DNA of 64,000 nucleotides from Elusimicrobiaceae bacterium (GTDB lineage Bacteria > Elusimicrobiota > Elusimicrobia > Elusimicrobiales > Elusimicrobiaceae). Shown piece by piece: positions 1-64,000 of this stretch; within the stretch, counting starts at the first letter, position 1, and each line of letters starts with the position of its first letter. The translations under genes and the position numbers were made by a program. The DNA lies in contig JAEEIL010000025.1 in the NCBI GenBank assembly GCA_016281355.1, positions 1-64,000 of the forward strand. Direction: 5' to 3'. Below the pieces are notes generated by a model, which saw only the letters and a list, made by a program, of their open reading frames with translations, made no database searches and had not been told where the DNA came from.

Positions 1-134
1 CTCGCGGTACTCGCCTTTGCTTTCGGCAAAACTCGCACAACGCTCCGGCCTTCTCGTCCCAAACGCAAGCAAAGCAGTTTGCTTGCTCCCGTATAAAAAA
101 ATAAACCGGGTTTTATAACACTGTTTAAATTATT
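1..134. other. Non-coding tRNA-Leu downstream region
   Basis: No open frame with coding character is visible. The stretch is locally GC-rich with short repeated pieces. It resembles the stretch downstream of tRNA-Val near 38355-38400: both carry a GGAG...GCAA...CTGCTT...GC pattern on the minus strand. A weak hairpin with a T-run on the minus strand lies at about 97-115 and may end the tRNA-Leu transcript. Function unknown. Confidence 0.3.
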
Positions 135-214
135 GCGCAGGGGGGGACTCGAACCCCCAAGCCAAAGGCATGCGCCCCTCAAACGCACGCGTATACCAAT
201 TCCGCCACCTGCGC
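134..214 (-). tRNA. tRNA-Leu (anticodon GAG)
   Basis: Read on the minus strand, the 7-bp acceptor stem GCGCAGG pairs with CCTGCGC. The anticodon loop TTGAGGG gives GAG, the T-arm is GGGGG-TTCGAGT-CCCCC, and a long variable arm marks a class II tRNA. The discriminator is A. The 3' CCA is not encoded, so a CCA-adding enzyme is needed. Confidence 0.95.
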
Positions 215-389
215 GAAACTCAAATTTTCTATATAAATTATATCATATTTTTTTATTTCTTGCTAAAAATATTTTTTACTTAAATACTTATCATCCGTCG
301 TAAACAATTGGCAGACATCTAATAAAATTTTTTAGATTTTTAATTAGAGAATTTAAATATATTTTAAATTAAATCACTGGGATAAATAA

Positions 390-415
390 AAACCCCACCG
401 TTAAAAGTGGGGTTT
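390..415 (-). terminator. Intrinsic terminator
   Basis: A 9-bp stem AAACCCCAC / GTGGGGTTT with an 8-base loop lies just past the stop codon of the large acidic protein gene (435-3278). The minus strand continues into a T-rich run. Confidence 0.75.
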
Positions 416-434
416 AAATAAGTAAAAGCAAAAA

Positions 435-3278
435 TTATCTTGAATAATTTTCCATTATATTTTTTGCTTCTGAAGTAGTTGGGTCTAATTTATTATTATC
501 GAAGTCATAATTGAATCTATAAGAAAACCCTTGACCATCTTGATTTTGAGGAATCTTGACTGCGATGGAATAAATACCGTTTTCTTCAGTAGGGAATAAA
601 GACCACTCAATTTGATCACTAATATTCCCGTGAATATTTTGTATTCTATCTTCCAAGGTCGTACCATCAGGGAAAGCATATTTTCTAACCTGCCCTATTA
701 CAGCTTCTATTCGAGCTTGTTCAGACATCAGAGCAGTCTGATCTCCTTGTACCTCTTGATTAATCATTTCAGGTGCTAAATCCATGTCATCCTCAAATGT
801 ATTATCTACTTGCTGAGGTTGAGGTTTACGCAAGGAATATATAATCGCGTGTATGGGGGAAAGTTTTTCCGGTATCTTTCCCATAACAGCAAGGCCAGAT
901 AACGCCGCCATGACAATTATCGCAATAACAATCCCAATTGCCGTCCATTTAATTGTATTAACTACCGGTGATGTTTGCCTTAATTTAGCTGTCGCACTTT
1001 CTACGTACGGTGAAGAATGTATTTCCTGCCCTAATACTTCCGGAACTAAAGGAACTGTTTTAATATCAGAGGGTTTTTCACGTTTGACACTATTTTCCAA
1101 TTCTTCAGGTTTTGTATGTTCCACATTATCTGTCGGTGGAACATAATCTGATATTATCGCCGTAGGCTGATCCAAAAAGACTTCTTCAACACTTGTTGTA
1201 AAAGTTTTTAAGAATTCATCTTCTTTTACAATATCCTGATTTAAATCAACTTCCAATGTAGTTGTAGAGTCTTTAACCGCTCCTGTAATCTTGTCATCTT
1301 TCTTCTCTTGATCTTCATTTCTGTAAGTATTCTCTAATTCCGCAAACAATTGGTCTGATGTCGTAATATTTTTGACATCGTGTGCCTTTTCTTCTGCTAT
1401 TTCACTAAGAACCGCAGCAGTAGTATCATCTTCGGAAATTGTAACGTCTTGTGTCTTAGAAAAATCAGAAGTCTTTTCATCTAAATTCGTATTTTCTAGT
1501 TCTGCAGGGACCTCTACCTTACTAACAATTTCATCAAAATTTGATTTGTTTTCTTCTTCCGGTTCAGGAGCGACTTTAAGTTCTTCTCCAGCAGATTCTT
1601 CCTCAATTTGATTTTCTTCAGCAGTTTCTTCCGGTTTTACTTCTTCGCCTTCGGTTTCCGGAGCGACTTTGAGTTCTTCTTGAGATTGCTCTTCTTCAGC
1701 GGATTTCTCTACCTGTTCTCCTTCAACTTGTTCAGATATTACATCTGCCGGGCCGTCAGAAAACTCATCCAAAGCAAATGTTTTTAAACCTTCAGCATCT
1801 TCTTCCTTAACCTCTTCTTGTTTTTGACCTTCATCAAGAGGCTCTTCCGGTTTTACTTCCTCGCCTTCAGTTTCCGGGGTGGCTTGAAGTTCTTCATGAA
1901 TTTCCTCTTGAACCGGTTCTTCGGCATGTTCTTCCGGTTTTATTTCTTCGCCTTTAGTTTCGGAAAAAGCTTGAGGTTCTTCTTTTTCTGTTTCTTTTGT
2001 AAGTGCATCCTCTATAGAAACGAGTTGTGGTTCAACTTGCACTTCTTCATGAACAGTTTCCTTCATCTTACTTTCAGGTGCTTTTTCTACAGACGCGAGT
2101 TGAGGTTCTGCGGTTTCTTCTTCTTGTACAGATTCCTCTTTATTACCTTTAGGTGCTTCCTCAACAGAAGTTAAACGAAGTTCCGCTGTTCCCTCTTCTT
2201 GAACAGATTTTTCATCTCTTTTTTCTGGGGCATCATTTACGGAAGCCAGTTGGGAAGTATTCCCTTGATTTTGTTCTTCAGTTCCACTATTTTCCTCTTT
2301 ACCGGCAAGAAGCTCTGTTAAAGATTTTATTTCATTCTCTGAATTATTTTGTTCTGTCTCTTTTGTAGGAACTTCTGCCGCTTGATTGTTTTCTGCGTTA
2401 TTTTGTTCTTGAGGAATATTCTCTTTATTTTCCTGTTGATTATCCTCTGATTCTTTTTTATCTTTTTTATCTTCTTCTACTGAAAATTTTAATTTTTCTT
2501 TTGAAACTAAATCTTCAGCAATAAAAGTTTTTCTTTTCTTTTTTGGTTGTTCAGGTTGTTCAGGATGGAAGTTGCTTTCTCTGATAGTATCTTCCAAAAT
2601 TTTTTGCATATCTGAGGTATAATTCATAAGTTCAGTATTTTGGTCATCAGTATCATACTCTTCAATTTCCGTAGAGTTTGGTTTGGCAAGCATTTCTTCT
2701 GCTTCCTTTGCTATTTCTTCGGAACTTTTACTTGCATCGAAAGGAACTTCAAAATCACTGTCAAAAGGGACCTCTAACACATCATCTTCTTGTTCATTTT
2801 GAGGTTCAGATACAAAAGTCTCATCAATTCCCTGTTCATAATTCTGGTTAACATTTGCATTAACCAGTTCCTTCTCTTGCTCTTCTATCTTATTTTCTAA
2901 AGATTCTAATTTAGAGGTTAAAGTACGTAATTGCGCAAGTAAATTATTATCTAATCCGGCAACGGAACTATCTTGTTGTGCAGATGTAGGTTGCACAAAA
3001 GACGCCAAAGTGTCACTTATAGGTGATGCTTGAGGTATAGATGAATTTTGTTGAGGGGGAACCGGTGGTTTTGGGCGAAACTTAGAAAAGTCCGGTGCTT
3101 TCGGTCTTATTAAATGGGGTAAAATTTCTTTTACAGGTTTCCATTCAGGATCTCGGCTAACTGCGGAAACTTCCGAACAAATTAGCATTTCCGGGCCAAA
3201 ACCCGGTAATTGTTGTAATTCTTCTTCGGTGAAAGGCTTTTGAGAAACATCATCATTTAAATATGCCCAATATTTCAT
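435..3278 (-). CDS. Large Glu-rich single-pass membrane protein with N-terminal GYF-like domain
   Basis: Predicted product of 947 aa. Residues about 1-55 (MKYWAYLNDDVSQKPFTEEEL onward) resemble GYF_2-type adaptor domains. A short coiled coil follows near residues 115-140. Residues about 150-770 are an acidic low-complexity tract with degenerate repeats built on units such as EEVKPEE, VAPETEGEE and AEPQLASVE. One transmembrane helix (about 785-810) precedes a C-terminal domain of about 130 residues. The likely topology is a long acidic cytoplasmic arm with a small outside domain. The start has a good ribosome site (AAGGGG). I do not recognise a function; the gene is monocistronic with its own terminator. 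Repeat number probably varies between strains. Confidence 0.75.
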   Translation of the reverse strand: MKYWAYLNDDVSQKPFTEEELQQLPGFGPEMLICSEVSAVSRDPEWKPVKEILPHLIRPKAPDFSKFRPKPPVPPQQNSSIPQASPISDTLASFVQPTSAQQDSSVAGLDNNLLAQLRTLTSKLESLENKIEEQEKELVNANVNQNYEQGIDETFVSEPQNEQEDDVLEVPFDSDFEVPFDASKSSEEIAKEAEEMLAKPNSTEIEEYDTDDQNTELMNYTSDMQKILEDTIRESNFHPEQPEQPKKKRKTFIAEDLVSKEKLKFSVEEDKKDKKESEDNQQENKENIPQEQNNAENNQAAEVPTKETEQNNSENEIKSLTELLAGKEENSGTEEQNQGNTSQLASVNDAPEKRDEKSVQEEGTAELRLTSVEEAPKGNKEESVQEEETAEPQLASVEKAPESKMKETVHEEVQVEPQLVSIEDALTKETEKEEPQAFSETKGEEIKPEEHAEEPVQEEIHEELQATPETEGEEVKPEEPLDEGQKQEEVKEEDAEGLKTFALDEFSDGPADVISEQVEGEQVEKSAEEEQSQEELKVAPETEGEEVKPEETAEENQIEEESAGEELKVAPEPEEENKSNFDEIVSKVEVPAELENTNLDEKTSDFSKTQDVTISEDDTTAAVLSEIAEEKAHDVKNITTSDQLFAELENTYRNEDQEKKDDKITGAVKDSTTTLEVDLNQDIVKEDEFLKTFTTSVEEVFLDQPTAIISDYVPPTDNVEHTKPEELENSVKREKPSDIKTVPLVPEVLGQEIHSSPYVESATAKLRQTSPVVNTIKWTAIGIVIAIIVMAALSGLAVMGKIPEKLSPIHAIIYSLRKPQPQQVDNTFEDDMDLAPEMINQEVQGDQTALMSEQARIEAVIGQVRKYAFPDGTTLEDRIQNIHGNISDQIEWSLFPTEENGIYSIAVKIPQNQDGQGFSYRFNYDFDNNKLDPTTSEAKNIMENYSR

Positions 3279-3369
3279 ATCTAACCCCTTAATGTGATAT
3301 ATATTATTATTTTAACAAATTATAGGCAGAAAATAAACAGGAAAATTAAACCTCTAAATATTAAAACTA

Positions 3370-3398
3370 TTGACTTTTAAAAAATACCTTTGTACAAT
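3370..3398 (+). promoter_or_regulatory. Sigma-70 type promoter placing +1 on an ATG
   Basis: TTGACT (3370-3375), a 17-base spacer and TACAAT (3393-3398) form a near-consensus promoter. Exactly six bases separate the -10 from the ATG at 3405, so the predicted transcript starts on the start codon. Confidence 0.75.
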
Positions 3399-3404
3399 TT
3401 TATT

Positions 3405-3668
3405 ATGAAAACAATTTTAAACAATATTATCTATTCTTTCCGTGCTTCATTTAGAAACGGTATATTATACGGGGTGCTTGATATTTTATTTCGTTTAGTT
3501 GCCCTTTGTCTTTGGATACTTACAGTTAAATTACTTCTTACTTTTATGTGGGAAGCAGTTTTCGTACTCAAAATTAATTCAGAACGTATTTGGTGGCTTG
3601 TTTACAGTTCAATGTCACTTGTTATGGTTACACTCTTGGCTTATACAGCAGTTTACGATAGGGAATAA
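3405..3668 (+). CDS. Small two-helix membrane protein, unknown
   Basis: Predicted product of 87 aa from the ATG at 3405 (MKTILNN). A longer reading from 3390 would overlap the -10 box, so it is unlikely. Two hydrophobic helices (about residues 20-45 and 58-80) flank a short polar loop, and the C-terminus is charged. No Shine-Dalgarno sequence precedes the ATG, which fits a leaderless mRNA. I do not recognise the family. The gene has its own promoter and terminator, so it is an independent unit. Confidence 0.6.
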   Translation: MKTILNNIIYSFRASFRNGILYGVLDILFRLVALCLWILTVKLLLTFMWEAVFVLKINSERIWWLVYSSMSLVMVTLLAYTAVYDRE

Positions 3669-3684
3669 TTTTAGTTTTAAAGAT

Positions 3685-3711
3685 CCCCTGCCTAATAAGC
3701 AGGGGTTTTTT
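3685..3711 (+). terminator. Intrinsic terminator
   Basis: CCCCTGC / GCAGGGG stem with a 7-base loop and six Ts lies 16 bases after the small membrane protein stop. It also touches the end of ribF on the other strand. Confidence 0.85.
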
Positions 3712-4588
3712 ATTTAAACTTTTGAAGTATTTTTTGGGCTTCTTGGCAATCTCTGTTTATCTGTTCTGTGAGTTCCCCAAGCCCGGCAAAGCGTTTTTCA
3801 TCTCTGATTTTTTGCAAAAATTCTACACGTAAAATTTTGCCGTAAATATCTTTATTAAAATTAAAAATAAAAACTTCTACTGTAGGCAAACTATTTATTG
3901 CTACTGTCGGTTTTATGCCGATATTGCAAATGCCTTGATATTTTTTCCCGTTAAGATAAACCAAAACGGCAAACACTCCGCGCGGTAAAATTTGTTCTTT
4001 AGAAATATTCAAATTTGCTGTAGGAAAACCGATTTTACGCCCTAGTTGATTGCCTTTGATTATTTTACCTTCCAAAGTAAAAGGCCGACCAAGCATATTG
4101 TTGAAAGCAGAAATTTCTCCCGCTTTTAAAGCAGTACGCAAACGGGAAGACGATATCTTGCTTTGGCCTTCTTCTTCAAAATCAATAACAAAAATTTCAA
4201 TATTATTTTGCTTACATTTTTCACGCAGGAAAGAAATATTGCCTTGCCTGTTTTTGCCGAAAGCGAAATCTTTACCGACGATAATTGCACCCATTTTATA
4301 TTTTTTTACAAGTATATCAAAAAATTCATCTGCGGTTAAATCTTTAATTTGATTAAAGTCCAAATAAACGGTTTTTATATCCTTTAAAAGTTCTTTTTTC
4401 TGTTTCAAATCAATTAAAACACTTTGCTCTAAATTATTATTTAAAATATTCTTCGGCGGGATTCGAAAAACCAAAGCTAGAGGGGATAAACCTAAATTTT
4501 TAGCCTCGTGCTTAAGCAGTGTAAATAATTTTTTATGGCCCCGATGTACGCCGTCAAAAGTACCGATTGTTATAAAGGTTTTAGACAT
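3710..4588 (-). CDS. ribF: Bifunctional riboflavin kinase / FAD synthetase
   Basis: Predicted product of 292 aa, the usual size for prokaryotic RibF. It converts riboflavin to FMN and then FAD in the cytoplasm. The N-terminal adenylyltransferase domain carries GTFDGVHRGH (about residues 8-17), the HxGH-type nucleotide site. The C-terminal flavokinase domain carries GRKIGFPTANL (about 183-193), NIGIKPTV and the closing IRDEKRFAGLGEL motif. It is the last gene of rbfA-nrnA-truB-ribF and overlaps truB by 19 bases, which implies translational coupling. I see no FMN riboswitch in front of it. Confidence 0.95.
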   Translation of the reverse strand: MSKTFITIGTFDGVHRGHKKLFTLLKHEAKNLGLSPLALVFRIPPKNILNNNLEQSVLIDLKQKKELLKDIKTVYLDFNQIKDLTADEFFDILVKKYKMGAIIVGKDFAFGKNRQGNISFLREKCKQNNIEIFVIDFEEEGQSKISSSRLRTALKAGEISAFNNMLGRPFTLEGKIIKGNQLGRKIGFPTANLNISKEQILPRGVFAVLVYLNGKKYQGICNIGIKPTVAINSLPTVEVFIFNFNKDIYGKILRVEFLQKIRDEKRFAGLGELTEQINRDCQEAQKILQKFK

Positions 4589-5253
4589 TTTAAAATATCC
4601 TCCACCGGTAAACTTTTTATTTGCTCGGGTGTTATCGCACCGGATAAATTATAATCGCCGATGCTTAAACGGCGCAAGCTATCCAAATGCCCGCAAGTTC
4701 CTAAAATTTCAGCAAGCATCACGCCAAGCGAACGTGCATAAGTTCCGCTTGAGCAAAAAACATCAAAACAAATTAAACCGTCTTGCATTGAAACATTTTC
4801 GTATTTATATATGGTAGTTTTTGTTTCTTTTTCAATATTTGCGCCTTCCCTGGCATGGGTATACATCGGTTTACCACCAACTTTTTTTGCGCTGTAAAAC
4901 GGTATTTTTTGGGTTATTTCCCCTGTTAATTTTTGCAAAGCGTTTTTTAATTCATTTTCCGTCGGCATTTTATAAGTTTTTTGCTCAGTAATTTGTCCCA
5001 TTTTATCCCAAGTATTTGTGGCTATACCAAGTTTTAAAGCAACACGGTAAACTTTGGGTAAATGCAAAAATTCGGGTTGTTTTTTAGTAGCGTTTCCAAG
5101 CAAAAGTAACAGCAAACCCGTAGCACAAGGGTCTAAAGTTCCGCTATGTCCTATTTTTTTAAAATCGAGTTTACCGCGCAAAACATTGATAACATCATGG
5201 GAAGTCCAACCCTCTGTTTTATCTACGGCAAGCAAGGCACTTGTTATGTTCAT
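4570..5253 (-). CDS. truB: tRNA pseudouridine(55) synthase
   Basis: Predicted product of 227 aa. It makes pseudouridine 55 in the T-loop of tRNAs. The catalytic aspartate is in GTLDPCATG (about residues 38-46), preceded by the family motif KTEGWTSHDV near the N-terminus; GTYARSL is near residue 170. The protein is shorter than the roughly 310-residue E. coli enzyme and lacks the C-terminal PUA-like domain, as in several compact bacterial TruBs. ATGA overlap with nrnA upstream and 19-base overlap with ribF downstream show a tight operon. Confidence 0.95.
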   Translation of the reverse strand: MNITSALLAVDKTEGWTSHDVINVLRGKLDFKKIGHSGTLDPCATGLLLLLLGNATKKQPEFLHLPKVYRVALKLGIATNTWDKMGQITEQKTYKMPTENELKNALQKLTGEITQKIPFYSAKKVGGKPMYTHAREGANIEKETKTTIYKYENVSMQDGLICFDVFCSSGTYARSLGVMLAEILGTCGHLDSLRRLSIGDYNLSGAITPEQIKSLPVEDILKCLKPL

Positions 5254-6233
5254 TTAAGTTTGGAAACTGCTTTTTTGATTTCTTTGAGTAAATCTTTTTT
5301 TACTGTTTCAATTTTTGCGCCAAGTAATTTAAAACCGGCTGCACGTGCATGACCACCACCGCCGAATTTATAAGCAATTGAGCTTACATCCACATTACCT
5401 TTTGAACGTAAATTTACTGCCACGCGGTCCGGCTCTTCACGAAGCAAAACCGAGACTTCCACAGACGGTATTTTAACCGGACGGCTTACAATACCCTGCG
5501 TATACCGCGGATCGAGTTTGAAACTCTTAAAATCTTTTGCCTTTAAAGTTATTTCAGCTGTTTTTCTATTGTGATGCAAAACAAGTTTTTCAAGCGCACG
5601 CCCCAAAAGTTTTATTTCTTTATAAGGTTTTGTGTTATATAAAACTTCATTTATTGTGTGAATATCAGCGCCGCACTCAAGCATATATGCGGAACATCTT
5701 AAAGCCTCTGCCGTAGTATTTGAATGCAAAAAACGTGCGGTATCCGTTACTAAACCGGTATATAAATATGTGGCTTCTTTGGCAGTTGGTTTAACTTTTA
5801 AAAATTCAAAAAGCTGTACAATAATTTCCGCAGTTGATGATGCATGCGGTTCAATATAATTAACTGTTCCGTATTTTTCACCTGTAATATGATGGTCTAC
5901 ATTTAAAATATGTTTAGAAGATTCAAACAGTTCATCAAAATCACCACCGCGTTTTTTATCGGAACACTCAAGCAAAAACATTGTATCTATTTTTTGATTT
6001 TTTGGCATTTCACCAAAGTGAACTGTATCTAAATTCGGTAAAAACAACAGATCACCGCCGGGCCTATCTTTACTGTAAGCATAAACTTTTTTGCCAAGCC
6101 TTTTTAAAAGTGAAGTTACGGCTAATGTACAACCCAAAGAATCACCGTCGCAATTTTGATGCCCGGCAACAAAAAAGTATTTGCCGTTTTTAATTGCTTC
6201 TTTTAATTTTTTAAATTGCACTAATCTAGTCAT
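5250..6233 (-). CDS. nrnA: DHH/DHHA1 phosphoesterase, NrnA-like oligoribonuclease / pAp phosphatase
   Basis: Predicted product of about 327 aa from the ATG at 6233 (MTRLVQF). An upstream in-frame start at 6272 would lie inside rbfA and seems unlikely. The DHH domain has the metal motif CDGDSLG near the N-terminus and VDHH at about residue 115. The DHHA1 domain ends with GGGGHARAAG (about 305-315). The family degrades short oligoribonucleotides and dephosphorylates 3'-phosphoadenosine-5'-phosphate. The start overlaps the rbfA stop by 8 bases and the stop overlaps truB by 4, a widespread rbfA-nrnA-truB arrangement. Confidence 0.9.
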   Translation of the reverse strand: MTRLVQFKKLKEAIKNGKYFFVAGHQNCDGDSLGCTLAVTSLLKRLGKKVYAYSKDRPGGDLLFLPNLDTVHFGEMPKNQKIDTMFLLECSDKKRGGDFDELFESSKHILNVDHHITGEKYGTVNYIEPHASSTAEIIVQLFEFLKVKPTAKEATYLYTGLVTDTARFLHSNTTAEALRCSAYMLECGADIHTINEVLYNTKPYKEIKLLGRALEKLVLHHNRKTAEITLKAKDFKSFKLDPRYTQGIVSRPVKIPSVEVSVLLREEPDRVAVNLRSKGNVDVSSIAYKFGGGGHARAAGFKLLGAKIETVKKDLLKEIKKAVSKLK

Positions 6234-6582
6234 GGTGTTCTTCTTTTTCAATTTTATTAAAAATTTCTTCAACGCGCGCGGCCTTTTCAGGTGTATTATC
6301 TAAAATAAAATGAAATGACGGTATACGTTTTAAATGCAAACGCGGCCTAAGCAAAGTGCCGATTCTTGTACGAAGTTCTTCAAAATTCCTTTCTGCAAGT
6401 TTTTTATCGGCATCACTTCCGAAAACCGAATAATAAACTTTAGCGGTTGCCAAATCTTTAGCAATTTTTACGGCGGTAATTGTAATAAAACCGGTAAAAT
6501 GCCCGCTCGCAATTAAACGGGTAACGTGAGTATTTATTTCGTGTAAAAAAAGTTCTTCAAGGCGTTTTATTCTATCTATCAT
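6226..6582 (-). CDS. rbfA: 30S ribosome-binding factor A
   Basis: Predicted product of 118 aa with the KH-like fold of RbfA. The N-terminus (DRIKRLEELFLHEINTHV) and the central ITAVKIAKDLATAKVYYSVF match the family. It helps late 30S maturation. An extended -10, TGC-TAAAAT (6589-6597), lies exactly six bases before the ATG with no Shine-Dalgarno, so the operon is predicted to start with a leaderless gene. It is divergent from recO across 57 bases. Confidence 0.9.
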   Translation of the reverse strand: MIDRIKRLEELFLHEINTHVTRLIASGHFTGFITITAVKIAKDLATAKVYYSVFGSDADKKLAERNFEELRTRIGTLLRPRLHLKRIPSFHFILDNTPEKAARVEEIFNKIEKEEHHD

Positions 6583-6624
6583 AAATATATTTTAGCAATT
6601 TATTAATACATTGTGTCATTTTTT

Positions 6625-6633
6625 TGCTATCAT
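6625..6633 (+). promoter_or_regulatory. Extended -10 promoter for recO
   Basis: TGC followed by TATCAT (6628-6633) forms an extended -10. The ATG at 6640 is exactly at the predicted +1. No convincing -35 is seen, as expected for an extended -10. Confidence 0.55.
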
Positions 6634-6639
6634 ATACTT

Positions 6640-7359
6640 ATGTACTTCACAGATAGCATTATTGTCTTGTTAAGGCGTCATTTTAGGGAACGCGACCGTA
6701 TGATAAGCGCCTATTCATTAAACCATGGGCGTATCGTTTTGCGTTTCCCGGGAGTAAACAAAGAGGCCTCTAAATTAAAAGCCTTCAGCGAGCCTTTTGT
6801 GAATTCAGAAGTACGTATATATTTTAGAACAAACGCAAGCATAGGTTGCGCAACAGGGGGGAAACTTGTTACCGTTTACCCAAACCTCCGAACTAATGTC
6901 CGCAAAACAAATGTTGCACTTTATTTTTGCGAACTTATGCATCGTTTAACACCTGAGCAAAATCCGAACCCAAACAAATTTTATTTACTTGAAAAATCTC
7001 TTGCAGAACTTGAAAATTTTAAATTTAATGAAGCCATGGCCCCGGCATTTTTGCTGCGTTTAATGCAAGCAAGCGGTTTTGGCGTGGCGGAAAAACCACT
7101 CTTAAATATTCCGTCTGATTTTTGGTCCGCCTTACATAATGAAGACTTACATAATTTAACATTTTCCACTACTGAAGACATTGTTTATTTAAATAAAGCG
7201 CGCTATGTTTGCCGCCGATTTTTAAATAAATATTTAACTTACCCTTTAAACACAGTAAACGAACTTGATTTGACTATTCCTTTAGCGGAAATTGAACGCC
7301 CCACCACTCAAGAAAAACAAGCATTAACAGCATTAGAAGAAGTTTTACAACCCGTTTAA
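6640..7359 (+). CDS. recO: DNA repair protein RecO
   Basis: Predicted product of 239 aa. RecO loads RecA on SSB-coated DNA in the RecFOR pathway. The N-terminal OB-fold aligns from MYFTDSIIVLLRRHFRERDR, so I choose the ATG at 6640 over an upstream GTG at 6613. The C-terminal half is helical, with YVCRRFLNKYLTYPLN near residues 190-205, like the RecO C-terminus. The four-cysteine zinc site of many RecO proteins is absent. The start appears leaderless. Confidence 0.8.
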   Translation: MYFTDSIIVLLRRHFRERDRMISAYSLNHGRIVLRFPGVNKEASKLKAFSEPFVNSEVRIYFRTNASIGCATGGKLVTVYPNLRTNVRKTNVALYFCELMHRLTPEQNPNPNKFYLLEKSLAELENFKFNEAMAPAFLLRLMQASGFGVAEKPLLNIPSDFWSALHNEDLHNLTFSTTEDIVYLNKARYVCRRFLNKYLTYPLNTVNELDLTIPLAEIERPTTQEKQALTALEEVLQPV

Positions 7360-7377
7360 ATTTTTATTTATATAAAA

Positions 7378-7404
7378 ACCCCCGCGTTAACTTCACACGG
7401 GGGT
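7378..7404. terminator. Convergent terminator hairpin
   Basis: ACCCCCG / CGGGGGT stem between recO and hppA, which converge here. The T-tract is broken (AATATTTTTATTT), so termination may be moderate. Confidence 0.6.
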
Positions 7405-7431
7405 AATATTTTTATTTGATTTTAACTAAAA

Positions 7432-9792
7432 CTACTCTGAAACTTGCTTCTTGCTCTTCATAATTACGAAGGTCAAAATCGCAAGCAAACAAATAACCAC
7501 ACACCAACCCCAAGCGGAAAGTTTGGTGTACTCATTATTATAAGCCACAATGATAGGGGCAACAATTACCGCTACCATGTTAACAACTTTGATCATAGGG
7601 TTAAGTGCCGGGCCGGCAGTATCTTTCAAAGGATCGCCGACCGTATCACCCACCACGCTTGCTTTGTGGCGTTCTGAACCTTTACCCGTATTTTTTGCAA
7701 TATCGCTGGGCTCATCTTCAATAAGTTTTTTGGCATTATCCCAAGCACCGCCTGCATTAGACATAAATACAGCAAGCAATTGCCCTGAAACGATAATACC
7801 GGCAAGGAAACCGCCCAAAGCCTCAACACCGAGTGAAAGGCCTACAAATACGGGGGAAACTATACCGAGCAAAGCCAAAATGATAAGTTCCTTTTGTGCT
7901 GCCGCGGTAGAAATTGCAACCGTTGTACCGTAATCAGGTTTGGCCTTACCTTCAAGTATACCAAGCCCGAACTGGCGGCGCACTTCTTTAACTATCAAAC
8001 TTGCCGCACGCCTTACTGCATTGATGGCAAATGAGGAAAATAACCAAGGCACCGCCGCACCGATAAGCATACCCACAAACACAACAGGGTTAGAAACGAC
8101 TATACCGATATTTTTAAGCAAAGTTAAACTTTGGTTTAAACCTTCTTGTGCCCAAGTACTGTTTAATGCTTCTTGAACATTACTGACGTCAACCATATAA
8201 GAACCAAATAAACTGACTGCAGCAATTACAGCTGAACCGATTGCAACACCTTTTGTGATGGCCTTTGTGGTATTACCCACACCGTCAAGGTCAGCCATTA
8301 TTTGGCGTGCTTTTTTGGTGTTGGCATCTTTATCATCATGCCATGCCATTTCGCCAATACCGTTTGCATTATCTGCAATAGGCCCAAATGAGTCCATAGC
8401 AACATTATTACCGGTTAGGGTAAGCATACCGATACCTGTCATTGCAACACCGTATAAGATATATGTAACCCTTTCAGCAGGGCTTAAACCGTCAATCGTA
8501 CCAAAGATCAAAACTGATGCGAAAATAGTTACCGCAATAACTAAAATTGACCAAACAGAACTTTCAAGCCCAACGGCAAGACCGCTCAAAATAGTGGTTG
8601 CTGAACCTGTATCGGTTGATTTTTTAACTTCAATAACAGGTGCGCCGGTTGTTCCTGTAAAATGTTCTGTAATTCTGTCAATTGCCATGGCTAAAAATAC
8701 ACCGATGGTAACTGCAAGGAAAGGCCTCCACCAACCGCCTTTTAAACCTTGTAAATAGAAGTAAGCAACTATTGCAAATAAAATAATAGAAATTGTTGCA
8801 GACGTTGCATAACCTCTAAAGATTGCTTTCATGGCATTGCCTTTTAATCCGTTATCTCTAACGGCATAAGTACCGATAATTGAGCAGAAAACACCGATAC
8901 CGCGTACCAAGAGAGGGTAAACGATCCATTCATACATACCTGTTAAATGCCACAAAGAAAGCCCTAAAATTAGACCTGAAACGATGGTAACTTCATAAGA
9001 TTCAAAAATATCAGCTGCCATACCGGCACAATCACCAACGTTATCACCTACGAGATCTGCTACAACGGCAGGGTTTCTCGGGTCATCTTCCGGGATACCG
9101 GCTTCAACTTTACCTACGAGGTCAGCGCCGACATCAGCTGCTTTAGTATAAATACCGCCACCGACACGCATAAATAACGCAATTAAAGTTCCACCGAAAC
9201 CGAAACCGAGTAAAGCATCAGGTGCGGCAACACCGAAAATAATAAAAATCAATGTACCGCCCATTAAACCAAGACCGTCGGTTAACATACCGGTGCAAGT
9301 ACCTGCGCGGTAAGCAATTTTTAAAGATTCACCAAAAGAGCGTTTTGACGCTGCAGTAACGCGAACGTTTGCAGCAACAGCAATACGCATACCAATTTGG
9401 CCGACGAGTAAAGAGAATAATGACCCCAAAATAAAACTGCCCGCACGCCCAAAGGCAATAATTAATTTTACTGTTTCATCACTGTAAGCGGAAAACCTAA
9501 TTTTTGCTTCCGCGGAAACAGGAACAATGTAAACAGAAAGAAATAAACAAACTGTCAAAATGCCAATCATCGGCAGAATTGATTTAAGTTGTTTACGAAG
9601 GTAAGCATCAGCACCTTCTTTAATGGCTGTCCAAACTTCCACCATTTTGCCTGTACCGGAATCATTAGACATAACTTGTTTTTTCAAAAACCAAGTATAC
9701 CATAACCCGATAAGAGCCACCGCCAAAACACCGAACATTGCATATTGTTCACTGCATTTTAACGCGGAGATACCATATAACATGTCAAACAT
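7432..9792 (-). CDS. hppA: K+-independent membrane H+-translocating pyrophosphatase
   Basis: Predicted product of 786 aa, about 16 membrane helices, typical length. It couples pyrophosphate hydrolysis to proton export. The substrate site DDPRNPAVVADLVGDNVGDCAG lies at about residues 235-257 (two overlapping short motifs: DDPRNP and GDNVGDCAG). GNTTKAITKG at about 505-514 has lysine where K+-dependent enzymes have alanine, which marks the K+-independent proton-pumping class. A second acidic motif, GDTVGDPLKDTAGPALNP, is near the C-terminus. A strong AGGAGG ribosome site precedes the ATG. It is monocistronic and would let the cell recover energy from biosynthetic pyrophosphate. Confidence 0.95.
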   Translation of the reverse strand: MFDMLYGISALKCSEQYAMFGVLAVALIGLWYTWFLKKQVMSNDSGTGKMVEVWTAIKEGADAYLRKQLKSILPMIGILTVCLFLSVYIVPVSAEAKIRFSAYSDETVKLIIAFGRAGSFILGSLFSLLVGQIGMRIAVAANVRVTAASKRSFGESLKIAYRAGTCTGMLTDGLGLMGGTLIFIIFGVAAPDALLGFGFGGTLIALFMRVGGGIYTKAADVGADLVGKVEAGIPEDDPRNPAVVADLVGDNVGDCAGMAADIFESYEVTIVSGLILGLSLWHLTGMYEWIVYPLLVRGIGVFCSIIGTYAVRDNGLKGNAMKAIFRGYATSATISIILFAIVAYFYLQGLKGGWWRPFLAVTIGVFLAMAIDRITEHFTGTTGAPVIEVKKSTDTGSATTILSGLAVGLESSVWSILVIAVTIFASVLIFGTIDGLSPAERVTYILYGVAMTGIGMLTLTGNNVAMDSFGPIADNANGIGEMAWHDDKDANTKKARQIMADLDGVGNTTKAITKGVAIGSAVIAAVSLFGSYMVDVSNVQEALNSTWAQEGLNQSLTLLKNIGIVVSNPVVFVGMLIGAAVPWLFSSFAINAVRRAASLIVKEVRRQFGLGILEGKAKPDYGTTVAISTAAAQKELIILALLGIVSPVFVGLSLGVEALGGFLAGIIVSGQLLAVFMSNAGGAWDNAKKLIEDEPSDIAKNTGKGSERHKASVVGDTVGDPLKDTAGPALNPMIKVVNMVAVIVAPIIVAYNNEYTKLSAWGWCVVICLLAILTFVIMKSKKQVSE

Positions 9793-9868
9793 ACAACCTC
9801 CTGATATAAATTTACATCTTAATATAATGATACAAAATTATTTACACATTTGAGCAATAAAATTAAAC

Positions 9869-10849
9869 TTATTTGCCTCGTATCTCTTTTATACTTTGCA
9901 AATGCTGATGATAAGTAGTACTGAAAACATGACGGCCGGTATTATCTGCCACAAAATAAAGTGCTTCAAAATCCTGTGTCGGATTTAAAACCGCTTTTAC
10001 AGAATTTATACTGGGGCTTGCTATAGGCGCGGGGGGAAGCCCCGGATAGCGATAAGTATTATAAGGGGAATCATATTTCAAATCAGAATACGTCAAACCC
10101 TTTTTCCAATGCCGTTGTTCGTTTTCATTATAACCTAAAGCATATTGAACGGTTGGGTCCGCTTCTAAACGCTTACCGATTTTAAGGCGGTTTAAATAAA
10201 CAGCCGCAATTTTAGGGCGCTCATCATTATAAACAGCTTCACGCTCAACTATCGAAGCAAGAGTTATAATTTCTTGTTCATTCAAACCTGTGGCATTTTG
10301 GGTAGATTTTATAATGGGCGAAATATTTTTTTCATATTCCTGATACATCACTCTTAAAACTTCAGAAGGCGGCATATTTTTAGGCAATTTATAAGTAGAG
10401 GGAAATAAAAACCCCTCGGCTTGAATGCGTTTTGCCTCCTGCAAAAAAGTATCTTTTTCCGTTAAAATACCATTTTTAAAAAGTTCATCTGCGATTTCTT
10501 CAAGGCGCCAGCCTTCTAAGATTGTTACTCTATATGTAGGTGTACCGGAATCATTAACCAAATGCCAAATAGCTTTTATGGAAGATATTTCTTTGTTTAG
10601 ATTAAAAGTACCGCTTCTTAAGAGTTTATCCGCACCGCTCATTTTTACCCAAGCACGGAACACCAGGGTGCTTTTTATAACGCCGTTTGATTTTAATATC
10701 TCGGCAATTTGTTTAGGTGTTGTGCCTTGCGGTATTTCTACAATAACAGGTGCACCTTCATGATTTAAGTAATAGCGTGTAAGGTAAATACCTGATACCC
10801 CGCCTATAATCAATATCGCCATTAAAGAAAAGAAAATTATTTTTTTCAT
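9869..10849 (-). CDS. mltG: Endolytic murein transglycosylase MltG (YceG-like)
   Basis: Predicted product of 326 aa with one N-terminal membrane anchor (about residues 4-25), then a LysM-like region and the YceG catalytic domain. The catalytic glutamate is in TLASIVEREA (about 197-206). EADPTVQYALG and SPYNTYRYPGLPPAPI are further family signatures. It cuts nascent glycan strands in the periplasm to terminate peptidoglycan polymerisation. Start and upstream tyrS stop overlap as TAATG. Confidence 0.93.
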   Translation of the reverse strand: MKKIIFFSLMAILIIGGVSGIYLTRYYLNHEGAPVIVEIPQGTTPKQIAEILKSNGVIKSTLVFRAWVKMSGADKLLRSGTFNLNKEISSIKAIWHLVNDSGTPTYRVTILEGWRLEEIADELFKNGILTEKDTFLQEAKRIQAEGFLFPSTYKLPKNMPPSEVLRVMYQEYEKNISPIIKSTQNATGLNEQEIITLASIVEREAVYNDERPKIAAVYLNRLKIGKRLEADPTVQYALGYNENEQRHWKKGLTYSDLKYDSPYNTYRYPGLPPAPIASPSINSVKAVLNPTQDFEALYFVADNTGRHVFSTTYHQHLQSIKEIRGK

Positions 10850-11994
10850 TATTTAACTAATTTTATAAAGTTCTTTTTACCTGCTTGTAAGACAGCCTCA
10901 CCATCAAATTTAATGGGGCCTTCTTCCAAAATCTTTTCGCCGTTAAGTTTAACGCCGCCTTGCATAATTAAACGCCTTGCTTCATTTTTGCTCTTGGCAA
11001 AACCTGCCGCTAAAAGCACGCTTACATAAGTTTGACCTTCCGCTTTAATTGTGGGCAAATCAGTCGGTAATTCTTTTTTAGAGAATACTTGCTCAAAGTT
11101 TTCAAGTTCCTTTTGTCCGGCTTCCGCACCATGGAAACGGGAAGTCAAAATTTTGGCCAAATTCTTTTTTGCAGCCATAGGGTGCATTGCTTTAATTTGG
11201 TTTAAATCTTCGGAAGTCAAAAGTTCATAGTATTGCATCATAAGTTCATCGGAAATCGACATTACTTTACCGAAAATATCTCTAGGCGCATCATTTATAC
11301 CGATGTAATTACCATAAGATTTTGACATCTTTTTAATGCCATCAGTACCAACAAGCAAAGGCACTGTCATAACAACCTGAGGCTCTTGCCCGTTATTTTT
11401 TTGTAATTGCCTACCCACGAGCAAATTGAAAATTTGATCCGTTCCGCCAAGTTCCACGTCTGCTTTAAGAGCAACACTGTCTTGCCCTTGAAATAAACTG
11501 TACATTACTTCCAGGACGGAAATAGGGTTCCCTGCTTTCATACGCTTTTTAAAATCATCGCGCTCAAGCACTTGGGATAATGTAACTTTGCTTAAAGTAC
11601 CCAAAATTTCTTTGGTGGTAAAGAAAGGATTTAACCACTCACTGTTAAAATGGATTTCGGTTTTGCTTGGATCCAAAACTTTAAAGGCTTGGTCAGTATA
11701 AGTTTTTGCATTTTGACGTATTTGTTCTTGTGAAAGCATAGGGCGTGTAGTATCACGGCCTGAAGGATCACCGACAGCAGCTGTAAAATCACCGATAACT
11801 AAAACTGCCGTATGCCCCATATCTTGGAAAGCACGAAGTTTTGTTAAAACCACACTATGGCCGAGGTGCAAGTCAGCACTCGTCGGATCCGCACCGAGTT
11901 TTATACGGAGTTTTTTACCGCTGTTTAATTTTTTTTCAAGTTCTGCGCGGCTAATTAAATCTACACAACCGCGGGTAAGCAAATCAATATCCAT
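10849..11994 (-). CDS. tyrS: Tyrosine--tRNA ligase
   Basis: Predicted product of 381 aa from the ATG at 11994 (MDIDLL), which has AAAGGTGGT at ribosome-site distance. A GTG at 12003 lies within that site, so I prefer the shorter form. Class I signatures: HLGH (HIGH) near residue 45 and KKMSKS near residue 225. A C-terminal S4-like RNA-binding domain (about 320-381) follows. Sequence style is the TyrS2/TyrZ type. It is followed directly by mltG. Confidence 0.95.
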   Translation of the reverse strand: MDIDLLTRGCVDLISRAELEKKLNSGKKLRIKLGADPTSADLHLGHSVVLTKLRAFQDMGHTAVLVIGDFTAAVGDPSGRDTTRPMLSQEQIRQNAKTYTDQAFKVLDPSKTEIHFNSEWLNPFFTTKEILGTLSKVTLSQVLERDDFKKRMKAGNPISVLEVMYSLFQGQDSVALKADVELGGTDQIFNLLVGRQLQKNNGQEPQVVMTVPLLVGTDGIKKMSKSYGNYIGINDAPRDIFGKVMSISDELMMQYYELLTSEDLNQIKAMHPMAAKKNLAKILTSRFHGAEAGQKELENFEQVFSKKELPTDLPTIKAEGQTYVSVLLAAGFAKSKNEARRLIMQGGVKLNGEKILEEGPIKFDGEAVLQAGKKNFIKLVK

Positions 11995-12054
11995 AAATAC
12001 CACCTTTAAAAATATACAAATATTCTATCATTTTTGCATTTTTTAAGGAATATA

Positions 12055-13563
12055 CTATTCCAGCATATTCAATATTCTTGCGACGGCATCTTCCTTATCT
12101 TTATTAATATCATAAAATCTTTTGTAAGCCGTCAAAAGAGCTTCTTCATCAAAAGAAACTTTCTGCAAAAATCTATTGATAATTTCTTCCACTTGCTTTT
12201 CATTTAAACCTTGTTCAAAAAGTTCAAGTGCAACAGCTGCAACTTTTGGAGGGTTTTTACCATTAAGTTCATCAACTAAATAAGCAAGGGCGGCGCAATA
12301 AGCAGCACCGTTATTTTTATAAAAAGTATAAGGCTTAAATTTTAAACGAAAGAATTCCAAAACTTCTTCTTTACTTTGTGAGCCACTATATTTTTGTAAT
12401 GCTTCAAGCCTTAAAGGATCCTCACCGGGTTTACCTTTGTTTTCCTTTCTGTAAAGTGCTTGGGCATAACCTGCCTTATAAGGAATCTTTCCGAGTAAAA
12501 CTTTTATACCGATATCGGCATTTTCTTTGTAACTCTCGGTAAAAGGTAAACTTTGCAAAAGCGCTTTAAATTCAAGGCCCACATCCATTAATGTCTTTTT
12601 ACCGTAAAATTTTAAGGTAAGTTCATCTTCATGCCCAATAAAAAACGGTACTTTAGTAAGGGCTTTCATGTAACTTAATTTATTTTGTTTGATACGGGCT
12701 TGGTTTAAAGCATTATTAAAAACTTCTTCTCTTCCGTCTTTTAAGATTTTTACAGCAAGTGCTAAATTTTCATAAGGTTCTTCCTTATACGGCAAACGCA
12801 TCAAAATTTCTTTAAAAAGTTTTTGTATTTCGACATCGGGCAAAGCAGAATATTTAAAATAAATTACTTCTAAATCTTCTAAATTTAAAGGGTGGGGGAA
12901 AGTAGTGTATAAATTAAGTATCGGTGAAATTTCTTCTTTGGCTATTTCCGCCAAAAGTACTTTTGCGGCTAATTCCTCTTTATATTTAAAATGCGGAGAA
13001 TGACTTTCTATTTCGCTAACTAAAATATCAAAATTATTTTTTAATTCCGGTGCACCTTCAAAAGCATAAATTTGATATAAATTTTTAAAGGTTTTTAAAG
13101 TAATTTTTCGTGAGTTATATAAACCGTTTAAGAATTGGGAATTTCCTTCTGCCTTTACTTTCAAAGCAGCCCGCGGTTCTTTTATCTTTTCAAGCAAATT
13201 ATCGACCGTGGGATTCTGTATATCTTGTATCAAAGTTTCACTTGAAACTTGTGCATAGACATGATTTAATAAATCATAATATTCTTTATCTAAAGCCACT
13301 TGAGCGGCCAAGCCTAATAAAATTTTTTGGGCTTTTAAAACTTTTGCTTTTCGGGGTGCACAAAGTTGACTTTGCCTAAAAAGCAAAATATCAATTATTA
13401 AGTTATCTTCGTCATCTAAATTTAAATTTTGTCTTAATGCGGATATTTTTTTCTTTAGCTCATCTTCCGTAAGGGAATTATTATACAATAGTTCTTCAAG
13501 CAGATAATCATCTGCTTTCGGAAGATAACTTTTTAATTTTTCTAAACTTATTTCTACTGACAT
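12055..13563 (-). CDS. Unknown helical-repeat protein
   Basis: Predicted product of 502 aa, soluble, no signal peptide or membrane helix. It looks all-helical with leucine-rich amphipathic segments, like a HEAT/TPR-type solenoid, but I cannot assign a family. Its start overlaps the cyclodeaminase gene by 10 bases, and it ends the four-gene minus-strand cluster (EamA transporter, HAD phosphatase, cyclodeaminase, this). Nothing in the sequence shows a catalytic site. Confidence 0.6.
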   Translation of the reverse strand: MSVEISLEKLKSYLPKADDYLLEELLYNNSLTEDELKKKISALRQNLNLDDEDNLIIDILLFRQSQLCAPRKAKVLKAQKILLGLAAQVALDKEYYDLLNHVYAQVSSETLIQDIQNPTVDNLLEKIKEPRAALKVKAEGNSQFLNGLYNSRKITLKTFKNLYQIYAFEGAPELKNNFDILVSEIESHSPHFKYKEELAAKVLLAEIAKEEISPILNLYTTFPHPLNLEDLEVIYFKYSALPDVEIQKLFKEILMRLPYKEEPYENLALAVKILKDGREEVFNNALNQARIKQNKLSYMKALTKVPFFIGHEDELTLKFYGKKTLMDVGLEFKALLQSLPFTESYKENADIGIKVLLGKIPYKAGYAQALYRKENKGKPGEDPLRLEALQKYSGSQSKEEVLEFFRLKFKPYTFYKNNGAAYCAALAYLVDELNGKNPPKVAAVALELFEQGLNEKQVEEIINRFLQKVSFDEEALLTAYKRFYDINKDKEDAVARILNMLE

Positions 13564-14120
13564 AAGTTATTTATTTCATTATACGCTTGAGATAATTTGT
13601 TTTTTAAATTTGCATCTGTAACATAAGGCAAATTAGTTTTAATATTTTCGCTGCAGCATTTTAAACTTGCCAATAATAATGCCTTTGCACATAAAGCATC
13701 GGAAACAATAATTTTTGCAATTTTACTTTCAATTTTTTCTGCTATTTTTAAAAGCTCCTGTGCTTTTTGTGCAGTTAATAATGGGATTTCCGCCGCCTTA
13801 ATTTGTGCCTTTGCAAGTTTAGATTCATCAACGGGGATTTGTTTTTTTAAATTAATTACTTCATGGTAAGCTGCGGCATCTTCTACGGTTAAATTTTTGA
13901 AATCATTTTTATATTCAGCAATTTGATCTACATAAGGTGTTAAAAAATCTTTATCTTCTTGCAAAGTAGCTTTCCGCTTTAATGTAACACCGATAGCCAT
14001 TAAAAGCAAAGCGCTTCCCATAGCAGCGCTGAAAGCAGCTGCACTTCCGCCACCGGGAACGGAACTTTTATCTGCTAAAGCATCAACAAAACATTTTGCA
14101 CCTTTTTGCCAAGTTACCAT
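13554..14120 (-). CDS. Cyclodeaminase/cyclohydrolase family protein (FTCD C-terminal domain-like)
   Basis: Predicted product of 188 aa. The N-terminus matches formimidoyl-tetrahydrofolate cyclodeaminase / methenyl-THF cyclohydrolase FchA proteins: ADKSSVPGGGSAAAFSAAMG (about 15-34) is the family's glycine-rich signature, followed by four long helices. The likely role is one-carbon folate interconversion in the cytoplasm. No formiminotransferase domain is present and no histidine-degradation genes are nearby, so the exact substrate is open. Overlaps on both sides indicate an operon. Confidence 0.8.
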   Translation of the reverse strand: MVTWQKGAKCFVDALADKSSVPGGGSAAAFSAAMGSALLLMAIGVTLKRKATLQEDKDFLTPYVDQIAEYKNDFKNLTVEDAAAYHEVINLKKQIPVDESKLAKAQIKAAEIPLLTAQKAQELLKIAEKIESKIAKIIVSDALCAKALLLASLKCCSENIKTNLPYVTDANLKNKLSQAYNEINNLCQ

Positions 14121-14968
14121 ATTTTACCGCTCTCCAAATCAGAATATTTTTTAATTTTAAACATCTTCAAACGATCCTCATCAATACCTGTTCTGCTAAA
14201 AAACACGTGTTCAATAGCGGTTGCAGGGGTAATATAAGCACCTTTTTTAATACCCTTTGGATCGGCTTTTAAAACAAGCCACATTAAAAATAATTCAACA
14301 TCTTTGAAATTTTTGACTTCAAGTTCTGCCGCAGCGCGCAAAAGTTTTGCTTTATCTGCCAAATTACCTTCTAAGACAACAGCACTGTGGTAACCGTTTT
14401 CTTTAGCGGCCAAAACATCGTGGTGCGTATCACCGATGATAAACACATCATTTGGCGTAAATTTTGTTTTATAGGCTTTTTCACAACTTTTAACGCCAAG
14501 AGCTAAAAGTTCCGGTCGGTTTAAAGTCATCATACCGAAACCACCTGCGGTAAAAGAGAAATATTTATCAAGCCCACCGGCTTTGAGTTTAAGTTCCGCA
14601 CTTTGGGGGGTATTTCCTGTTGCCAAAGCAATTTTAACTTGTTTATATTTTTTTAAAGTATCTAAAAATTCTTTTACACCGGGCATAAGTTTAAATTTAC
14701 CGGCTTTTTTAAGTTCGGCGATTTCACGCGGTAACTGTGCCCAATATTCTGTGGCTATTTTTTTAATTTCGGCTTTTGTAGGATTTTTACCTTTTAAGCA
14801 TTTATAAACATAAGTAAAGTTATAAAGATCCGTTCTACCTGAAAGATTACTTTCTTCGAAGGTAGGGCATTTTTTATAAAGTTTTTGCATAGCCCGCTTT
14901 AATGCTTTTATGCCAAGTCCGCCGCAGTTTAAAAGTGTACCGTCAATATCAAATAATACTAATTTCAT
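14114..14968 (-). CDS. HAD-superfamily hydrolase
   Basis: Predicted product of 284 aa. Motif I is FDIDGTLL (about residues 5-12), motif II lies in ALATGNT, and motif IV is IGDTHHDV (about 182-189). A helical cap follows motif I, as in phosphoglycolate-phosphatase-like enzymes. The C-terminal 60 residues extend past the normal HAD fold and end in a Tyr/Lys-rich tail. Substrate unknown. The start overlaps the upstream transporter stop by 4 bases. Confidence 0.85.
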   Translation of the reverse strand: MKLVLFDIDGTLLNCGGLGIKALKRAMQKLYKKCPTFEESNLSGRTDLYNFTYVYKCLKGKNPTKAEIKKIATEYWAQLPREIAELKKAGKFKLMPGVKEFLDTLKKYKQVKIALATGNTPQSAELKLKAGGLDKYFSFTAGGFGMMTLNRPELLALGVKSCEKAYKTKFTPNDVFIIGDTHHDVLAAKENGYHSAVVLEGNLADKAKLLRAAAELEVKNFKDVELFLMWLVLKADPKGIKKGAYITPATAIEHVFFSRTGIDEDRLKMFKIKKYSDLESGKIW

Positions 14969-15861
14969 TTTTCTTCCCTCTTATTTTTCTTAATAACGCT
15001 ATTAACCATATAGGCACCGCCTAAAGCGAAAATTACACCTAATGTTTTAAAAATTGTAATTTTATCATACCCAAATATCGCAGAAAGTATATAAGTAAAC
15101 ACCGGGTAAGTTAATATTAAAGTTGTTGCTTTTGAAAGATCCATACGGCGTATAGCGATATACCATAAATAGTTACCATAAATATAAAACGCAATACCCA
15201 TAAATAAAACGGCTACTATTGTTTGCCAACAAATGTTTATCGTCGGCTGGATATTAAAATAAGTAAGCACATAAGTTAAAGGTATTGTAAATATAAATGC
15301 ATAAAATGCACGTGCCGCAGTTATAAAATGCTCTGTTAAATCAGGGGGGAGTTTCTTTGCAAAAATATGACCTACTTGAAACATCCACGCCGTACAAATA
15401 ATGAGCAAATCACCTTTCATTTGAAAATTAAATTTATTTGCTTCCATCAAAATAAAAACTACACCTGTTAAAATAAAAACAGTACCTAGTAATTGTTTAG
15501 CAGTCGGCCTCTCACCTAAAAAGATATAGGTTAAGACTAAAGAATATAAAACTTCCGTCTGGTTTAAAATCGATGAATTTGCCGGCGTTGTGTAATTTAG
15601 TGCAATCATCATACAAAGGAAAGGGAATGCTGACGAAAAAAACCCAAGCCCCGCCAAACGCGGCATAAGTTTTTTATCAAACAAAATATGCCAAAATTTA
15701 TGTTTTGTTAAATAGGGAATATAACAAAGAACCGGAATCCCCGTTGCAAACAACATTAGGACAGTCGGTGAAATATGCCCGGTTTTTAATTTACCTACAA
15801 TAGGGTAAAATACCGTGATGGCAAGTGAAAGCCATAAGGCTTGTAATGGTGATAATTTCAT
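14965..15861 (-). CDS. EamA/DMT-family transporter
   Basis: Predicted product of 298 aa with ten hydrophobic helices arranged as two EamA repeats. The short signature LNYTTPANSSIL near residue 90 and the second-repeat RMDLSKATTL near residue 240 are typical of drug/metabolite exporters. Substrate unknown. A -10 TATAAT (15868-15873) sits six bases before the ATG with no ribosome site, so the operon start looks leaderless. It is divergent from the phage-like cluster. Confidence 0.85.
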   Translation of the reverse strand: MKLSPLQALWLSLAITVFYPIVGKLKTGHISPTVLMLFATGIPVLCYIPYLTKHKFWHILFDKKLMPRLAGLGFFSSAFPFLCMMIALNYTTPANSSILNQTEVLYSLVLTYIFLGERPTAKQLLGTVFILTGVVFILMEANKFNFQMKGDLLIICTAWMFQVGHIFAKKLPPDLTEHFITAARAFYAFIFTIPLTYVLTYFNIQPTINICWQTIVAVLFMGIAFYIYGNYLWYIAIRRMDLSKATTLILTYPVFTYILSAIFGYDKITIFKTLGVIFALGGAYMVNSVIKKNKREEK

Positions 15862-15918
15862 ATATAAATTATACTATTTATGAAGGTTACTTGTCCTTTT
15901 AATATTTTTTAAAAACAC

Positions 15919-15955
15919 TTGACATTTTGCTCAGATATTTGATACATTCGTATCA
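15919..15955 (+). promoter_or_regulatory. Promoter with overlapping palindromic operator for the head-tail cluster
   Basis: TTGACA (15919-15924) is a perfect -35; TACATT (15943-15948) is the -10 at 18 bases. The dyad TGATAC-ATTC-GTATCA (15940-15955) overlaps the -10, so a dimeric repressor bound there should block the promoter. No repressor gene is adjacent. Confidence 0.65.
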
Positions 15956-15975
15956 GACAGGGGAGTCGTTTAACA

Positions 15976-15995
15976 AATTTTGCATATGCAAAATT
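15976..15995. promoter_or_regulatory. Perfect 20-bp palindrome in the capsid gene leader
   Basis: The core GCATATGC is centred between 15985 and 15986, and the palindrome is perfect for 10 bases on each side. After two mismatches the pairing resumes for three more. It lies just before the AAGGAG ribosome site (16001-16006). It could be a second operator or an mRNA hairpin. Confidence 0.6.
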
Positions 15996-16010
15996 GTTTA
16001 AAGGAGTATT

Positions 16011-17231
16011 ATGGACGATATAATGTCTTCCCTTCACGAGTTAAGGCAAACGCTTGACTCTAAAATTTCCTCTTGCATTACAGAAGAAAAAGCCCAAAAA
16101 ATCATTTCAGACTTAATCAATAAAGTACACCCCGCACAAAGCAAAGCCGTTTTACCTACCACCGAAGATGCTTTGCTTGAAAGGTTTGCCGCTTTTGCCG
16201 TAAAAGGTAAGTTCGCACCTGAAAAACCTTGGCAAAGTGAATATGGCCGCAAATTCGGCAATATGCGCAATTTCTTGCTTGCCGCAAAAAATAACCCTGC
16301 TATTATTGAAGGCCAAAAAGCAGTTTTAAGCGAAGGTACAAACAATATCGGCGGTTATTTAGTGCCGACGGAATTTTCAAACGAAGTCATCCGCTTAATG
16401 ACCGATGCAAGCCCGATTATGCAAATTGCAAATATTTTGCCTATGTCTGCTTGGAAAAGGCAAATTCCCAAACAATTAACCAATTTGCAAGTGGGCTGGG
16501 TTGCAGAAAGCGGGACAAAAACCATTTCTAACCCGACCTTCGGGCAAATTGAACAAACCGCAAAAGTTTTGGCAACAGTAATTAAATGCACCGACGAACT
16601 TATCCGCGACAGTGCTATTAATTTAACTCAATTCTTATCTGAAATCGTTGCCGAAGCCATGGCACTTGAAATTGAACGCGTTGCTTTACTCGGTGACGGT
16701 TCAACCGATCCTTTCTGCGGTATTTTAAATACTTCAGGGGTAAATGCTGTCAGTATGGCATCCTCAACAGTAAGTTTCGATGATATTTCAAACTTAATTT
16801 TCAGTTTAAACGAAACACAGGCAAAAGACGGTGTAATCGTATTATCACGTGCAGGCCTTGCGAAACTTATGCAACTTAAAGATTTGAAGGGGCAATATGT
16901 CTGGTGTCCTCCATCAGCCTCAAGCCCGGCAACAATTTGGAATATTCCTTATGTTGTTTGCTCGCAAATTCCTAATGAAGTAACCAGTGCAAGCACTTTG
17001 ACCGGCGGTGACAAAACTATTGCTTTCTTTGGCCGCTTTAATAAAAATCTCTTAATTTCCCCAAGGGAAGAAATGACTGTTAAAGTTTCCCAAGATGCAG
17101 CCGCATGGAATTCCACCGATAGCTCACTTGAAAGCGCATTTATGACGGACCAAACCTGGCTCCGCTTCACACAGGCTTTATCCATAAACGTTACCTATGG
17201 TAATGCCTTCAGTTATTTACTGTTCAAATAA
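16011..17231 (+). CDS. HK97-family major capsid protein
   Basis: Predicted product of 406 aa. Residues about 1-105 form a helical, charged delta/scaffold-like domain. The capsid fold starts near GTNNIGGYLVPTEFSNEVI (about 110-128), the standard N-arm of HK97-fold phage capsids. The rest has the family's E-loop, P-domain helix and A-domain layout, with LLGDGSTDPFCGIL near residue 230. Family members are normally cleaved by a prohead protease after the delta domain, but no protease gene is in this window. It has a good ribosome site and is the first gene of a 12-gene head-tail cluster. Base composition resembles the neighbours. Confidence 0.92.
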   Translation: MDDIMSSLHELRQTLDSKISSCITEEKAQKIISDLINKVHPAQSKAVLPTTEDALLERFAAFAVKGKFAPEKPWQSEYGRKFGNMRNFLLAAKNNPAIIEGQKAVLSEGTNNIGGYLVPTEFSNEVIRLMTDASPIMQIANILPMSAWKRQIPKQLTNLQVGWVAESGTKTISNPTFGQIEQTAKVLATVIKCTDELIRDSAINLTQFLSEIVAEAMALEIERVALLGDGSTDPFCGILNTSGVNAVSMASSTVSFDDISNLIFSLNETQAKDGVIVLSRAGLAKLMQLKDLKGQYVWCPPSASSPATIWNIPYVVCSQIPNEVTSASTLTGGDKTIAFFGRFNKNLLISPREEMTVKVSQDAAAWNSTDSSLESAFMTDQTWLRFTQALSINVTYGNAFSYLLFK

Positions 17232-17238
17232 TTTGCTT

Positions 17239-17266
17239 ATGGCCTTGCGTTTACGCGCAAGGCCAT
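17239..17266 (+). other. Strong intergenic hairpin after the capsid gene
   Basis: An 11-bp perfect stem, ATGGCCTTGCG with its complement, and a 6-base loop lies 7 bases past the capsid stop. No T-run follows, so it is unlikely to be a full terminator. It may stabilise or process the capsid mRNA, raising capsid dose over downstream genes. Confidence 0.6.
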
Positions 17267-17281
17267 ATATGAGAGGTTAAA

Positions 17282-17845
17282 ATGTCTTTACCCACAAATG
17301 CAGCAACCACTTTAGAAAATTTAAAAAAATATTTAAATATTGATATAAATGATACTTCAAAAGACGATCTTTTTGAACTTTTAATTGAAAGCGTAACCAA
17401 TGCCGCGGAGGAATATTTAGGCCGCTATATAGTAGCACGCCAAATAAGCCAAGAGCCTTATGATTGTACAAATTCCAAAAGCAAATATTTGCAACTTAGG
17501 CAATACCCGGTAACAAGTGTAACAAGTATTGTCGAGGACGGTGAAACTTTAAATACCGCCACTTTAAAAATAGATAATTCAAACGGCATTATCAGGCGTA
17601 ATATTTTTTGGAAAGGCGCTGTTTTAGTGACTTATACCGCCGGGCTTGCCTCAAATACCGCAAGTGTTCCAAAAAACATACAACTTGCGATTTGGCAATG
17701 GATATCTTACCTTGTAAATACAAAAGAATCAGAAGGCATAGACAGCGAAACTTTAGGCGATTATTCCGTAAATTATCTGGAACAAACCCAAATACCGAAT
17801 GCCGTTATAAGTTTGCTTGAAGGTTATAAAAGGATTGATTTATAA
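17282..17845 (+). CDS. Head-tail connector (HK97 gp6-like)
   Basis: Predicted product of 187 aa. The opening TTLENLKKYLNIDINDTSKD and the alpha-helical core with AAEEYLGRYI match the gp6-like connector (phage_gp6 / YqbG) family. These proteins form a ring under the portal. The C-terminal half has the expected PVTSVTSI and IQLAIWQWISYLV segments. Position right after the capsid is standard for siphoviruses and gene transfer agents. Preceded by AGAGG. Confidence 0.85.
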   Translation: MSLPTNAATTLENLKKYLNIDINDTSKDDLFELLIESVTNAAEEYLGRYIVARQISQEPYDCTNSKSKYLQLRQYPVTSVTSIVEDGETLNTATLKIDNSNGIIRRNIFWKGAVLVTYTAGLASNTASVPKNIQLAIWQWISYLVNTKESEGIDSETLGDYSVNYLEQTQIPNAVISLLEGYKRIDL

Positions 17846-17855
17846 GGGGGAATAA

Positions 17856-18185
17856 ATGTCGCTTAAAACACTATTAAATAAAACCTGCAAAATCAGCCAA
17901 ATAACTTATACACAAGAGGTAGAAAGCGGCGAACAAAAAACAATCGCAACTGTATTAGAAAGCGCTTTGCCTTGCCGTTTAAGAACAAGAACCGTCAGCG
18001 AACGGAAATATTCTTTGCCGGCATATAGTTTGGCAACACATTCAATATACGTACAAGCAAAAAGTATCCTTTACGGCAAAAAACTTGCCGTAGAAATTGA
18101 AGATAATACCTATGACGTAATAGGTTTAATAAATATGGGCGGAGAAGAAAGGCTTTTTTGTTTGTATGCAGAAAGGAGGGGCTAA
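17856..18185 (+). CDS. Head closure / head-tail adaptor protein
   Basis: Predicted product of 109 aa, a small beta-barrel protein of the phage head-tail joining type (SPP1 gp16 / HK97 head-closure). Evidence is size, gene order and the pattern LNKTCKISQIT...CRLRTRTVSERKYS...YDVIGLINMGG seen in these adaptors. It would seal the connector after DNA packaging. AAGGGGG ribosome site; its stop overlaps the next start as TAATG. Confidence 0.75.
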   Translation: MSLKTLLNKTCKISQITYTQEVESGEQKTIATVLESALPCRLRTRTVSERKYSLPAYSLATHSIYVQAKSILYGKKLAVEIEDNTYDVIGLINMGGEERLFCLYAERRG

Positions 18186-18613
18186 TGTTTTTTCCGAAAA
18201 TAAATTGTCAAAGTTTACAACTTAAAACAAATATCAACCATGCAAATAAAAAATTTGAAACTTACCAAAAAACTTTGGTTAATGACTTGGCCGGGAAAAT
18301 TAAAAGAAGTTTATACTTCCTTTTAAGTACAGAAGTCGAAAAATCCGGCAATAAGAAATTGCGTTCCAAACCTGGAGAAGCACCGCGTATGGAAAGCGGA
18401 AAACTTCGCTCAAGCATTGACGTAAAAATTTATACTTCCGGCAAAAGTTTAGGTTTGCAAGCAGGCGTTTTTAACGGTGAAGCCAACTACGCAAAAATGC
18501 TTGAATACGGCACAGCCCGCATTAAACCGCGCCCTTTCTTGCGTCCTGTTTTAAGTATGTATAAACAGGTTTTGCAAAAAAACTTACCGAGCGCAGAGGA
18601 TTTATTTTTATGA
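18185..18613 (+). CDS. HK97 gp10-like tail/head-tail joining protein
   Basis: Predicted product of 142 aa from the ATG at 18185 (MFFPKINC), which follows AAAGGAGGGG closely; an upstream start at 18158 would overlap the previous gene by 28 bases. The signatures KPGEAPRMESGKLRSSI (about 66-82), NYAKMLEYGTARIKPRPFL (about 100-118) are diagnostic of the HK97_gp10 family. Its exact structural role varies between phages. Overlaps the next gene by 4 bases. Confidence 0.88.
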   Translation: MFFPKINCQSLQLKTNINHANKKFETYQKTLVNDLAGKIKRSLYFLLSTEVEKSGNKKLRSKPGEAPRMESGKLRSSIDVKIYTSGKSLGLQAGVFNGEANYAKMLEYGTARIKPRPFLRPVLSMYKQVLQKNLPSAEDLFL

Positions 18614-19005
18614 TAGCACAAGATATTTACGCTTATTTATCTTCAGACAGCACATTACAAACCGCTTTAAGAGCAACTGTAACAGATACTAAAATTTATC
18701 CAAACTATGCACGCTTATCATCAAGATTACCATTTATCGTTTACCAAAGCACAAACCCTGGCGGTACACAAGATGAAGTATTAAACGAAGAAGATTTTAC
18801 CATAATAATTACTTCTGACACTTATGCAACAACCGTTGCCATAAGTTATATAGTAAGCGCTTTGCTTGATTTGACGGAAGCACAAATACCGTCTGATATC
18901 TACAACATTTACTATTCCAAAAAAATAGGCGGCAATGATTATGCCGACGATTTAGGCCGTCATGTACGTGCCCTAAATTTTACCTTTAAATTCAATAAAA
19001 AATAA
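18610..19005 (+). CDS. Tail completion/terminator protein (DUF3168-like)
   Basis: Predicted product of 131 aa. IYAYLSSDSTLQTALRA at the N-terminus, the central RLPFIVYQSTNPG and the C-terminal GRHVRALNFTFKF match the DUF3168 / tail terminator family, which caps the tail tube and joins it to the head. Gene order (gp10-like, this, tail tube) is canonical. Confidence 0.82.
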   Translation: MIAQDIYAYLSSDSTLQTALRATVTDTKIYPNYARLSSRLPFIVYQSTNPGGTQDEVLNEEDFTIIITSDTYATTVAISYIVSALLDLTEAQIPSDIYNIYYSKKIGGNDYADDLGRHVRALNFTFKFNKK

Positions 19006-19024
19006 TTAATAGAGAGGAAACAAT

Positions 19025-19546
19025 ATGTCATCACCAACAAATATAGTAGTAGGGCTTGCCGCGGAAGGCACGCTTAAAATTGCATCTTACGGTACTGCCG
19101 AAAGCGGAGCAACTGACCTCGGCTTTATTAAAGGCGGTATTACTATTGAGCATGAGGAAACTTCCTACGACATTAAAGTGGACCAAGTGCTTGCAAGTAT
19201 AGCTAAAGTTACCACTGAAGAATCTTTAAAAATCAAAGTTACTTTAGCGGAAGCCACACTTTCTAATATTGCTCTTGCTTTAGGTGTTCCCACCCCGGCA
19301 AGTACAACACTTGAATTCGGCGACAAATCACAATGTACTTATTACACTTTATATGCCAATGTTAAAGGTGCAAACGGTACGAACAGAAAGTATACTTTTT
19401 GGAAATGTCGTCCAAATGGCAAAACCGCACAAAGTTATAAACGCGACGGCGAAACTTTAATTGAAGTAGAATTTGACGTAATGGCAGATACTACAAAAGA
19501 CCAAGCAAAACGCTTCGGTAAAATAGAAGATATTTCAGCCTCATAA
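19025..19546 (+). CDS. Major tail tube protein
   Basis: Predicted product of 173 aa. The pattern of an N-terminal strand, GFIKGGITIEHEETSYDIKVDQV (two short motifs: IKGGI, EETSYDIKVDQ) and VEFDVMADTTKD at the end fits phage tail tube proteins of the TP901-1/lambda V type, whose hexameric rings form the tube. Good AGAGG ribosome site at 19012-19017. It is separated from the chaperone by two bases. Confidence 0.85.
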   Translation: MSSPTNIVVGLAAEGTLKIASYGTAESGATDLGFIKGGITIEHEETSYDIKVDQVLASIAKVTTEESLKIKVTLAEATLSNIALALGVPTPASTTLEFGDKSQCTYYTLYANVKGANGTNRKYTFWKCRPNGKTAQSYKRDGETLIEVEFDVMADTTKDQAKRFGKIEDISAS

Positions 19547-19548
19547 AA

Positions 19549-19932
19549 ATGCAAATGAAACCCATTGATATACTCTGTCCTAGTGAGAGGCAAATTAAAA
19601 TACTTGGCAAAACCGTAACTTTGCGCCCCTTATCTATAAAACAAACAATAAATTTGGGGCGCATACTTGGCCAAATAAAAACCGAAATTCAGGCAAGTTT
19701 ACAAGATAAAAAACAAAACCCTGTTTTAAAAATTTTAGAACTTGCCGGCACCAATAAGACAAGGGAAATTTTAGATATCTTCACAAACAATGAATTTAAA
19801 GATACTCCGAATTTAGAAGATAAATTATCCCTTATTGAACTCAGCAATTTAGCTTTGGCTTTAACGGAAGTTAATGATTTTAAGCAAATAATGCTAAATT
19901 TTCGGGCAGCGCTGAAAGCAATAAACAATTAG
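19549..19932 (+). CDS. Tail assembly chaperone, short (unshifted) form
   Basis: Predicted product of 127 aa. Soluble, helical, in the slot between tail tube and tape measure where gpG-like chaperones occur. The N-terminus (DILCPSERQIKILGKTVTLRPLSIK) resembles other tail chaperones that start with a small beta hairpin. Near its end is the slippery heptamer A AAT TTT (19896-19902), giving a longer product in the -1 frame. Confidence 0.75.
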   Translation: MQMKPIDILCPSERQIKILGKTVTLRPLSIKQTINLGRILGQIKTEIQASLQDKKQNPVLKILELAGTNKTREILDIFTNNEFKDTPNLEDKLSLIELSNLALALTEVNDFKQIMLNFRAALKAINN

Positions 19933-20111
19933 ACGCTCTTTCCAGCGCTATATTTTTTACGGCGTCTTTTTACGGTCTTACCACAGACTATATTTTGGCC
20001 CAAAGTCCTTTATGGCTCCTTGAGGCTTGCCGCTTCGCAACTAAAGGGCGTAAACAAAATTTACCCATAGATAGCGACGGCCGATTATCCCTTATAGGAA
20101 TAAGCAAATGA
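19549..20111 (+). CDS. Tail assembly chaperone, -1 frameshift product (gpGT-like)
   Basis: Reading 118 codons in frame and slipping -1 on A AAT TTT (19896-19902) opens a 69-codon extension. It starts SGSAESNKQLDAL and ends at the TGA at 20109-20111, which overlaps the tape-measure ATG. The fused protein would be about 187 aa. The extension has no start codon or ribosome site of its own, is stop-free, and continues to the next gene, as expected of a real extension. In lambda and HK97 such fusions bind the tape measure during tail assembly. Confidence 0.7.
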
Positions 20112-20803
20112 ACGATAATGCAAATTCATTTTTTATAGAACTTTCTACTTTGTTTGATCCTGCCGGTTTTGATGCTGCACAAAACAAACTAACGCAAAGT
20201 GAAAGTGTTTTTAATAATTATTTCAAAAATTTAGAAGAGAAAAGTTCAAGTTTTGCCGGAGTATTTGAAAGTTATTCCTCAAAAGCTACCACTAATTCCT
20301 TATCGGCATTCAGTAGTTTTTTTGACGTAACTTCCAAAAATTTTTTGGATATGGAAAATCTTTCAAAGCAAGTATTTTCTTCTATTGCGAATGCTGCCTT
20401 TTCTTCTTTCAGCAGTTTTGCGACAAATGCACTTTTTGGAGGCGTTTCCGGTGAAACTTCATTTTTCGGAAACTTGTTAGGTAGCCGCAGAAGCGGTGGC
20501 CCAATTAATAAAACCGGGCCATATTATTTACATGAGGGGGAATTTGTTTTGCCACCCGAAATCGTAGAAAACATACAAAATAATCCGCTCCCAAACACCC
20601 AAGCAAACACCGGTGAAAGTGTAATAAACATTACGCTAAACAGCCCTATAACAATTAATGCGAATCAAGATTCACCGTTAAATGCAAGGGAAATTTGTGA
20701 AGAAATTGCTTCTGCCACAAGGCGTGGCGTAAGTTGGGCGGTAGAACAAGCAAAAATATCTTATAAAATCGGCAAACAACGCAGCGGGGAGGCATCTTTA
20801 TGA
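20108..20803 (+). CDS. Very short tape measure protein
   Basis: Predicted product of 231 aa. Coiled-coil N-terminal half with SLSAFSSFFDVTSKNFLDM-type helices and a small hydrophobic segment. Then the tape-measure C-terminal signature: RRSGGPINKTGPYYLHEGEF (about 131-150) followed by VLPPEIVENI. Siphovirus tape measures are usually 600-2000 residues. At about 1.5 A per residue this one predicts a tail near 35 nm. From memory, the Rhodobacter gene transfer agent also has a tape measure of about 220 residues. Its start overlaps the frameshift chaperone stop. Confidence 0.8.
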   Translation: MNDNANSFFIELSTLFDPAGFDAAQNKLTQSESVFNNYFKNLEEKSSSFAGVFESYSSKATTNSLSAFSSFFDVTSKNFLDMENLSKQVFSSIANAAFSSFSSFATNALFGGVSGETSFFGNLLGSRRSGGPINKTGPYYLHEGEFVLPPEIVENIQNNPLPNTQANTGESVINITLNSPITINANQDSPLNAREICEEIASATRRGVSWAVEQAKISYKIGKQRSGEASL

Positions 20804-21447
20804 GTATTAGTTGCATAGAAATTTTAACACCTAACTTGCTTGAAAATGCTACACTCTCGGAAACATCAAGTACAAAAACTTATACCTTTTCCGTATTAAC
20901 GGAAATAAATAAAATCATAATAAAAAATAGCAATTTAACTGCACTTACAATAGAATATAAAACTTCTGAAGAAGGTAACTTTTCCACAATTACAGCAATT
21001 GTTGAAACTTGTGGACAAGACTTTATATTTGTCTTTCCAACCGCCGTAAATATGCTTATACTTAAACTGACTTTCGCTTGTCAAAATACTTTAACTATTG
21101 GCAAAATTATTGCTGCAAGTACCTTGTTAAATCTAACTGAAGTCCTAAGCACTTTAAGCGGTAATATTTATACGCGTGAAGGTCATCATTATTTAGCAAA
21201 CGGGGCCCTTATTAAATGGCAGGATTTTGCAAAATTTAACCTTACTTTAAACCTTGAAAATATAAATTCTACCTTCAAACAAAACCTTGAAGATATTTTA
21301 ACAAACAATACTTTTTTAACTTATATTTTTTATGGTGATTTTGACATATCTCTTGCCGGTGAATATGCTTTAAGCCGCACACCGTTTTTTAATTTAGACA
21401 GGCGCCGTGCTTTATATAAAACAACTTTAAATTTACTTGAGAAATAA
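20800..21447 (+). CDS. Putative distal tail protein
   Basis: Predicted product of 215 aa, beta-rich, no membrane helix. Position after the tape measure and before the large hub protein suggests a distal tail or adaptor protein. The C-terminal HHYLANGALIKWQDF segment and the closing PFFNLDRRRALYKTTLNLL resemble tail-tip proteins, but I find no decisive signature. Overlaps the tape measure gene by 4 bases. Confidence 0.6.
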   Translation: MSISCIEILTPNLLENATLSETSSTKTYTFSVLTEINKIIIKNSNLTALTIEYKTSEEGNFSTITAIVETCGQDFIFVFPTAVNMLILKLTFACQNTLTIGKIIAASTLLNLTEVLSTLSGNIYTREGHHYLANGALIKWQDFAKFNLTLNLENINSTFKQNLEDILTNNTFLTYIFYGDFDISLAGEYALSRTPFFNLDRRRALYKTTLNLLEK

Positions 21448-21448
21448 T

Positions 21449-23791
21449 ATGAAAATACTTTCCCAATCTTTAACAAAAGCATTAAACAATCAAGCGCCGA
21501 TATATACAAAAAAATTTTTATTGTATACCCGCATCTGGCAAACACAAACAGAAACTTACACATTTTCCACCGCACAAGATATAACAAAATATATTTTGGA
21601 AACCTCAAAAATAAAGTGGAAATTAGATAATGAGGGATATTCTGTTTGGAATAATGCCGTCCTAAACTTAACTTTAAGTAATCAGGATAATTTTTTTGAT
21701 GAGACAAATATTTTTTGGGCAGGTGCAAAAATTGAAGTTTATACAACCGCAAAAACCCCTGGCACCAGCAATAATGAAGAAGTAAAAATCTTTCAGGGTT
21801 TTGTTTTGGAAGGCCCTGTTTACGACAAAGAAAACCGAACTCTATCCATTTCCTTAACAGGCCAACTCGCTTTGCTTGATACTTTTGGAGCTCAAGATTT
21901 AACACAATTTGCCGAACTTGAAACCTTAACCCCATCAATTGATAATCCGACAAAAAAATTTACCACTCAAAATAATACGGTAAGTGAAATTGTTGCTATA
22001 TATCAAGGAAATCCGGAAGAAGGTATTGAAAATGCCACCCTCCTAAAAGCACATAATGATTACACCGTTTCTAATTTAGAAGATTATAAAAAACCCGCCG
22101 TAATTTCTTTAAATATTAATTTACCGCAAACCGATACTTTATGGTGTTCGTACCGCTATTATTATACCGATAAAACTTGCGAGTGGATTGCAAATCAAAT
22201 TGCTGATATTTGTGCAGCGCCCTCAAGACAAATTGACCGTGTATTTTATTCATCCACTGTTGAAGCGTATTACGGTTGCCCTACATATAATGATTTTAGC
22301 GAAGGCACTTTAAATTCCTTAACAGTAAACAATAATACCCTAGAACTTGAAGATAATTTTTTGCACGACACCGACTATACCTGGACCACAATTTCCGCCC
22401 CGTCAAATGCAAGCATAACTACTACACCATCTTCAATTATGGTAATTGCAACAGCTATTTCCACACCGGCGATTTTCAGAGCACCTGCAAATCAAGCCTA
22501 TGGAACTTGGGAAGCGGAAGTTTCAGTTGCACAGGAAGATGATATTTATCAATACAATTATTTTATTTCTTCCACTGATAATTTGGCAAATACAAACGGT
22601 TATTTACTGACTTTTGAATATAGTTATGATTATATCTTTTTCAATTTAAACCGTATAGATAACGGCCAAATAACATTTTTAAACCAATGGTATTATCAAC
22701 CCGGTAGATATATGCACCGCTTTCGCTACCGTATAACTAGAGCAGAAGACGGCACTTTTAAAATATGGTTTAAAAATATTACAAATCCAAGCGCTTGGGT
22801 TAGCGTTTTGGGTAATACTTGTCAAGATAACACTTACACTACTTCGAATTACCAATTTTTCAAAATGACCGGTTATGGGGGGAATAATGTTTATAATTAC
22901 CAAACAAGCCCACTTGTAAGCACAGGCGGAGGTACTTTAAGCCCGTACGGTACTTATTTAAGCCCGGAGATACATACCGGCATAAATTTTAAAAATTGGG
23001 GGAAACTCTCCTTTCAACAAATTTTAAATAATGGCAATGCAACTTTCTATATGCGTTTTAAAGATGAAGATGAGGCAAGCTGGTCCGCATGGGAAAGTAT
23101 AACTAATCACCAAGATATCACTTCTACGAAGAATTGTGCCCAAATCAAATGGGAAGCACGCAGTGATAGCACCCAAACCCAAGGCCCTGTTTTAAACAGT
23201 TTCGTTTTGAGTTGGAAACTCAGCGGGGTTGATATAGCAATAGTAAAAACAAAAGATATGTCATGTTTAGATGTTATGAAGGAACTTGCGACATTAAGCA
23301 GTTATCAGATAGGTTTTGATAGTGACGGTAAATTCTTATTTTTAAATCGATCTTTGAACACCACACCTTGCTTAACTCTAACGGCAAACGATATTATTAA
23401 CATTGAAAGTTTAGATTCCGGTTTAAACAAACTTTACACCGGTGTTAAAGTACAATTTGGGGAATTTTCTTATAAGGTAGATCCTTTTACCTTAGAAGAA
23501 GAACGCCCTAATATCATTGATAAATACGGTGTTAAAGAACTCTCCTTAAGTTCTGCTTTCCTGCCGGCACAAAATGCTAATTTAGCACGTGCCGCGGCCC
23601 CTGATATTTATGCACGTGCATGCAAGAAAAAGCAACGCGTAGCACTAATATGTAAGTTTTTACCCCAAATTGAACTGGGGGATATTTTGCAAATAGATTA
23701 TTCCCCGTTTTTGACGCTAACCGCAGAGGTAGAAGGCTTAGAGTTTGACCTTACTAATTGGCAGGTCCGGCTTGATTTGACGGAGATTTAA
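21449..23791 (+). CDS. Large tail hub / receptor-binding-region protein
   Basis: Predicted product of 780 aa from the ATG at 21449; an upstream TTG at 21437 would overlap the previous gene. The N-terminal 150 residues have the beta pattern of tail hub proteins (KFLLYTRIWQTQTETYTFST). A middle region (about 280-590) is rich in aromatic and Ser/Thr residues and looks like carbohydrate-binding or F5/8-type jelly rolls, with SWSAWESITNHQD near 555. The C-terminal MSCLDVMKELATLSSYQIGF and DILQIDYSP return to the hub fold. It would close the tail tip and contact the host cell. Confidence 0.7.
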   Translation: MKILSQSLTKALNNQAPIYTKKFLLYTRIWQTQTETYTFSTAQDITKYILETSKIKWKLDNEGYSVWNNAVLNLTLSNQDNFFDETNIFWAGAKIEVYTTAKTPGTSNNEEVKIFQGFVLEGPVYDKENRTLSISLTGQLALLDTFGAQDLTQFAELETLTPSIDNPTKKFTTQNNTVSEIVAIYQGNPEEGIENATLLKAHNDYTVSNLEDYKKPAVISLNINLPQTDTLWCSYRYYYTDKTCEWIANQIADICAAPSRQIDRVFYSSTVEAYYGCPTYNDFSEGTLNSLTVNNNTLELEDNFLHDTDYTWTTISAPSNASITTTPSSIMVIATAISTPAIFRAPANQAYGTWEAEVSVAQEDDIYQYNYFISSTDNLANTNGYLLTFEYSYDYIFFNLNRIDNGQITFLNQWYYQPGRYMHRFRYRITRAEDGTFKIWFKNITNPSAWVSVLGNTCQDNTYTTSNYQFFKMTGYGGNNVYNYQTSPLVSTGGGTLSPYGTYLSPEIHTGINFKNWGKLSFQQILNNGNATFYMRFKDEDEASWSAWESITNHQDITSTKNCAQIKWEARSDSTQTQGPVLNSFVLSWKLSGVDIAIVKTKDMSCLDVMKELATLSSYQIGFDSDGKFLFLNRSLNTTPCLTLTANDIINIESLDSGLNKLYTGVKVQFGEFSYKVDPFTLEEERPNIIDKYGVKELSLSSAFLPAQNANLARAAAPDIYARACKKKQRVALICKFLPQIELGDILQIDYSPFLTLTAEVEGLEFDLTNWQVRLDLTEI

Positions 23792-23792
23792 T

Positions 23793-24077
23793 ATGCAAAC
23801 CGTTTTTACTTCCAAACAAATAACAAACACTTTGCCTTTCATTTTTAAAATCAGTTTAACCGTTAAGAATTTGATTTTTATTTTGGCCGCATTACTTTCT
23901 TTTATTTTATGGTTTTCAGCGACTTTAAAAACCCCAAAACGCCTTGATAAAGTAGAAGAAACTTTGCATATATTTGCAACCCGCCAAAGCAAAATGGAGG
24001 GGGAAATAAATTTAATTTCACAAGATACAAAAATAATAAAAAATATTTTACTTAATAGGAGTAATTATGATAAATAA
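23793..24077 (+). CDS. Small membrane protein with C-terminal coiled coil
   Basis: Predicted product of 94 aa. One transmembrane helix (about 25-45), then a basic stretch and a coiled coil (LDKVEETLHIFATRQSKMEG). Such single-span proteins often sit next to holins in phage lysis modules, similar in size to XhlA but with the order of helix and coil reversed. It starts one base after the hub gene stop and overlaps the next gene by 11 bases. Function unproven. Confidence 0.55.
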   Translation: MQTVFTSKQITNTLPFIFKISLTVKNLIFILAALLSFILWFSATLKTPKRLDKVEETLHIFATRQSKMEGEINLISQDTKIIKNILLNRSNYDK

Positions 24078-24342
24078 AATGATCAACTTCATTAAAAAAG
24101 CAAAAGAATTTTTAAGGAATAAAAAGGTTTACTTAGCAGCAACAATAATAATCTTGCAAGCATTACTTACTTATATTGAACAACTCATATCTTTTAATGG
24201 GCTTACAGATTTTATTATATGGTGCAAAAATATTGCCTCTAATGATGCTACTTTACATCTGCTTGAAGGGCTTGGACTTTTCGGCCTGCGTGCAGTAATA
24301 GGCAACAAAACTGCCGAAAACAAAACAGAAACAAAAAATTAA
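24067..24342 (+). CDS. Putative holin-like small membrane protein
   Basis: Predicted product of 91 aa with one clear helix (VYLAATIIILQALLTYIEQL, about 21-40) and a second weaker hydrophobic stretch ending LLEGLGLFGLRAVIGNKT, a motif common in small phage membrane proteins placed near holins. No endolysin gene follows, which is unusual for a complete prophage. It is the last gene before the cluster terminator. Confidence 0.55.
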   Translation: MINKMINFIKKAKEFLRNKKVYLAATIIILQALLTYIEQLISFNGLTDFIIWCKNIASNDATLHLLEGLGLFGLRAVIGNKTAENKTETKN

Positions 24343-24411
24343 ATTTCACCGATTATAGGGTTTCTCCTTGCAAACAGCGTTTCTTACTTTTTCTAAACGC
24401 ACCCTATAAAA

Positions 24412-24435
24412 AACCCCCGAGATTAATCGGGGGTT
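24412..24435. terminator. Bidirectional terminator ending the head-tail cluster
   Basis: AACCCCCGA / TCGGGGGTT stem, 6-base loop, with a T-rich flank on each side. It separates the phage-like cluster from the convergent pilin-like gene. Confidence 0.85.
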
Positions 24436-24463
24436 GATTTTTAAAATAATTTACGACATTACA

Positions 24464-25204
24464 TTATGGTTTTTGTTCTTTGAAAATAGGCTCCTTCTCT
24501 TTGTTAACTGGGACTCTTGCCTCTTCACAGTTACATTTACGATTTTTTAAATCCCATTTGCAACCTCTTTTCTTACACAATGTGATTAATTCATCTTCAT
24601 CTACTAATACCGCCTTGCAAACACATTTTAGGCCTACCCACTCACAATTAGGTTTAAAAAGACACAATTCTTTATCGCCAAAAGAGGTTTTACATTTCTC
24701 ATTAGGCCCGATTATGTGGCCATCACTACAAGCCTTAACAGAGCCATCAAAACCAAACAAATTACAGGTTATATTGTCTTTAGTATCAATATCTTCGCAC
24801 ATTGTATCACCGGTGGCTAAATTCTTATATATTGCGTATATTGTACTATCATTGCCGCCACTTGCTTTTACCCTGTCTGCTATTACAATAGGCACTATGC
24901 TATTGGCTCTATCAAGCGATATCCTAAAATTATTAGTAGTATACACAGAACCATTAATTGCTTTTGACATATCTACATCTTCAAAGGTAATATCTAAATC
25001 GTCAAAAGTTTCCGCATACGTATTATTATCAAGCACATATCTATGCTGTGCAGTATATATGGTTTGCAAAATTTCTTCTGCTTCCGCATATTTTGATTTC
25101 TCAACTGACTTAAGATACTGGGGCAATGCTAAGCTACCAAGTACGCCTATAATAAGCACTACAACGAGTATCTCTATTAAAGTAAACCCTTTTTTATTTT
25201 TCAT
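24464..25204 (-). CDS. Type IV pilin-like protein with Cys-rich C-terminus
   Basis: Predicted product of 246 aa. The class III-type leader is MKNKKG followed by FTLIEILVVVLIIGVLG, with F at +1 and E at +5, so PilD-type processing and N-methylation are expected. Residues about 30-130 are a PilE/minor-pilin-like globular domain. The C-terminal 110 residues carry 12 cysteines. Two of the segments look repeated: C-x4-5-C-x-W then K-C-x-C. That tail is far from a usual pilin D-region, which has two cysteines. It is monocistronic. It could be a minor pilin or a pseudopilin presenting a disulfide-rich knob. Confidence 0.8.
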   Translation of the reverse strand: MKNKKGFTLIEILVVVLIIGVLGSLALPQYLKSVEKSKYAEAEEILQTIYTAQHRYVLDNNTYAETFDDLDITFEDVDMSKAINGSVYTTNNFRISLDRANSIVPIVIADRVKASGGNDSTIYAIYKNLATGDTMCEDIDTKDNITCNLFGFDGSVKACSDGHIIGPNEKCKTSFGDKELCLFKPNCEWVGLKCVCKAVLVDEDELITLCKKRGCKWDLKNRKCNCEEARVPVNKEKEPIFKEQKP

Positions 25205-25295
25205 AAAGCCTCCTTACGACACTTCACACTACATCACTTATATTATAGTAGTAAAAATGCTAAATAGCAACCCCCAGCCAAAATAAAAAAGCATA

Positions 25296-25324
25296 AAAAT
25301 ACCCCTCAAAAAGAGGGGTATTTT
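25296..25324 (-). terminator. Intrinsic terminator
   Basis: AAAATACCCCTC / GAGGGGTATTTT stem with a 5-base loop just after the ankyrin protein stop on the minus strand. Confidence 0.85.
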
Positions 25325-25335
25325 GCTTAGATTAC

Positions 25336-26763
25336 TTAAAAAGCATAAGGATTTGTGTCATCTTCCTCATAAGTAGTTGTTTGTGGGGCAGTAGGAACAT
25401 CTACATTACTTGCACTTGGCACATATTCTTGTTCCTCAGGCATTGCATAAGGATTACCGGTACTTGTATCTTGTGCCGGTTGGTTGTAACTTTGGCTATA
25501 ACTTTCTTGACTATAACTTTGTTCGGAATAACTATGTTGTTCCGGTATTTGCTGGCTTGCCGCATTTTCCTGTTGTGTTACAACAACTGTACTTGTTTTG
25601 GTTGTCGTAGTCACACCATTATTATTTTTAGTTACACTGGTAGTTTTTGTTACTTTCTTGGAAGAATTATTTTTTGCTTTCGGTTTAGCGGTCGGTTTCT
25701 TAACTGTTGTTTTTGCCACAGTTGTCTTTTTTACCGTTTTGCCTTCTCCTCTTTTAGCAAGCTCATTTTTAGCCAAACGTAAATTATATTCGGAACGCTC
25801 TATATAATTTCTGATTTCATCTGAGTTTAAATTAGAAAAATCTATTGCATAAGTTTCCTTTGATTGTGCTCCATAAGATCTTAACATCTCTTGCATTTCT
25901 TCATTTTTATTCTTAATAGCTATGCTTAAAATTGCATTTCCGGAAGCATCTTTTGTATTAGGATCAGCCCCTGCTCTAAGGAGATATTCTGCCATTTCAA
26001 CGTCATTATTTTTAACAGCATTAGATAAAGTTTTCTTTGTTTCGGCGTCTTTTTTATCTACGGTTAAACCATATCCGAGCAACATATTTATTGTGTCTTC
26101 ATCATTTTCTTTTACTGCCTTCATAAAAAGTTTTTGAGCAGATTTATCTTTCTCAGAAAGCCTTGCACCTTTTTGCAAAAATAACACAAGCATATCAGAG
26201 TCTTTACTTTCTAAAGCCCTGGTGAAAGCCGTTTTGCCGCTTTTATCTGCGATAGACAAATCAACTGCTTTTACTTCAAGCAAACTTGAAACTGTATCAT
26301 AATTTAAATTTTGAACGCCATGCATTAAAGCGGTTCTGCCTTGGTCGTCCTGGGCATTTGGATCTGCGCCATAATCAAGTAACAAGTTGACAACTCTACC
26401 GTTACCGACAGCTGCAGCAGTCATCAAAGCTGTTATACCATTTGCGGCAGTATCTTCTAGATTTGCACCTTTATCGAGTAATGTTATAATAATTTCTTCG
26501 GAGGGATAATTCGCGGCGACAATAAGCGGTGTTTCTTTTGCATCATTTTTTTCATTAGGGTTAACATTTGCAAGTAATAAAAAATTAACCCTTTCTATAT
26601 CTTGCTTTTTTATGGCTTGTATTAAAGAAGTATCATATAAGTAGCTATATTTCTTCTCGGTATTTTTTTTACCGTTATATAAAACCTTTTCATCATTAGC
26701 AGCATTAACAAAACCGACAACAAATAAAAAACAACTTAAAGAAACAAATATTTTTTTAAACAT
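25336..26763 (-). CDS. Exported ankyrin-repeat protein
   Basis: Predicted product of 475 aa from the ATG at 26763, chosen because GGAGG sits 7 bases upstream; an ATG 15 bases further up lacks this. A signal peptide (about residues 1-21) is followed by about seven ankyrin repeats (residues 40-310), e.g. NGITALMTAAAVGNGRVVNL. Next come a basic Lys/Ala/Thr linker and a Ser/Tyr/Gln-rich tail (SYSEQSYSQESYSQSYNQ). It is probably periplasmic or surface-exposed. The partner is unknown. Confidence 0.85.
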   Translation of the reverse strand: MFKKIFVSLSCFLFVVGFVNAANDEKVLYNGKKNTEKKYSYLYDTSLIQAIKKQDIERVNFLLLANVNPNEKNDAKETPLIVAANYPSEEIIITLLDKGANLEDTAANGITALMTAAAVGNGRVVNLLLDYGADPNAQDDQGRTALMHGVQNLNYDTVSSLLEVKAVDLSIADKSGKTAFTRALESKDSDMLVLFLQKGARLSEKDKSAQKLFMKAVKENDEDTINMLLGYGLTVDKKDAETKKTLSNAVKNNDVEMAEYLLRAGADPNTKDASGNAILSIAIKNKNEEMQEMLRSYGAQSKETYAIDFSNLNSDEIRNYIERSEYNLRLAKNELAKRGEGKTVKKTTVAKTTVKKPTAKPKAKNNSSKKVTKTTSVTKNNNGVTTTTKTSTVVVTQQENAASQQIPEQHSYSEQSYSQESYSQSYNQPAQDTSTGNPYAMPEEQEYVPSASNVDVPTAPQTTTYEEDDTNPYAF

Positions 26764-26837
26764 AAAATACCTCCGCATAAAAATATTATACCTTATTTAT
26801 ACTTAAATGCTATAATTATTTTAGGAGGATTTTTAAA

Positions 26838-27557
26838 ATGGATAATAAAAAAATAACTATTGCCGCAGTAATTTTAAGCCTTGGGCTTATTTTCGGCGGT
26901 TTTTTTACAGGCTACTATTATTATAAAGCTCATTTCGGTTCAAATTTTGTAACGGTAAAAGGCTTAGCCGAAAAGGCCGTTAAGGCAGATTTAGCGGTCT
27001 GGGAACTTAAATTCGTTCAAACCGGTGATGATGCCGTTGTCCTACAACAAAAAATGAATAATCAGGAAAAGATTATAACCGATTATTTAAAAACTTTAGG
27101 TTTTGAGGAAGGGGAAATAGATATCGGCCGTTTAGATACTAATGACTTAACTGCAAACCCTTATAACACGAATAACAATATACATTTCATTTTGTCACAG
27201 ACAATAACCGTAAAAAGCAACAATGTTGATTTAGTGGCAAGTTCTATCGGTAAAGTTGGTTCTTTAATTCAAAAAGGTATAATTTTTGACAGCCAGAGTT
27301 ATTCTTCCCCGGTAAATTATTTGTTTACCAAGTTAAATGATATTAAACCGGAAATGTTAAGCGAAGCCACAAAAAATGCCAAACTTGCGGCAGAAGAATT
27401 TGCCAAAAACTCCGGCGCCAAAGTTGGTAAGATACACAGTGCACAACAAGGTGTTTTCAGCATTTTACCGAGTGAAGAAATACCTTATTTACAGGAAACG
27501 CAACAGATTAATAAAAAAGTGCGCGTTGTTTCCACGATAACTTATTACCTAGAATAA
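26838..27557 (+). CDS. SIMPL-domain (DUF541, YggE-like) protein
   Basis: Predicted product of 239 aa. An N-terminal membrane anchor (about 8-28) precedes a periplasmic SIMPL domain. VTVKGLAEKAVKADLAVWEL (about 40-59) and FAKNSGAKVGKIHSAQQGVF (about 194-213) are the family's two conserved blocks. YggE proteins are linked to oxidative-stress protection, but the biochemical role is not settled. A strong AGGAGG ribosome site precedes it. Confidence 0.88.
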   Translation: MDNKKITIAAVILSLGLIFGGFFTGYYYYKAHFGSNFVTVKGLAEKAVKADLAVWELKFVQTGDDAVVLQQKMNNQEKIITDYLKTLGFEEGEIDIGRLDTNDLTANPYNTNNNIHFILSQTITVKSNNVDLVASSIGKVGSLIQKGIIFDSQSYSSPVNYLFTKLNDIKPEMLSEATKNAKLAAEEFAKNSGAKVGKIHSAQQGVFSILPSEEIPYLQETQQINKKVRVVSTITYYLE

Positions 27558-27576
27558 GTTATTTAATACTTATTTT

Positions 27577-27604
27577 AAACCGCCTGTTAATTTACAGGCG
27601 GTTT
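27577..27604. terminator. Shared convergent terminator
   Basis: AAACCGCCTGT / ACAGGCGGTTT stem serving both the SIMPL gene and the efflux operon. The outer-membrane factor stop codon (27592-27594) is inside the hairpin. Confidence 0.8.
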
Positions 27605-29004
27605 TTATATTTTTTCGGATGTAAAAATTTATCTTCTTCAAAACCGCCGCCAACGGCAAGCGCCAAGGAAACAATAGCCTCAAGTTCCGCTTGACGGGTT
27701 TGAACTAAATTCATTTCAGCAGACAGTAAATTTTGTTCCACCAAAAGTAAATCTGTCGTATTAATAAGCCCGGCATCCTGCTGCATTTTGGTTAACTGAT
27801 ATGTTTCTTTTAAAGCATCCCTTTGTTGCTTAATTTCGTCAAACATTTTGCGGTATTGCTTATTTGCGTTTAAGGAATCAAATGCATCTTTAAAAGCAAG
27901 TTGCACGGTGTTTTGGTAAGTTGCAAGCATTTCCCTATATTTGGCGCTTTCCATTTTATTTTGCGCAATAATTTTACCGCCTTGAAAAATATTTAAAATA
28001 CCTGCGCCGGAAATTTGCCAAAAACTTGAATCAGTTTCAAAGAGTTTATGCAAAGGCTCACTTGCAAAACCGCCGATACCCGTCAAAGAAATATCCGGGA
28101 AATATGCCGCACGCGCCACACTTATTTGTGCATTTGCGGCAATTAAATCTTGCTCTGCTTTAACGATATCCGGGCGCCTTTGCATTAATGACGACGGTAT
28201 ATTTTCAGGCACATTGGGCAAGACAAAAATTTCCCCAAGCGTGGTTTTTGTTTTTAAAGGGTTTTCCACAATATCTTTAGGGCTTTTGCCAAGTAATACC
28301 TGCAAATTCGTTTGCGCTTTTAAAAGTTTTAAATACACGGTTTCCGCTTGTGCGCTTACGGAATGCATTTCCGCTTCCACCCTTTTTAAATCAACTTTAT
28401 TTATATAACCGTTTTGCAAACGGACTTGGTAAATTTTAAAATCTTCTTGCCTTGAAGCAAGTGCATGTTCTGCAATTTCAAGTTGTAACTGTAAGGACAA
28501 AACATTAAAATAAGCACGTGCAACTTGCCCGATTAAAGTAAGCCTGATTTGCTCGCGCGCCGCTTTTGAGGATAACCATGAAGCAAAAGCACTCTTGCTT
28601 AAAGCGCGGTATTTCCCAAATAAATCAATTTCAAAAGCAGCGGTCAAATTAGCCTCACTTACTCCTGTGATATAGGGGGTATTTGTATCTGCTTTTGAGG
28701 GGTTGAAGTTTGCCTGTACGCTAGGCAAACGGCCACCGCGCGCACCAATATAATTGGCACGTGCGTAATCAAGGCGTGCGGTTGCGGCAAGCAAATCGGT
28801 ATTATAAACAAGGGCTTCGTTTATAATTTCGTTTAAGGTGTCGTCTTGAAACATCTCCCACCAATTAGGATTAAATGATGCAAAATATTCCGCATCTTCA
28901 GAAGTATTTTGCGGCAAATCATATACGGGTTTTTTATATTTTGGCCCTAGCATGCAAGCACAAGTAAAAACTGTTAATACTAAAAGTGAAAATAACTTTT
29001 TCAT
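27592..29004 (-). CDS. Outer-membrane efflux lipoprotein (NodT/OprM family)
   Basis: Predicted product of 470 aa. Lipoprotein signal with the cysteine in FTCACMLGPKYKKP, then two TolC-type outer-membrane-efflux repeats with long coiled coils, e.g. VARAYFNVLSLQLQLEIAE and QRRPDIVKAEQDLIAAN. It forms the outer-membrane channel of a tripartite pump. It is the third gene of the MFP-RND-OMF operon and overlaps the RND gene by 4 bases. Confidence 0.93.
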   Translation of the reverse strand: MKKLFSLLVLTVFTCACMLGPKYKKPVYDLPQNTSEDAEYFASFNPNWWEMFQDDTLNEIINEALVYNTDLLAATARLDYARANYIGARGGRLPSVQANFNPSKADTNTPYITGVSEANLTAAFEIDLFGKYRALSKSAFASWLSSKAAREQIRLTLIGQVARAYFNVLSLQLQLEIAEHALASRQEDFKIYQVRLQNGYINKVDLKRVEAEMHSVSAQAETVYLKLLKAQTNLQVLLGKSPKDIVENPLKTKTTLGEIFVLPNVPENIPSSLMQRRPDIVKAEQDLIAANAQISVARAAYFPDISLTGIGGFASEPLHKLFETDSSFWQISGAGILNIFQGGKIIAQNKMESAKYREMLATYQNTVQLAFKDAFDSLNANKQYRKMFDEIKQQRDALKETYQLTKMQQDAGLINTTDLLLVEQNLLSAEMNLVQTRQAELEAIVSLALAVGGGFEEDKFLHPKKYKNRL

Positions 29005-32000
29005 TCTCTATCTCCTTTAGGCAATTCGAAATTAGGAACTTCACCGCGTTTTTTGTTAAGTAAATAGAAGAACAAAGGCACAAAACACGGCGCAAAAACC
29101 GTCGCCCCAAGCATACCGAAAACTACCGCAGTTCCAAGTGAAATCTGGCTGGCTGCGCCTGCACCCGAACTTGTGGCAAGCGGAACAGTACCCAAAATAA
29201 ATGCAAGAGAGGTCATAATAATAGGCCTAAAACGTATTTTAGCACCTTGCATGGCAGCTGCGGCGGCACTTGCACCTTTTTGTTTAAGCATAAGCGCAAA
29301 TTCCACAATCAAAATGGCATTTTTGGCCGCAAGCCCGACAAGTGCTACAAGTGCTACTTGGAAATATATACCATTACTTAAACCCCTAAACCAAGTGCCT
29401 AAAAAAGCACCGAATATGGCAAAAGGAACAGCGGTAAGAACACAAAACGGAAGCGACCAACTTTCATATTGTGCCGCCAAAATTAAAAATACTACGACAA
29501 TGCCCAAAAGCAAAATTAAGGCTGAAGAACTGCCGCTTTGTGTTTCTTCCAAAGCGGTACCGCTCCAGGAAAGTGCATAATTTTCCGGCAAGAGTTTTTG
29601 GGCAAGTGTTTCAAGTTCTTTTATTGCCTGGCCGGAACTTATGCCCTCAGGCGTAATAACCAAATTGGCAGACGGAAATGCATTAAAACGTTCAACAATA
29701 CTTGGGCCAAGGCTAGGCGTAATATTTGCAACCGCAGATAATGGCACCATAGAACCTGTATTTGATTTTATATACAAATTACCCACTTGCTCCGGTGTTT
29801 GGCGGGCGCTATCTTCCGCTTGAATCATCACTTTAAAATTGCGGGAATAAAGCGTAAAATCATTTATATAACTTGCGCCGATTGTGGCGGCAAGTGTATT
29901 ATATAAATCATCCAAATTTAAACCCATGGAAAGTGCTTTTATATTATCTACCGTCAAAGTATATTGCGGGTAACTTGCGGAATATGTTGTTTGCGTATTA
30001 TTCAATCCTTTAATTTTTTTAACTTCCTCAATAAATTTATTTGTAACATCTGCAAGTTCTTCAGGCGTACCGTTACCTTTATTTTGGATATAACCTTCAA
30101 TACCGCCTGTTGTACTTAAACCCATAATCGGCGGCGGCATAAAAGGCAAAATAAATGCTTTAGGAACTTTATTTTGAGCTACCTGTGATATTTGCCCAAC
30201 TAAGGCACTTGCACTTTGATTTTTTTTGGTTCTTTTGCTCCAGTCTTTTAATGTAACGAAACTGGCTATTGCATTTGTTTGGCTTGTTGAATTTAAAATA
30301 TTAAAACCGCTGAATGTAAATTCCTTTTTAACTTCGGGGAAAGAAAGTAAAACATCTTCCACCTGTTTGGCAATTTCATCTGTTTGGCTTAATGATGTTG
30401 CAGGGTCTAAACCGGAATATACCATCAAAAGCCCCTGGTCTTCATCCGGTAATAAATTTGACGGCACCATCTTAAATAATATAAAAGCAAGCAAACAAAA
30501 TACCGCAAATAAAATTACGCCGAGTTTTACCTTTCGTATAAAGAATTCACTTACATTAACATATTTATCAGTAAACTTTTCAAATAAATTATCGAAGTGA
30601 AAGAAAAACCCTTTTGTAACTTTTCTTTCTTTTTCAAGCATTAACGCGCACATTGCCGGTGTTAAAGTAAGTGCCATTAAGCCTGAAATTACGACTGAAA
30701 TTGCAATAGTAATAGCAAATTGCTGATACATTACACCACTAAAACCGCCCATAAAACCAACCGGAATAAATACCGAACACAAAACCAAAACTATTGCTAC
30801 AATCGGCCCGCTTACTTCGTTCATGGCCTGCGTTACAGCCTCTTTAACAGGGAGGTTTTGCGTAGTTAAAATTCTGTCCGCATTTTCAATTACGACGATA
30901 GCATCATCCACAACCATACCGATAGCCAAAACAAGGCCAAACAAAGTCAAACTGTTTATAGAGAATCCAAGCATCAACATCCCCAAAAATGCACCGATAA
31001 TTGCAACCGGAACAACAACGCAAGGTATGACGGTGGCGCGCCAGTCTTTTAAAAATAAAAACACAACAAAAAACACCAAAATAAATGCTTCAATTAAAGT
31101 TACGATAACACCTTTAATTGATTCTTTAACGAAAACAGTTGTATCATAAGCAATATCATAACTAATGCCTTCCGGGAAATTTTGCGCCATTTGGTTAAGG
31201 GCTTTTTTGGCTAGATTTGCCGTCTCAACCGCATTTGCACCGGCACTTAAATAAATACCTATAGGAACGGCAGGTTTTTTATCATAATAACCTTGGGAAG
31301 TATAAGTTTGCGCACCTAAATTAACATCAGCAATATCTTTTATACGCAAGGTGCTACCGTCAGGGGAAGCACGCAAAATAATATTTTCAAATTGCTCCGG
31401 TGTAACAAGGCGCGGGGGGGTAATTAAAGGGAAAGTTTTTAAAATTCTGTCACTCATCGGCATAGCACCGATTGTACCGCCGCTGCGTTGCGTGTTTTGC
31501 GTTTGTACGGCGGAAATTACTTCGTTTACATCCAAATTGAACCGATTAAACAAATCAGGTTTAAGCCAAATTCTTATGGCATAATCATTGGTGGTCATTA
31601 CTTGTGCATCACCTACACCTTTTATACGCTTTAACTCGTCAATAATATTTACAAGCGCATAATTGCCGATATAGTTAACATCATACATACCGTCGGGGGA
31701 ATAAAGCGTTGCAAGCAAAACGAGTGATGATGATCGTTTTTGGACGGTAAGCCCATATTTGGTAACTTCCGTAGGTAAAGAAGAACTTGCCTGTTGCACA
31801 CGGTTATTCACGTCAATAAGTGCTTTATCGGGGTCACTACCGATTTTAAAATAAACGGTTAAAGACATTGAACCGTCTGCGCTGGAAGTAGAATCCATAT
31901 AAAGCATATTTTCAACACCGTTTATTTGTTCTTCAAGCGGTGCTGCAACTGTTTGGGCAATAACTTCAGGGGAAGCCCCCAAATAAGTTGCCGAAACTTC

Positions 32001-32132
32001 TATTGTAGGAGGTGTCAAATTGGGGTATTGCTCTATCGGTAGTTTAGTTATTGCTACAATACCGCCAAGCATAATAAGCAAGGCCAAGACTGTTGCAAAA
32101 ATAGGGCGGTTTATAAAAAATTTTGAAATCAT
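29001..32132 (-). CDS. RND multidrug efflux transporter (HAE1/AcrB family)
   Basis: Predicted product of 1043 aa, the usual AcrB length, with 12 membrane helices and two large periplasmic loops. The N-terminus FFINRPIFATVLALLIMLGG is typical of HAE1. The proton-relay pair is in GMVVDDAIVVIENADR (about 405-415), and the partner lysine is in LAAKNAILIVEFA (about 935-947). It is a proton-driven drug or lipophile pump in the inner membrane. Overlaps the MFP gene by 4 bases. Confidence 0.96.
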   Translation of the reverse strand: MISKFFINRPIFATVLALLIMLGGIVAITKLPIEQYPNLTPPTIEVSATYLGASPEVIAQTVAAPLEEQINGVENMLYMDSTSSADGSMSLTVYFKIGSDPDKALIDVNNRVQQASSSLPTEVTKYGLTVQKRSSSLVLLATLYSPDGMYDVNYIGNYALVNIIDELKRIKGVGDAQVMTTNDYAIRIWLKPDLFNRFNLDVNEVISAVQTQNTQRSGGTIGAMPMSDRILKTFPLITPPRLVTPEQFENIILRASPDGSTLRIKDIADVNLGAQTYTSQGYYDKKPAVPIGIYLSAGANAVETANLAKKALNQMAQNFPEGISYDIAYDTTVFVKESIKGVIVTLIEAFILVFFVVFLFLKDWRATVIPCVVVPVAIIGAFLGMLMLGFSINSLTLFGLVLAIGMVVDDAIVVIENADRILTTQNLPVKEAVTQAMNEVSGPIVAIVLVLCSVFIPVGFMGGFSGVMYQQFAITIAISVVISGLMALTLTPAMCALMLEKERKVTKGFFFHFDNLFEKFTDKYVNVSEFFIRKVKLGVILFAVFCLLAFILFKMVPSNLLPDEDQGLLMVYSGLDPATSLSQTDEIAKQVEDVLLSFPEVKKEFTFSGFNILNSTSQTNAIASFVTLKDWSKRTKKNQSASALVGQISQVAQNKVPKAFILPFMPPPIMGLSTTGGIEGYIQNKGNGTPEELADVTNKFIEEVKKIKGLNNTQTTYSASYPQYTLTVDNIKALSMGLNLDDLYNTLAATIGASYINDFTLYSRNFKVMIQAEDSARQTPEQVGNLYIKSNTGSMVPLSAVANITPSLGPSIVERFNAFPSANLVITPEGISSGQAIKELETLAQKLLPENYALSWSGTALEETQSGSSSALILLLGIVVVFLILAAQYESWSLPFCVLTAVPFAIFGAFLGTWFRGLSNGIYFQVALVALVGLAAKNAILIVEFALMLKQKGASAAAAAMQGAKIRFRPIIMTSLAFILGTVPLATSSGAGAASQISLGTAVVFGMLGATVFAPCFVPLFFYLLNKKRGEVPNFELPKGDRE

Positions 32133-33493
32133 AAATTGCCACCTGCCATCATTTTCTTATTTTGTATATCAGATTCCTTTTGGGCTTGGGTTCTTATGTC
32201 TTGCTCACTACTAGGTTGAAACTTTTGAAGCAAGGCATCAAGGGCCGCTGTTCCGTTTTGTTGCTTTTCTACATTGATTACAGGTTTTTGTATTGGCTCA
32301 AAAGCTTCATATTCCGGTTTTACAGGCAAACCTTCCCTAATTTTTATTAAACCTCCTGAAACTACGGTTTGCCCTTCAGTTAAACCTTTAGTAACTATTG
32401 CGATATTACCTTGGCTTTGCATTTCAATAAAATTGGCTTTAGCTTTGCCGTTTTCTATTGTATATACTAAATTGCCTTTTGTAGTTTGTAAGATAGCAGA
32501 GGTGGGAATAACAATAGCATTTTTATAATTCGCGCCATGCAATTTAACACGAACAAATTGTTTAGGCATTAAAACTTTTTGATTTAAAGGATTGGCAACC
32601 TGCGCTTTGATATTTATGCTGGAGGTATTACCGTCTTCAGACCCTGCAAAATAAATTATTTGGCCGATATTTTCATAAGTTTCACCCGAAGGCAAAATTA
32701 TTTCCACACTTAAAGGGGCGCTGTCTTTAGCAGTAAATTCCAATGTACCTTTCTCATAAGCGGAAGAAAGTGAATAAAAATCTTCCGCCGGCATGGAAAA
32801 ATTTATATAAAGAGGGTCAATTTGTTGTATGGTGGTAAGAATTTGGTTTACATTTATTAAATTACCTGCGGTTTGATTACTTTCCCCGGCAATACCGCTA
32901 ATGGGTGCTTGCACGGTTGTATAAGCCAAATTTACTTTTGCACTTTCTAAATCGGAGGCGGCAATTTCCATTTGCGCTTTAGAAGATAAATAATTGGCAT
33001 AAGCATTATCATAATCTTGGCGGCTTACGGCATTACTGGGCATCAGTTGCTTTACACGGTTAAAAGTAAGTGAATTATTTTCATAAGTGCTTTTGGCTTG
33101 TTTATATTGGCCTTCGGCACTTTTTACGGCAAGGGCATAATCTGTTTCATCTATTTGAAATAAAGGCGTCCCCTGCTTAATAAAACTGCCTTCCTGGAAA
33201 TTACGCGCCTGCAAAATACCGCCGACCTGAGCACGAACTTCCACTTCAAGGCTTGCACTGACTAAGGCCGGATATTCAAGCTGCCAAGGTAAATTTAATT
33301 TCAAAACTTTTACCGCCGAAACGGGCATACTGTTATCTTGGCTTGTCTTATTTTTTGCTTTGCAACTTACAAGCATTGCCAAACAAAGTATTATAATTAT
33401 TAAGATTGAAAGATAAACATGCCCGTGCAACAATTTATCTTCCTTATGTGCGAAATTATGATGTAATCTATGTTTATTTTTTCTACCCCTCAT
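32129..33493 (-). CDS. RND efflux membrane-fusion protein, lipoprotein type
   Basis: Predicted product of 454 aa. A hydrophobic segment ending LAMLVSCKAK suggests lipidation at cysteine. It is preceded by an unusual basic, His-rich stretch of about 25 residues (KNKHRLHHNFAHKEDK). The remainder follows AcrA order: barrel-sandwich half (VRAQVGGILQARNFQEGSFI), helical hairpin, second half with LAYTTVQAPISGIAGES, then the beta-barrel. A GGGGG ribosome site supports the chosen ATG. First gene of the efflux operon. Confidence 0.92.
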   Translation of the reverse strand: MRGRKNKHRLHHNFAHKEDKLLHGHVYLSILIIIILCLAMLVSCKAKNKTSQDNSMPVSAVKVLKLNLPWQLEYPALVSASLEVEVRAQVGGILQARNFQEGSFIKQGTPLFQIDETDYALAVKSAEGQYKQAKSTYENNSLTFNRVKQLMPSNAVSRQDYDNAYANYLSSKAQMEIAASDLESAKVNLAYTTVQAPISGIAGESNQTAGNLINVNQILTTIQQIDPLYINFSMPAEDFYSLSSAYEKGTLEFTAKDSAPLSVEIILPSGETYENIGQIIYFAGSEDGNTSSINIKAQVANPLNQKVLMPKQFVRVKLHGANYKNAIVIPTSAILQTTKGNLVYTIENGKAKANFIEMQSQGNIAIVTKGLTEGQTVVSGGLIKIREGLPVKPEYEAFEPIQKPVINVEKQQNGTAALDALLQKFQPSSEQDIRTQAQKESDIQNKKMMAGGNL

Positions 33494-33508
33494 ATATACC
33501 CCCGATAG

Positions 33509-33534
33509 TTAACTAATTAAAAAAGATTAGTTAA
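33509..33534. promoter_or_regulatory. Operator-like inverted repeat
   Basis: Perfect 9-bp arms TTAACTAAT and ATTAGTTAA, 8 bases apart. It lies immediately downstream of the predicted +1 (about 33537) of the efflux operon, where a TetR- or MarR-type repressor would block transcription. No regulator gene is adjacent. Confidence 0.65.
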
Positions 33535-33543
33535 ACTAGTACA

Positions 33544-33572
33544 ATTATATTATAAAGAAATTATTTTGTCAA
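33544..33572 (-). promoter_or_regulatory. Perfect consensus sigma-70 promoter for the efflux operon
   Basis: On the minus strand: TTGACA (33567-33572), a 17-base spacer and TATAAT (33544-33549). A fully consensus promoter in front of an efflux operon with a dyad at +1 implies strong but repressed expression. Confidence 0.85.
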
Positions 33573-33593
33573 GGGGGGAAAAATTTAATAAAT

Positions 33594-33622
33594 AAAAAAC
33601 GCGCTTGTTATAAACAAGCGCG
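33594..33622 (-). terminator. Intrinsic terminator
   Basis: CGCGCTTGT / ACAAGCGCG stem, 5-base loop, followed on the minus strand by six Ts. It ends the TraF-like barrel gene. Confidence 0.88.
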
Positions 33623-33644
33623 CTTTCATTTCTACAATCAAAAT

Positions 33645-34778
33645 TTAGAAATACCAGGCAAAACTCATTGATAAACCCAAAGCATTGGGCCAATCATGTC
33701 CTTTAATTTTCTCGGTTTTTTGACCTACCATTAAACCTAATTCAAAATCAAAACTATGACCGAGCGTACCGAAACCTGCAGTGAAATAAGTAGGGGCGTC
33801 ATCTTCTGCAAGATTTTTATTCATACCAACACGAAGTGGTACTTTTAAAGTATGATCATTCCAAACAATAGCCTCCATACCGAGGGAAAATTGTTGTGAT
33901 TTATAATCATCTATTGACGTTTCATTTTTATTTAAATCGACATCGGCTGCGATAGTTAAGCGGTTTTTAATAGGATGTATTGCAGCACCTAATCTATATT
34001 GCGGTTTTAATTTATACTCATCAGTATTCCATACGGTAGCATCGGATGCCTTTTCAGGCCTTTTAAATGAAGGAGTATTAAGATTTTTTGCTACGATGCC
34101 GATTTCAGGGTTAAATATGACATTACCTTTGAAAAGTTCTGAGAAGTTCACACTTGCACCAAGGTCTATACCCCAATCTGCTGATAATTTTTTATGATGC
34201 CAGCTCTTTCTTAAAAGTTCGCTGAAATCTATGTCGGAATTAAGAGCAAAATCTCTTTCCATCGTAGTACCTTGAATAACTTTTAAGTTACCGCCTAAAC
34301 GAACACCGTCAAAAAGATAAAAACCATAACCGACGGCACCTTCTGTAAATAATCCTGTATCCGCTAAAGCTTTTGATGATGTTCTGAGTTGTATTGACAT
34401 AACATCTAAAGATCTTATTGAAAAAGCGAAGTTACCTCTTCTCACACCAAAACCTATATCACTGTTTATCAAAGGTGTATAACCTTTCTTTAACCAATCT
34501 TTGATATATGACATACCTTCACCTGTCGCACCACCGGCCATGCCGACTTTCGGCATTTCCGCTTGAACGCCGAAATGAAAACCGTTCTCATCGGTTTGTT
34601 CATCCCACACAGGTTCACCTAGTAAAGCAGGGTTATAATATTGTGCGTTAGTTCCGCTTGCGGTAACCACACCTGCACCACCCATTGCCATAGAACGCGC
34701 ACCGACCATTTGCCAATTTAAGGCAAATGCCGATGAACTAAAACAAATTGCAAATGCTAATACTGCTAGTTTTTTCAT
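33645..34778 (-). CDS. TraF-like (PF13729-type) outer-membrane beta-barrel protein
   Basis: Predicted product of 377 aa with a signal peptide (about 1-19, ending AFA). The mature start, WQMVGARSMAMGGAGVV with NAQYYNPALLG, is the hallmark of the TraF_2/UPF0164/FadL-like barrel families. The C-terminus ends in phenylalanine (SMSFAWYF), as in BAM substrates. No conjugation genes are nearby, so the family name is not evidence of conjugation. Monocistronic with a good ribosome site. Confidence 0.8.
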   Translation of the reverse strand: MKKLAVLAFAICFSSSAFALNWQMVGARSMAMGGAGVVTASGTNAQYYNPALLGEPVWDEQTDENGFHFGVQAEMPKVGMAGGATGEGMSYIKDWLKKGYTPLINSDIGFGVRRGNFAFSIRSLDVMSIQLRTSSKALADTGLFTEGAVGYGFYLFDGVRLGGNLKVIQGTTMERDFALNSDIDFSELLRKSWHHKKLSADWGIDLGASVNFSELFKGNVIFNPEIGIVAKNLNTPSFKRPEKASDATVWNTDEYKLKPQYRLGAAIHPIKNRLTIAADVDLNKNETSIDDYKSQQFSLGMEAIVWNDHTLKVPLRVGMNKNLAEDDAPTYFTAGFGTLGHSFDFELGLMVGQKTEKIKGHDWPNALGLSMSFAWYF

Positions 34779-34833
34779 AATACCTCCAAAGTATCTTTAA
34801 GAAAATTATAGCATAAATATTATATAATTTGTT

Positions 34834-35871
34834 ATGAGAATTTTTTCTTTTTCCATTTTATTGGTGTTGTTGTCTTTCGTTTCAGTATTGGCAAAAGATA
34901 TTTCCCCGCTTATTTTAACAATAAAAAATTACCCGCTCGAAGAAGAAGAAAAGGCCTATATAGAACAGGTTAACCCTTATGGCTTTATTTTTATTGAACA
35001 AGATTTTAGAAAGCATATTAACCTCATTTCACTTAAACAGGAATTAACTGATTTACTGGGGCATAAAGTTTATTTCTTTGTTGACCAAGAAGGGGGGACT
35101 GTAAACCGCTTAAAACATGTATTTCCTAAAAGGAAATTTCCAAGTGCTGCATATTACGGTGCGCTTGTGGGCCAAATAGGTTTGATGAAAACAAAGAGAT
35201 TAGTCTTTAGAAAAGCGAAAGAGACGGCACAACTTTTATCCTTGATTTCCGTAGATGTGAATTTAGCACCAAACGCGGAAATATACCCGCCCGGCCTTAA
35301 TAAATTTTTTAGGACCCGCTTATATTCCCACAACCCAAGAATAGTAAAAGAATTATCCGAAGCATTTGCACAAGGTACACGTGCAGGGGGGGCAGAACCT
35401 TGTTACAAACATTTCCCCGGAACAGCACGTTCTCAATTAGACCCGCATAAATTAATACCGGTAATAAAAAATGTAACTTTACAAGATTTATTAAAGAGGG
35501 AATTTATACCTTTTGAACCGGTAAAAGACTATAAATACTTAATGATGGGGCATGCTCTATACCCAAAAATTGATAATCAAAATATTTCGACTTTTAGCCC
35601 TAAGTTTTATGAATTTGTTAGGGGAATGCTTGATTTCAGAGGTTTAATTATAACAGATGCTTTAAATATGCGCGCGACAGGTGATATCAGTATAGGGGAT
35701 AAAATTGCCCGTTCTTTATCTGCAGGCGCTGATATTGCCATGCCATTTTTTGATTATGATATGTCTTTCGAAGACCGTTTGGAAGAATTAAATAAAATCC
35801 CGCCTGAAATAATTGAAAGTTTTAATAACAAACTACAAGAAATAGAAACAACTAACCCGCCCTTAATATAA
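34834..35871 (+). CDS. Secreted GH3 beta-N-acetylhexosaminidase-like protein (NagZ-type)
   Basis: Predicted product of 345 aa. A signal peptide (about 1-20) precedes a GH3 barrel. VYFFVDQEGGTVNRL (about 75-89) is the family motif. CYKHFPGTARSQLDPHK (about 190-206) keeps the Asp-x-His dyad but alters the usual KHFPGHGDT. The nucleophile aspartate is in LIITDALNM (about 273-281). The family removes GlcNAc from peptidoglycan fragments. The export signal is unusual, as many NagZ proteins are cytoplasmic. TATAAT (34823-34828) lies five bases before the ATG, so it may be leaderless. Confidence 0.85.
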   Translation: MRIFSFSILLVLLSFVSVLAKDISPLILTIKNYPLEEEEKAYIEQVNPYGFIFIEQDFRKHINLISLKQELTDLLGHKVYFFVDQEGGTVNRLKHVFPKRKFPSAAYYGALVGQIGLMKTKRLVFRKAKETAQLLSLISVDVNLAPNAEIYPPGLNKFFRTRLYSHNPRIVKELSEAFAQGTRAGGAEPCYKHFPGTARSQLDPHKLIPVIKNVTLQDLLKREFIPFEPVKDYKYLMMGHALYPKIDNQNISTFSPKFYEFVRGMLDFRGLIITDALNMRATGDISIGDKIARSLSAGADIAMPFFDYDMSFEDRLEELNKIPPEIIESFNNKLQEIETTNPPLI

Positions 35872-35888
35872 GAGCGGGTTAATTTTTT
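35853..35888 (+). terminator. Intrinsic terminator
   Basis: TAACCCGC / GCGGGTTA stem spanning the stop codon of the NagZ-like gene, followed by a T-run (ATTTTTT). Confidence 0.8.
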
Positions 35889-35901
35889 GAAAGCAAAACA
35901 A

Positions 35902-36624
35902 TTATTTATTTTTATTTCTTATAAACTCATTTGACGTTTGGCAATTAATGCAATAACGTGCAAACGGTAAAGCCAAAATGCGCTTTTTCGGAATAGGTCT
36001 GCGGCAATACTCGCAAGTGCCGTAAATACCTTTGGAAATACGCCTTAAAGCTGCTTCAATTTGGTCAAGTTTTTCGTGTGAACTGTCATTAAGTTCAAAC
36101 AAGACTTCCTTCTCCAAACTTTGGGCAGCCAAATCGGCTTCATCTCCGGTTTCATTCTCCGGCATTTCTTCATCTTTTTTATTTCTGATGCGTTCCAAAA
36201 TTTCTTTACGCATTTCAAGCAAATGCTTTTCTATTTCTTTAATCTCTTTTTGAGTTAAGGTTTCGTTTTCCGCTTTTACTTTTTTTACTGCGGGTGTAAC
36301 TTTGGTTTTGATTTCTTTAATTTGTTTGGAAATCTTTTTAGCGGCCTTTTTTATTGCCTTTACAGCAACCTTTTTTTGTTTCGCGATGTTTTTCTTCGTG
36401 ACGTTTTTCTTTATATCTTTTTTTACTTTTTTAATAATTTTTTTAGCTGCCTTTTTTTGCGTTTTAACTTTTTTTGCAACTTTCTTGGCAATTTTTTTAA
36501 CCTGTTTTTTTATTGCTTTTTTAACAGCCTTCTTGGCAACTTTTTTAGTTGCTTTTTTGATAGGTTTTTTAACGGCTTTTTTTGTAACTTTTTTTATTTG
36601 TTTTTTTTGTTTTTTTGCTTTCAT
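35902..36624 (-). CDS. DksA/TraR zinc-finger protein fused to a lysine-rich histone H1-like domain
   Basis: Predicted product of 240 aa. Residues about 1-115 are nearly all Lys, Ala, Val and Ile in a repeating xKKxxKK pattern, like bacterial and chlamydial H1-type DNA-binding tails. Residues about 120-190 form an acidic helical hairpin (ending near EKEVLFELNDSSHEKLDQIE). The C-terminus is a C4 zinc finger, CEYC...CINC, of the DksA/TraR class. DksA proteins bind the RNA polymerase secondary channel; the basic arm should bind nucleic acid. Inference: a polymerase regulator tethered to the nucleoid. The gene has its own promoter and structured leader. Confidence 0.85.
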   Translation of the reverse strand: MKAKKQKKQIKKVTKKAVKKPIKKATKKVAKKAVKKAIKKQVKKIAKKVAKKVKTQKKAAKKIIKKVKKDIKKNVTKKNIAKQKKVAVKAIKKAAKKISKQIKEIKTKVTPAVKKVKAENETLTQKEIKEIEKHLLEMRKEILERIRNKKDEEMPENETGDEADLAAQSLEKEVLFELNDSSHEKLDQIEAALRRISKGIYGTCEYCRRPIPKKRILALPFARYCINCQTSNEFIRNKNK

Positions 36625-36738
36625 TTTAATTCTTCCTTAACATCAAAATTTTTACCGCAAGTAAGCCGAGTTATAAAACTCGGCCTACTTTGAGAACTCC
36701 TCAGGGGGTAATATTGAAGAGTTCATCGGGGGTAAACA
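36625..36738 (-). promoter_or_regulatory. Structured leader of the DksA-like gene
   Basis: From the predicted +1 near 36738 to the ATG at 36624 the minus strand can form two hairpins. One is GAACTCTTC with GAGGAGTTC; the other is GCCGAGTT with AACTCGGC (36664-36683). Two TTACCCCC copies flank the first. No T-run follows either hairpin. No known riboswitch class is recognised. Confidence 0.45.
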
Positions 36739-36744
36739 TAGTAA

Positions 36745-36773
36745 ATGATAACTAAATTTAAGATAAATGTCAA
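36745..36773 (-). promoter_or_regulatory. Sigma-70 promoter for the DksA-like gene
   Basis: On the minus strand: TTGACA (36768-36773), 17-base spacer, TATCAT (36745-36750). Confidence 0.75.
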
Positions 36774-36785
36774 TATATTTTATAC

Positions 36786-36820
36786 AAACAAAAAAGCCCA
36801 CCGCCCAAGTGGACTTTTTA
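36786..36820 (-). terminator. Probable intrinsic terminator
   Basis: On the minus strand, AAGTCCAC pairs with GTGGGCTT (one G-T pair) around a 7-base loop, followed by six Ts. It lies 60 bases past the SpoIID-like stop. Confidence 0.7.
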
Positions 36821-36880
36821 AATAATGGGCTAGTAATTTTTGATGGGACAAAGAAAACGAGATTTAGTTAAGGACGTTTC

Positions 36881-38170
36881 CTAAAAAGTGACTAATTCGG
36901 AACCTGGGAAATAATAGTTCAGAATTTGTTGATATGAATAATTATTTTCAGCCATTCCTTTGGCACCGTCCTGGCACATTCCTACTCCATGTCCGAAACC
37001 ACAACCACTAAAGATAAATCCATCATCATTTTTTTCAATTTTATCAATTTTACAGGTTTTTATTTTTTTGCAACCCACTGTTTTTTGTAGCAAACCACAA
37101 CTTAATATCACCGAATTATTATCTTCACTAATAAAACGTAAATTTACTGCTTCTTTAACTTGCGCAGCTTTGTATTTCGGATTAGCGTCGGTTTGTTCTA
37201 TTTTAATAGAGGAAACAGATCCACTTATTTTACTATGCTCCCATACAAATTCATTTATACTCTCGCTAGATATCGTACTACTCCAACAAGAATTATACGT
37301 ATGCGAACAATTATTACATACAACACCTTGTAAAGGTTCGATAGTGGAAACATGACTACCTGTCAATACTTCTCCATCTAAAGTATATCCTCCGCAATTG
37401 GCATGATAAAAGGTAATAAATAACTCATTATTATAAGTTAATACTTGACCGCGTGTATCCTTTACCGCTTGCTGGATACTTTCCGGTACATTTTGTGCAG
37501 ATCCTTTATATACTTGGTCTGACGTAGTACTGCGCAAATCATAATTGGGTTCTTCTTTGCTCATCTTTACACGAGCAAAAGTACGAGCAGATACAGTTTG
37601 TGCTTTTAGTGCCTCCAAAGGCCAAGCGTCATTCATTTCATGCCCCACTACCCCCAATAGATAGTTCTCCAGATTACTATATTCAATAATCATCATTTTA
37701 CCGTTATGAAGAGTAAACCGAATCACACCGTTATATGCGTTGTTCTTTAGTTTTTTGTGGTTAAATATAATATAAGACGAAATTTTCGGATCTATTATAA
37801 GTGCTTCCCGGGAAGTAATCCCCGCCGCATTTATTTGTCCGTTTTTTACGGAGACAAGCAATGTCCCATCCCCACCCTCTATCTTATGTTTTTCTGTACT
37901 ACCAGCAGCATACACATAGATGGGGCCGGAATATTTCAACTTAATAGAAGATACATCTTTTATCAATAATACCCGTATTACCTGATTTTTTTGCAAAAAA
38001 GCGGAGCGTATTTGTGATTCTTCTAAATGTTCTAAAAATTTCTCATTCAATCTAGCACCTATATCTCCGTAAAACGCTTGGTTATTTGTTAATGCACTAA
38101 ATTCTTGTGCCGAGGCACACACCCCTACTAATATAAAAAAGATAAACACATACAAACGTAATAATTTCAT
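36881..38170 (-). CDS. SpoIID/LytB-domain protein
   Basis: Predicted product of 429 aa with a signal peptide (about 1-21). The SpoIID domain has GVVGHEMNDAWPLEALKAQT (about 168-187) with the catalytic-type glutamate, then YHANCGGYT (about 262-270) and GCGFGHGVGMCQDGAKGMA near the C-terminus. SpoIID is a lytic transglycosylase acting on denuded glycan in spore formers; non-spore-formers carry LytB-type relatives. No sporulation gene is seen here, so a cell-wall remodelling role is likely. It is rich in cysteine for the family. Confidence 0.88.
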   Translation of the reverse strand: MKLLRLYVFIFFILVGVCASAQEFSALTNNQAFYGDIGARLNEKFLEHLEESQIRSAFLQKNQVIRVLLIKDVSSIKLKYSGPIYVYAAGSTEKHKIEGGDGTLLVSVKNGQINAAGITSREALIIDPKISSYIIFNHKKLKNNAYNGVIRFTLHNGKMMIIEYSNLENYLLGVVGHEMNDAWPLEALKAQTVSARTFARVKMSKEEPNYDLRSTTSDQVYKGSAQNVPESIQQAVKDTRGQVLTYNNELFITFYHANCGGYTLDGEVLTGSHVSTIEPLQGVVCNNCSHTYNSCWSSTISSESINEFVWEHSKISGSVSSIKIEQTDANPKYKAAQVKEAVNLRFISEDNNSVILSCGLLQKTVGCKKIKTCKIDKIEKNDDGFIFSGCGFGHGVGMCQDGAKGMAENNYSYQQILNYYFPGSELVTF

Positions 38171-38247
38171 AGTTTTTTCCTTATTAAAAAGTTCTCTCCA
38201 AAATTAATTTTTTGAGAATTGGCATCAAATTTTATTTCTCTAAATTA

Positions 38248-38307
38248 AGTATAAAGCATAAGAGTTGCAACAACAAGGGTCTAAAGACCTATTTCAGATA
38301 GGTCTTT
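38248..38307 (-). promoter_or_regulatory. Promoter with upstream dyad, shared with the 58.2-kb locus
   Basis: On the minus strand TTGTTG (38271-38276), 17 bases, TATACT (38248-38253). Just upstream of the -35 is a perfect 10-bp dyad with arms AAAGACCTAT and ATAGGTCTTT (38283-38307). A closely similar block lies in front of the secreted paralogue at 57115-58188. Confidence 0.5.
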
Positions 38308-38410
38308 TATCCCATTTCGGTCTATATCAAAATATACTTTTTCAAATGGTGGGTTAATTGGACTCGCCTTACGTGAGGCAAGCAGTTGCTTTGCTTCTAC
38401 TCCAAAAATA

Positions 38411-38431
38411 AAAACACCCTTTCGGGTGTTT
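38411..38431 (-). terminator. Terminator of tRNA-Val
   Basis: AACACCC / GGGTGTT stem with a TTTC loop, followed by a T-rich run on the minus strand. It is 8 bases past the tRNA. Confidence 0.85.
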
Positions 38432-38438
38432 AAATTTT

Positions 38439-38512
38439 TGGGCTAGAAAGGACTCGAACCTTCAACCTTCCGCGTGTAAGGCGGACGCTCTAACCAGTTG
38501 AGCTACCAGCCC
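38439..38512 (-). tRNA. tRNA-Val (anticodon UAC)
   Basis: On the minus strand the acceptor GGGCTGG pairs with CTAGCCC (one G-T). The anticodon stem TCCGC/GCGGA holds the loop CTTACAC, giving UAC. The T-arm loop is TTCGAGT. CCA is not encoded. Confidence 0.95.
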
Positions 38513-38610
38513 CTTAACTAAATCTTCTAATATATTATATTAAACTTTGAGATAATTGTCCATACAAATTTAAATAACGAACTTATTTTTGTATCACCTT
38601 TATATTAAAA

Positions 38611-38637
38611 AAGGCCGCCCTTAAAGAGCGGCCTTTA
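38611..38637 (-). terminator. Intrinsic terminator
   Basis: AAAGGCCGC / GCGGCCTTT stem, 9-base loop, with a T-rich minus-strand tail, just past the OmpA-like gene. Confidence 0.82.
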
Positions 38638-38652
38638 AATTAAACAATCAAT

Positions 38653-39291
38653 TTATTTAATTCTGAATTCCACGCGGCGGTTTGCCTGGCGGCCTTCTTT
38701 GGTATTATTATCAGCGATAGGTTTTGTTTCACCATGTCCTTTGTAAGAAACTTCTTTTATTTGCAAGCCTTGTTTCATCATATAATCATAAACGGCTTTT
38801 GCACGTTTTTCTGATAATTCCATATTAAATTCATCGGAACCGACAGAATCGGTATGGCCTTGAATTACTAAACGCCTATTAGGTGTTTGGTTAAGAAGTT
38901 CCACAGCTTTATTCAAGGTTTGTTTAGATTTCTTTGACAAATCAGTTTTACCGTATTGGAAAAGTATATCATTTTCCAAAACTACGGAAATTTCATCATC
39001 AGTTGTTTGCACTTTACCGATGGCAGCTAAAGCGGCAGCATCTTTTTCCTGCTGGGCTCTTCTGGCAGCGGCTTCTGCTTCTCTTTGAGCTTGCAAAGCA
39101 GCAGCTCTTTGTTGGGCGGCAAGCCTTTCTTGTTTAGCTTGCAAAGCTGCTTTTTGAGCTTGGCATTTTGAATCGCAAACTTTTACGATTTCGCCGTTCA
39201 CACAATCTTTACCATAGTAGCATTTTTGCACAAAGGCATTTGCGCCTAATGATAAAGAAACTAAGACCGTCATTACAATAAGTCTTTTCAT
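38653..39291 (-). CDS. OmpA-family peptidoglycan-binding protein
   Basis: Predicted product of 212 aa. A signal peptide (about 1-19) is followed by a short Cys-containing segment (CYYGKDC...CDSKC) and an Ala/Gln/Arg coiled coil (about 45-90). The C-terminal OmpA domain (about 100-212) has QGHTDSVGSDEFNMELSEKR, with the Asp and Arg that bind diaminopimelate. It has no lipobox, so it is either periplasmic or held by the coiled coil. Good ribosome site; monocistronic. Confidence 0.9.
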   Translation of the reverse strand: MKRLIVMTVLVSLSLGANAFVQKCYYGKDCVNGEIVKVCDSKCQAQKAALQAKQERLAAQQRAAALQAQREAEAAARRAQQEKDAAALAAIGKVQTTDDEISVVLENDILFQYGKTDLSKKSKQTLNKAVELLNQTPNRRLVIQGHTDSVGSDEFNMELSEKRAKAVYDYMMKQGLQIKEVSYKGHGETKPIADNNTKEGRQANRRVEFRIK

Positions 39292-39347
39292 ACTACCTCC
39301 ATGTTTTGTTTACACAAATATTATAGCAAAAAGTAAGCAATATTTTC

Positions 39348-41519
39348 CTATTTTTTATCTTCAGGGGGGGTATCCTCATTACTTTCCTCACTTTCTTCAG
39401 ACGAAGACTTAAATAAAGATCCCCAAGTATTCTTCAACATATTGGAAACCGGATTTTTGGTAATAGTATGCCCCACCAAATCAGCCACGCTTGATAAAAC
39501 GCTTAAAGAACCTTTTGGATCCTCAATAGTTCCTTTGACATCTATATTTAGTGGCATAATACCCTCTTCGCCATGCCTGCCGGGCGCGCTATCAACATTT
39601 AACTTTATTTTGCGGTTTTCAAAATTGATATTTCCGTTTACTCTAAAGGAAAACAAACCGGAAACGAAGGCACACTTCTTCATGGTTGCAAGGCCCTCAT
39701 TAAAATCAATATTTGTTTTAAAGGAATCAAAATCCATCTTTCCGTTAATTTCTTGATGGACGGGGAGTTCTTCCTCTTCTTCCTTATTACCTGATAAAAC
39801 CTTACCCATACCGTTGAGCAAATCCAAGACATTTAATGTATTTACTACTTTACTTACTATTCCAAGGCTCATAAACATAACTTTTGTGACCGAATTGGCA
39901 TTGGAAATGGTGTAGATATCCTTTATTTGCCCATTATTAATCTTCAAATCAAAAATACCGTGGACTTTATCCATTTGCGTGGTAATGTTTTTTGCTTTCG
40001 CTGTAAAAACAAGGTTATTTCCTTTAATAAAGGGGACATCAAGTTTTTTGATATCTACCTTTGCATTTACATTGATTGGCACAAAAGAAAACCCACTTTC
40101 ACTTTCCTGCCCTTGTATTGTATTTTGCGGTTGTTGTTCTGTAACTGCTTGAGGTTGTTCTTCTTTTACACTCTTGGATGTGTTAAAAACATAAACTTTA
40201 TCAGCTTTAAAATCAAGAAATACATCAGCAAATTCCACCTGTTTCTTGTAGTTAGCCTTCATAGTAAAAGGGTTTTTATTTAAAATACCGGTTAAAGATT
40301 CTACGTTTATTTCATCAATACTTTTGACTTCTATTGTAGTATTTAAAGCTTCCACAGTACCGGCTTTATCGGTAAATAAACCTACATCTGTTAAAGTTAA
40401 ATTACCGGCAAGTGTCAGTGGCCAAGCGAAATCGAAATCTGCATTAATATTACCCGCAGGTTTTAATTCTTCAAGGAGGGGGGATAATTCTTTAAAAGAA
40501 TCCAAAACACTTGTAATATTTATTTTACCTTCGGAAATTTCATTTTTATTTAAGTCTAAATTTGCTTTAAAGTTTAATTCCGTATCTGCTAGTTTCACAA
40601 GCAAACTTTTGATATGTGCCTTTGATTCTTTAATAAGATAGTCAAAAGACATATCCGTAGTTAATGAAGGTATATGAAAGGAGGGAACTTCAGCAAAATT
40701 TAACAATGTGTCGTCAGAAAAATCTTTTAATTCAAGTAAGACTTGCCCGGATGGGTTTTGAAAATTATTAATTTTGGCTTGTGCTTTTAAAGCTGTTTCT
40801 TTATATTCAAGTAACAGTTTTTTTAAATTAAAAGTGGCATCTTGCAAATTAAATTCATTTAAATTTGCATTTGCATCTAATGTGAATTTCGCACCATCAA
40901 AAATTATGTTTCCTTGTTCGAAATACGGATTAAAAGAAATATTAAAATAAAAAGGTTTGTAGAAAGAAAATTTGCTCAAATTGAAATTTAAATTTTGCAA
41001 ATTAGCTTTCATATTTTCCTTTAAATCGATAAAAGAAATTTGACCTTTGCTAATAAATAAATTTTGTATTCTTATATCAAAAGGAACACTTAATTCTTCA
41101 TCAGTAGTGGGGGGAACATGTTCTTCTGCAGTTACAAGAGGGGTAAAATTGAAAGTATCATCTTGATTATGAACAATTTTTAAAGAAGGCTCATAAATTA
41201 CAATTTTACTGGCATAAAGTTGCAAAATTAAGAGTCTAAAAGGGTTCAATTTTATTTGTAAATTCTTACAGCTAAATAAATTATCCCCGGAAACATCCGC
41301 AGAAACATTATTAATTTTTATACCAAATAAACTTGCGGAAATTTTACCTGCCTTAATATCTGCACCTGTTGTTTGGGAAAGATAAGTCAAAATTTTTGTT
41401 TTTACACTTTCAGACGGTAAAATAAATCTTAGAGAAATTTCTGCTAAAATGAGCAAAATACACACACCGACAAAAATATAGCCACAGATTTTTAATATCT
41501 TTTTCAATTTTTTCTTCAT
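39348..41519 (-). CDS. AsmA/DUF748-like inner-membrane-anchored protein
   Basis: Predicted product of 723 aa. One N-terminal membrane helix (about 10-32) is followed by a long beta-rich periplasmic region, as in AsmA, TamB-like and DUF748 proteins. Supporting segments are SLFGIKINNVSADVSGDNLF near the N-terminus and the AsmA_2-like C-terminal part with APGRHGEEGIMPLNIDVKGT (about 665-684). The family acts in lipid transport to, or maintenance of, the outer membrane. The acidic C-terminal tail is EESNEDTPPEDKK. TATAAT (41526-41531) is six bases before the ATG, with no ribosome site. Confidence 0.8.
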   Translation of the reverse strand: MKKKLKKILKICGYIFVGVCILLILAEISLRFILPSESVKTKILTYLSQTTGADIKAGKISASLFGIKINNVSADVSGDNLFSCKNLQIKLNPFRLLILQLYASKIVIYEPSLKIVHNQDDTFNFTPLVTAEEHVPPTTDEELSVPFDIRIQNLFISKGQISFIDLKENMKANLQNLNFNLSKFSFYKPFYFNISFNPYFEQGNIIFDGAKFTLDANANLNEFNLQDATFNLKKLLLEYKETALKAQAKINNFQNPSGQVLLELKDFSDDTLLNFAEVPSFHIPSLTTDMSFDYLIKESKAHIKSLLVKLADTELNFKANLDLNKNEISEGKINITSVLDSFKELSPLLEELKPAGNINADFDFAWPLTLAGNLTLTDVGLFTDKAGTVEALNTTIEVKSIDEINVESLTGILNKNPFTMKANYKKQVEFADVFLDFKADKVYVFNTSKSVKEEQPQAVTEQQPQNTIQGQESESGFSFVPINVNAKVDIKKLDVPFIKGNNLVFTAKAKNITTQMDKVHGIFDLKINNGQIKDIYTISNANSVTKVMFMSLGIVSKVVNTLNVLDLLNGMGKVLSGNKEEEEELPVHQEINGKMDFDSFKTNIDFNEGLATMKKCAFVSGLFSFRVNGNINFENRKIKLNVDSAPGRHGEEGIMPLNIDVKGTIEDPKGSLSVLSSVADLVGHTITKNPVSNMLKNTWGSLFKSSSEESEESNEDTPPEDKK

Positions 41520-41560
41520 ATATAAATTATATAAAAAATGGAAACAATGAACAAAATGGC

Positions 41561-41599
41561 AAAAAAATACCTCAGTATATTAACTGCAACCGAGGTATT
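41561..41599 (-). terminator. Intrinsic terminator
   Basis: AATACCTC / GAGGTATT stem with a 17-base loop and seven minus-strand Ts, ending the ferredoxin transcript. Confidence 0.75.
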
Positions 41600-41614
41600 A
41601 AAATATAAATACTA

Positions 41615-41791
41615 TTATTTGTCTTCTGCGATTGCGCTTACGGGGCAAGCACCGGCGCAAGAACCGCAAGAAACGCATTTTGCTGCGTCAATTACTCTTT
41701 TGCCGTCTTTTTCCGCAATAGCGCTCATGGGGCAGGATGCTTCGCATGCGCCGCAATTTACGCAAACTTCCGGATTAATTTTATAAGCCAT
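41615..41791 (-). CDS. 2[4Fe-4S] ferredoxin
   Basis: A small gene of 58 codons easily missed by length cut-offs. The product starts MAYKINPEVCVNCGACEASC. It has two C-x2-C-x2-C-x3-C-P clusters: Cys 10, 13, 16, 20 and Cys 39, 42, 45, 49, with the internal symmetry of clostridial-type ferredoxins. It is a low-potential electron carrier for anaerobic metabolism. GGAGGG sits at ribosome-site distance and a terminator follows. The plus-strand frame over it is only the antisense reading. Confidence 0.95.
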   Translation of the reverse strand: MAYKINPEVCVNCGACEASCPMSAIAEKDGKRVIDAAKCVSCGSCAGACPVSAIAEDK

Positions 41792-41818
41792 AGTACCCTC
41801 CTTTTAAGTTAAATAAAT

Positions 41819-42616
41819 CTATTTAGTAAAGTAAACTTTGCTTGATTTTGCCGGGTCAGCATTATCTTTGGCAAAACCTTCAATATAATACCCTTCTTTG
41901 CTCACGCCGATTTTAAAACCGTTCGGGCGGAAATATTGCTGCATATCACGCTGAAATTGGACCTCATCACCGCTGATTAAGGCAAGGCGAAGTAAATCAT
42001 TTGTATAAGAGCCATACTTCTGTTTATGTACTTCTTCCAAATAAGCTATTTTTACAAGTTGTTCTTGGGCAGATTGCTTCATTGCTTTATATGGGTTAAA
42101 AATTAAATTATTATAAGCAAAATAAATTGCGAAAATAATCAAAATAGTACCGAAAAAGGAAATCAAAGTCATCTCCGTTCCCGTTTTTTCACGGGTAGAA
42201 ATTACTTCACTACCTGCAAGTAAATCTTCTAAAGCCAAACGTTTTTTAGAAAATAGTACAAAAGCAAAACCTAGGAAAAAGGTAAAAATACTTAAAATAT
42301 AACCGATAGCCCTTAAAAAAGCATGGGTAAAATCTAAATTTCCCTTTGTTTTGCGATCTATCACTTTTATACCTAGTAAAAATTTGCCAATGGTTTTTAA
42401 TTTCCCCATGCTAAAAATTGTTTCATACAAAACAAAAGTTAACAAAGAAAGTAGAAAATAAATATTTATAGACTTAGGTTGTAAAGTTTGATAAAGCCAA
42501 GTAGAAACCGTAAGCCAAAGCATAACGTCTATCACAAAAGCAATAGCTCTTTCAAAAACGGATGCTATATTATAATTATTTTCTTGTTTTATTTGTTCTT
42601 GCCCTAACGGCTCCAT
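41819..42616 (-). CDS. RDD-family membrane protein with pilin-like C-terminal domain
   Basis: Predicted product of 265 aa. Residues about 15-140 are an RDD domain: FERAIAFVIDVMLW and KTIGKFLLGIKVID are its signatures, with three helices. A fourth helix near 150-170 is followed by KQSAQEQLVKIAYLEEVHKQ and YGSYTNDLLRLAL. This spacing strongly resembles the stalk and early head of type IV pilins found in related genomes. RDD domains are membrane parts of unknown transport function. The combination appears to be a fusion. Ribosome site AGGGGAGG. Confidence 0.75.
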   Translation of the reverse strand: MEPLGQEQIKQENNYNIASVFERAIAFVIDVMLWLTVSTWLYQTLQPKSINIYFLLSLLTFVLYETIFSMGKLKTIGKFLLGIKVIDRKTKGNLDFTHAFLRAIGYILSIFTFFLGFAFVLFSKKRLALEDLLAGSEVISTREKTGTEMTLISFFGTILIIFAIYFAYNNLIFNPYKAMKQSAQEQLVKIAYLEEVHKQKYGSYTNDLLRLALISGDEVQFQRDMQQYFRPNGFKIGVSKEGYYIEGFAKDNADPAKSSKVYFTK

Positions 42617-42674
42617 TTTAACCTCCCCTAACCTAATAATTTATTATACAAGTTTTTTAAGTGTTTTGACATAT

Positions 42675-44117
42675 TTATCTAACTTGTTTTATGGCCCAAT
42701 CAAAAAATTTGCGCCAAGTGTAATAGATTTTTTGTGCTTCCTCGGCTGTTATTTGAGGGGAAATACGTTCATAATTTTTTAACTCGCGCCAAGCTGAAAT
42801 ATCAAGCCCGCGGCTTAATGCGGACATTAAAGCCACCCCTGTTAAAGTGCTTTCCTTTTGTTTGTTTTGGCAAATAGTCAAACCCAAAATTGCCGCCTGA
42901 AAAGCCACTAAATTTGCACCACTTAAACCACCCGATGTTTGCAAACTTTCCACATTATAGCCTTGTTGTTTTAAATAAAAGATTGCATCGCAAAGCAAAA
43001 ATACAAGCCCTCGCATGGAACCTGCAATAATATCTTCCTTTTTGGTGTTAGGTAAAAAATTTGCGAAAACCGGTTTTAAACCGAAATCAAAATAAGGCGA
43101 CCCTAAACCACCTAAAGCAGGCAAACATAAGACGGGGTTTTGGGCAGTTGCAAAAATTTTATCAAGTTTATGCACATTAAAATTAAACCCTAAATTTTTT
43201 AGCCAAGAAATAAAAGAGCCTGCCGTATTTAAAGGCACTTCAAGCAGATAATATGGCTCACGGCCGGGCCTGCTCCACGCAAGTGAAGTCAAAACCCCTT
43301 TAACATCCGCGCTTTTATGCCCTATATTTAAAAGGAAAAATGCACCTGTTCCGTAATTTATTAAAGCAGTACCCTTTTCCAAAACACCGCAAGCCGTGCA
43401 GGCAGCCTGTTGGTCCCCTGTAGAAACTGTAATTTTAATATTTTTATAAGTCCCGAAATCGCCAAAGCTTGTGGTAACATGCGGCAAAATATCAGAGGTT
43501 AGCCCGAAAGATTGTAAAATTTCTTCATCCCATTTAAAAGTATTGATATTAAAAAGCAAAGTACGCTGGGCGCAAGCAAAGTCACAGGCGAAAATTTTAC
43601 CGCCGCTTAAATGCCAAGTCAAATAACTTGTAACGGGGCCAACGCACAATCTACCTTCCTTAAAAGCGGTTTTAACTTCGGGGAAATTATTTAACCCCCA
43701 AACAATTTTTGCAGCGGAAAAATACGGCGTTTTATAAAGCCCGGTTTTTTGGTGGACAATTTCTTGTGTTAAATGGTTTTGGGCAATTTCCGCTTTAGCG
43801 CGGCCGTCAAGCCAACTTAAAGCCGGGGCTAAGGCTTTGCCGGTTAATTTATCCCAAAAAACTATGGTTGAACGTTGGGAAGAAATTGCAATTTCACTTA
43901 TTTGAGTGGCAGGTATTTCGTTTAAAATTTCTTCTATAACTTTTTGCGTGCTTGTAAGCAAATCAAGTGCTTTATATTCGCATCTGTCTTGTACGGAAGA
44001 AAGCACAACTTCGGCTTTTGCAAAAGCCGCCAAACAACCGTTTTGTTCCCCAAAAGCTGCCGCTTTTGTAGATGATGAACCTTGGTCTATTGCCAAAATA
44101 AAACTTTTATTTTTCAC
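42675..44117 (-). CDS. FGGY-family carbohydrate kinase
   Basis: Predicted product of 480 aa, starting at a GTG with GAGAG upstream. The N-terminal ATPase lobe has AIDQGSSSTKAAAF (about 9-22) and ISSQRSTIVFWD. The C-terminal lobe has LQTSGGLSGANLVAFQAAIL (about 385-404), the FGGY substrate and phosphate loop. Closest in style to glycerol kinases, but key GlpK motifs are diverged, so the sugar or polyol is uncertain. It lies 11 bases after the PD-(D/E)XK gene and could be co-transcribed. Confidence 0.82.
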   Translation of the reverse strand: MKNKSFILAIDQGSSSTKAAAFGEQNGCLAAFAKAEVVLSSVQDRCEYKALDLLTSTQKVIEEILNEIPATQISEIAISSQRSTIVFWDKLTGKALAPALSWLDGRAKAEIAQNHLTQEIVHQKTGLYKTPYFSAAKIVWGLNNFPEVKTAFKEGRLCVGPVTSYLTWHLSGGKIFACDFACAQRTLLFNINTFKWDEEILQSFGLTSDILPHVTTSFGDFGTYKNIKITVSTGDQQAACTACGVLEKGTALINYGTGAFFLLNIGHKSADVKGVLTSLAWSRPGREPYYLLEVPLNTAGSFISWLKNLGFNFNVHKLDKIFATAQNPVLCLPALGGLGSPYFDFGLKPVFANFLPNTKKEDIIAGSMRGLVFLLCDAIFYLKQQGYNVESLQTSGGLSGANLVAFQAAILGLTICQNKQKESTLTGVALMSALSRGLDISAWRELKNYERISPQITAEEAQKIYYTWRKFFDWAIKQVR

Positions 44118-44128
44118 TTATTCTCTCT

Positions 44129-45280
44129 TTAATTATCAGTTTTAATACACTGTAATTTATTTATAATTTCTTTAGTTGTCAAAGCACGCAACTGTTGTTT
44201 CTTGTCTTCGCTGATTTCATGGTCATCAAGCAAAGCCAAGATACTTTTTACCGTCGGTTTTAAAGTTTTATCAAGTAAATTATTTTGTTTTAAAAATTCT
44301 ATGGTTTTTTCTTCATCTTTAAAAGTTAGAATTTCTTCTTCTTTAAGTTCCGCTTTGTAAGAGGTGCCGAAACTTATATTTAAGTTTTGTTCTTTTAAAA
44401 TTTTAATAATTTCCGCTTTCAAAGCACGGCCTTCATCCGAAAGCTTACCAAGTCGGTCAATTTTTTCCGCTAGAGTTTCCTGCGGTTTTTCCTGCTCGGC
44501 TTTCGGTTCGGGGTTTAAATTCCAAACAGGACAGCTGCCGCGGTAATCACACCAACGGCAAGATTGTTCAGACGGCGTCGGCTCAAATTTTTCTGCTAAA
44601 ATATTTTCAGCGGTCTTCATCGCACCTTTCCAAAAAATATCAAGTTCCTCTTTATCAACAGGCTTAAAACTGTCTTCCGTTAAAGTAGGAAGATGGTAAA
44701 AAAGCATTTTTTCTATTTTGATTTTTTGGACTTCTATATCACGAGTCTGAACAAGTGGTAAAAGTTTTGGGCTGTTTTCCAAAAGTTTTTGATAAAACAT
44801 AAGTTGGTCCGGCTCACGCTTTAAAGTTTTACCGGTTTTATAATCTAAAATTGCAAGTTTACCATCACCCAAATAATCAATTCTATCCACAATACCCATG
44901 ACGGTTAAACCGTCAATATCGGCGTAAACTTTCATTTCGGTAGAAAGGGGATGCAAATTTTCGGCTACATGCTTTTCATAATATTTTTTTATGATTTCCT
45001 GGCCTTCTAAAAAACCTTCGTGCTCTTTTTCCGGGCTACCGTAACCCTTTTCTTCCCAAGTTTGTGCAGACCATTTTTGCTTAAAAAATTTCAAGGCATC
45101 TTCAAGTGGGGGGAATTGCGGAGTAGAATAAAGATATTCCATCACACTATGCAAAATTGTACCGAAGGAAAAGAAATATTTTGGCTTTTCCGGTATTTTT
45201 AGAATATAGCGGAATTTGTATTTTAACGGGCATTCCCTGTAAAGCCCCATTTTTGATTGTGAATAGAAAAACTGCGCCAT
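44129..45280 (-). CDS. PD-(D/E)XK nuclease-family protein (AddB/RecB C-terminal-like)
   Basis: Predicted product of 383 aa. YRECPLKYKFRYIL near the N-terminus and CRWCDYRGSCPVW near residue 250 supply the four cysteines of the iron-sulfur staple found in AddB and Cas4-type nucleases. The active site lies in DRIDYLGDGKLAILDYKTGK (about 132-151), with Asp and D-x-K. The C-terminal 120 residues are helical and unusual. It has no helicase partner beside it and no CRISPR array in the window, so a repair or processing role is more likely than Cas4. TATCAT (45287-45292) is six bases before the ATG, so it looks leaderless. Confidence 0.85.
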   Translation of the reverse strand: MAQFFYSQSKMGLYRECPLKYKFRYILKIPEKPKYFFSFGTILHSVMEYLYSTPQFPPLEDALKFFKQKWSAQTWEEKGYGSPEKEHEGFLEGQEIIKKYYEKHVAENLHPLSTEMKVYADIDGLTVMGIVDRIDYLGDGKLAILDYKTGKTLKREPDQLMFYQKLLENSPKLLPLVQTRDIEVQKIKIEKMLFYHLPTLTEDSFKPVDKEELDIFWKGAMKTAENILAEKFEPTPSEQSCRWCDYRGSCPVWNLNPEPKAEQEKPQETLAEKIDRLGKLSDEGRALKAEIIKILKEQNLNISFGTSYKAELKEEEILTFKDEEKTIEFLKQNNLLDKTLKPTVKSILALLDDHEISEDKKQQLRALTTKEIINKLQCIKTDN

Positions 45281-45326
45281 ATATAAATGATACCATTTTA
45301 TTGGGGAATTTATTCTATCAAAATTA

Positions 45327-47117
45327 TTATTTATAAAAACGTCTAAACACCGTAAACCCTTCTTTAATAGTGTTTGGATCTATCGGTGTATTAACAGGTT
45401 GGTAAAGATTATCATATTGCTGAATAGAACCGAAAACATCAAAAACCATAATTTCATTACCTGCACGAATAACTTTGTCTTCATAGCCGGATAGTATAAT
45501 AAAAGGCCTTGGAGTATTATTAAACAAATTATATCCTATCGAATAGTCGGAAGTAGGGTTGGAACATTTATAAACTTCTTGAATAATAGTTGGTGCTATA
45601 TCGTTATGGGAAGTAAGATAATCGACCTGTAAAGCATTATCTTTCCTAGGCTGATAAATAATTAAAGGTACTTTTGTTTGATAATCACTAAAATTACCAT
45701 TATGTCCCCAGAAATTATTATGGGAATCATTAATTTCCTGGCTATGGTCCCCTGTAATAACTATAAAGGTATTTTCAAGTAAATTATGTTTTTTTAAATC
45801 ATTTAGCAGGCGGTCTATCAATTTATCAGAAAAATAAACTGAATTTTTATATTGATTCATATAAGGTGTAGGATCAGTACTTTTTGTTAAAAGCAAGTAA
45901 TTCAGTTCTTTAGCCGGGGTAAAAATTTTGTCTTTAGGGGGGTAATCATAAGCATGGGGAGCATCCAAAAATATAAATCCGAAAAACGGCATATTTAAGT
46001 CGCGTTTTTTTAAAAATTCTTCAAAATCTTCCACGGCATTTATATCCCTTTCCCAAGATGTATTACCTTTAGAACCGATACGCAAATCTTTTATAGGCGC
46101 AAAAACATTACGGTAGAATGTTGGACTTCTTAAATCCGCACTTGCAAATATTGCCGGTTTATACCCCATTTCCAATGCTTTACTGATTAACACCGGTGGC
46201 AAATTTAAACTTGTAAAATCATCCCAATAAGTACGGGGCAAAGAATAAAACAAAGAAAATATACCGGTTTCAGTACCGTTTCCTCCTGAAATATGGTTAT
46301 TAAAAACAGTCATTCCAGGCTGTTTTGCCCAGTTAGATACAAGCGGCATAACATCTGTATTAAGCATATCAGCGCGCAAAGAATCTATTGTAATAATTAA
46401 AACATTCGTATTTGATACACCGCAATTCATAGGGTTAATTGGATAATTTAAACTGCCTTTTTTAGGTATAGAATAAGGATCCTTCTTCGCTTTAAACCCC
46501 CATTTGGCAAGCCTGCGGTCTGCAGACATTGGGAAAGCCAAAGGTAATATTTTGCGCTGGGATATTATGGACGGTACCATCATAAATTTACCCCAAGCAT
46601 AAAAGCAATTATAACTCAAAAAACAAAGCAACCAAAAAGCTGAAAAAATTAAAATCCATTTTTTGTTTAGAGATATTAGCCTCGAAAGAAATAAAAAACC
46701 TATCTCCAAACCGATAAGCAGTATAATACTACCGACAGTCATCAACCACATACTGACAGGAAAAACAAATATTTCGCTACCGGCAGGGCCGAAAAATAAT
46801 CCCAACATAGCAAGCCCGATATGAAAGCGATATTGGGAAAAAACAAATAAATCTATCAACAAAAATAAAGAAAATAGGACCCCAAAAAACACACAAGCAA
46901 AATTTAAAATCGGTTTAGCAATATACTTAAATGGCAAGCACAAAAGCCCCATAATCCATGCAAACGTAAAAATATGCGAAAATAAAAATAATGTAGCAAA
47001 ACTGATACCTATAAAATCTAAAGTAATACCGTTAATTTTAAAAAATCCTACAGAAATCAAACACCATAAAAGGCCGTTAATTAAAACAAAAGTGAATAAA
47101 TTTCCTTTTTTTTCCAT
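45327..47117 (-). CDS. YejM/PbgA-like inner-membrane sulfatase-fold protein
   Basis: Predicted product of 596 aa. Five N-terminal membrane helices (about 1-190, DUF3413-like) precede a periplasmic alkaline-phosphatase-fold domain. VLIITIDSLRADML (about 235-248) and HISGGNGTETGIFSLFYSLP (about 272-291) match PbgA/YejM, where the domain is largely a lipid sensor rather than a hydrolase. VITGDHSQEIND (about 472-483) is the sulfatase metal motif. In enterobacteria the protein senses lipopolysaccharide and controls LpxC. An extended -10 TGA-TATAAT (47124-47132) sits six bases before the ATG. Confidence 0.85.
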   Translation of the reverse strand: MEKKGNLFTFVLINGLLWCLISVGFFKINGITLDFIGISFATLFLFSHIFTFAWIMGLLCLPFKYIAKPILNFACVFFGVLFSLFLLIDLFVFSQYRFHIGLAMLGLFFGPAGSEIFVFPVSMWLMTVGSIILLIGLEIGFLFLSRLISLNKKWILIFSAFWLLCFLSYNCFYAWGKFMMVPSIISQRKILPLAFPMSADRRLAKWGFKAKKDPYSIPKKGSLNYPINPMNCGVSNTNVLIITIDSLRADMLNTDVMPLVSNWAKQPGMTVFNNHISGGNGTETGIFSLFYSLPRTYWDDFTSLNLPPVLISKALEMGYKPAIFASADLRSPTFYRNVFAPIKDLRIGSKGNTSWERDINAVEDFEEFLKKRDLNMPFFGFIFLDAPHAYDYPPKDKIFTPAKELNYLLLTKSTDPTPYMNQYKNSVYFSDKLIDRLLNDLKKHNLLENTFIVITGDHSQEINDSHNNFWGHNGNFSDYQTKVPLIIYQPRKDNALQVDYLTSHNDIAPTIIQEVYKCSNPTSDYSIGYNLFNNTPRPFIILSGYEDKVIRAGNEIMVFDVFGSIQQYDNLYQPVNTPIDPNTIKEGFTVFRRFYK

Positions 47118-47146
47118 ATTAAAATTATATCATTTCGTAAATTTTG

Positions 47147-47214
47147 TTGACAAATCTGTTTCGTTTTATTATAATTATTTAAGATTATTTTAAATAATCT
47201 ATTATAATTATTTA
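47147..47214 (+). promoter_or_regulatory. Consensus promoter with palindrome and direct repeats
   Basis: TTGACA (47147-47152), 17 bases, TATAAT (47170-47175). The palindrome AGATTATTT-T-AAATAATCT (47182-47200) starts at the predicted +1. The 14-base direct repeat ATTATAATTATTTA at 47168-47181 and 47201-47214 flanks the palindrome at a 33-bp period, about three helical turns. Confidence 0.7.
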
Positions 47215-47226
47215 GGGGGGTAATTT

Positions 47227-47598
47227 ATGGAATATGCAAAAAAGTGTTTTAGGTTATATTTTTCCTTATCGGGCAGGGCAAGCAGGCGTGAGTTTTGGAG
47301 TTTCACATTTTTTGTCTTTATTATTGCGTTTGGAATTGTGTTTACGGAAGTTTTAATCTTGCCGGATACGATATTCAATTTAACAGGCATAGCACCGCTT
47401 TCAATTTGGTTTATTTTTTGCTTTTTCCCGATGTTAAGTGTAAGCGCACGCCGTTTGCATGACATAGATTTTAGCGCATGGTGGCTATTGCTTGCCTTAT
47501 TTCCGCCGTTTCATATAATTCTGATATTGTTTTACTTATTGCCCGGCTCTAACAGAATAAACAGTTACGGTGAAGAACCAAAAGCAGCTACTATTTAA
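47227..47598 (+). CDS. DUF805-family small membrane protein
   Basis: Predicted product of 123 aa. CFRLYFSLSGRASRREFWSF (about 7-26) and ARRLHDIDFSAWW (about 76-88) are the DUF805 hallmarks, with three to four membrane helices between and after them. Function is unknown in the family. GGGGGG ribosome site. It has the most elaborate promoter of the region. Confidence 0.9.
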   Translation: MEYAKKCFRLYFSLSGRASRREFWSFTFFVFIIAFGIVFTEVLILPDTIFNLTGIAPLSIWFIFCFFPMLSVSARRLHDIDFSAWWLLLALFPPFHIILILFYLLPGSNRINSYGEEPKAATI

Positions 47599-48649
47599 AT
47601 AAACTTTCTACGAAAAACATAGCAGCGGCAAGTATCGCACCGGCAGGAATTGTAATAAACCATGCCCAAACGATACGGCGTGCTACGCCCCAATGAACGG
47701 CTGTCATGCGTTTAAACATCCCAACGCCAACGATACCACCTGTTATAACATGTGTGGTACTTACAGGTATACCAAGTAATGAAGAAATAAATAAGGACAT
47801 TGCTGCACCGGATTCTGCACAAAAACCGTCAATCGGTTTAAGGCGCGTAATTTTTTGCCCCATGGTTTTAATAATACGCCAGCCGCCTGAAAGTGTACCC
47901 AAAGCAATTGCGGCATAACAGGCAATTTTTACACTTTGCGGAATAAATAATTCGGCGTTTGGAACAATAAATTGTTCATACTCGTGATGCGTCATTATCA
48001 CTTTTGCGATAGGCAAAATTGTATCTGGATTGGTGGCGACAGCACTAAATAAAATCATACCGATTATACCCATAGTTTTTTGTGCATCGTTGCCGGAGTA
48101 ACCCAAACAAAATGCTGACGCGGAAAACAGTTCAGCTTTTCTAAAAAAAGCATCAACTTTTTTATATTTAAAGAAAGCACCGATCCTAAAAACTATACTT
48201 GCAACAGCAATACTAAGTAACATGCCGACCGTAGGTGCAATAACAATAAAGGCAATAACTTTTAAAACACCCGAAGTCACCAAAGCTGGAATACCGGCTT
48301 TAGCCACACCGGCACCGATAAGCCCACCCACCAAAGCGTGTGAAGAACTTGAAGGAAGCCCAAAAAACCAGGTAATTAAATTCCAACCGCAAGCGCCGAA
48401 AAGTGCTGCAAAAATAACGCTGTTATCAACGACGCTGATATCAATAATACCGCCACCGATAGTTTTAGCAATATGCATCTCAAAAAACAAAAATGCGATA
48501 ACGTTAAAAAACGCAGCCGACCACACAGCCACACGCGGGCTTAAAACGCGTGTAGAAATAACGGTAGACACAGAATTAGCAGCATCATGAAAGCCGTTAA
48601 GATAATCAAAAAATAATGCTAAAGCAATTAGTAAAATTATTGCAGTCAT
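47591..48649 (-). CDS. pit: PiT-family inorganic phosphate transporter
   Basis: Predicted product of 352 aa with about ten membrane helices. The duplicated PiT signature is present: DYLNGFHDAANSVSTVISTR (about 14-33) and, in the second half, GIPVSTTHVITGGIVGVG (about 295-312). It moves metal-phosphate or phosphate with protons or sodium. Follows its DUF47 partner by two bases on the same transcript. The gene end overlaps the DUF805 end on the other strand by 8 bases. Confidence 0.93.
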   Translation of the reverse strand: MTAIILLIALALFFDYLNGFHDAANSVSTVISTRVLSPRVAVWSAAFFNVIAFLFFEMHIAKTIGGGIIDISVVDNSVIFAALFGACGWNLITWFFGLPSSSSHALVGGLIGAGVAKAGIPALVTSGVLKVIAFIVIAPTVGMLLSIAVASIVFRIGAFFKYKKVDAFFRKAELFSASAFCLGYSGNDAQKTMGIIGMILFSAVATNPDTILPIAKVIMTHHEYEQFIVPNAELFIPQSVKIACYAAIALGTLSGGWRIIKTMGQKITRLKPIDGFCAESGAAMSLFISSLLGIPVSTTHVITGGIVGVGMFKRMTAVHWGVARRIVWAWFITIPAGAILAAAMFFVESLFK

Positions 48650-48651
48650 AA

Positions 48652-49272
48652 TTAATTATTTTTTACCAAAATTGACTCAACTATATTTGCCGTATGTTCG
48701 CACAAATCTGTTACATTTTCGCAAGTTTCATACATTTCTTTCTTTTTTATGACGACAATTGGGTTTGCATTTTCATCATTTAAAAGGGTGGAAATGGCTT
48801 CATCACGCAAAATATCTGCCATATTTTCAAGGCGGTTAATTTCAACACATTGCTCCATAACTTCTTTGGAATGTTTTCTGTGTTTAAGCCCGTGCACAAC
48901 TTTTTGAAGTGCTAAAACAGATTGTTCAATAAGATCCGCAAATTTATGGCTATATTCACCTGGGGTTAAAAGTTTGTAAATATAGTAACGTTTGGTTATC
49001 ATATAAATACCGTCAATAATATTATCGGTAGAATTAGATAAATCAAGCATATCTTCACGGTCAAAAGGGGTGATAAAACTTTCATTAAGTTTATCAATAA
49101 TGCGGTGGCTGACTTCATCCCCGTCGTGTTCAATGGCATGCATTTTATCAATATTATCAGCGGTGACGGCCGGTTTAGTAATAATTTCTTTAAAAAGTTG
49201 GGCGCCTTTTACTACATTATCAATTTGGCGGTCAAATAAATCAAAAAATTTTGTTTCTTTTGGCATGAACAT
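48652..49272 (-). CDS. DUF47 (PhoU-like) phosphate transport regulator
   Basis: Predicted product of 206 aa, all-helical, PhoU-like. FFDLFDRQIDNVVKGAQLF, HAIEHDGDEVSHRIIDKLNE-type metal-binding acidic motifs and NRLENMADILRDE near residue 140 match DUF47 proteins, usually paired with PiT transporters. GGAGAT lies 8 bases before the first ATG. The leader contains a short frame and a terminator hairpin, see separate entries. Confidence 0.92.
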   Translation of the reverse strand: MFMPKETKFFDLFDRQIDNVVKGAQLFKEIITKPAVTADNIDKMHAIEHDGDEVSHRIIDKLNESFITPFDREDMLDLSNSTDNIIDGIYMITKRYYIYKLLTPGEYSHKFADLIEQSVLALQKVVHGLKHRKHSKEVMEQCVEINRLENMADILRDEAISTLLNDENANPIVVIKKKEMYETCENVTDLCEHTANIVESILVKNN

Positions 49273-49289
49273 AATAATTATCTCCTATA

Positions 49290-49316
49290 AAAAAGGCAGA
49301 CACAAAAGTATCTGCC
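49290..49316 (-). terminator. Terminator hairpin inside the DUF47-pit leader
   Basis: On the minus strand GGCAGA / TCTGCC with a 10-base loop is followed by six Ts, just ahead of the DUF47 ribosome site. There is no minus-strand gene upstream for it to end, so it is an attenuator or the 3' end of a small RNA. Confidence 0.7.
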
Positions 49317-49322
49317 ACAAAA

Positions 49323-49376
49323 TCAGAAGGCGAAATTCGCTCTTACACAATTAAAACTTTTATAAAGTTCTTGCAT
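49323..49376 (-). CDS. Possible 17-residue leader peptide of the phosphate-transport operon
   Basis: On the minus strand an ATG at 49376 sits exactly at the predicted +1 of an extended -10 promoter (TGA-TATAAT, 49383-49391). The frame encodes MQELYKSFNCVRANFAF and stops seven bases before the terminator hairpin. The geometry is that of a transcription-attenuation leader, but the peptide has no run of a single amino acid. It may instead be an 87-base small RNA. Confidence 0.35.
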   Translation of the reverse strand: MQELYKSFNCVRANFAF

Positions 49377-49456
49377 ACTTTAATTATATCAAATTTTTAG
49401 CGGTATTATTTTAAGTTAAAATTTGCTAAAATATAAAGGTAGAAAATTTATTTATC

Positions 49457-49528
49457 GCCCCCATAGCTCAATGGATAGAGCACCTGCCTTCTAAGCAGGG
49501 GATTACAGTTCGATTCTGTATGGGGGTA
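49457..49528 (+). tRNA. tRNA-Arg (anticodon UCU)
   Basis: The acceptor GCCCCCA pairs with TGGGGGT (first pair G-T). The anticodon stem CCTGC/GCAGG holds the loop CTTCTAA, giving UCU. The T-arm is TACAG-TTCGATT-CTGTA. CCA is not encoded. Confidence 0.95.
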
Positions 49529-49545
49529 CTTTTTATAATATATCT

Positions 49546-50055
49546 ATGAAATTAACTGTAATTTGCGCAGACATTACCGCCTTAAAAATTGATGCCATAG
49601 TAAATGCGGCAAACCGCACTTTGCTTGGCGGTGGGGGTGTTGACGGTGCAATACACCGTGCGGCAGGCCCAAAACTTTTGGAATTTTGCAAAACACTCGG
49701 CGGATGCAATACCGGGGAAGCCAAAATAACACCGGGGTTTAATTTGCAGGCAAAATATATTATTCACACCGTCGGCCCCGTTTGGTACGGAGGGGCAAAT
49801 AATGAGGCGGAACTTTTAAAAAACTGCTACAAAAACTCCTTAAAATCAGCGGAAACTTATAATTGCAAAAATATTGCTTTTCCATGCATTTCGACGGGGG
49901 TATATCGTTTTCCTAAAGAACAAGCGGCACAAATTGCAATAAACACCGTTAAAGAAATTACCCCACAATTAAAACAAGTAAAAGAAGTAATTTTTGCCTG
50001 TTTTTCCGAGCAAGACAAAGCAATTTACGATAAATATGTAAATATGATAAAATAA
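49546..50055 (+). CDS. Macrodomain protein (YmdB-type O-acetyl-ADP-ribose deacetylase)
   Basis: Predicted product of 169 aa, a lone macrodomain. [20 protein letters not shown] (about 16-35) is the ADP-ribose-binding signature, and [12 protein letters not shown] (about 109-120) is the second loop. The family hydrolyses O-acetyl-ADP-ribose or removes mono-ADP-ribose. TATAAT (49534-49539) sits six bases before the ATG, so the mRNA may be leaderless; read-through from tRNA-Arg is also possible. Confidence 0.92.
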
Positions 50056-50073
50056 AAACAGTGAGGATGATTT

Positions 50074-51537
50074 ATGAAAAAATTAACATTTTTATTTTTA
50101 CTTGTTTTTTGTGTTGTTCTTTTGTGGGCAGCGAACTCTTCTAATACCCAAAGGGAATCCATAGTCAATTTAAAAAATGAGATACGAAATAACATTAAGG
50201 ATAAACAATTTAAATCTAAAACTCTAAACATGGTTATTGAATTGGAAGAACCGACGGAGTATCAAAAAAACCAGATATATAATTTATTCAATAATTTGTG
50301 CGCAAATGCAAAAAAATCAAACATCACAGATATAGGGGGTTTAATTGCTTTTATTAATTCCCAAATCCCGGGCGACCCGGAAGATACCAAAGATTACACT
50401 TTATTTAAATACGCTTTCCCCGAAAGCAAAGGCCAAGCGCCGAAAGGTTCTTTTGACTGTGATTCCCGCTCCTTATTGGTATTAAGTGTTTTGGAAGCTT
50501 TGGGCAAAAGCCAAAACATTAAACTTGTCGACTTAACCGGCCATGTTATTTTAACAGATATAAAGACAAAAAAATATTTTGACTTAACTCTAAAAGACAT
50601 AAATGTAGTACCGGACCAAGATAAGCTTTTACTTTCAAATATTCTATTTAAAAATGATGATTTAAAATCTTTACTATTAACAAATATTGCCACAGATTAT
50701 GCAAGTAAAGGTGCAGGTAATGTCGTATTAAATAAAGAGGGGGATAAAGAAACCTTACAAAAGGCCCAAAAACTCCTAGAAGAAGCCATAACCCTTAACC
50801 CTAGGAATATTGCCGCTATTAACAACGCAAAATATGTACTCTCAGTAATGCCGCAAGAGAAAGTTTACGATGAAGAAGGCTACCGTGATTACACTGCCGG
50901 ATATGATGAAATGAAACAAAAAGAAGCTATTTATAATGTATTGACTTTAAGCGTATTAATTCAAAATTATACAGATAATAATCAAGCACCTATTCCTAAC
51001 TTATTTGTTTGCAAAGAAACACCTTATTGCCCCGAAACACCTGCCCAAGAGCAAGCTGTAAGTGATTTTGCCAAAGCATTTAAAGGTAGTTCTTATATTG
51101 CTAATTATACTCTTAACCAAGTGTTACAAAAACTATTTTATGCAAATTTATATTCAGAATTTTTACGCTTGGGCAATGGCCTTTTAAAAGAAAATGCTTT
51201 AGATTCCATCCCCGGCATATGGCAATTTTATAAACAAATGGCAATATCCGCAGCATTGACTTTTGATTTCGATTCTTTTAAACAGTTTTACAATAAAGTT
51301 AAAAACAAAGATAAAGAATTAGAATACCTTTACGACGCTGTAGATATAGTTTTAGGGACAAAATCCGCTGAACAAGTCGCCCAAGATTATAAAAACCGTG
51401 AATCTTATCCTAATGATTTATACAGATACATAACAGACGACAGACTCAATAATGATATGTTTTACGCTATAGATTTATTAAAAGCATGGAATAGCTTTCC
51501 GCAATTTAAAAATGAGGTTAAAAATTTAATTAAATAG
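50074..51537 (+). CDS. Exported transglutaminase-like protein with TPR-like segment
   Basis: Predicted product of 487 aa with a signal peptide (about 1-20). FDCDSRSLLVLSVLEALG (Cys about 128), LTGHVIL (His about 156) and KYFDLT (Asp about 169) have the order and spacing of a transglutaminase-like Cys-His-Asp triad. A TPR-like pair with LQKAQKLLEEAITLNPRNIA follows (about 228-260). The C-terminal 200 residues are helical and unassigned. Activity could be protease or peptide modification, but it has not been shown. The next gene starts three bases after its stop. Confidence 0.6.
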   Translation: MKKLTFLFLLVFCVVLLWAANSSNTQRESIVNLKNEIRNNIKDKQFKSKTLNMVIELEEPTEYQKNQIYNLFNNLCANAKKSNITDIGGLIAFINSQIPGDPEDTKDYTLFKYAFPESKGQAPKGSFDCDSRSLLVLSVLEALGKSQNIKLVDLTGHVILTDIKTKKYFDLTLKDINVVPDQDKLLLSNILFKNDDLKSLLLTNIATDYASKGAGNVVLNKEGDKETLQKAQKLLEEAITLNPRNIAAINNAKYVLSVMPQEKVYDEEGYRDYTAGYDEMKQKEAIYNVLTLSVLIQNYTDNNQAPIPNLFVCKETPYCPETPAQEQAVSDFAKAFKGSSYIANYTLNQVLQKLFYANLYSEFLRLGNGLLKENALDSIPGIWQFYKQMAISAALTFDFDSFKQFYNKVKNKDKELEYLYDAVDIVLGTKSAEQVAQDYKNRESYPNDLYRYITDDRLNNDMFYAIDLLKAWNSFPQFKNEVKNLIK

Positions 51538-51540
51538 TTT

Positions 51541-52434
51541 ATGAGTTACTTTTTAGCATTTTGTTTGGCACTTTGTTGGGGTACGGCATTTTTGGCAACA
51601 AAAAATATCGTTACTGCTCTGCCGCCTTATTGGAGTACATTTTTCAGGGTTTTGGCAGGTTTAGTATTTTTCCTAGTCTTCTATAAAATCCAAAATAAAA
51701 GCCTTAGAATTGACGTTAAACAACTTTGGCGCCCTTTTCTTATAGGTTTTATGCTGATACTTTTCCCTTTTGCCGCATTATCTTGGGGGCAACGCTTTGT
51801 TGCACCGACGGTGGGGGGGATTTTTAACGGAACTGTGCCGATATGGTCCTTTATAGCAGGTGCAATTATTTTAAAAGGGGTGGACCGCTTTACCTGGCGC
51901 AGGGCTTTCGGTATAATTTTCGGTATTATCGGTTTACTTATTATTACTTGGCCGAAAGTGAGCGCAAACTTCCACGGCATAAATTCAACGGAAATTTACG
52001 GCTATATTGCACTTTTATTTATGGCATGGTCTTACGGGCTTGGCAATGTTATGACAAAAAAAATTATGGTTGATAATAATAAAACCACTTTAGAGGCAAA
52101 TACATTTTACCAATACTTAATTTCCGCTGTAATTTTGCTTGCGGTTTCTTTTATAGCGGAGCCTTTCCCTCAAGCAAGCCAATTTTCCGCAAAAGTGATA
52201 ATTTCAATAATTTGCGCCGGTGTATTTTCTTCGGCAGTAGCATTTTTGCTTATGGTGGAACTTATTAAAAGGTGGGGGGCAACGCGTATGGCATCAGTAA
52301 CTTATTTTACGCCCGTTGTTGCCATGGTGCTTGATATTTTTGCCCTGCGCCGTTATCCTACAAGTTATGAACTGCTTGGCTTATTTATTATTTTCTGCGG
52401 ATTATTCCTAATCCAAAAACCGATAAAAGAATAA
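51541..52434 (+). CDS. EamA/DMT-family transporter
   Basis: Predicted product of 297 aa with ten helices and two EamA repeats. LCWGTAFLATKNIV near the N-terminus and WGATRMASVTYFTPVVA (about 239-255) are family signatures. It is a second, distinct paralogue of the transporter at 14965-15861. It appears co-transcribed with the transglutaminase-like gene. Substrate unknown. Confidence 0.88.
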   Translation: MSYFLAFCLALCWGTAFLATKNIVTALPPYWSTFFRVLAGLVFFLVFYKIQNKSLRIDVKQLWRPFLIGFMLILFPFAALSWGQRFVAPTVGGIFNGTVPIWSFIAGAIILKGVDRFTWRRAFGIIFGIIGLLIITWPKVSANFHGINSTEIYGYIALLFMAWSYGLGNVMTKKIMVDNNKTTLEANTFYQYLISAVILLAVSFIAEPFPQASQFSAKVIISIICAGVFSSAVAFLLMVELIKRWGATRMASVTYFTPVVAMVLDIFALRRYPTSYELLGLFIIFCGLFLIQKPIKE

Positions 52435-52480
52435 AATAGTAAACACCTATTAAAATTGATAAAATAAGTTTATACCAATT

Positions 52481-52528
52481 ACTCCCCGCCCCTTTGTTTA
52501 CAAAGGCGGAGGGGCGGGGGGTGGGGTT
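52481..52528. repeat. REP-like palindromic element, copy 1
   Basis: A 48-base GC-rich unit with an internal dyad (CCCCTTTGTTTACAAAGG core). A second copy at 54548-54595 matches at 47 of 48 positions by eye. A diverged inverted copy lies at 52554-52607, so the pair could fold into a larger cruciform just upstream of the DUF559 gene. Confidence 0.8.
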
Positions 52529-52553
52529 GCAAAATAAAGAAAACCTTTTTAAT

Positions 52554-52607
52554 AACCCCACTCCTAACCTCTCCGCCTTTACAAGTAAAGGGGAGAGGAA
52601 TTATAGG
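52554..52607. repeat. REP-like element, inverted diverged copy
   Basis: Reverse complement of this stretch aligns with copy 1 (shared GTAAAGGCGGAG and GTGGGGTT blocks). Its last 14 bases, AGAGGAATTATAGG (52594-52607), recur exactly at 52959-52972, directly after the DUF559 gene. Confidence 0.7.
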
Positions 52608-52618
52608 AAACAACTAAA

Positions 52619-52960
52619 ATGGTTAAAAAGAGAACTCCTAACATACAAAATTTAGCAAAAACAATGCGTCATACTCCTACAGAATTTGAGCGTTTGCTGT
52701 GGTATCATTTAAGAGATAAATTTCCACAAATACATTTTAGAAGACAATATCAAATAGGGAAATATATTGCAGACTTTGTTTCTCTCAAAAGCAAACTAAT
52801 ATTAGAATGCGACGGAGGCCAACACAGTAAAGAAAAAGACAAAATAAGAGATTTATTTTTGCAAAGTAAAGGTTATACTGTTCTACACATTTGGAATAAA
52901 GATTTAATTACCAATCTAAATGGAATTCTAACTTTAATATATGAACATATAAAAAAGTAG
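52619..52960 (+). CDS. DUF559 (VSR-like) endonuclease-domain protein
   Basis: Predicted product of 113 aa. RRQYQIGKYIADFVSLKSKL (about 40-59) and ILECDGGQHSKEKDKIRDLF (about 60-79) contain the Asp, Glu and His positions of the very-short-patch-repair-like restriction-endonuclease fold. The function of DUF559 proteins is unknown. The gene is framed by a 14-base direct repeat and REP-like palindromes, which suggests a mobile or repeat-linked cassette. No methylase or MutL gene is adjacent. Confidence 0.85.
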   Translation: MVKKRTPNIQNLAKTMRHTPTEFERLLWYHLRDKFPQIHFRRQYQIGKYIADFVSLKSKLILECDGGQHSKEKDKIRDLFLQSKGYTVLHIWNKDLITNLNGILTLIYEHIKK

Positions 52961-52988
52961 AGGAATTATAGGTAATTTTCCTATAAAA

Positions 52989-53016
52989 AAATACCCCTGC
53001 GGTTGCAGGGGTATTT
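52989..53016. terminator. Terminator between DUF559 and the porin gene
   Basis: AAATACCCCTGC / GCAGGGGTATTT stem with a 4-base loop and a minus-strand T-run. It mainly serves the porin gene. Confidence 0.87.
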
Positions 53017-53035
53017 AAATTCACAGATTCTTAGA

Positions 53036-54271
53036 TTAGAACTTGATGTTCATACCAAGTTGAACTGCGGTCGGTGAATGTTTCCAGCTGTGACCAGCAT
53101 TGGTTAAGATAGCACCGGTTAAGTCAAAAGCAACATATTCGTTATGATTGTAAACGACTTTTGCTTCCCAGCTGTTACCTTGCCAGACACCATCCGTTTC
53201 ACCGGTATAGTAATCTAAACCGAAACCGACTTTTTCAAGGCTTGCAAATTTCATGCAAACACCGGCATTGAGGATTTCCCAATTTGCAAGTGCGCCGCCA
53301 AGAATGTTATTAATAGCACCCGGTACACCTTGAGCTACTAATACAGTTCCAAACATTAAACCGGGGCGATAGTTACCGAAAGCTGCAAAATTCTTTTCAG
53401 ATTTCAAGTAAGTTACGCGCGGGGTAATTTGTGTATCATCTGTACCCATAGGTAAAGCTAAGTCAGCTTTAACTTGCCAACCTTTGTCATTACCCAAGGA
53501 ATAGTTCCTTGTATATTCAGCACCCAATTTGAAGTGTTCATATTCAATGGTAGGTTTAACACCCCAGAAACCGAAGTGAGTAACACCTAAACCAGCAGGG
53601 ACGAGAATAGTATCAGTTGCTTCGTTTTTAACTTGATAAATGTAAGCTGATGCTTTGATATTGTCATTAATTTTGACATCTAAATCTAAACCAGCGAGGT
53701 CTAAGTTATCTCCTGTGGTTGGAAGAGCAGGAGCAACAACAGCATTATTCAAAGTGAAATAAGCTGCTGTTAAAGCAAAATTTTCCCCGTTATATCTGAC
53801 AGTTGCACCATCAAGTGATTGATACCCGTTAACAACTGCATAACCAAAATCAGGACCAAAATACATTACAGCGCTTTTTACATCACCGTAATATTGGCGA
53901 CCGACTTTGACTTCTAATGCATCAAAAACATTTGAAATTTTGACAAATGCTTCTGCTACATATGTGTTGTTCCAAACAGTATTAAGGCTTTCGCCAGTTG
54001 TGTAAGGAGCGGCAGCAGCAGGATCGCTACCAAACACATTTCTATGTGCAAATGTTAATTTGGCTTGAACGTCTTCAACTAAGTCTGCTTCAAGACCAAA
54101 TAATACACGGTTTGTTATACCTTTAAGGTTGTTTACCGGGGCTGGAAAAACACCGTGATTTTCATAAGCTAAACCGATGGTTTGAATATCACCGGTGACT
54201 TTTACATTTTCAACAGCAAAGGCAGGTGCAAATAATGCAAATGCCAAAACTGCAACGAGTAGTTTTTTCAT
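53036..54271 (-). CDS. Outer-membrane porin-like beta-barrel protein
   Basis: Predicted product of 411 aa with a signal peptide (about 1-19). The mature part alternates short polar and aromatic strands and ends in phenylalanine (LGMNIKF), as in BAM substrates. KVGRQYYGDVKSAVMYFGPD (about 121-140) and EYTRNYSLGNDKGWQVKADL resemble alginate-export or OprO/P-type porins, but I cannot fix a substrate. AGGAGG ribosome site and its own terminator suggest high expression. Confidence 0.75.
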   Translation of the reverse strand: MKKLLVAVLAFALFAPAFAVENVKVTGDIQTIGLAYENHGVFPAPVNNLKGITNRVLFGLEADLVEDVQAKLTFAHRNVFGSDPAAAAPYTTGESLNTVWNNTYVAEAFVKISNVFDALEVKVGRQYYGDVKSAVMYFGPDFGYAVVNGYQSLDGATVRYNGENFALTAAYFTLNNAVVAPALPTTGDNLDLAGLDLDVKINDNIKASAYIYQVKNEATDTILVPAGLGVTHFGFWGVKPTIEYEHFKLGAEYTRNYSLGNDKGWQVKADLALPMGTDDTQITPRVTYLKSEKNFAAFGNYRPGLMFGTVLVAQGVPGAINNILGGALANWEILNAGVCMKFASLEKVGFGLDYYTGETDGVWQGNSWEAKVVYNHNEYVAFDLTGAILTNAGHSWKHSPTAVQLGMNIKF

Positions 54272-54627
54272 TTTTCCTCCTTTATGAATTAACTAACTGA
54301 CTACCCATATACTTTATATCTTTTTAAAGTAAAATGTCAAGCCCTAAAATAGGAAATTTACAATTTTCATTTATAGCCGTCTAATTCTTTTTGGCAAATT
54401 TTAATTTTTCTTTTCCTAGAGTACCGAGAGTCGCTACGCTCCCATTCTTCTTTGTACTCGTCGTCAAAGACAAATTAAAATTTCCTCAAAAATACTTGCC
54501 GGGTAACGCGCATGGTTTGATTTTGTAAAATAAAAATTCTTCCTTTTACTCCCCGCCCCTTTGTTTACAAAGGCGGAGGGGCTGGGGGTGGGGTTATTGA
54601 ACAGGGAAAATTATATATAATATAAGT
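54272..54627. other. Intergenic region with a REP-like element
   Basis: 356 bases between the porin and the divergent 54628 gene. It holds a GC-rich stretch (54418-54475) with GAGTAC- and AGTCGCTACGCTCCC-type pieces and the REP-like copy 2. No coding frame is visible. Confidence 0.5.
54548..54595. repeat. REP-like palindromic element, copy 2
   Basis: Matches copy 1 (52481-52528) at 47 of 48 positions, same orientation, with one G-to-T difference at position 36. No gene is attached to this copy. Confidence 0.8.
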
Positions 54628-55968
54628 ATGAAAAGATTAATATTACCTTTTGTTGTTCTTGTTTTTACCACGGTGCAAGTGTTTGCACAAGAGGCCCTAA
54701 TTGTTAAACAAGACGGGGCAAAAGTTTATTTAGATATTTCCGAGTTTAAGGAAAAACCTAAAGTAAACGATAACTTTACCGTTACCTTTTGGGGCGGTGA
54801 AATTAAAAACCCAAAAACAGGCAAAGTGTTGGGTAAAACCGTTGAACGCCGTCTAACAGGTACTATTACCGAAGTTGAAAAACTTTTTGCCGTAGGTACA
54901 GTTAATAATATAGGTAAGGAAGATAAACTTGAGGGCATTGAAGCAGATATTTCAGTTTCCGCACCTGTAACAAATGTTATTGCCGAACAAAAAGACAAAG
55001 ACACTATAAAACCGCTTTGGCAAAGCGCACCCCTTGAAGGCAAAGCCCTTGCCTTTACCGCAGGCGATATTATGGCAAACGGTGAAAGCAATTTACTTAT
55101 CGCTTATGAAGGCAATAATATTATTGCTTATGATTTAAAAGACGATAAATTAGATAAAGTATCGGAATTTAAATTAAGCCCAATGTACGAAATTATTTCC
55201 TTAGATAATGCAGACTTAAATGAAAATGGCAAAGCGGAAATTTTTATATCATACTTCGATAGTGCAAGAAACCATTTTAACACTGCAGTTTATGAAGCAG
55301 AAGATAATAATTTTGTAGAAAAAGCAAAGATACGCGGCCTTGTAAAAGGCATAGCACCGTTTAACGGCAAACGCGTTTTATATACACAAAATATCAACAA
55401 TATGTCCGGCAAATTTAAAGCTTTAAACCCGGCTGTTTTGGAATATAAAGACGGCAAATATCAGGCAGGCAAGCAATTAAAAGCATATAAGTTCCAAAGT
55501 ATTTACGGTTTTAATGTCGCTGAATTTGACGGGGATAAACAAAATGTAATTTACACACAACCAAGCGGAAAGTTACGCCTACAATTTGATAAAAAGAGTT
55601 CTTATATTAACAGCCCGTCCGAATTTAATTTTGCATCCACACCAAACAGGGTTAAATTTGATAATGAAGTTCTAAAATTTTATCCTTCCCTTGCCGTATA
55701 TGATAAGGATGGGGGGGTAATAGTTGCCGGACTTCAAAATGAGGCTAAACTCGGTATTTTATCAAGCACCTTCGGTTCTTACCAAAGGGGGAAATTAGTT
55801 TTACTTAAATGGGACGGTTCTTCCTTAGAAAGTTTTGCTAATACGCCGATTGGCGGTTATACAGTAGATTTACTGCAAGGTTCTTTGGGCAGTTATCAAG
55901 ATGTTTTGATTGTACCGTTTATTACGGGCGCAGGCAAAACAACCGTAGTATTATACCCGGCTAAATAA
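54628..55968 (+). CDS. Exported FlgT-like / FG-GAP-like protein
   Basis: Predicted product of 446 aa with a signal peptide (about 1-20). Residues about 30-110 (VNDNFTVTFWGGEIKNPKTG, VLGKTVERRLTGTITEVE) resemble the FlgT C-terminal domain. Residues about 140-446 look like an incomplete beta-propeller with DADLNENGKAEIFISYFDS-type FG-GAP motifs. Similar proteins are common in gut diderms. Function unknown. TATAAT (54616-54621) is exactly six bases before the ATG, so it is leaderless by prediction. Confidence 0.65.
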   Translation: MKRLILPFVVLVFTTVQVFAQEALIVKQDGAKVYLDISEFKEKPKVNDNFTVTFWGGEIKNPKTGKVLGKTVERRLTGTITEVEKLFAVGTVNNIGKEDKLEGIEADISVSAPVTNVIAEQKDKDTIKPLWQSAPLEGKALAFTAGDIMANGESNLLIAYEGNNIIAYDLKDDKLDKVSEFKLSPMYEIISLDNADLNENGKAEIFISYFDSARNHFNTAVYEAEDNNFVEKAKIRGLVKGIAPFNGKRVLYTQNINNMSGKFKALNPAVLEYKDGKYQAGKQLKAYKFQSIYGFNVAEFDGDKQNVIYTQPSGKLRLQFDKKSSYINSPSEFNFASTPNRVKFDNEVLKFYPSLAVYDKDGGVIVAGLQNEAKLGILSSTFGSYQRGKLVLLKWDGSSLESFANTPIGGYTVDLLQGSLGSYQDVLIVPFITGAGKTTVVLYPAK

Positions 55969-55980
55969 ATTTAAGCATTA

Positions 55981-56012
55981 AAAAACCCCGGCTTTAATCG
56001 GCCGGGGTTTTT
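55981..56012. terminator. Convergent terminator
   Basis: AACCCCGGC / GCCGGGGTT stem with A- and T-rich flanks, between the 54628 gene and the secreted paralogues. Confidence 0.87.
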
Positions 56013-56022
56013 GTTTGTGATT

Positions 56023-57102
56023 TTATTTATACATGAAAAGCTTTTCGTTTATTTGATTTTGCATTTCTTGCATTTTCTCTTCTATACTAGGCTCCACATA
56101 TTCTACCGGTGCTGTGTAAAAACCGTTCTTAATGGCACCTTGTTCAAAAGATTCACATAATTCAGGTTTCCCTGTAATACGGGGGCAACTCCATATGTCT
56201 ACTTTAATATTATGTTTTTCACGGCGTAAAGTTTCACCGGTAACTGTGTCTAACATGTCAGAAAACATATCCCAGCCACCTTCGCCCAACAACTCATACA
56301 TCTTTTTATGTTTTTTGCCCTGATAATATTCTTTTTCGGCTTCATCGGATTCATTATATGCTATTGAATGATACCAAAGACGTTTGATATATCTTAAAAG
56401 TTCAGGGGTATTGGTTTCGTCACTTTTTTGCTTCATTTCATTTAAAATTGTGCGCAATCTTTCTCTACCACCGCCATAAACATATTTATCAAGTTTAATT
56501 TCAGGGTCAATATACTTACATATACCAAAACCAAGCATATATGAAACATATAAGGTGGTGTAAATATTTTTACCAGTCATGGCAGAAAAGCCGTCCCATT
56601 TCCTGTATATTGTCCCGGGTTGCCAAAGGTTAGTTAAAATTAATTCTACACGCTCTTGCAACCATGTATTTTTAAAACGGTTATAAAAATCTCTGTAAGA
56701 TTTAATGTTAAAATTTCTGGGTTCTGCATGATATAAAAGTCTATAAAGATTATTTAAAGAATCATACAAACCGGCATCAACTTCAACAAGATTATAAATA
56801 GCCCTTTCCCTTACTGCACCCTTTTGCCATACATGCCAAAGGAAACTTTTGCCGTTAATACGGTCAGCGGTACAGATTCCGTTTGCTTTATCTCCTTCAT
56901 AGGCAGGGCCACAATCAGGGATGCTATTTGTATATTCCTGTAATGCTTCCAAATCATTATTCTTTAACAATTCTAAGGCTTTTTCATTAAAATTGCTTTG
57001 TGACCAATAGGACTCAATCGGGTTTGCCATCAACTTGGAACAATAACCGATAGCCAAAACAAATATTATTAAGGTAAAAATATATTTACAGATGTTTTTC
57101 AT
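56023..57102 (-). CDS. Exported protein of unknown family, tandem paralogue 2
   Basis: Predicted product of 359 aa with a signal peptide (about 1-26). It shares its whole length with the gene upstream: SIPDCGP...CTADRINGKSF near the N-terminus, WLQERVELILTNLWQPGT and GGGRERLRTILNEMKQKSDE in the middle, and CESFEQGAIKNGFY near the C-terminus. Four cysteines are shared, suggesting two disulfides. Helix-rich. I do not recognise the family. It starts 12 bases after the previous gene's stop. Confidence 0.65.
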   Translation of the reverse strand: MKNICKYIFTLIIFVLAIGYCSKLMANPIESYWSQSNFNEKALELLKNNDLEALQEYTNSIPDCGPAYEGDKANGICTADRINGKSFLWHVWQKGAVRERAIYNLVEVDAGLYDSLNNLYRLLYHAEPRNFNIKSYRDFYNRFKNTWLQERVELILTNLWQPGTIYRKWDGFSAMTGKNIYTTLYVSYMLGFGICKYIDPEIKLDKYVYGGGRERLRTILNEMKQKSDETNTPELLRYIKRLWYHSIAYNESDEAEKEYYQGKKHKKMYELLGEGGWDMFSDMLDTVTGETLRREKHNIKVDIWSCPRITGKPELCESFEQGAIKNGFYTAPVEYVEPSIEEKMQEMQNQINEKLFMYK

Positions 57103-57114
57103 TTTACTTATTCC

Positions 57115-58188
57115 TTATAGGGCTGTCATATATTTTTCTGTAAATTTATCTTGAATTTCTTGAAGGCTTTCTTCAAAGGTCGGCTCAACATACGGAGGGT
57201 AATAGAAACCGTATTTTTCTGCGCCTTGTTCAAAAGCGGAACAAATCTTTTCCGGATCGTATACGTCTTTATGGCTCAATACACGCCTGCAAGCATAAAT
57301 GTTTAATTTAATTGTGTGCCTTTCCCATGCATTTGATTTCATGCCCACTTTGCCGAAGACATCCCAGCCTTCTCTATCTAAGTATTTATACATGCGTTCT
57401 TGCTTGCTGCCTTTGTAATATTCTTGTTCGCCATCGTCCCATCCTTCGTAGGAAACAATAGAGTAAAACCATTCATGCAAAACCCTTTGAAAAAGATCAA
57501 GGGCATCCAATTTTTGGGCTTGGTTTTTCATTTCATTTAATATCGTGCGTAATCTGCCGGAACCACCGTTATAGAGGTGCAAGTCCATAGAAATTTCACG
57601 GCTGACATATTTAAAAGTACCTATGCTGAGTTTTTCGGAAAGATAAATTGTAGTAAAAATTCTTTCCCCGGTAAGGCAAGAAAACCTTGTATATTTATCC
57701 ATGGTATCGCCCCTTTGCCAAATCTTAATCATTGCTTTTTCAGCCCTTTCCGCTAACCAAGTATCGCGGAAACGATTATAAAAACTTTGGTACTTTTTTA
57801 TATCAAGAGTTCTGTAAAAATCCCTATATAAATATGAATATAATCTTTCAAAACCTTCATATATAGCAACATCAACATTAACTACGGTAAAATCTTTATA
57901 CTCCCACTTAAAATTTCTTTGAAAGACATGGGTAACAAAATCTTTCCCGTCGATACGGTCAAGCGTACAAAGCGGGGGGGTAGTGCCGTCTTCCAAATAC
58001 TCGCAATTAGGTATGCTTTCCGTTAACTCTTTTAACTCTTCCAAACTGTTTGATTTTAATAAATCAAGAACGGTTTTTTCAAATTCCTGTTGGGCTTTAT
58101 AAGATGTGTAATTGTCTGCTTTTGCAATTACAGATAGACATATTATGCCAAATATTACAATGCATAACGTTTTAACTAATTGTTTCAT
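57115..58188 (-). CDS. Exported protein of unknown family, tandem paralogue 1
   Basis: Predicted product of 357 aa with a signal peptide (about 1-24). It is a clear paralogue of the downstream gene (my by-eye estimate is 40-50 % identity). Shared motifs: CTLDRIDGKDF, YNRFRDTWLAERAEKAMIKI, GSGRLRTILNEMKNQAQKLD and CSAFEQGAEKYGFYYPP. Its promoter block resembles that of the SpoIID-like gene. No catalytic signature is visible. Confidence 0.65.
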   Translation of the reverse strand: MKQLVKTLCIVIFGIICLSVIAKADNYTSYKAQQEFEKTVLDLLKSNSLEELKELTESIPNCEYLEDGTTPPLCTLDRIDGKDFVTHVFQRNFKWEYKDFTVVNVDVAIYEGFERLYSYLYRDFYRTLDIKKYQSFYNRFRDTWLAERAEKAMIKIWQRGDTMDKYTRFSCLTGERIFTTIYLSEKLSIGTFKYVSREISMDLHLYNGGSGRLRTILNEMKNQAQKLDALDLFQRVLHEWFYSIVSYEGWDDGEQEYYKGSKQERMYKYLDREGWDVFGKVGMKSNAWERHTIKLNIYACRRVLSHKDVYDPEKICSAFEQGAEKYGFYYPPYVEPTFEESLQEIQDKFTEKYMTAL

Positions 58189-58245
58189 TTCAGTTTATAC
58201 CTCTTATTAATATTACGGCAAATTAGTTTTGCCGATACTTGTATA

Positions 58246-58311
58246 ATTCTATTCTACTAGTTAACACGCAACAATGAAAGGGTCCTATGGCCTATAAAGC
58301 AAATAGGTCTT
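58246..58311 (-). promoter_or_regulatory. Promoter with upstream dyad for the secreted paralogues
   Basis: On the minus strand TTGTTG (58269-58274), 17 bases, TAGAAT (58246-58251). Upstream of the -35 lies GGGTCC (58280-58285) and the dyad CCTAT...ATAGG (58291-58307), similar to the block at 38277-38307. Confidence 0.45.
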
Positions 58312-58401
58312 ATTGGCACCTGTGTTTTTGCAGAGGAAATAAAAATTTGCTATAATATTTATGTTGTAAGAAGTTACAATTTAAAATTTTTTTAGTTTTA
58401 A

Positions 58402-58473
58402 GCCCAGTTGGCGCAGTGGTAGCGCGTTCCCTTGACATGGGAAAGGTCACAGGTTCAAATCCTGTACTGGGCA
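58402..58473 (+). tRNA. tRNA-Val (anticodon GAC)
   Basis: The acceptor GCCCAGT pairs with ACTGGGC. The anticodon stem TTCCC/GGGAA holds the loop TTGACAT, giving GAC. The T-arm loop is TTCAAAT. CCA is not encoded. It marks the left edge of the accessory region with the retron. Confidence 0.95.
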
Positions 58474-58763
58474 ATTTTTATTGGCAAATTTTTACGACGA
58501 TGATTTGTTGTTTTTTACCTATTTTATACCAATTTTGACCTAAACACTAAAAAGGTCATTTTTTGCAGATTTTTGCGGGTTTTTGTAGTTTTGTTGTCAA
58601 TATTTTGGCAATGGTTTTTTCTATACAAATATATCATCTTAGTATCTTTTCATTGGCAATTTAGAAAATTGCTCTCGTCTGAACAGGTAAATTTACGCGG
58701 GAAAGGTGAAAATATAATCTTTCTATAGGTGTATAATTTAGAACTAGACTATAAATTTTTACT
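58474..58763. other. AT-rich non-coding gap between tRNA-Val and the retron
   Basis: About 290 bases with no credible gene. TTGGCAA-type words recur (58482, 58610, 58653), and one A-rich stretch on the minus strand repeats ACAAAAACCCGCAAAAATCTGC-like units. The gap could be a decayed integration site, but no tRNA-end duplication was found. Confidence 0.4.
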
Positions 58764-59705
58764 TTATTTTTTTCGTATCAGTTTTTGAATTTTACTCTGT
58801 AAAGACTTAAATGTATTAGGATTTTGTTGATGAGTTGCAGCAATCTTCCCACTTATCCTACGTAGTTCTCTAACTGATAATTCTTTCAGTTTTTTATTAC
58901 GAACTGACTCACTAATTTCTTTTCTAAGTTTACGAGTAGGTATTAGTTGATTCTTTGGAGTTATACAATTCCCTGTAATAACTTTATATTGTGAAGGACC
59001 ATAAGTTTTAAGTTTTGATAATTTCAAAGACAAACCAACACTTTTGAAACGATTATTAATGTTCGTAATTATTTGTCTAGATATTGGCCTATTAAATGAA
59101 AGAGTCAAATCATCAACGTACAAAGTCATTTTCATACCTATAGAAGAAATATAATTAAAAACATCAATGAAAGTGTGATAATATGCCCAAAAAGCTACAA
59201 TTTGACTACACGGAGAACCTGTAGGAATAAAACATTTGTTTGTTTTTATATCGTGATACATAATTAATTCTGTTAATAAATAAGCAACATCGGGAGAAGT
59301 TTTAAATTCATATAAAAATGATTGAAATACTCGCTCTCTAGAAGTGCTTTTATAAAATTTTTCAATATCTATACAAGTAACGAAATTAGAATTCAAATGA
59401 GGAATAGCGTTATGAACGATATTTTTACCTTTCTGTCCTGATATTAACCACTCTGGAACATTTGTACGCATCAAAAGGTTTTTTATTCTAGAATGTATTT
59501 CTTTTAAATCATCCAAAGGTTCTTCGACTAATCGTGGTTTATTAGGATTTTTATAACTCGTAAAAACATTATAATATTTATGTGGGGTTATTTTTAAAAT
59601 ATGTATAATTTTTAATATTTCTTTCAAGGAAATACCTAACAATTTTGCTAAAGATTCTTTTTTATGTAAACGATAAAATGGAGAAAAATTTATAGATTTA
59701 GGCAT
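58764..59705 (-). CDS. Retron-type reverse transcriptase
   Basis: Predicted product of 313 aa, typical retron RT length. KGKNIVHNAIPHLNSNFVTC (about 93-112) contains the NAxxH motif diagnostic of retron RTs. RT3-4 has CIDIEKFYKSTS, RT4 has PTGSPCSQIVAFWAY (about 162-176), and the catalytic RT5 box is LYVDDLTLSF (about 195-204). The C-terminal VITGNCITPKNQLIPTRKL corresponds to the VTG motif. These enzymes make msDNA from a structured RNA. It overlaps the XRE gene by 8 bases. Codon use is more AT-rich than the neighbours, consistent with transfer. Confidence 0.9.
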   Translation of the reverse strand: MPKSINFSPFYRLHKKESLAKLLGISLKEILKIIHILKITPHKYYNVFTSYKNPNKPRLVEEPLDDLKEIHSRIKNLLMRTNVPEWLISGQKGKNIVHNAIPHLNSNFVTCIDIEKFYKSTSRERVFQSFLYEFKTSPDVAYLLTELIMYHDIKTNKCFIPTGSPCSQIVAFWAYYHTFIDVFNYISSIGMKMTLYVDDLTLSFNRPISRQIITNINNRFKSVGLSLKLSKLKTYGPSQYKVITGNCITPKNQLIPTRKLRKEISESVRNKKLKELSVRELRRISGKIAATHQQNPNTFKSLQSKIQKLIRKK

Positions 59706-60000
59706 TATTTTTTGTGGTACCGACTTTATCCATAGCTTCTAAGAATTTCAAAATATTATTACGTAATACAATTGTAGTTTTGCTATCAGTTCTAATATTT
59801 TCTGAAAAGAAAAGTATGGCAGAATCTGTGGTATTAAATGCTTTAGCATATTTGTGAATAATATCTAAGGACGGCTTTTTCTTACCTGATTCTATCTCGG
59901 AAAGATATCCGACAGATATATTAATTCTCTTAGATAATTCAGAAAGAGTCATATCATTAAAAATACGGATGAGGCGTAATGCCTGATTTAATTTCATCAT
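59698..60000 (-). CDS. XRE-family HTH protein of the retron locus
   Basis: Predicted product of 100 aa. The HTH (MTLSELSKRINISVGYLSEI, about 17-36, then SGKKKPSLD) is a classic XRE/Cro fold. The last 35 residues are a helical extension. It overlaps the RT gene, so it belongs to the same unit. Published retron classes include ones with an HTH accessory protein; assignment to such a class is inference. The start lacks a Shine-Dalgarno and follows the 15-base repeat arm at 60014-60028. Confidence 0.88.
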   Translation of the reverse strand: MMKLNQALRLIRIFNDMTLSELSKRINISVGYLSEIESGKKKPSLDIIHKYAKAFNTTDSAILFFSENIRTDSKTTIVLRNNILKFLEAMDKVGTTKNNA

Positions 60001-60013
60001 AATATTTAATTAC

Positions 60014-60028
60014 TAGGATGTTGTATTA
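60014..60028. repeat. Right arm of a 15-base inverted repeat
   Basis: TAGGATGTTGTATTA on the plus strand. Its exact reverse complement is at 60243-60257. The arms bracket the small peptide gene, and this arm sits between that gene's stop and the XRE start. Confidence 0.85.
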
Positions 60029-60029
60029 T

Positions 60030-60152
60030 CTATTTTTTTACATACCATTCAACAATTTCTAAGATAACTCTTATTGTCATACGCCTTACGGCTGGGTCGT
60101 TTAAAATAGCCTTTACATACTTTTTCAGTTTTTTTGTTATTTTTGATAACAT
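60030..60152 (-). CDS. Small 40-residue cationic peptide gene
   Basis: AAAGGAG lies 9 bases before the ATG at 60152, the best ribosome site in the retron locus. The 40-codon product starts MLSKITKKLKKYVKAILNDP and ends EIVEWYVKK. It has many lysines and arginines spaced as on an amphipathic helix, with Val/Ile/Leu/Trp on the other face. Such peptides can be membrane-active toxins or effectors; that role is only inferred. It sits between the putative msr-msd RNA and the XRE gene, inside the 15-base inverted repeat. Confidence 0.6.
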   Translation of the reverse strand: MLSKITKKLKKYVKAILNDPAVRRMTIRVILEIVEWYVKK

Positions 60153-60156
60153 ATTT

Positions 60157-60206
60157 ATATTCTCCTTTACCACATAATTTATCTTCTCTTAAGAAAAGAT
60201 GGTGGT
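60157..60206 (-). promoter_or_regulatory. Leader hairpin in front of the small peptide gene
   Basis: On the minus strand TACCAC and GTGGTA enclose a near-perfect 20-base hairpin (ATCTTTTCTT with AAGAGAAGAT). The ribosome site AAAGGAG follows directly, so folding or pairing with another RNA could control translation. Confidence 0.45.
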
Positions 60207-60239
60207 AGTTCTCCCCTTGAGAATATGGGTTCTATGCAA

Positions 60240-60478
60240 ATTTAATACAACATCCTAAACGTTCTCCCCAAAAACAAGAATAATAATAAACTATTCTAAT
60301 AAATTGCTTATGAGGAATCTGTACAGCTCCACATACATACGGTCTATCATTATATTTATGATATAGTCGAAGTGTACGTGGTGTTCTGCACTTTAGGAAT
60401 ATTTGCTCCTTCTTTCAAAGAGCCGAGCTAAACAACTGCTCACGCCATTAAGGGAGATATAACCCTTGCAACTGAAAC
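60240..60478 (-). ncRNA. Putative retron msr-msd RNA
   Basis: It begins at the predicted +1 (about 60478) of a strong promoter. The 5' part has a hairpin AAGGG/CCCTT (60467-60450) and another, GAGC-AGTTGTTTA-GCTC (60441-60425), whose UUGUUU loop recalls the msr hairpin of known retrons. The middle forms one long stem: GTGCAG with CTGTAC (60391-60386 / 60326-60321), CCACGTACA with TGTATGTGG (60381-60373 / 60337-60329), and CTATATCAT with ATGATAG (one bulge), a good msd candidate. The a1/a2 ends and branching G are not resolved. Confidence 0.55.
60243..60257. repeat. Left arm of the 15-base inverted repeat
   Basis: TAATACAACATCCTA on the plus strand, the exact reverse complement of 60014-60028. 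On the RNA it lies near the 3' end of the putative msr-msd, so the RNA could pair with the XRE mRNA leader. Confidence 0.85.
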
Positions 60479-60484
60479 AACTTT

Positions 60485-60513
60485 ATTATATCAAAAAAAT
60501 ATTTTCTCTGCAA
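60485..60513 (-). promoter_or_regulatory. Promoter of the retron RNA
   Basis: On the minus strand TTGCAG (60508-60513), 17-base spacer, TATAAT (60485-60490). No other promoter of this quality is seen in the locus. Confidence 0.8.
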
Positions 60514-60872
60514 GCGAAATTTTTTAGCAACAATTTAAGTTGCATATAGTCCGCTGTTAGCGGCTATATTTGGCTTGTCAAAAATAAGGATAGCGAATCC
60601 TAGCGGCCCTATTGGGCTTGTAACATCGCAAAAATAAAAATCTGGAATTTGAAAAAAGAGTTATGGTAAAATTTTTTCCAGAAATTTTTTACAAACTGCC
60701 CATCTAAAAAATTGGAAAAATTTTTTAGGAACTTTTTATTATTCATATTATAATATTATTAGAGTATAGCAGTTTATCTATCATTTAAAGCCAAAATGCC
60801 CTAATAATACATAAAAAATCCTAATTGATTTATTATGCTATCATATTAGTATAGTATTCGCCCTATGTATCA
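60514..60872. other. Hairpin-rich non-coding region
   Basis: No coding frame. It holds an interrupted 11-bp hairpin (60544-60569, ATATAG-CCGCT arms), AGGAT/ATCCT and GCCC/GGGC hairpins near 60587-60620 with repeated TAGCGGC, and a perfect 10-bp inverted repeat CTAAAAAATT / AATTTTTTAG (60704-60728). It may be a decayed element or the boundary of the retron island. Confidence 0.5.
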
Positions 60873-61655
60873 TTACCTCTTAAACCAATTCCAAGTAGAA
60901 TCAACGTAAATCTTATCATTCTTTTTCTTAAACCATTTCTGCCACCAAGATTTTTGATATGCTTTTGGGTTTTGTAAGTAAATATCTAAACTGGCCCATT
61001 GTTCTTTTTCTAACCAAAAATCAAAAGATGAAGTGCATATTTCTATTTTATGCTTATCCATTGTAAAACTAGGCCGAATTTTTACAGAGTAGTTTTGTTG
61101 TTTTAATAAGTTCGCTAAAAATACAAGCACGTGTTTATTACAGTAATTCGTCCTTAGATATAGTACCTGTTTACGCGTTTTAGCGGGCTTTACTGTAATA
61201 TCCCAAATGGCTTCTTTACTTGGTAATAAAGGATAATCACCAAAAGAAGAAATAATAGACCTAATAGCACGTGTAGGAAGCGTATAAGGGTCAAATTCTT
61301 CGGACTTAAAACCTTCTATTGCCTTGTATGCGGAATTACTTACTTGATTGCTATAAGGCGTATTAATAAAATATTGTATTTCTTTATCGTGGAACGGCAT
61401 TACTTTAACTAATTCATTAACACGTTTAAATACAGAGCGAAACCAAGGTCTGACATTATACTGACCAGAAACCCATACTTTAATTTTGGGCGGTGTATCG
61501 GTAGGGTGTTCTTTAAATTTCTTACGTTGTACAAGCGGGTCCTGTTCGGTAATATGATACGGTGTAGAAACTAGGGTACGATATAATAAATTTTCATCCT
61601 CATAAAATGAAGCGAGAGTTCTTTTTTCATCTACAGATATTTTTACTTGATACAT
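60873..61655 (-). CDS. Unknown protein in the LemA/TPR operon
   Basis: Predicted product of 260 aa, soluble, no signal peptide. It is rich in Lys and Trp near the C-terminus (SWWQKWFKKK). I do not recognise the family. It follows the TPR gene by 15 bases with a GGAG ribosome site and is the last gene of the operon. Confidence 0.6.
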   Translation of the reverse strand: MYQVKISVDEKRTLASFYEDENLLYRTLVSTPYHITEQDPLVQRKKFKEHPTDTPPKIKVWVSGQYNVRPWFRSVFKRVNELVKVMPFHDKEIQYFINTPYSNQVSNSAYKAIEGFKSEEFDPYTLPTRAIRSIISSFGDYPLLPSKEAIWDITVKPAKTRKQVLYLRTNYCNKHVLVFLANLLKQQNYSVKIRPSFTMDKHKIEICTSSFDFWLEKEQWASLDIYLQNPKAYQKSWWQKWFKKKNDKIYVDSTWNWFKR

Positions 61656-61670
61656 AATTTTCTCCTTAAT

Positions 61671-63254
61671 TTAATGTGTTAATTGCTGAAATAATTTAAC
61701 AAAACCACGGTCTTTTATTATGTCTGAATAATCCATTATAAAAGTTATTTGGTCTTCATCACCTTTACAATCTTCTTTAAGTTCTCTATAAGTATAATCT
61801 TCGTATTTTTTTCGCAAGGCCCAAATTGATTTTTTATATCCAAGGTCCTTATATAAGCGGTAAAGCACACAATAAGATTTTATGGCGTGATACTTTTCAA
61901 TGGACTTTTTATAATCTGCAATAGCCTCTTTATTCCTATTTGTTTCACGATACAAAGTCCCACGGTTGCGGTATATGCTCGCGGCATTATCATCGGCTAT
62001 TTGCTCTGCCCTTTCTACTGCGCGGGAAAGAAAGACCTCCGCATCTTCAAATTGTTTATCACGGAAATACAATACTCCCAAATTATTTAGCGCAATAGCA
62101 TCTTCGGGATATTTTGAAAGATGTTTCCTCAATTCACTTTTAGCTAATTCATAATTCCCTTCCATAATATGGTTGCAAGCACGGTCCTGATACTGTGGCG
62201 GGCGGCAGAATAATCCGCAAAATATACCAAGGCATATCGTTAAAGCAATAATTAAACCCTTTAAAGGGAATTGACCTAGCACAAAATCATATTCTTTAAA
62301 ATCGGGCACTTTATAATTTCCTTGCAAGATTTCTTCTACCTTATTAAAGTTGAGTGTGATATCCGACAATTTATTTAATCCTGCTATAAAATTACGAAGT
62401 TTAATACACGCGGCTTCATTTTGCCAACCGAAAACGTGTGCCCACTCAATCTTACGGTCATCATTAACACCAACTACAGCATTAATGGTATTGCGTTTAC
62501 CGTTTTGCCAATATTGCTGCCAAAGCATAGCCTCACTAGATTTGGCATTTTTAAGTAAAATAAAATTAAGTTTTATATTCTTTTCGCGAAACCAACAGTT
62601 ATAGTCGTCTAATTTACTGAGTAATTCCCACGCATCATCTTTATTTCGGGCTGTACCATAAACAGGCATTTCACCATATTTAACCAAGTGATATTTTTTA
62701 ATATCTTCCTCGGTTAACTTTTCACTTTCATACACATTGGAACCCTTTAAAATAGGATTTTTATAAGAGCGATGCACATATTCATAACAAGCCGTATCAA
62801 AAGTACCTGGCCACTCAGTTACAAAACAAGAACCTGATTCTATAATCTCGCCTTCGGCTTCCCATTCGTGGTCTACATAATCTTCTTCCTCATTACCGAA
62901 TATCTCCACATATTGTTTATATCGTTCTTCGTCAATAGGGAAAGTATCGCCTTCGGCTACGGTAATTTTCCATTCTTCTTCGTGCTCAACTATCTCATAG
63001 GTTACTTCTTTTGTTTCTTCGTCTTCGTGTTTGATTTTTTCGGTCCAAGGTTCATAATAACGTGCTTCGGTTACATAAGTACCGAGTATTTCTTCATCTT
63101 GAACTTTCTCCGATTCAAAAGCTTTTGCTATCCCGATAATAATCCAAGCACAGATAGAACCGACCACAATACCTAAAATACCGAGTGATTCCCAACCCAT
63201 TAAAGGCGGCACTATCAGTAAAAAACAAAGGGAATATATAAATGCAATAACCAT
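61671..63254 (-). CDS. Membrane protein with TPR repeats
   Basis: Predicted product of 527 aa. Two N-terminal helices (about 1-45) are followed by an acidic, Glu/Tyr-rich region (about 50-150) and a mixed domain with DDAWELLSKLDDYNCWF. A third helix (FPLKGLIIALTICLGIFCGL, about 327-346) precedes three TPR units (about 355-470; ALNNLGVLYFRDKQFEDAEV is the clearest). The stop overlaps the next region closely, and the start shares bases with the LemA-like stop. Confidence 0.7.
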   Translation of the reverse strand: MVIAFIYSLCFLLIVPPLMGWESLGILGIVVGSICAWIIIGIAKAFESEKVQDEEILGTYVTEARYYEPWTEKIKHEDEETKEVTYEIVEHEEEWKITVAEGDTFPIDEERYKQYVEIFGNEEEDYVDHEWEAEGEIIESGSCFVTEWPGTFDTACYEYVHRSYKNPILKGSNVYESEKLTEEDIKKYHLVKYGEMPVYGTARNKDDAWELLSKLDDYNCWFREKNIKLNFILLKNAKSSEAMLWQQYWQNGKRNTINAVVGVNDDRKIEWAHVFGWQNEAACIKLRNFIAGLNKLSDITLNFNKVEEILQGNYKVPDFKEYDFVLGQFPLKGLIIALTICLGIFCGLFCRPPQYQDRACNHIMEGNYELAKSELRKHLSKYPEDAIALNNLGVLYFRDKQFEDAEVFLSRAVERAEQIADDNAASIYRNRGTLYRETNRNKEAIADYKKSIEKYHAIKSYCVLYRLYKDLGYKKSIWALRKKYEDYTYRELKEDCKGDEDQITFIMDYSDIIKDRGFVKLFQQLTH

Positions 63255-63751
63255 TAAATATTCTCCTTACCTGTGGCATAAACGTTGGCAGTATGGTCCG
63301 ATTTAATGACTGTAATTTTTATTTCCTGAGCATTAGGCAATAAAATATTTGCAGGGAAACTTTGAATAAATGTTTTATGCTCATTATATCGGGCGACAAG
63401 TAATCTTTGATGACTGAAAAACTCCTCACGGTTAATTTCAATAGCAGTAGCAAGTTGCTGTAAAACTGAGGTATCTAACGGGGGGTTATGCTCTACGATA
63501 AATGAAATATCTTTGCCCTGATAACGCCCTTCAATAAGTTTGGGGTAAACATCCTTAAATGCATCTAGATATGTATCAGATACATTTGTAATTTGCTTAA
63601 TTACCTTCCACATTTTATCGAAGTTGGCCTCACACACTTCCTGCTGTGCTTTAACAAGATTGCGAAGGCGAATTTCCGTATTGCTAACGGAAATAAAATA
63701 TCCTACTGCAAATACTACTAAGAGTACAACAACTAATAATATTCCTATCAT
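63254..63751 (-). CDS. LemA-family-like protein
   Basis: Predicted product of 165 aa. An N-terminal helix (about 2-20) is followed by a LemA-type helical bundle; LRNLVKAQQEVCEANFDKMW and QRLLVARYNEHKTFIQSFPA (about 118-137) are the family's conserved blocks. LemA proteins are membrane-anchored and of unclear role. GGAG ribosome site, 9 bases after the upstream gene. Confidence 0.82.
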   Translation of the reverse strand: MIGILLVVVLLVVFAVGYFISVSNTEIRLRNLVKAQQEVCEANFDKMWKVIKQITNVSDTYLDAFKDVYPKLIEGRYQGKDISFIVEHNPPLDTSVLQQLATAIEINREEFFSHQRLLVARYNEHKTFIQSFPANILLPNAQEIKITVIKSDHTANVYATGKENI

Positions 63752-63762
63752 TTTTATTCTCC

Positions 63763-64000
63763 TTATATTTCAATTTGAACTGCTTTTTCCAAAAATTGCG
63801 TTTGGAATAATTGCCCGACTTGCTGATGCAAACCTCTTGCCCCTAGGTGCCTTTCACAAGCATTATCTAGCAAGGTTTCAAGGGTTTCGTCAGATACTTT
63901 GTTAGATGTATGCAATAAGTCCTTATACTGTTGCAAAGGCCCGTTATGCGGGTTAAATAAGATTTTGCGTAAGTCTTCCTTCTCAAGCCCTTTTAACTGC
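63763..64000 (-). CDS. ClpX-like AAA+ ATPase, C-terminal part only
   Basis: The gene runs off the window; only 78 codons are visible before the TAA at 63763-63765. EDLRKILFNPHNGPLQQYKD resembles the ClpX segment ILTEPKNALVKQYQKL, and CERHLGARGLHQQV matches the sensor-2 GARGL motif of ClpX/HslU-type AAA+ proteins. It is followed within 15 bases by the LemA-like gene. Whether it is true ClpX or a paralogue cannot be told from this end. Confidence 0.65.
   Translation of the reverse strand, partial: QLKGLEKEDLRKILFNPHNGPLQQYKDLLHTSNKVSDETLETLLDNACERHLGARGLHQQVGQLFQTQFLEKAVQIEI

What the first reader, a model, noticed from the sequence alone, without database searches (positions are those of the whole stretch)
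15919..24435. Complete head-tail gene set without packaging, protease, integrase or lysis genes: a domesticated or gene-transfer-agent-like module
Seen: twelve co-directional genes from an HK97 capsid to a tail hub, intact and overlapping, bounded by a promoter with operators and a terminator. Absent in the window: terminase, portal, prohead protease, integrase, endolysin. Both flanks are ordinary chromosomal operons. Known: Rhodobacter-type GTAs keep an intact head-tail cluster with a very short tape measure and spread other genes elsewhere. Inference: a split GTA or a host-kept particle. An ordinary prophage would not begin at the capsid.
Basis: partly seen in the sequence, partly recalled or inferred. 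Interest (0 to 1): 0.78.

Follow-up and report, generated by a model that had tools for sequence, protein, structure and literature searches.

The report
Scattered phage-particle genes kept by Elusimicrobia
This bacterium and its relatives have kept the genes of an ancient virus's head, tail and DNA-packing motor intact, broken into several distant pieces of the chromosome and apparently tied together by a shared repressor and a matching RNA code; this is what a gene-transfer particle (a virus shell used to carry bacterial DNA) would look like in a phylum where I found no report of one.

Summary
Window 16011-24342 carries twelve intact co-directional head-tail genes with no terminase, portal, protease or integrase nearby. 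The missing genes are elsewhere in the same genome: portal+protease on contig C39, TerS+TerL next to uvrC on C18, a solo M15 endolysin homologue at about 119 kb of the window's own contig. The capsid/portal/TerL set occurs in five of six genera of the family and is absent from the 66 sampled genomes of the sixth, which nests inside the carriers (inferred loss). In the one-contig 1.64-Mb genome G079 the loci span 407 kb, far more than a phage head holds. Gene trees follow rpoB, dN/dS is low throughout, flanks are conserved, and two outer genera still have TerL-portal-protease-capsid contiguous. The tape measure is 218-282 aa in split genomes, 423 aa in a contiguous one, 613-747 aa in the nearest viral contigs. 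A CI-like repressor tracks the system; its presumed operator lies in the capsid promoter and beside its own gene. A structured RNA from that second promoter carries an invariant 12-mer complementary to the leader terminators of the capsid and portal operons, suggesting antitermination in trans. Best reading: a dispersed gene-transfer-agent-type system. Particles, packaged DNA and transfer are untested.

The parts
15919..15955 (+). Promoter of the head-tail operon: -35 TTGACA 15919-15924; palindromic operator TTGATACATTCGTATCA 15939-15955 covering the -10 region
   Evidence: perfect TTGATAC-N4-GTATCA occurs at two places in this genome, here and beside the CI-like repressor gene; the palindrome over the capsid -10 is present in all genus-g1 leaders read
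15960..15995 (+). Capsid leader: GGGGAGTCGTTT (15960-15971), complementary to the regulator-locus RNA, then palindrome AATTTTGCATATGCAAAATT (15976-15995); other g1 clades and g3 have a hairpin plus U-run (terminator-like) here
   Evidence: in the window's own clade the U-run is missing
16011..17231 (+). g1: HK97-fold major capsid protein, 406 aa
   Evidence: PF05065 4.8e-50; phrog_10 1e-55
17282..17845 (+). g2: head-tail connector (gp6-like), 187 aa
   Evidence: PF05135 2e-10; phrog_442 6e-30
17856..18185 (+). g3: probable head closure protein, 109 aa (by position only)
   Evidence: no family hit; conserved in order in related clusters
18158..18613 (+). g4: HK97 gp10-like neck / tail completion protein, 151 aa (ORF listed from a TTG)
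   Evidence: phrog_5 9e-11
18610..19005 (+). g5: tail terminator, 131 aa
   Evidence: phrog_347 5e-5
19025..19546 (+). g6: major tail (tube) protein, 173 aa
   Evidence: phrog_2175 1e-17, phrog_807 6e-8
19549..19932 (+). g7: tail assembly chaperone, 127 aa
   Evidence: phrog_1442 7.5e-7
19884..20111 (+). g7 extension by -1 frameshift (slippery A_AAT_TTT at 19896-19902), lambda G/GT-like
   Evidence: -1 extension and AAATTT-type slip site in all 13 loci examined
20108..20803 (+). g8: short tape measure protein, 231 aa
   Evidence: weak PHROG hits (0.0045-0.01); 218-282 aa in split genomes, 423 aa in G081, 613-747 aa in viral contigs
20800..21447 (+). g9: distal tail protein candidate, 215 aa (by position)
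   Evidence: no family, conserved in order
21437..23791 (+). g10: tail hub / baseplate protein candidate, 784 aa as listed from a TTG (an ATG lies at 21449)
   Evidence: homologues in order in related clusters; homologous to the 827-843-aa protein of phage contigs
23793..24077 (+). g11: small protein with one hydrophobic segment and a charged tail (holin- or XhlA-like candidate), 94 aa
   Evidence: sequence; no family; next to an M15 endolysin gene in genera g3 and g6
24067..24342 (+). g12: small protein with one hydrophobic segment (holin candidate), 91 aa
   Evidence: sequence; no family
24412..24442 (+). Intrinsic terminator of the operon (AACCCCCGA-loop-TCGGGGGTT then T-run)
   Evidence: read from the sequence

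Best explanation
It is the head-tail module of a domesticated, vertically inherited phage-derived particle of the gene-transfer-agent type in Elusimicrobiaceae, whose genes are dispersed over at least four or five chromosomal loci: (1) capsid-tail operon (this window), (2) portal-protease, (3) TerS-TerL, (4) an M15 endolysin homologue, (5) a regulatory locus with a CI-like repressor. Proposed working: the repressor binds TTGATAC-N4-GTATCA at the capsid promoter and at its own divergent promoter and keeps both off. When repression is lifted in some cells, the divergent transcript is made. Its structured leader displays the invariant GAGACGGCUCUCC, which pairs with GGGAGAGYCGYC at the 5' arm of the leader terminators of the portal and (in most clades) capsid operons, blocks the terminator hairpins and lets the dispersed operons be read together. 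Particles assemble with a short tail, TerL fills heads with host DNA by default because the loci lie too far apart for one head to carry the set, and cells lyse to release them. Shown here: gene sets, loci, co-occurrence, congruent trees, purifying selection, paired palindromes, the structured RNA and the sequence complementarity. Inferred: particle formation, packaging of host DNA, transfer, lysis function, repressor binding, and the RNA-RNA antitermination step (my probability for that step alone about 0.45).
For: Packaging genes found in the same genome at other loci: portal E 1.5e-73 and S78 protease, TerL E 1.8e-52 with adjacent TerS. Same set in 5 of 6 genera, not in g2. Distances: in G079 (one contig, 1,643,562 bp) portal 771 kb, TerL 937 kb, capsid 1177 kb; in G099 TerL 171 kb, capsid 205 kb, portal 635 kb of one contig. 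Congruence with rpoB: shared splits 9, 8 and 10 of 11 for capsid, portal and TerL against at most 5 in 2000 label permutations; Mantel r 0.94, 0.84, 0.88, 0 of 2000. dN/dS 0.01-0.22 for every gene at all loci, no stops inside genes. Conserved host flanks tyrS-u502-FTCD-HAD-EamA in the window's clade. Contiguous order in g4 and g5; tape measure length series. Regulator found in most carriers and not in g2. The palindrome has exactly two perfect genomic places in most g1 genomes tested. RNA: same junction fold predicted in 15 of 16 genomes, 12 of 20 consensus pairs with both-side changes, invariant AGACGGCTCTCC. Duplex energies -16 to -26 kcal/mol with capsid and portal leaders, better than all 1500 background segments in many genomes. 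GGAGANYCGYC occurs 4 times in G079: regulator RNA, portal leader, capsid leader and one coding hit.
Against: No experiment: no particles, packaged DNA or transfer known. In the window's own clade the capsid leader has lost the U-run, so antitermination of that operon there is doubtful, and its duplex ranks are modest (6-91 of 1500). Leader terminators alone are not rare (4 of 30 window genes). The RNA motif is invariant, so there is no compensatory covariation between RNA and leaders. G100's capsid leader lacks the motif, TerS in the window's clade has no such leader, and no regulator was found in G096 or G078. [quoted passage not shown] Most genomes are fragmented MAGs.
Confidence: 0.8

Rival explanations
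1. Remnant or fragmented defective prophage: parts of an old prophage scattered by rearrangement and drifting towards loss.
For: Phage-type genes without integrase or replication genes; one whole genus (g2) lacks them.
Against: All genes intact, dN/dS 0.01-0.22 including tail and packaging genes, trees congruent with the host, -1 frameshift site kept. Head-tail and packaging genes co-occur in every sufficiently complete g1, g3, g4, g5 and g6 genome.
Confidence: 0.06
2. A host-kept particle with another use: a phage-like weapon, or a PBSX-like killer particle that packages host DNA without transfer.
For: [quoted passage not shown] hub and distal tail genes evolve fastest (g9, g10 omega 0.1-0.2); nothing here bears on DNA delivery.
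Against: Complete portal-terminase-capsid set under constraint speaks against an empty or tail-only weapon; no bacteriocin or immunity gene was seen in the loci. As I recall it, PBSX is one contiguous cluster.
Confidence: 0.12
3. Independent acquisitions: separate phages donated capsid-tail, portal and TerL modules that happen to coexist, including in g4/g5 as ordinary prophages.
For: Viral contigs with 43-62% capsid identity exist; g4/g5 have contiguous order and, in g4, a longer tape measure.
Against: Trees of capsid, portal and TerL agree with each other (13 of 17 splits, r 0.95-0.96) and with rpoB; the CI-like repressor is shared by g4, g5 and the split genera; the same TPR-rsmA neighbourhood hosts the regulator in the window's clade and portal-protease in G079.
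Confidence: 0.06
4. On regulation only: the shared leader and RNA motifs are inherited relics of one ancestral phage attenuator, or bind a protein (for example gene A), and do not pair in trans.
For: The RNA 12-mer also folds as a small hairpin GAGA-CGGC-UCUC; a conserved ~100-aa gene of unknown fold follows it; known GTA antitermination uses a protein, GafZ (PMC11150451).
Against: The motif at the regulator locus is the reverse complement, not a copy, of the leader motif, and complementarity extends into leader nucleotides that the terminator itself leaves unpaired; it is kept at three loci in two genera.
Confidence: 0.35

Closest known systems
Rhodobacter capsulatus GTA (RcGTA; Rhodogtaviriformidae)
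   Same: Caudoviricete-derived head-tail set, vertical co-diversification, genes at several loci (five in R. capsulatus, PMC9662315), short tape measure (as I recall it)
   Different: In RcGTA the main cluster keeps terminase, portal, protease and capsid together (my knowledge). Here TerS-TerL, portal-protease and capsid-tail have parted. Different phylum; CI-like repressor; GafA was not searched for.
Caulobacter crescentus GTA (CcGTA)
   Same: Repressor plus two-tier control with antitermination (RogA, GafYZ; PMC11150451)
   Different: CcGTA antitermination is by a protein at one cluster; here a trans-acting structured RNA is proposed for leaders at separate loci.
Brachyspira VSH-1 / BhGTA
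   Same: GTA of a gut anaerobe with a structural cluster and a putative TerL elsewhere, likely dispersed (PMC9662315)
   Different: Homology was not tested here; different phylum.
FpGTA of Faecalibacterium
   Same: GTA-like element of gut bacteria (PMC12946183)
   Different: 10.5-kb contiguous cluster with TerS, TerL, portal and capsid, podovirus-like; here siphovirus-like and dispersed.
Phage contigs in IMG/VR (L193, L194, L196, L199, L200)
   Same: 43-62% capsid identity and mostly the same gene order from protease to hub
   Different: Contiguous with portal and, in L194, with terminase, primase/helicase, methylase and HNH genes; tape measure 613-747 aa.

Membership tests
Gene transfer agent (attributes listed in PMC9662315) | Particle proteins derived from a caudoviricete ancestor | tested here: met
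Gene transfer agent (attributes listed in PMC9662315) | Genome fully endogenized in the host, often across multiple loci | tested here: met
   loci on three contigs here; 407-kb span in G079
Gene transfer agent (attributes listed in PMC9662315) | Own genes cannot be fully packaged because of limited head size | tested here: inconclusive
   Head capacity unknown, but a 407-464 kb span exceeds any siphovirus-like head I know of; packaged length was not measured
Gene transfer agent (attributes listed in PMC9662315) | Mostly vertical inheritance and co-diversification with hosts | tested here: met
   congruence; flanks; selection
Gene transfer agent (attributes listed in PMC9662315) | Encapsidates mostly random host DNA | not testable with these tools
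   needs particle DNA sequencing
Gene transfer agent (attributes listed in PMC9662315) | Delivers the DNA to other cells | not testable with these tools
   needs a transfer assay
Known GTA small terminases (PMC11841831) | TerS lacks a detectable DNA-binding domain | tested here: inconclusive
   No Pfam or PHROG domain found, but the AF2 model shows HTH-like helices and its best, non-significant matches include Sf6 TerS
Rhodogtaviriformidae (RcGTA family) | Homology to RcGTA genes in an alphaproteobacterial host | tested here: not met
   Host lies in Elusimicrobia by the record titles of close relatives; protein homology to RcGTA itself was not compared
Ordinary prophage | Contiguous genome with integrase and replication genes | tested here: not met
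   Loci dispersed; on C32 and C39 the nearest integrase-family genes are about 52 kb and 33 kb away from the head-tail and portal loci
Tailocin | Tail genes without capsid, portal or terminase | tested here: not met
   capsid, portal, protease and TerL present and constrained

The most novel reading that the evidence does not exclude
A gene transfer agent whose core packaging machinery is split over the chromosome and is re-united at expression by a trans-acting structured RNA: a repressor-controlled RNA pairs with leader terminators of distant operons and antiterminates them together. Neither a GTA in this phylum nor an RNA antiterminator of a GTA was found in the papers searched.
Probability: 0.4. 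Interest if true: 0.92.

Novelty: new variant of a known kind. Interest (0 to 1): 0.84.

Why it matters
GTAs are known from few lineages and are hard to recognise because they resemble prophage remnants. This would add a lineage in a different phylum, with a cultured relative likely available and a graded series from contiguous (g4, g5) through two-piece (g6, part of g1) to three-piece arrangements (g3, rest of g1), together with a shortening tape measure: a record of how a prophage becomes a host organ. Once the genes are too far apart to be packaged together, selfish spread of the complete set is excluded, so the long-standing question whether GTAs are kept for the host's benefit becomes directly testable here. 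The RNA code, if it works as proposed, is a new way to coordinate dispersed operons.

Tried and rejected
Rfam found no known family for the leaders or the regulator RNA (sub-threshold hits judged chance). The viral-contig scan for the RNA gave 26 hits, all inside long open frames of GC-rich contigs and none with the A-loop hairpin, so chance. Two other genomic hits of the leader motif that I read lie in coding sequence (leuS-like in G079, a peptidase-like gene in G099). The gene A structure had no significant fold or sequence match in PDB. SOS induction through repressor self-cleavage was considered and disfavoured: the catalytic serine of the S24 domain is not conserved. A single prophage broken only by assembly was rejected because G079 is one contig and G099 carries three loci on one 647-kb contig. 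The first Newick parse failed and was redone.

Full report
WHAT IS IN THE WINDOW. Twelve overlapping or closely spaced ORFs run on the + strand from 16011 to 24342. Significant family matches cover capsid, connector, neck, tail terminator, tail tube and tail chaperone. The tape measure, distal tail, hub and two small membrane-type genes are placed by order, by weak hits and by homologues in related clusters. All are open. The chaperone has a -1 slippery heptamer A_AAT_TTT and a 58-residue extension, and the same kind of site and extension recurs in all 13 chaperone loci examined. The promoter carries a palindrome over its -10 region and the operon ends at an intrinsic terminator. Flanking genes are host genes.

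WHERE THE MISSING GENES ARE. The window is G000:C32:1-64000 of a 1.5-Mb, 46-contig genome. Portal (E 1.5e-73) followed by an S78-type protease sits at the start of contig C39. TerL (E 1.8e-52; Terminase_3) preceded by a TerS-like gene sits on C18 beside uvrC. An M15 peptidase gene, homologous to one that lies between g11 and g12 in genera g3 and g6, stands alone among ankyrin-repeat genes at about 119 kb of C32 and in a similar setting in G099; its role in lysis is inferred. Integrase-family genes exist in the genome but not near these loci.

DISTRIBUTION AND HISTORY. Capsid, portal and TerL orthologues occur in genera g1, g3, g4, g5 and g6 of the family and not in g2, where only remote phage genes appear. 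The g1 genomes without hits are 69-86% complete. Record titles place the relatives in Elusimicrobia, several from rumen samples. g2 nests beside g3 in rpoB (SH-aLRT 90), so loss in g2 is the simple reading. In G079, a single contig of 1,643,562 bp (the length I recall for E. minutum Pei191, not verified here), portal, TerL and capsid lie at 771, 937 and 1177 kb. In G081 and G082 TerL-portal-protease-capsid is contiguous. In G100, G084, G085, G090 and G098 portal and TerL are neighbours but capsid is elsewhere. In G079 portal-protease lies beside a TPR gene and rsmA, the same neighbourhood that holds the regulator in the window's clade, which suggests a shared ancestral site.

VERTICAL INHERITANCE AND SELECTION. 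Capsid, portal and TerL trees share 9, 8 and 10 of 11 splits with rpoB (at most 5 in 2000 permutations; Mantel r 0.94, 0.84, 0.88; 0 of 2000) and 13 of 17 with each other. The capsid tree has unresolved deep branches. Pairwise dN/dS is 0.01-0.22 in every gene of all loci (Nei-Gojobori; dS often near 1, so values are approximate), similar to neighbouring host genes.

NEAREST PHAGES. In the INPHARED collection the best listed capsid and TerL hits are 27-36% identical and no record reaches 60%. IMG/VR holds contigs with 43-62% capsid identity and largely the same gene order. L194 reads as a real phage with primase/helicase, methylase and HNH genes (my reading of the ORFs). Tape measures of these contigs are 613-747 aa, against 423 aa in contiguous G081 and 218-282 aa in every split genome.

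REGULATION. Perfect TTGATAC-N4-GTATCA sites occur at two places in most g1 genomes: the capsid promoter and a promoter divergent from a gene for an HTH_3 + S24-domain (CI-like) repressor. This repressor is found in carriers of g1, g3, g4, g5 and g6 and not in g2; it was not found in G096 or G078. The S24 catalytic serine is not conserved, so self-cleavage is unlikely. The divergent transcript begins with a structured RNA (multi-hairpin junction predicted in all genomes but G100; 12 of 20 consensus pairs show both-side changes), followed by gene A (about 100 aa) and gene B (about 130 aa), both of unknown family.

THE RNA CODE. The RNA contains AGACGGCTCTCC without change in the 15 genomes aligned across g1, g3 and g6. 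Its reverse complement, within GGGAGAGYCGYC, opens the leaders of both the portal and the capsid operons, where it forms the 5' arm of a terminator-like hairpin with U-run. Predicted duplexes are mostly -16 to -26 kcal/mol; many beat all 1500 background segments, those of the window's clade rank 6-91 for capsid and 9-16 for portal. In G079 the strict motif has four genomic places, three of them these loci. I infer that the RNA antiterminates the operons in trans. Against: the window clade's capsid leader lost its U-run, G100's capsid leader lacks the motif, leader terminators as such are not rare, and the invariant motif allows no covariation test.

COMPARISON WITH KNOWN SYSTEMS. Of the six GTA attributes of PMC9662315, three are met, head-size limitation is very likely but unmeasured, and packaging and transfer of host DNA are untestable here. 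GTA antitermination is known in Caulobacter, through the protein GafZ (PMC11150451). TerS of known GTAs lacks a detectable DNA-binding domain (PMC11841831); here no domain is detected by HMM but the model keeps HTH-like helices. Known GTA particles carry 4-14 kb (PMC11841831), against a 407-kb span here. Searches for Elusimicrobia with GTA or prophage terms found no report of such a system; the library lacks most subscription papers.

VERDICT. I call it a GTA-type domesticated particle system (works like a GTA: 0.8), a new variant because the core packaging module itself is dispersed and because of the proposed RNA link, which remains a hypothesis (about 0.45).

Noticed in passing
G098:C2 195.6-200.3 kb; G087:C39 30.8-35.6 kb; G018:C3; G034:C9: Separate contiguous TerL-portal-capsid sets about 30-43% identical to the dispersed one: apparently ordinary prophages, some in the same genomes as the dispersed system (g1), some in g2 genomes that lack it.
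   Followed up: no
G000:C33:27-263 (L188): First 79 residues of portal with its leader repeated at another contig end, 94% identical: strain variation or an assembly break (bin contamination 3.8%).
   Followed up: partly
window 19896-19902 and homologues: Conserved -1 frameshift site in the tail chaperone, lambda G/GT-like, also in a related viral contig (L196).
   Followed up: yes
window 24464-25204, L130, L112, L290 and other loci: Numerous type IV pilin-like genes next to these loci, often flanking the dispersed modules; a link to DNA uptake is conceivable but untested.
   Followed up: no
L287:4264-4937 and homologues (gene A, gene B): Two conserved small genes of unknown family downstream of the regulatory RNA; gene B also beside the repressor in g4 (L309). 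Candidate antirepressor or antitermination factors.
   Followed up: partly
window 25336-26778; L181, L184: Ankyrin-repeat genes border both the head-tail cluster and the solo M15 gene.
   Followed up: no
L020:149-1471 (G000:C18): UvrC of only 440 aa next to TerL, ending after the RNase H domain.
   Followed up: no

Follow-up and report, generated by a model that had tools for sequence, protein, structure and literature searches.

A Vsr-like DUF559 nuclease gene recurring between hairpin-forming sequences that are also found gene-less: a possible, very small type of mobile DNA

Related repeat systems and anatomy of the window locus

Many bacteria carry abundant short palindromic repeats whose mover is not known, and the CGTC superfamily of REP sequences is apparently without a dedicated transposase, according to one survey (PMC3733652). 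Among described systems, REPINs with their RAYT genes resemble the arrangement reported here in having an inverted hairpin pair with a short spacer, dispersed gene-less copies, a small single-enzyme gene and hypothesised action in trans (PMC3116915). The enzymes differ, RAYT being an HUH/Y1 protein, whereas the one described here is a Vsr-like PD-(D/E)XK protein in a genome without a Y1 match, and neither a GTAG nor a CGTC tag occurs in the consensus of our 32 aligned units; since the Y1 gene and the tag sequence were both looked for and neither was found, we do not file the system under REPIN-RAYT. Tyrosine-transposase genes with terminal inverted repeats (TIRYT) likewise have a small nuclease gene with inverted repeats on its two sides, and CGTC REPs without a dedicated transposase pose the same orphan-repeat problem, but the enzyme there belongs to another superfamily and the repeats here are pyrimidine-armed hairpins; Rickettsia palindromic elements are palindromic repeats lying in frame within genes (both PMC3733652), whereas here HsdR, HsdM and an Eco57I-type methylase have the nuclease gene itself inserted in frame.

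Like classical insertion sequences, most standalone DUF559 genes of the phylum (45 of 61) are enclosed by terminal inverted repeats, but the DUF559 elements contain no DDE, HUH, tyrosine or serine recombinase. Vsr-like (EDxHD) homing endonucleases resemble DUF559 as Vsr-related nucleases in a selfish setting, and differ from the present case in its palindromic ends and gene-less derivatives. Escherichia coli ycjD belongs to the same family (PF04480) and has dispersed CCCTCACCCCAACCCTCTCCC-type palindromes beside it, which we take to be Box C, although its pyrimidine-type palindromes were seen on the downstream side only. The kinship of YcjD to PD-(D/E)XK nucleases and to Vsr has been published (PMC1189080). 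In the open PMC library (mainly titles and the beginnings of abstracts, among the matches listed), no link between DUF559 or ycjD and palindromes was found.

The window, by which we mean the whole stretch of 64,000 nucleotides that was analysed, belongs to a genome of 1.5 Mb in 46 contigs (G000) with one DUF559 match. The window protein matches PF04480 (DUF559) with 105.3 bits against a cut-off of 20.6, covering positions 3–108 of the 109 in the profile, and its sole solved relative at E ≤ 1 is PDB 3hrl, an 'Endonuclease-Like Protein' (E = 7e-18), the fold being assigned by sequence. Residues D52, E63 and D65 are present in 35 of 35 aligned sequences and H69 in 34 of 35; the window protein has all four, which we take to be its putative catalytic residues. 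The dN/dS values among three sister copies (0.10–0.25, one pair having saturated dS) indicate purifying selection on the gene. A scan of a genome-contig collection returned only two loci, the closest relative (74%) being a protein of an uncultured Elusimicrobia MAG, and no DUF559 relative was confirmed in viral contigs with the query used.

An earlier note on this DNA had reported two 48-base palindromic units alike at all but one base, a diverged copy in inverted orientation and a 14-mer repeated exactly before and after the DUF559 gene, all of which were confirmed: the units at 52481–52528 and 54548–54595 have a mismatch at one base, and the inverted copy spans about 52549–52607 (Table 1). 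When the pair of units is shifted by one base, two differences are seen. The note's description of the gene as framed by palindromes is right about their presence and loose about the framing, because those at 52481 and 52549 belong together as the arms of a single REPIN-like composite, which is about 135 nt long and lies immediately 5′ of the DUF559 start codon, and the third lies about 1.6 kb past the gene, beyond a 411-aa porin-like gene. The 411-aa gene has no Pfam match, 'porin-like' being our own reading. Folded as single-stranded DNA, the composite forms a hairpin, a tail–tail helix and a second hairpin (z = −5.9, 0 of 200 shuffles as good); the solo unit with its flanks (54536–54612) gives an unremarkable fold (z = −1.0, 34 of 200 shuffles as good). 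The palindrome core is scarce in G000, with 3 copies at ≤3 mismatches.

For the 14-mer, AGAGGAATTATAGG, 0.02 matches are expected in shuffles of the window (≤1 mismatch), and its second copy starts within the TAG stop codon of the DUF559 gene. This exact repeat had been taken to argue for a mobile cassette, but it is no evidence of a cassette boundary: the 14-mer forms the end of the palindromic element, and is also found at gene-less composites in the sister genomes G004 and G014. Its interpretation as a target-site duplication was rejected as well, because the same 14-mer stands at the outer end of those gene-less composites in other species.

A leader segment of the window (52436–52473) matches G003:C16:2157-2194, just 5′ of the DUF559 gene of the sister species G003 (blastn), which places the G000 composite between the DUF559 leader and the start codon. 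No terminal inverted repeats were seen at the window DUF559 copy itself; having no visible hairpin ends of its own and a gene-less composite between leader and start codon, this copy seems to be decayed. A scan of the window for known RNA families at Rfam gathering thresholds gave four tRNAs only.

Table 1. Features of the DUF559 locus, in window coordinates.
Feature	Position	Strand	Evidence
Leader region common to the DUF559 gene of sister species G003	52436..52473	+	blastn
Type A composite, arm 1 hairpin, 14-bp stem	52484..52519	+	ssDNA fold; within 48-base unit; 32 aligned units
Composite centre: G-rich tail of arm 1 pairs with C-rich tail of arm 2	52520..52562	+	ssDNA fold
Type A composite, arm 2 hairpin ('diverged inverted copy')	52568..52598	-	Fold and alignment of units
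AGAGGAATTATAGG, outer terminus of the right arm of the composite	52594..52607	+	Unit alignment, shuffles, gene-less copies
DUF559 / YcjD-like Vsr-type (predicted nuclease) gene, 113 aa	52619..52960	+	Pfam, 3hrl, alignment, dN/dS
Second AGAGGAATTATAGG, sharing bases with the DUF559 stop codon; an element terminus standing alone, with no hairpin	52959..52972	+	
Solo type A arm 1 unit, DUF559 not adjacent	54548..54595	+	

Gene-less units and empty or occupied sites

Thirty-two aligned units (window, G000 and four sister genomes) describe a composite with two distinguishable arms and TTTCC-type ends, the consensus outside the arm being TTTCCTTATACTCCCCG or near it. Type A units are present in 5 of 18 genomes of the window's genus (G000, n = 3; G002, n = 1; G003, n = 1; G004, n = 14; G014, n = 9); type B arms occur in exactly these five genomes too. 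A full DUF559 match was found in three of these genomes, a fragment in one (G004, despite its 14 type A units) and none in one (G002, which has a single unit of each type), and G009, G015 and G016 have DUF559 with neither type of unit. The DUF559 gene of G014 is bracketed by hairpins unlike the nine type A copies of the same genome. That of G003 lies at another locus, flanked by two inverted type B arms, and the left end of this element is identical to a gene-less copy in G003 at 68 of 74 positions. Gene-less and gene-bearing copies thus have termini in common, as would be the case for a MITE-like derivative; this was seen for type B in G003 and not for the type A of the window.

Comparison of the same sites across species gave both empty and occupied states. 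At the window locus, between the EamA and porin-like genes, G002 is empty, G004 holds a gene-less type B pair and G000 holds DUF559; the EamA neighbours differ in G003 and G014, so these two genomes are uninformative on this locus. A site beside a tRNA gene is empty in G002, occupied by type A in G000 and by type B in G003, and holds type A in the reverse orientation in G014 and, in shortened form, in G004. The occupied tRNA-side sites also bear a terminator-like stem, which is absent from G002. The gene pglX is uninterrupted in Planktothrix, contains a palindrome pair in frame in Pseudanabaena, and contains palindrome, DUF559 and palindrome in Synechocystis. A series of empty site, gene-less pair and DUF559 across species was thus seen twice, at the window locus and in pglX. 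G000 and G003 carry the DUF559 gene at different places. By eye, no target duplication was seen at five bounded composites or against the empty sites. In gene-bearing elements, DUF559 was the sole gene between the ends.

Hairpins and inverted repeats at DUF559 genes across the phylum and beyond

Among 340 genomes of the phylum, DUF559 was detected in 108 at E ≤ 0.001 and in 53 at E ≤ 1e-20, the latter being termed strong. Matches of at least 80 bits numbered 73. Six of them, in large open frames, were treated separately, and another six were dropped: the copy in the window, three located at contig ends, one containing two stops and one that is partial. This left 61 standalone strong genes in 60 fetched regions; a further 20 regions held 14 weak DUF559-like domains and the six strong ones of the large open frames. 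One of the 61 standalone genes (L119) has an internal stop.

We compared each upstream flank with the reverse-complemented downstream flank, using 2304 windows from the same loci as controls. Inverted repeats above the 99th control percentile were found at 45 of 61 standalone genes and at 5 of 5 testable large-frame domains, and at 0 of 14 weak domains. One of the 2304 control windows scores as high as 53. Within 250 nt, a pyrimidine-armed hairpin flanked the domain on one or both sides at 57 of 61 standalone genes (random windows, 80/597; other ORFs, 70/315; weak domains, 1/14), and on both sides at 41 of 61 (4/597, 5/315 and 0/14, respectively), with flanks measured from the domain edges and therefore including coding ends; as the hairpin detector was written after the flanks had been inspected, the control windows serve as the safeguard. 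Upstream, 49 of 68 hairpins have a G-rich tail 3′ and 15 a C-rich tail 5′; downstream, the C-rich tail lies 5′ in 47 of 78 and a G-rich tail 3′ in 24, so that the tails mostly point at the gene. The large-frame domains have a hairpin at one edge in 6 of 6 cases and at both in 5 of 6. Pfam named five of these frames, namely two HsdR (one interrupted by the end of its contig), two HsdM and one Eco57I-type methylase, and their linkers appear to be encoded by palindromes.

Genome-level co-occurrence was assessed by counting the hairpin CCCTCTCC(3-16)GGAGAGGG in the 340 genomes, as one pattern in which nested loops may count twice. The 53 strong-DUF559 genomes account for 695 of the 803 counted copies. 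At least 20 copies were found in 11/53 genomes with strong DUF559 versus 0/287 without, at least 10 in 15/53 versus 3/287, at least five in 19/53 versus 8/287, and at least one in 34/53 versus 30/287. Shuffling the labels within families reached the observed value in 0 of 5000 trials at thresholds 1, 5 and 10, a procedure that addresses kinship only in part, related genomes being non-independent; the genome tables behind these statistics were transferred into scripts by hand. Among the 64 genomes in which the hairpin was counted at least once, 30 are without strong DUF559, as are 3 of the 18 in which it was counted at least 10 times. Conversely, 19 of the 53 strong-DUF559 genomes have zero counted hairpins, G000 included, because its palindromes are of another type.

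The co-occurrence check proposed in the earlier note, element copies against DUF559, thus came out in favour of its suggestion, as abundant hairpins track strong DUF559 within the phylum. The opposite pattern, palindromes abundant without DUF559, is not the rule in the phylum and is seen in part, in the 8 of 287 genomes just mentioned. Where the note likened DUF559 and its palindromes to RAYT and REP, the association is strongly supported by the flank, hairpin and co-occurrence tests, and movement of the palindromes by the nuclease is something we infer. No match to a Y1 (RAYT-type) transposase was found in G000, G002, G003 or G014 (E ≤ 0.001 in G000) in a search that matched 5 of 14 control genomes, E. 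coli among them; a RAYT as mover was rejected for G000, since it has no Y1 match.

Outside the phylum, 16 loci hand-chosen among 32 plasmid-collection records gave clear inverted repeats above controls at seven (Deinococcus, 3/3; Sphingomonas; Qipengyuania; A. lipoferum; S. meliloti), a marginal signal at one and no signal at eight. One Deinococcus locus has the order paaD-DUF559-paaZ and the Sphingomonas locus sufB-DUF559-sufC, and the inverted repeat of S. meliloti is 114 nt long with 110 positions identical. In E. coli, N. gonorrhoeae and Synechocystis, palindromes at DUF559 were seen by eye only. E. coli ycjD, which scores 145 bits against PF04480, is followed by a row of palindromes, the first of which contains the end of the ycjD frame and encodes its last residues. 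Our PF04480 genome search gave no match in its E. coli control although ycjD has this score, so either that strain is without the gene or some genomes called 'absent' are misses.

With ycjD as the query, 3365 of 5426 E. coli genomes were matched, and the palindromes occur in 5348 of the 5426 (median 14 places); palindromes thus outlive the gene, and in this species palindromes without DUF559 are partly seen. A clean empty site in E. coli was rejected, as the two ycjD-less strains that were inspected have an efflux (eef) operon there; between sapF and fabI, ycjD and the eef operon are described as alternating (PMC12817139).

A proposed mechanism and its rivals

The repeated position of the DUF559 gene between matching hairpin-forming sequences that are also found gene-less points to mobile DNA of a very small type. 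On the basis of the observed anatomy, the statistical association, sites found both filled and empty, and the purifying selection that acts on the gene, we consider it moderately probable that DUF559 (YcjD-like) is the sole protein gene of very small hairpin-ended mobile elements, and that the palindromes are their gene-less derivatives. The DUF559 elements measured by eye are roughly 450–550 bp long. Their plan would be a hairpin with a G-rich tail, the Vsr-like nuclease, and a C-rich tail with a hairpin, the tails being mostly geneward, and the palindromes, solo or in inverted pairs of about 135–180 nt, would be gene-less derivatives acted on in trans. The nuclease might nick at the hairpin base or terminus, with the arms extruded as single strands or cruciforms, and repair or replication would then copy the unit to a new site without obvious target duplication; recognition, nicking and movement by the DUF559 nuclease are steps that we infer. 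At the window locus, the DUF559 copy would have lost its own hairpin ends, and a gene-less type A composite would have inserted between leader and start codon.

More tentatively, we propose as a possibility that DUF559/YcjD represents a separate, cross-phylum class of transposable element, in which a Vsr-like nuclease of ~110 residues acts on hairpin ends and has its own gene-less derivatives. If true, such a class would explain many of the orphan C/G-rich palindromes found in bacteria, the ones next to E. coli ycjD among them, and a DUF559 element could persist as an in-frame domain of restriction-modification enzymes. It would also mean that a mismatch-repair fold can drive mobile DNA without a DDE, HUH or recombinase enzyme. 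As a small Vsr-like nuclease linked with C/G-rich palindromes across several phyla, DUF559 is a concrete candidate for a mover, testable in E. coli with ycjD.

The main rival, which we regard as unlikely, is a selfish nuclease of the homing type: palindrome pairs would pre-exist, the pair would be cut and the gene copied between its arms, so that gene-less pairs would be empty homing sites and not derivatives. The series of empty site, pair and gene in pglX and at the window locus fits both directions, the persistence of palindromes without ycjD in E. coli suits homing, and the EDxHD homing family is presumably related to Vsr. EDxHD is named as a homing endonuclease family in PMC6083498. However, the DUF559 copy of G003 has a right-type arm on both sides, inverted, whereas composites consist of one left and one right arm; simple homing predicts left and right around the gene, so this copy argues against homing in its simplest form. 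The tracking of DUF559 presence by high palindrome copy number also weighs against homing.

We find it improbable that DUF559 is a host repair enzyme with VSP-type mismatch nicking, near which palindromes gather as terminators or recombination scars. Purifying selection on the gene is consistent with such a role, and in Caulobacter the DUF559 protein VsrA is required for the DNA-damage response of methyltransferase-less cells and has been proposed as a mismatch-repair nuclease (PMC12907096); this makes activity of DUF559 in the cell plausible, though it is read there as mismatch repair. Against host repair stand the patchy distribution of DUF559, with several copies in some genomes, its different genomic locations in sister species, its in-frame insertion into HsdR and HsdM, the inverted-repeat brackets around it, and the finding that 28 of 62 best protein matches in another genome come from a different taxonomic family.

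Least probable of all, and very unlikely in our view, is another mover such as a RAYT/Y1 transposase, with DUF559 as a passenger or chance neighbour: although Y1 genes occur in 175 of the 340 phylum genomes and in 10 of the 11 with at least 20 counted hairpins, G000, G002, G003 and G014 gave no Y1 match, hairpins at DUF559 edges are far above controls, and among Y1-positive genomes at least 20 copies were found in 10 of 40 with strong DUF559 versus 0 of 135 without.

DUF559 within host genes and operons

In-frame insertions of DUF559 (PF04480, a YcjD-like Vsr-type nuclease) were found at loci L155, L156, L157, L158 and L160, the host genes encoding HsdR, HsdM (in two genomes) and an Eco57I-type methylase, and the linkers at these insertions are apparently encoded by palindromes. 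In HsdR (L155), DUF559 immediately precedes a GSGKS Walker A stretch, and the sequence ahead of it is identical to that in L156. A palindrome-DUF559-palindrome unit interrupts the BREX gene pglX on a Synechocystis plasmid; at the same place in Pseudanabaena pglX, the palindrome pair stands alone. DUF559 also lies within operons, at loci L088 and L090, of Deinococcus (paaD-DUF559-paaZ) and Sphingomonas (sufB-DUF559-sufC).

On S. meliloti pSymB (L226), DUF559 is flanked on both sides by a 114-nt inverted repeat (110/114 identical), and this copy is a good candidate for recent activity. The frame of E. coli ycjD terminates within the neighbouring palindrome, which encodes its last residues.

Coordinates of the features
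Feature	Sequence	Positions	Context
Perfect 12-bp hairpin	window	52989-53016	intergenic, between DUF559 and porin-like genes
Dispersed repeat	window	54345-54530	adjoins solo palindrome at 54548
Palindrome-DUF559-palindrome	L089	1915-2362	Synechocystis plasmid pglX
ycjD	L086	2989-3354	E. coli

A tRNA-adjoining site in sister species

At a single site adjoining a tRNA gene (L004, L046, L208 and L207), the type A composite, a gene-less inverted hairpin pair, lies in opposite orientations between sister species, and one sister species carries type B, another palindrome type. The opposite orientations and the presence of type B could reflect either in-place inversion or a hot spot with repeated insertion.

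Other repeats in the window

The perfect hairpin 3' of the window DUF559 gene is a probable terminator; the empty site in sister genome G002 has a hairpin resembling it. The dispersed repeat beside the solo palindrome is distinct from the palindromes and has an inverted repeat as its core. It recurs in at least 13 further places in the same genome (G000) and is present in G002, G003, G004 and G014. It is unconnected with DUF559, because G002 holds many copies of the repeat and zero DUF559 matches.
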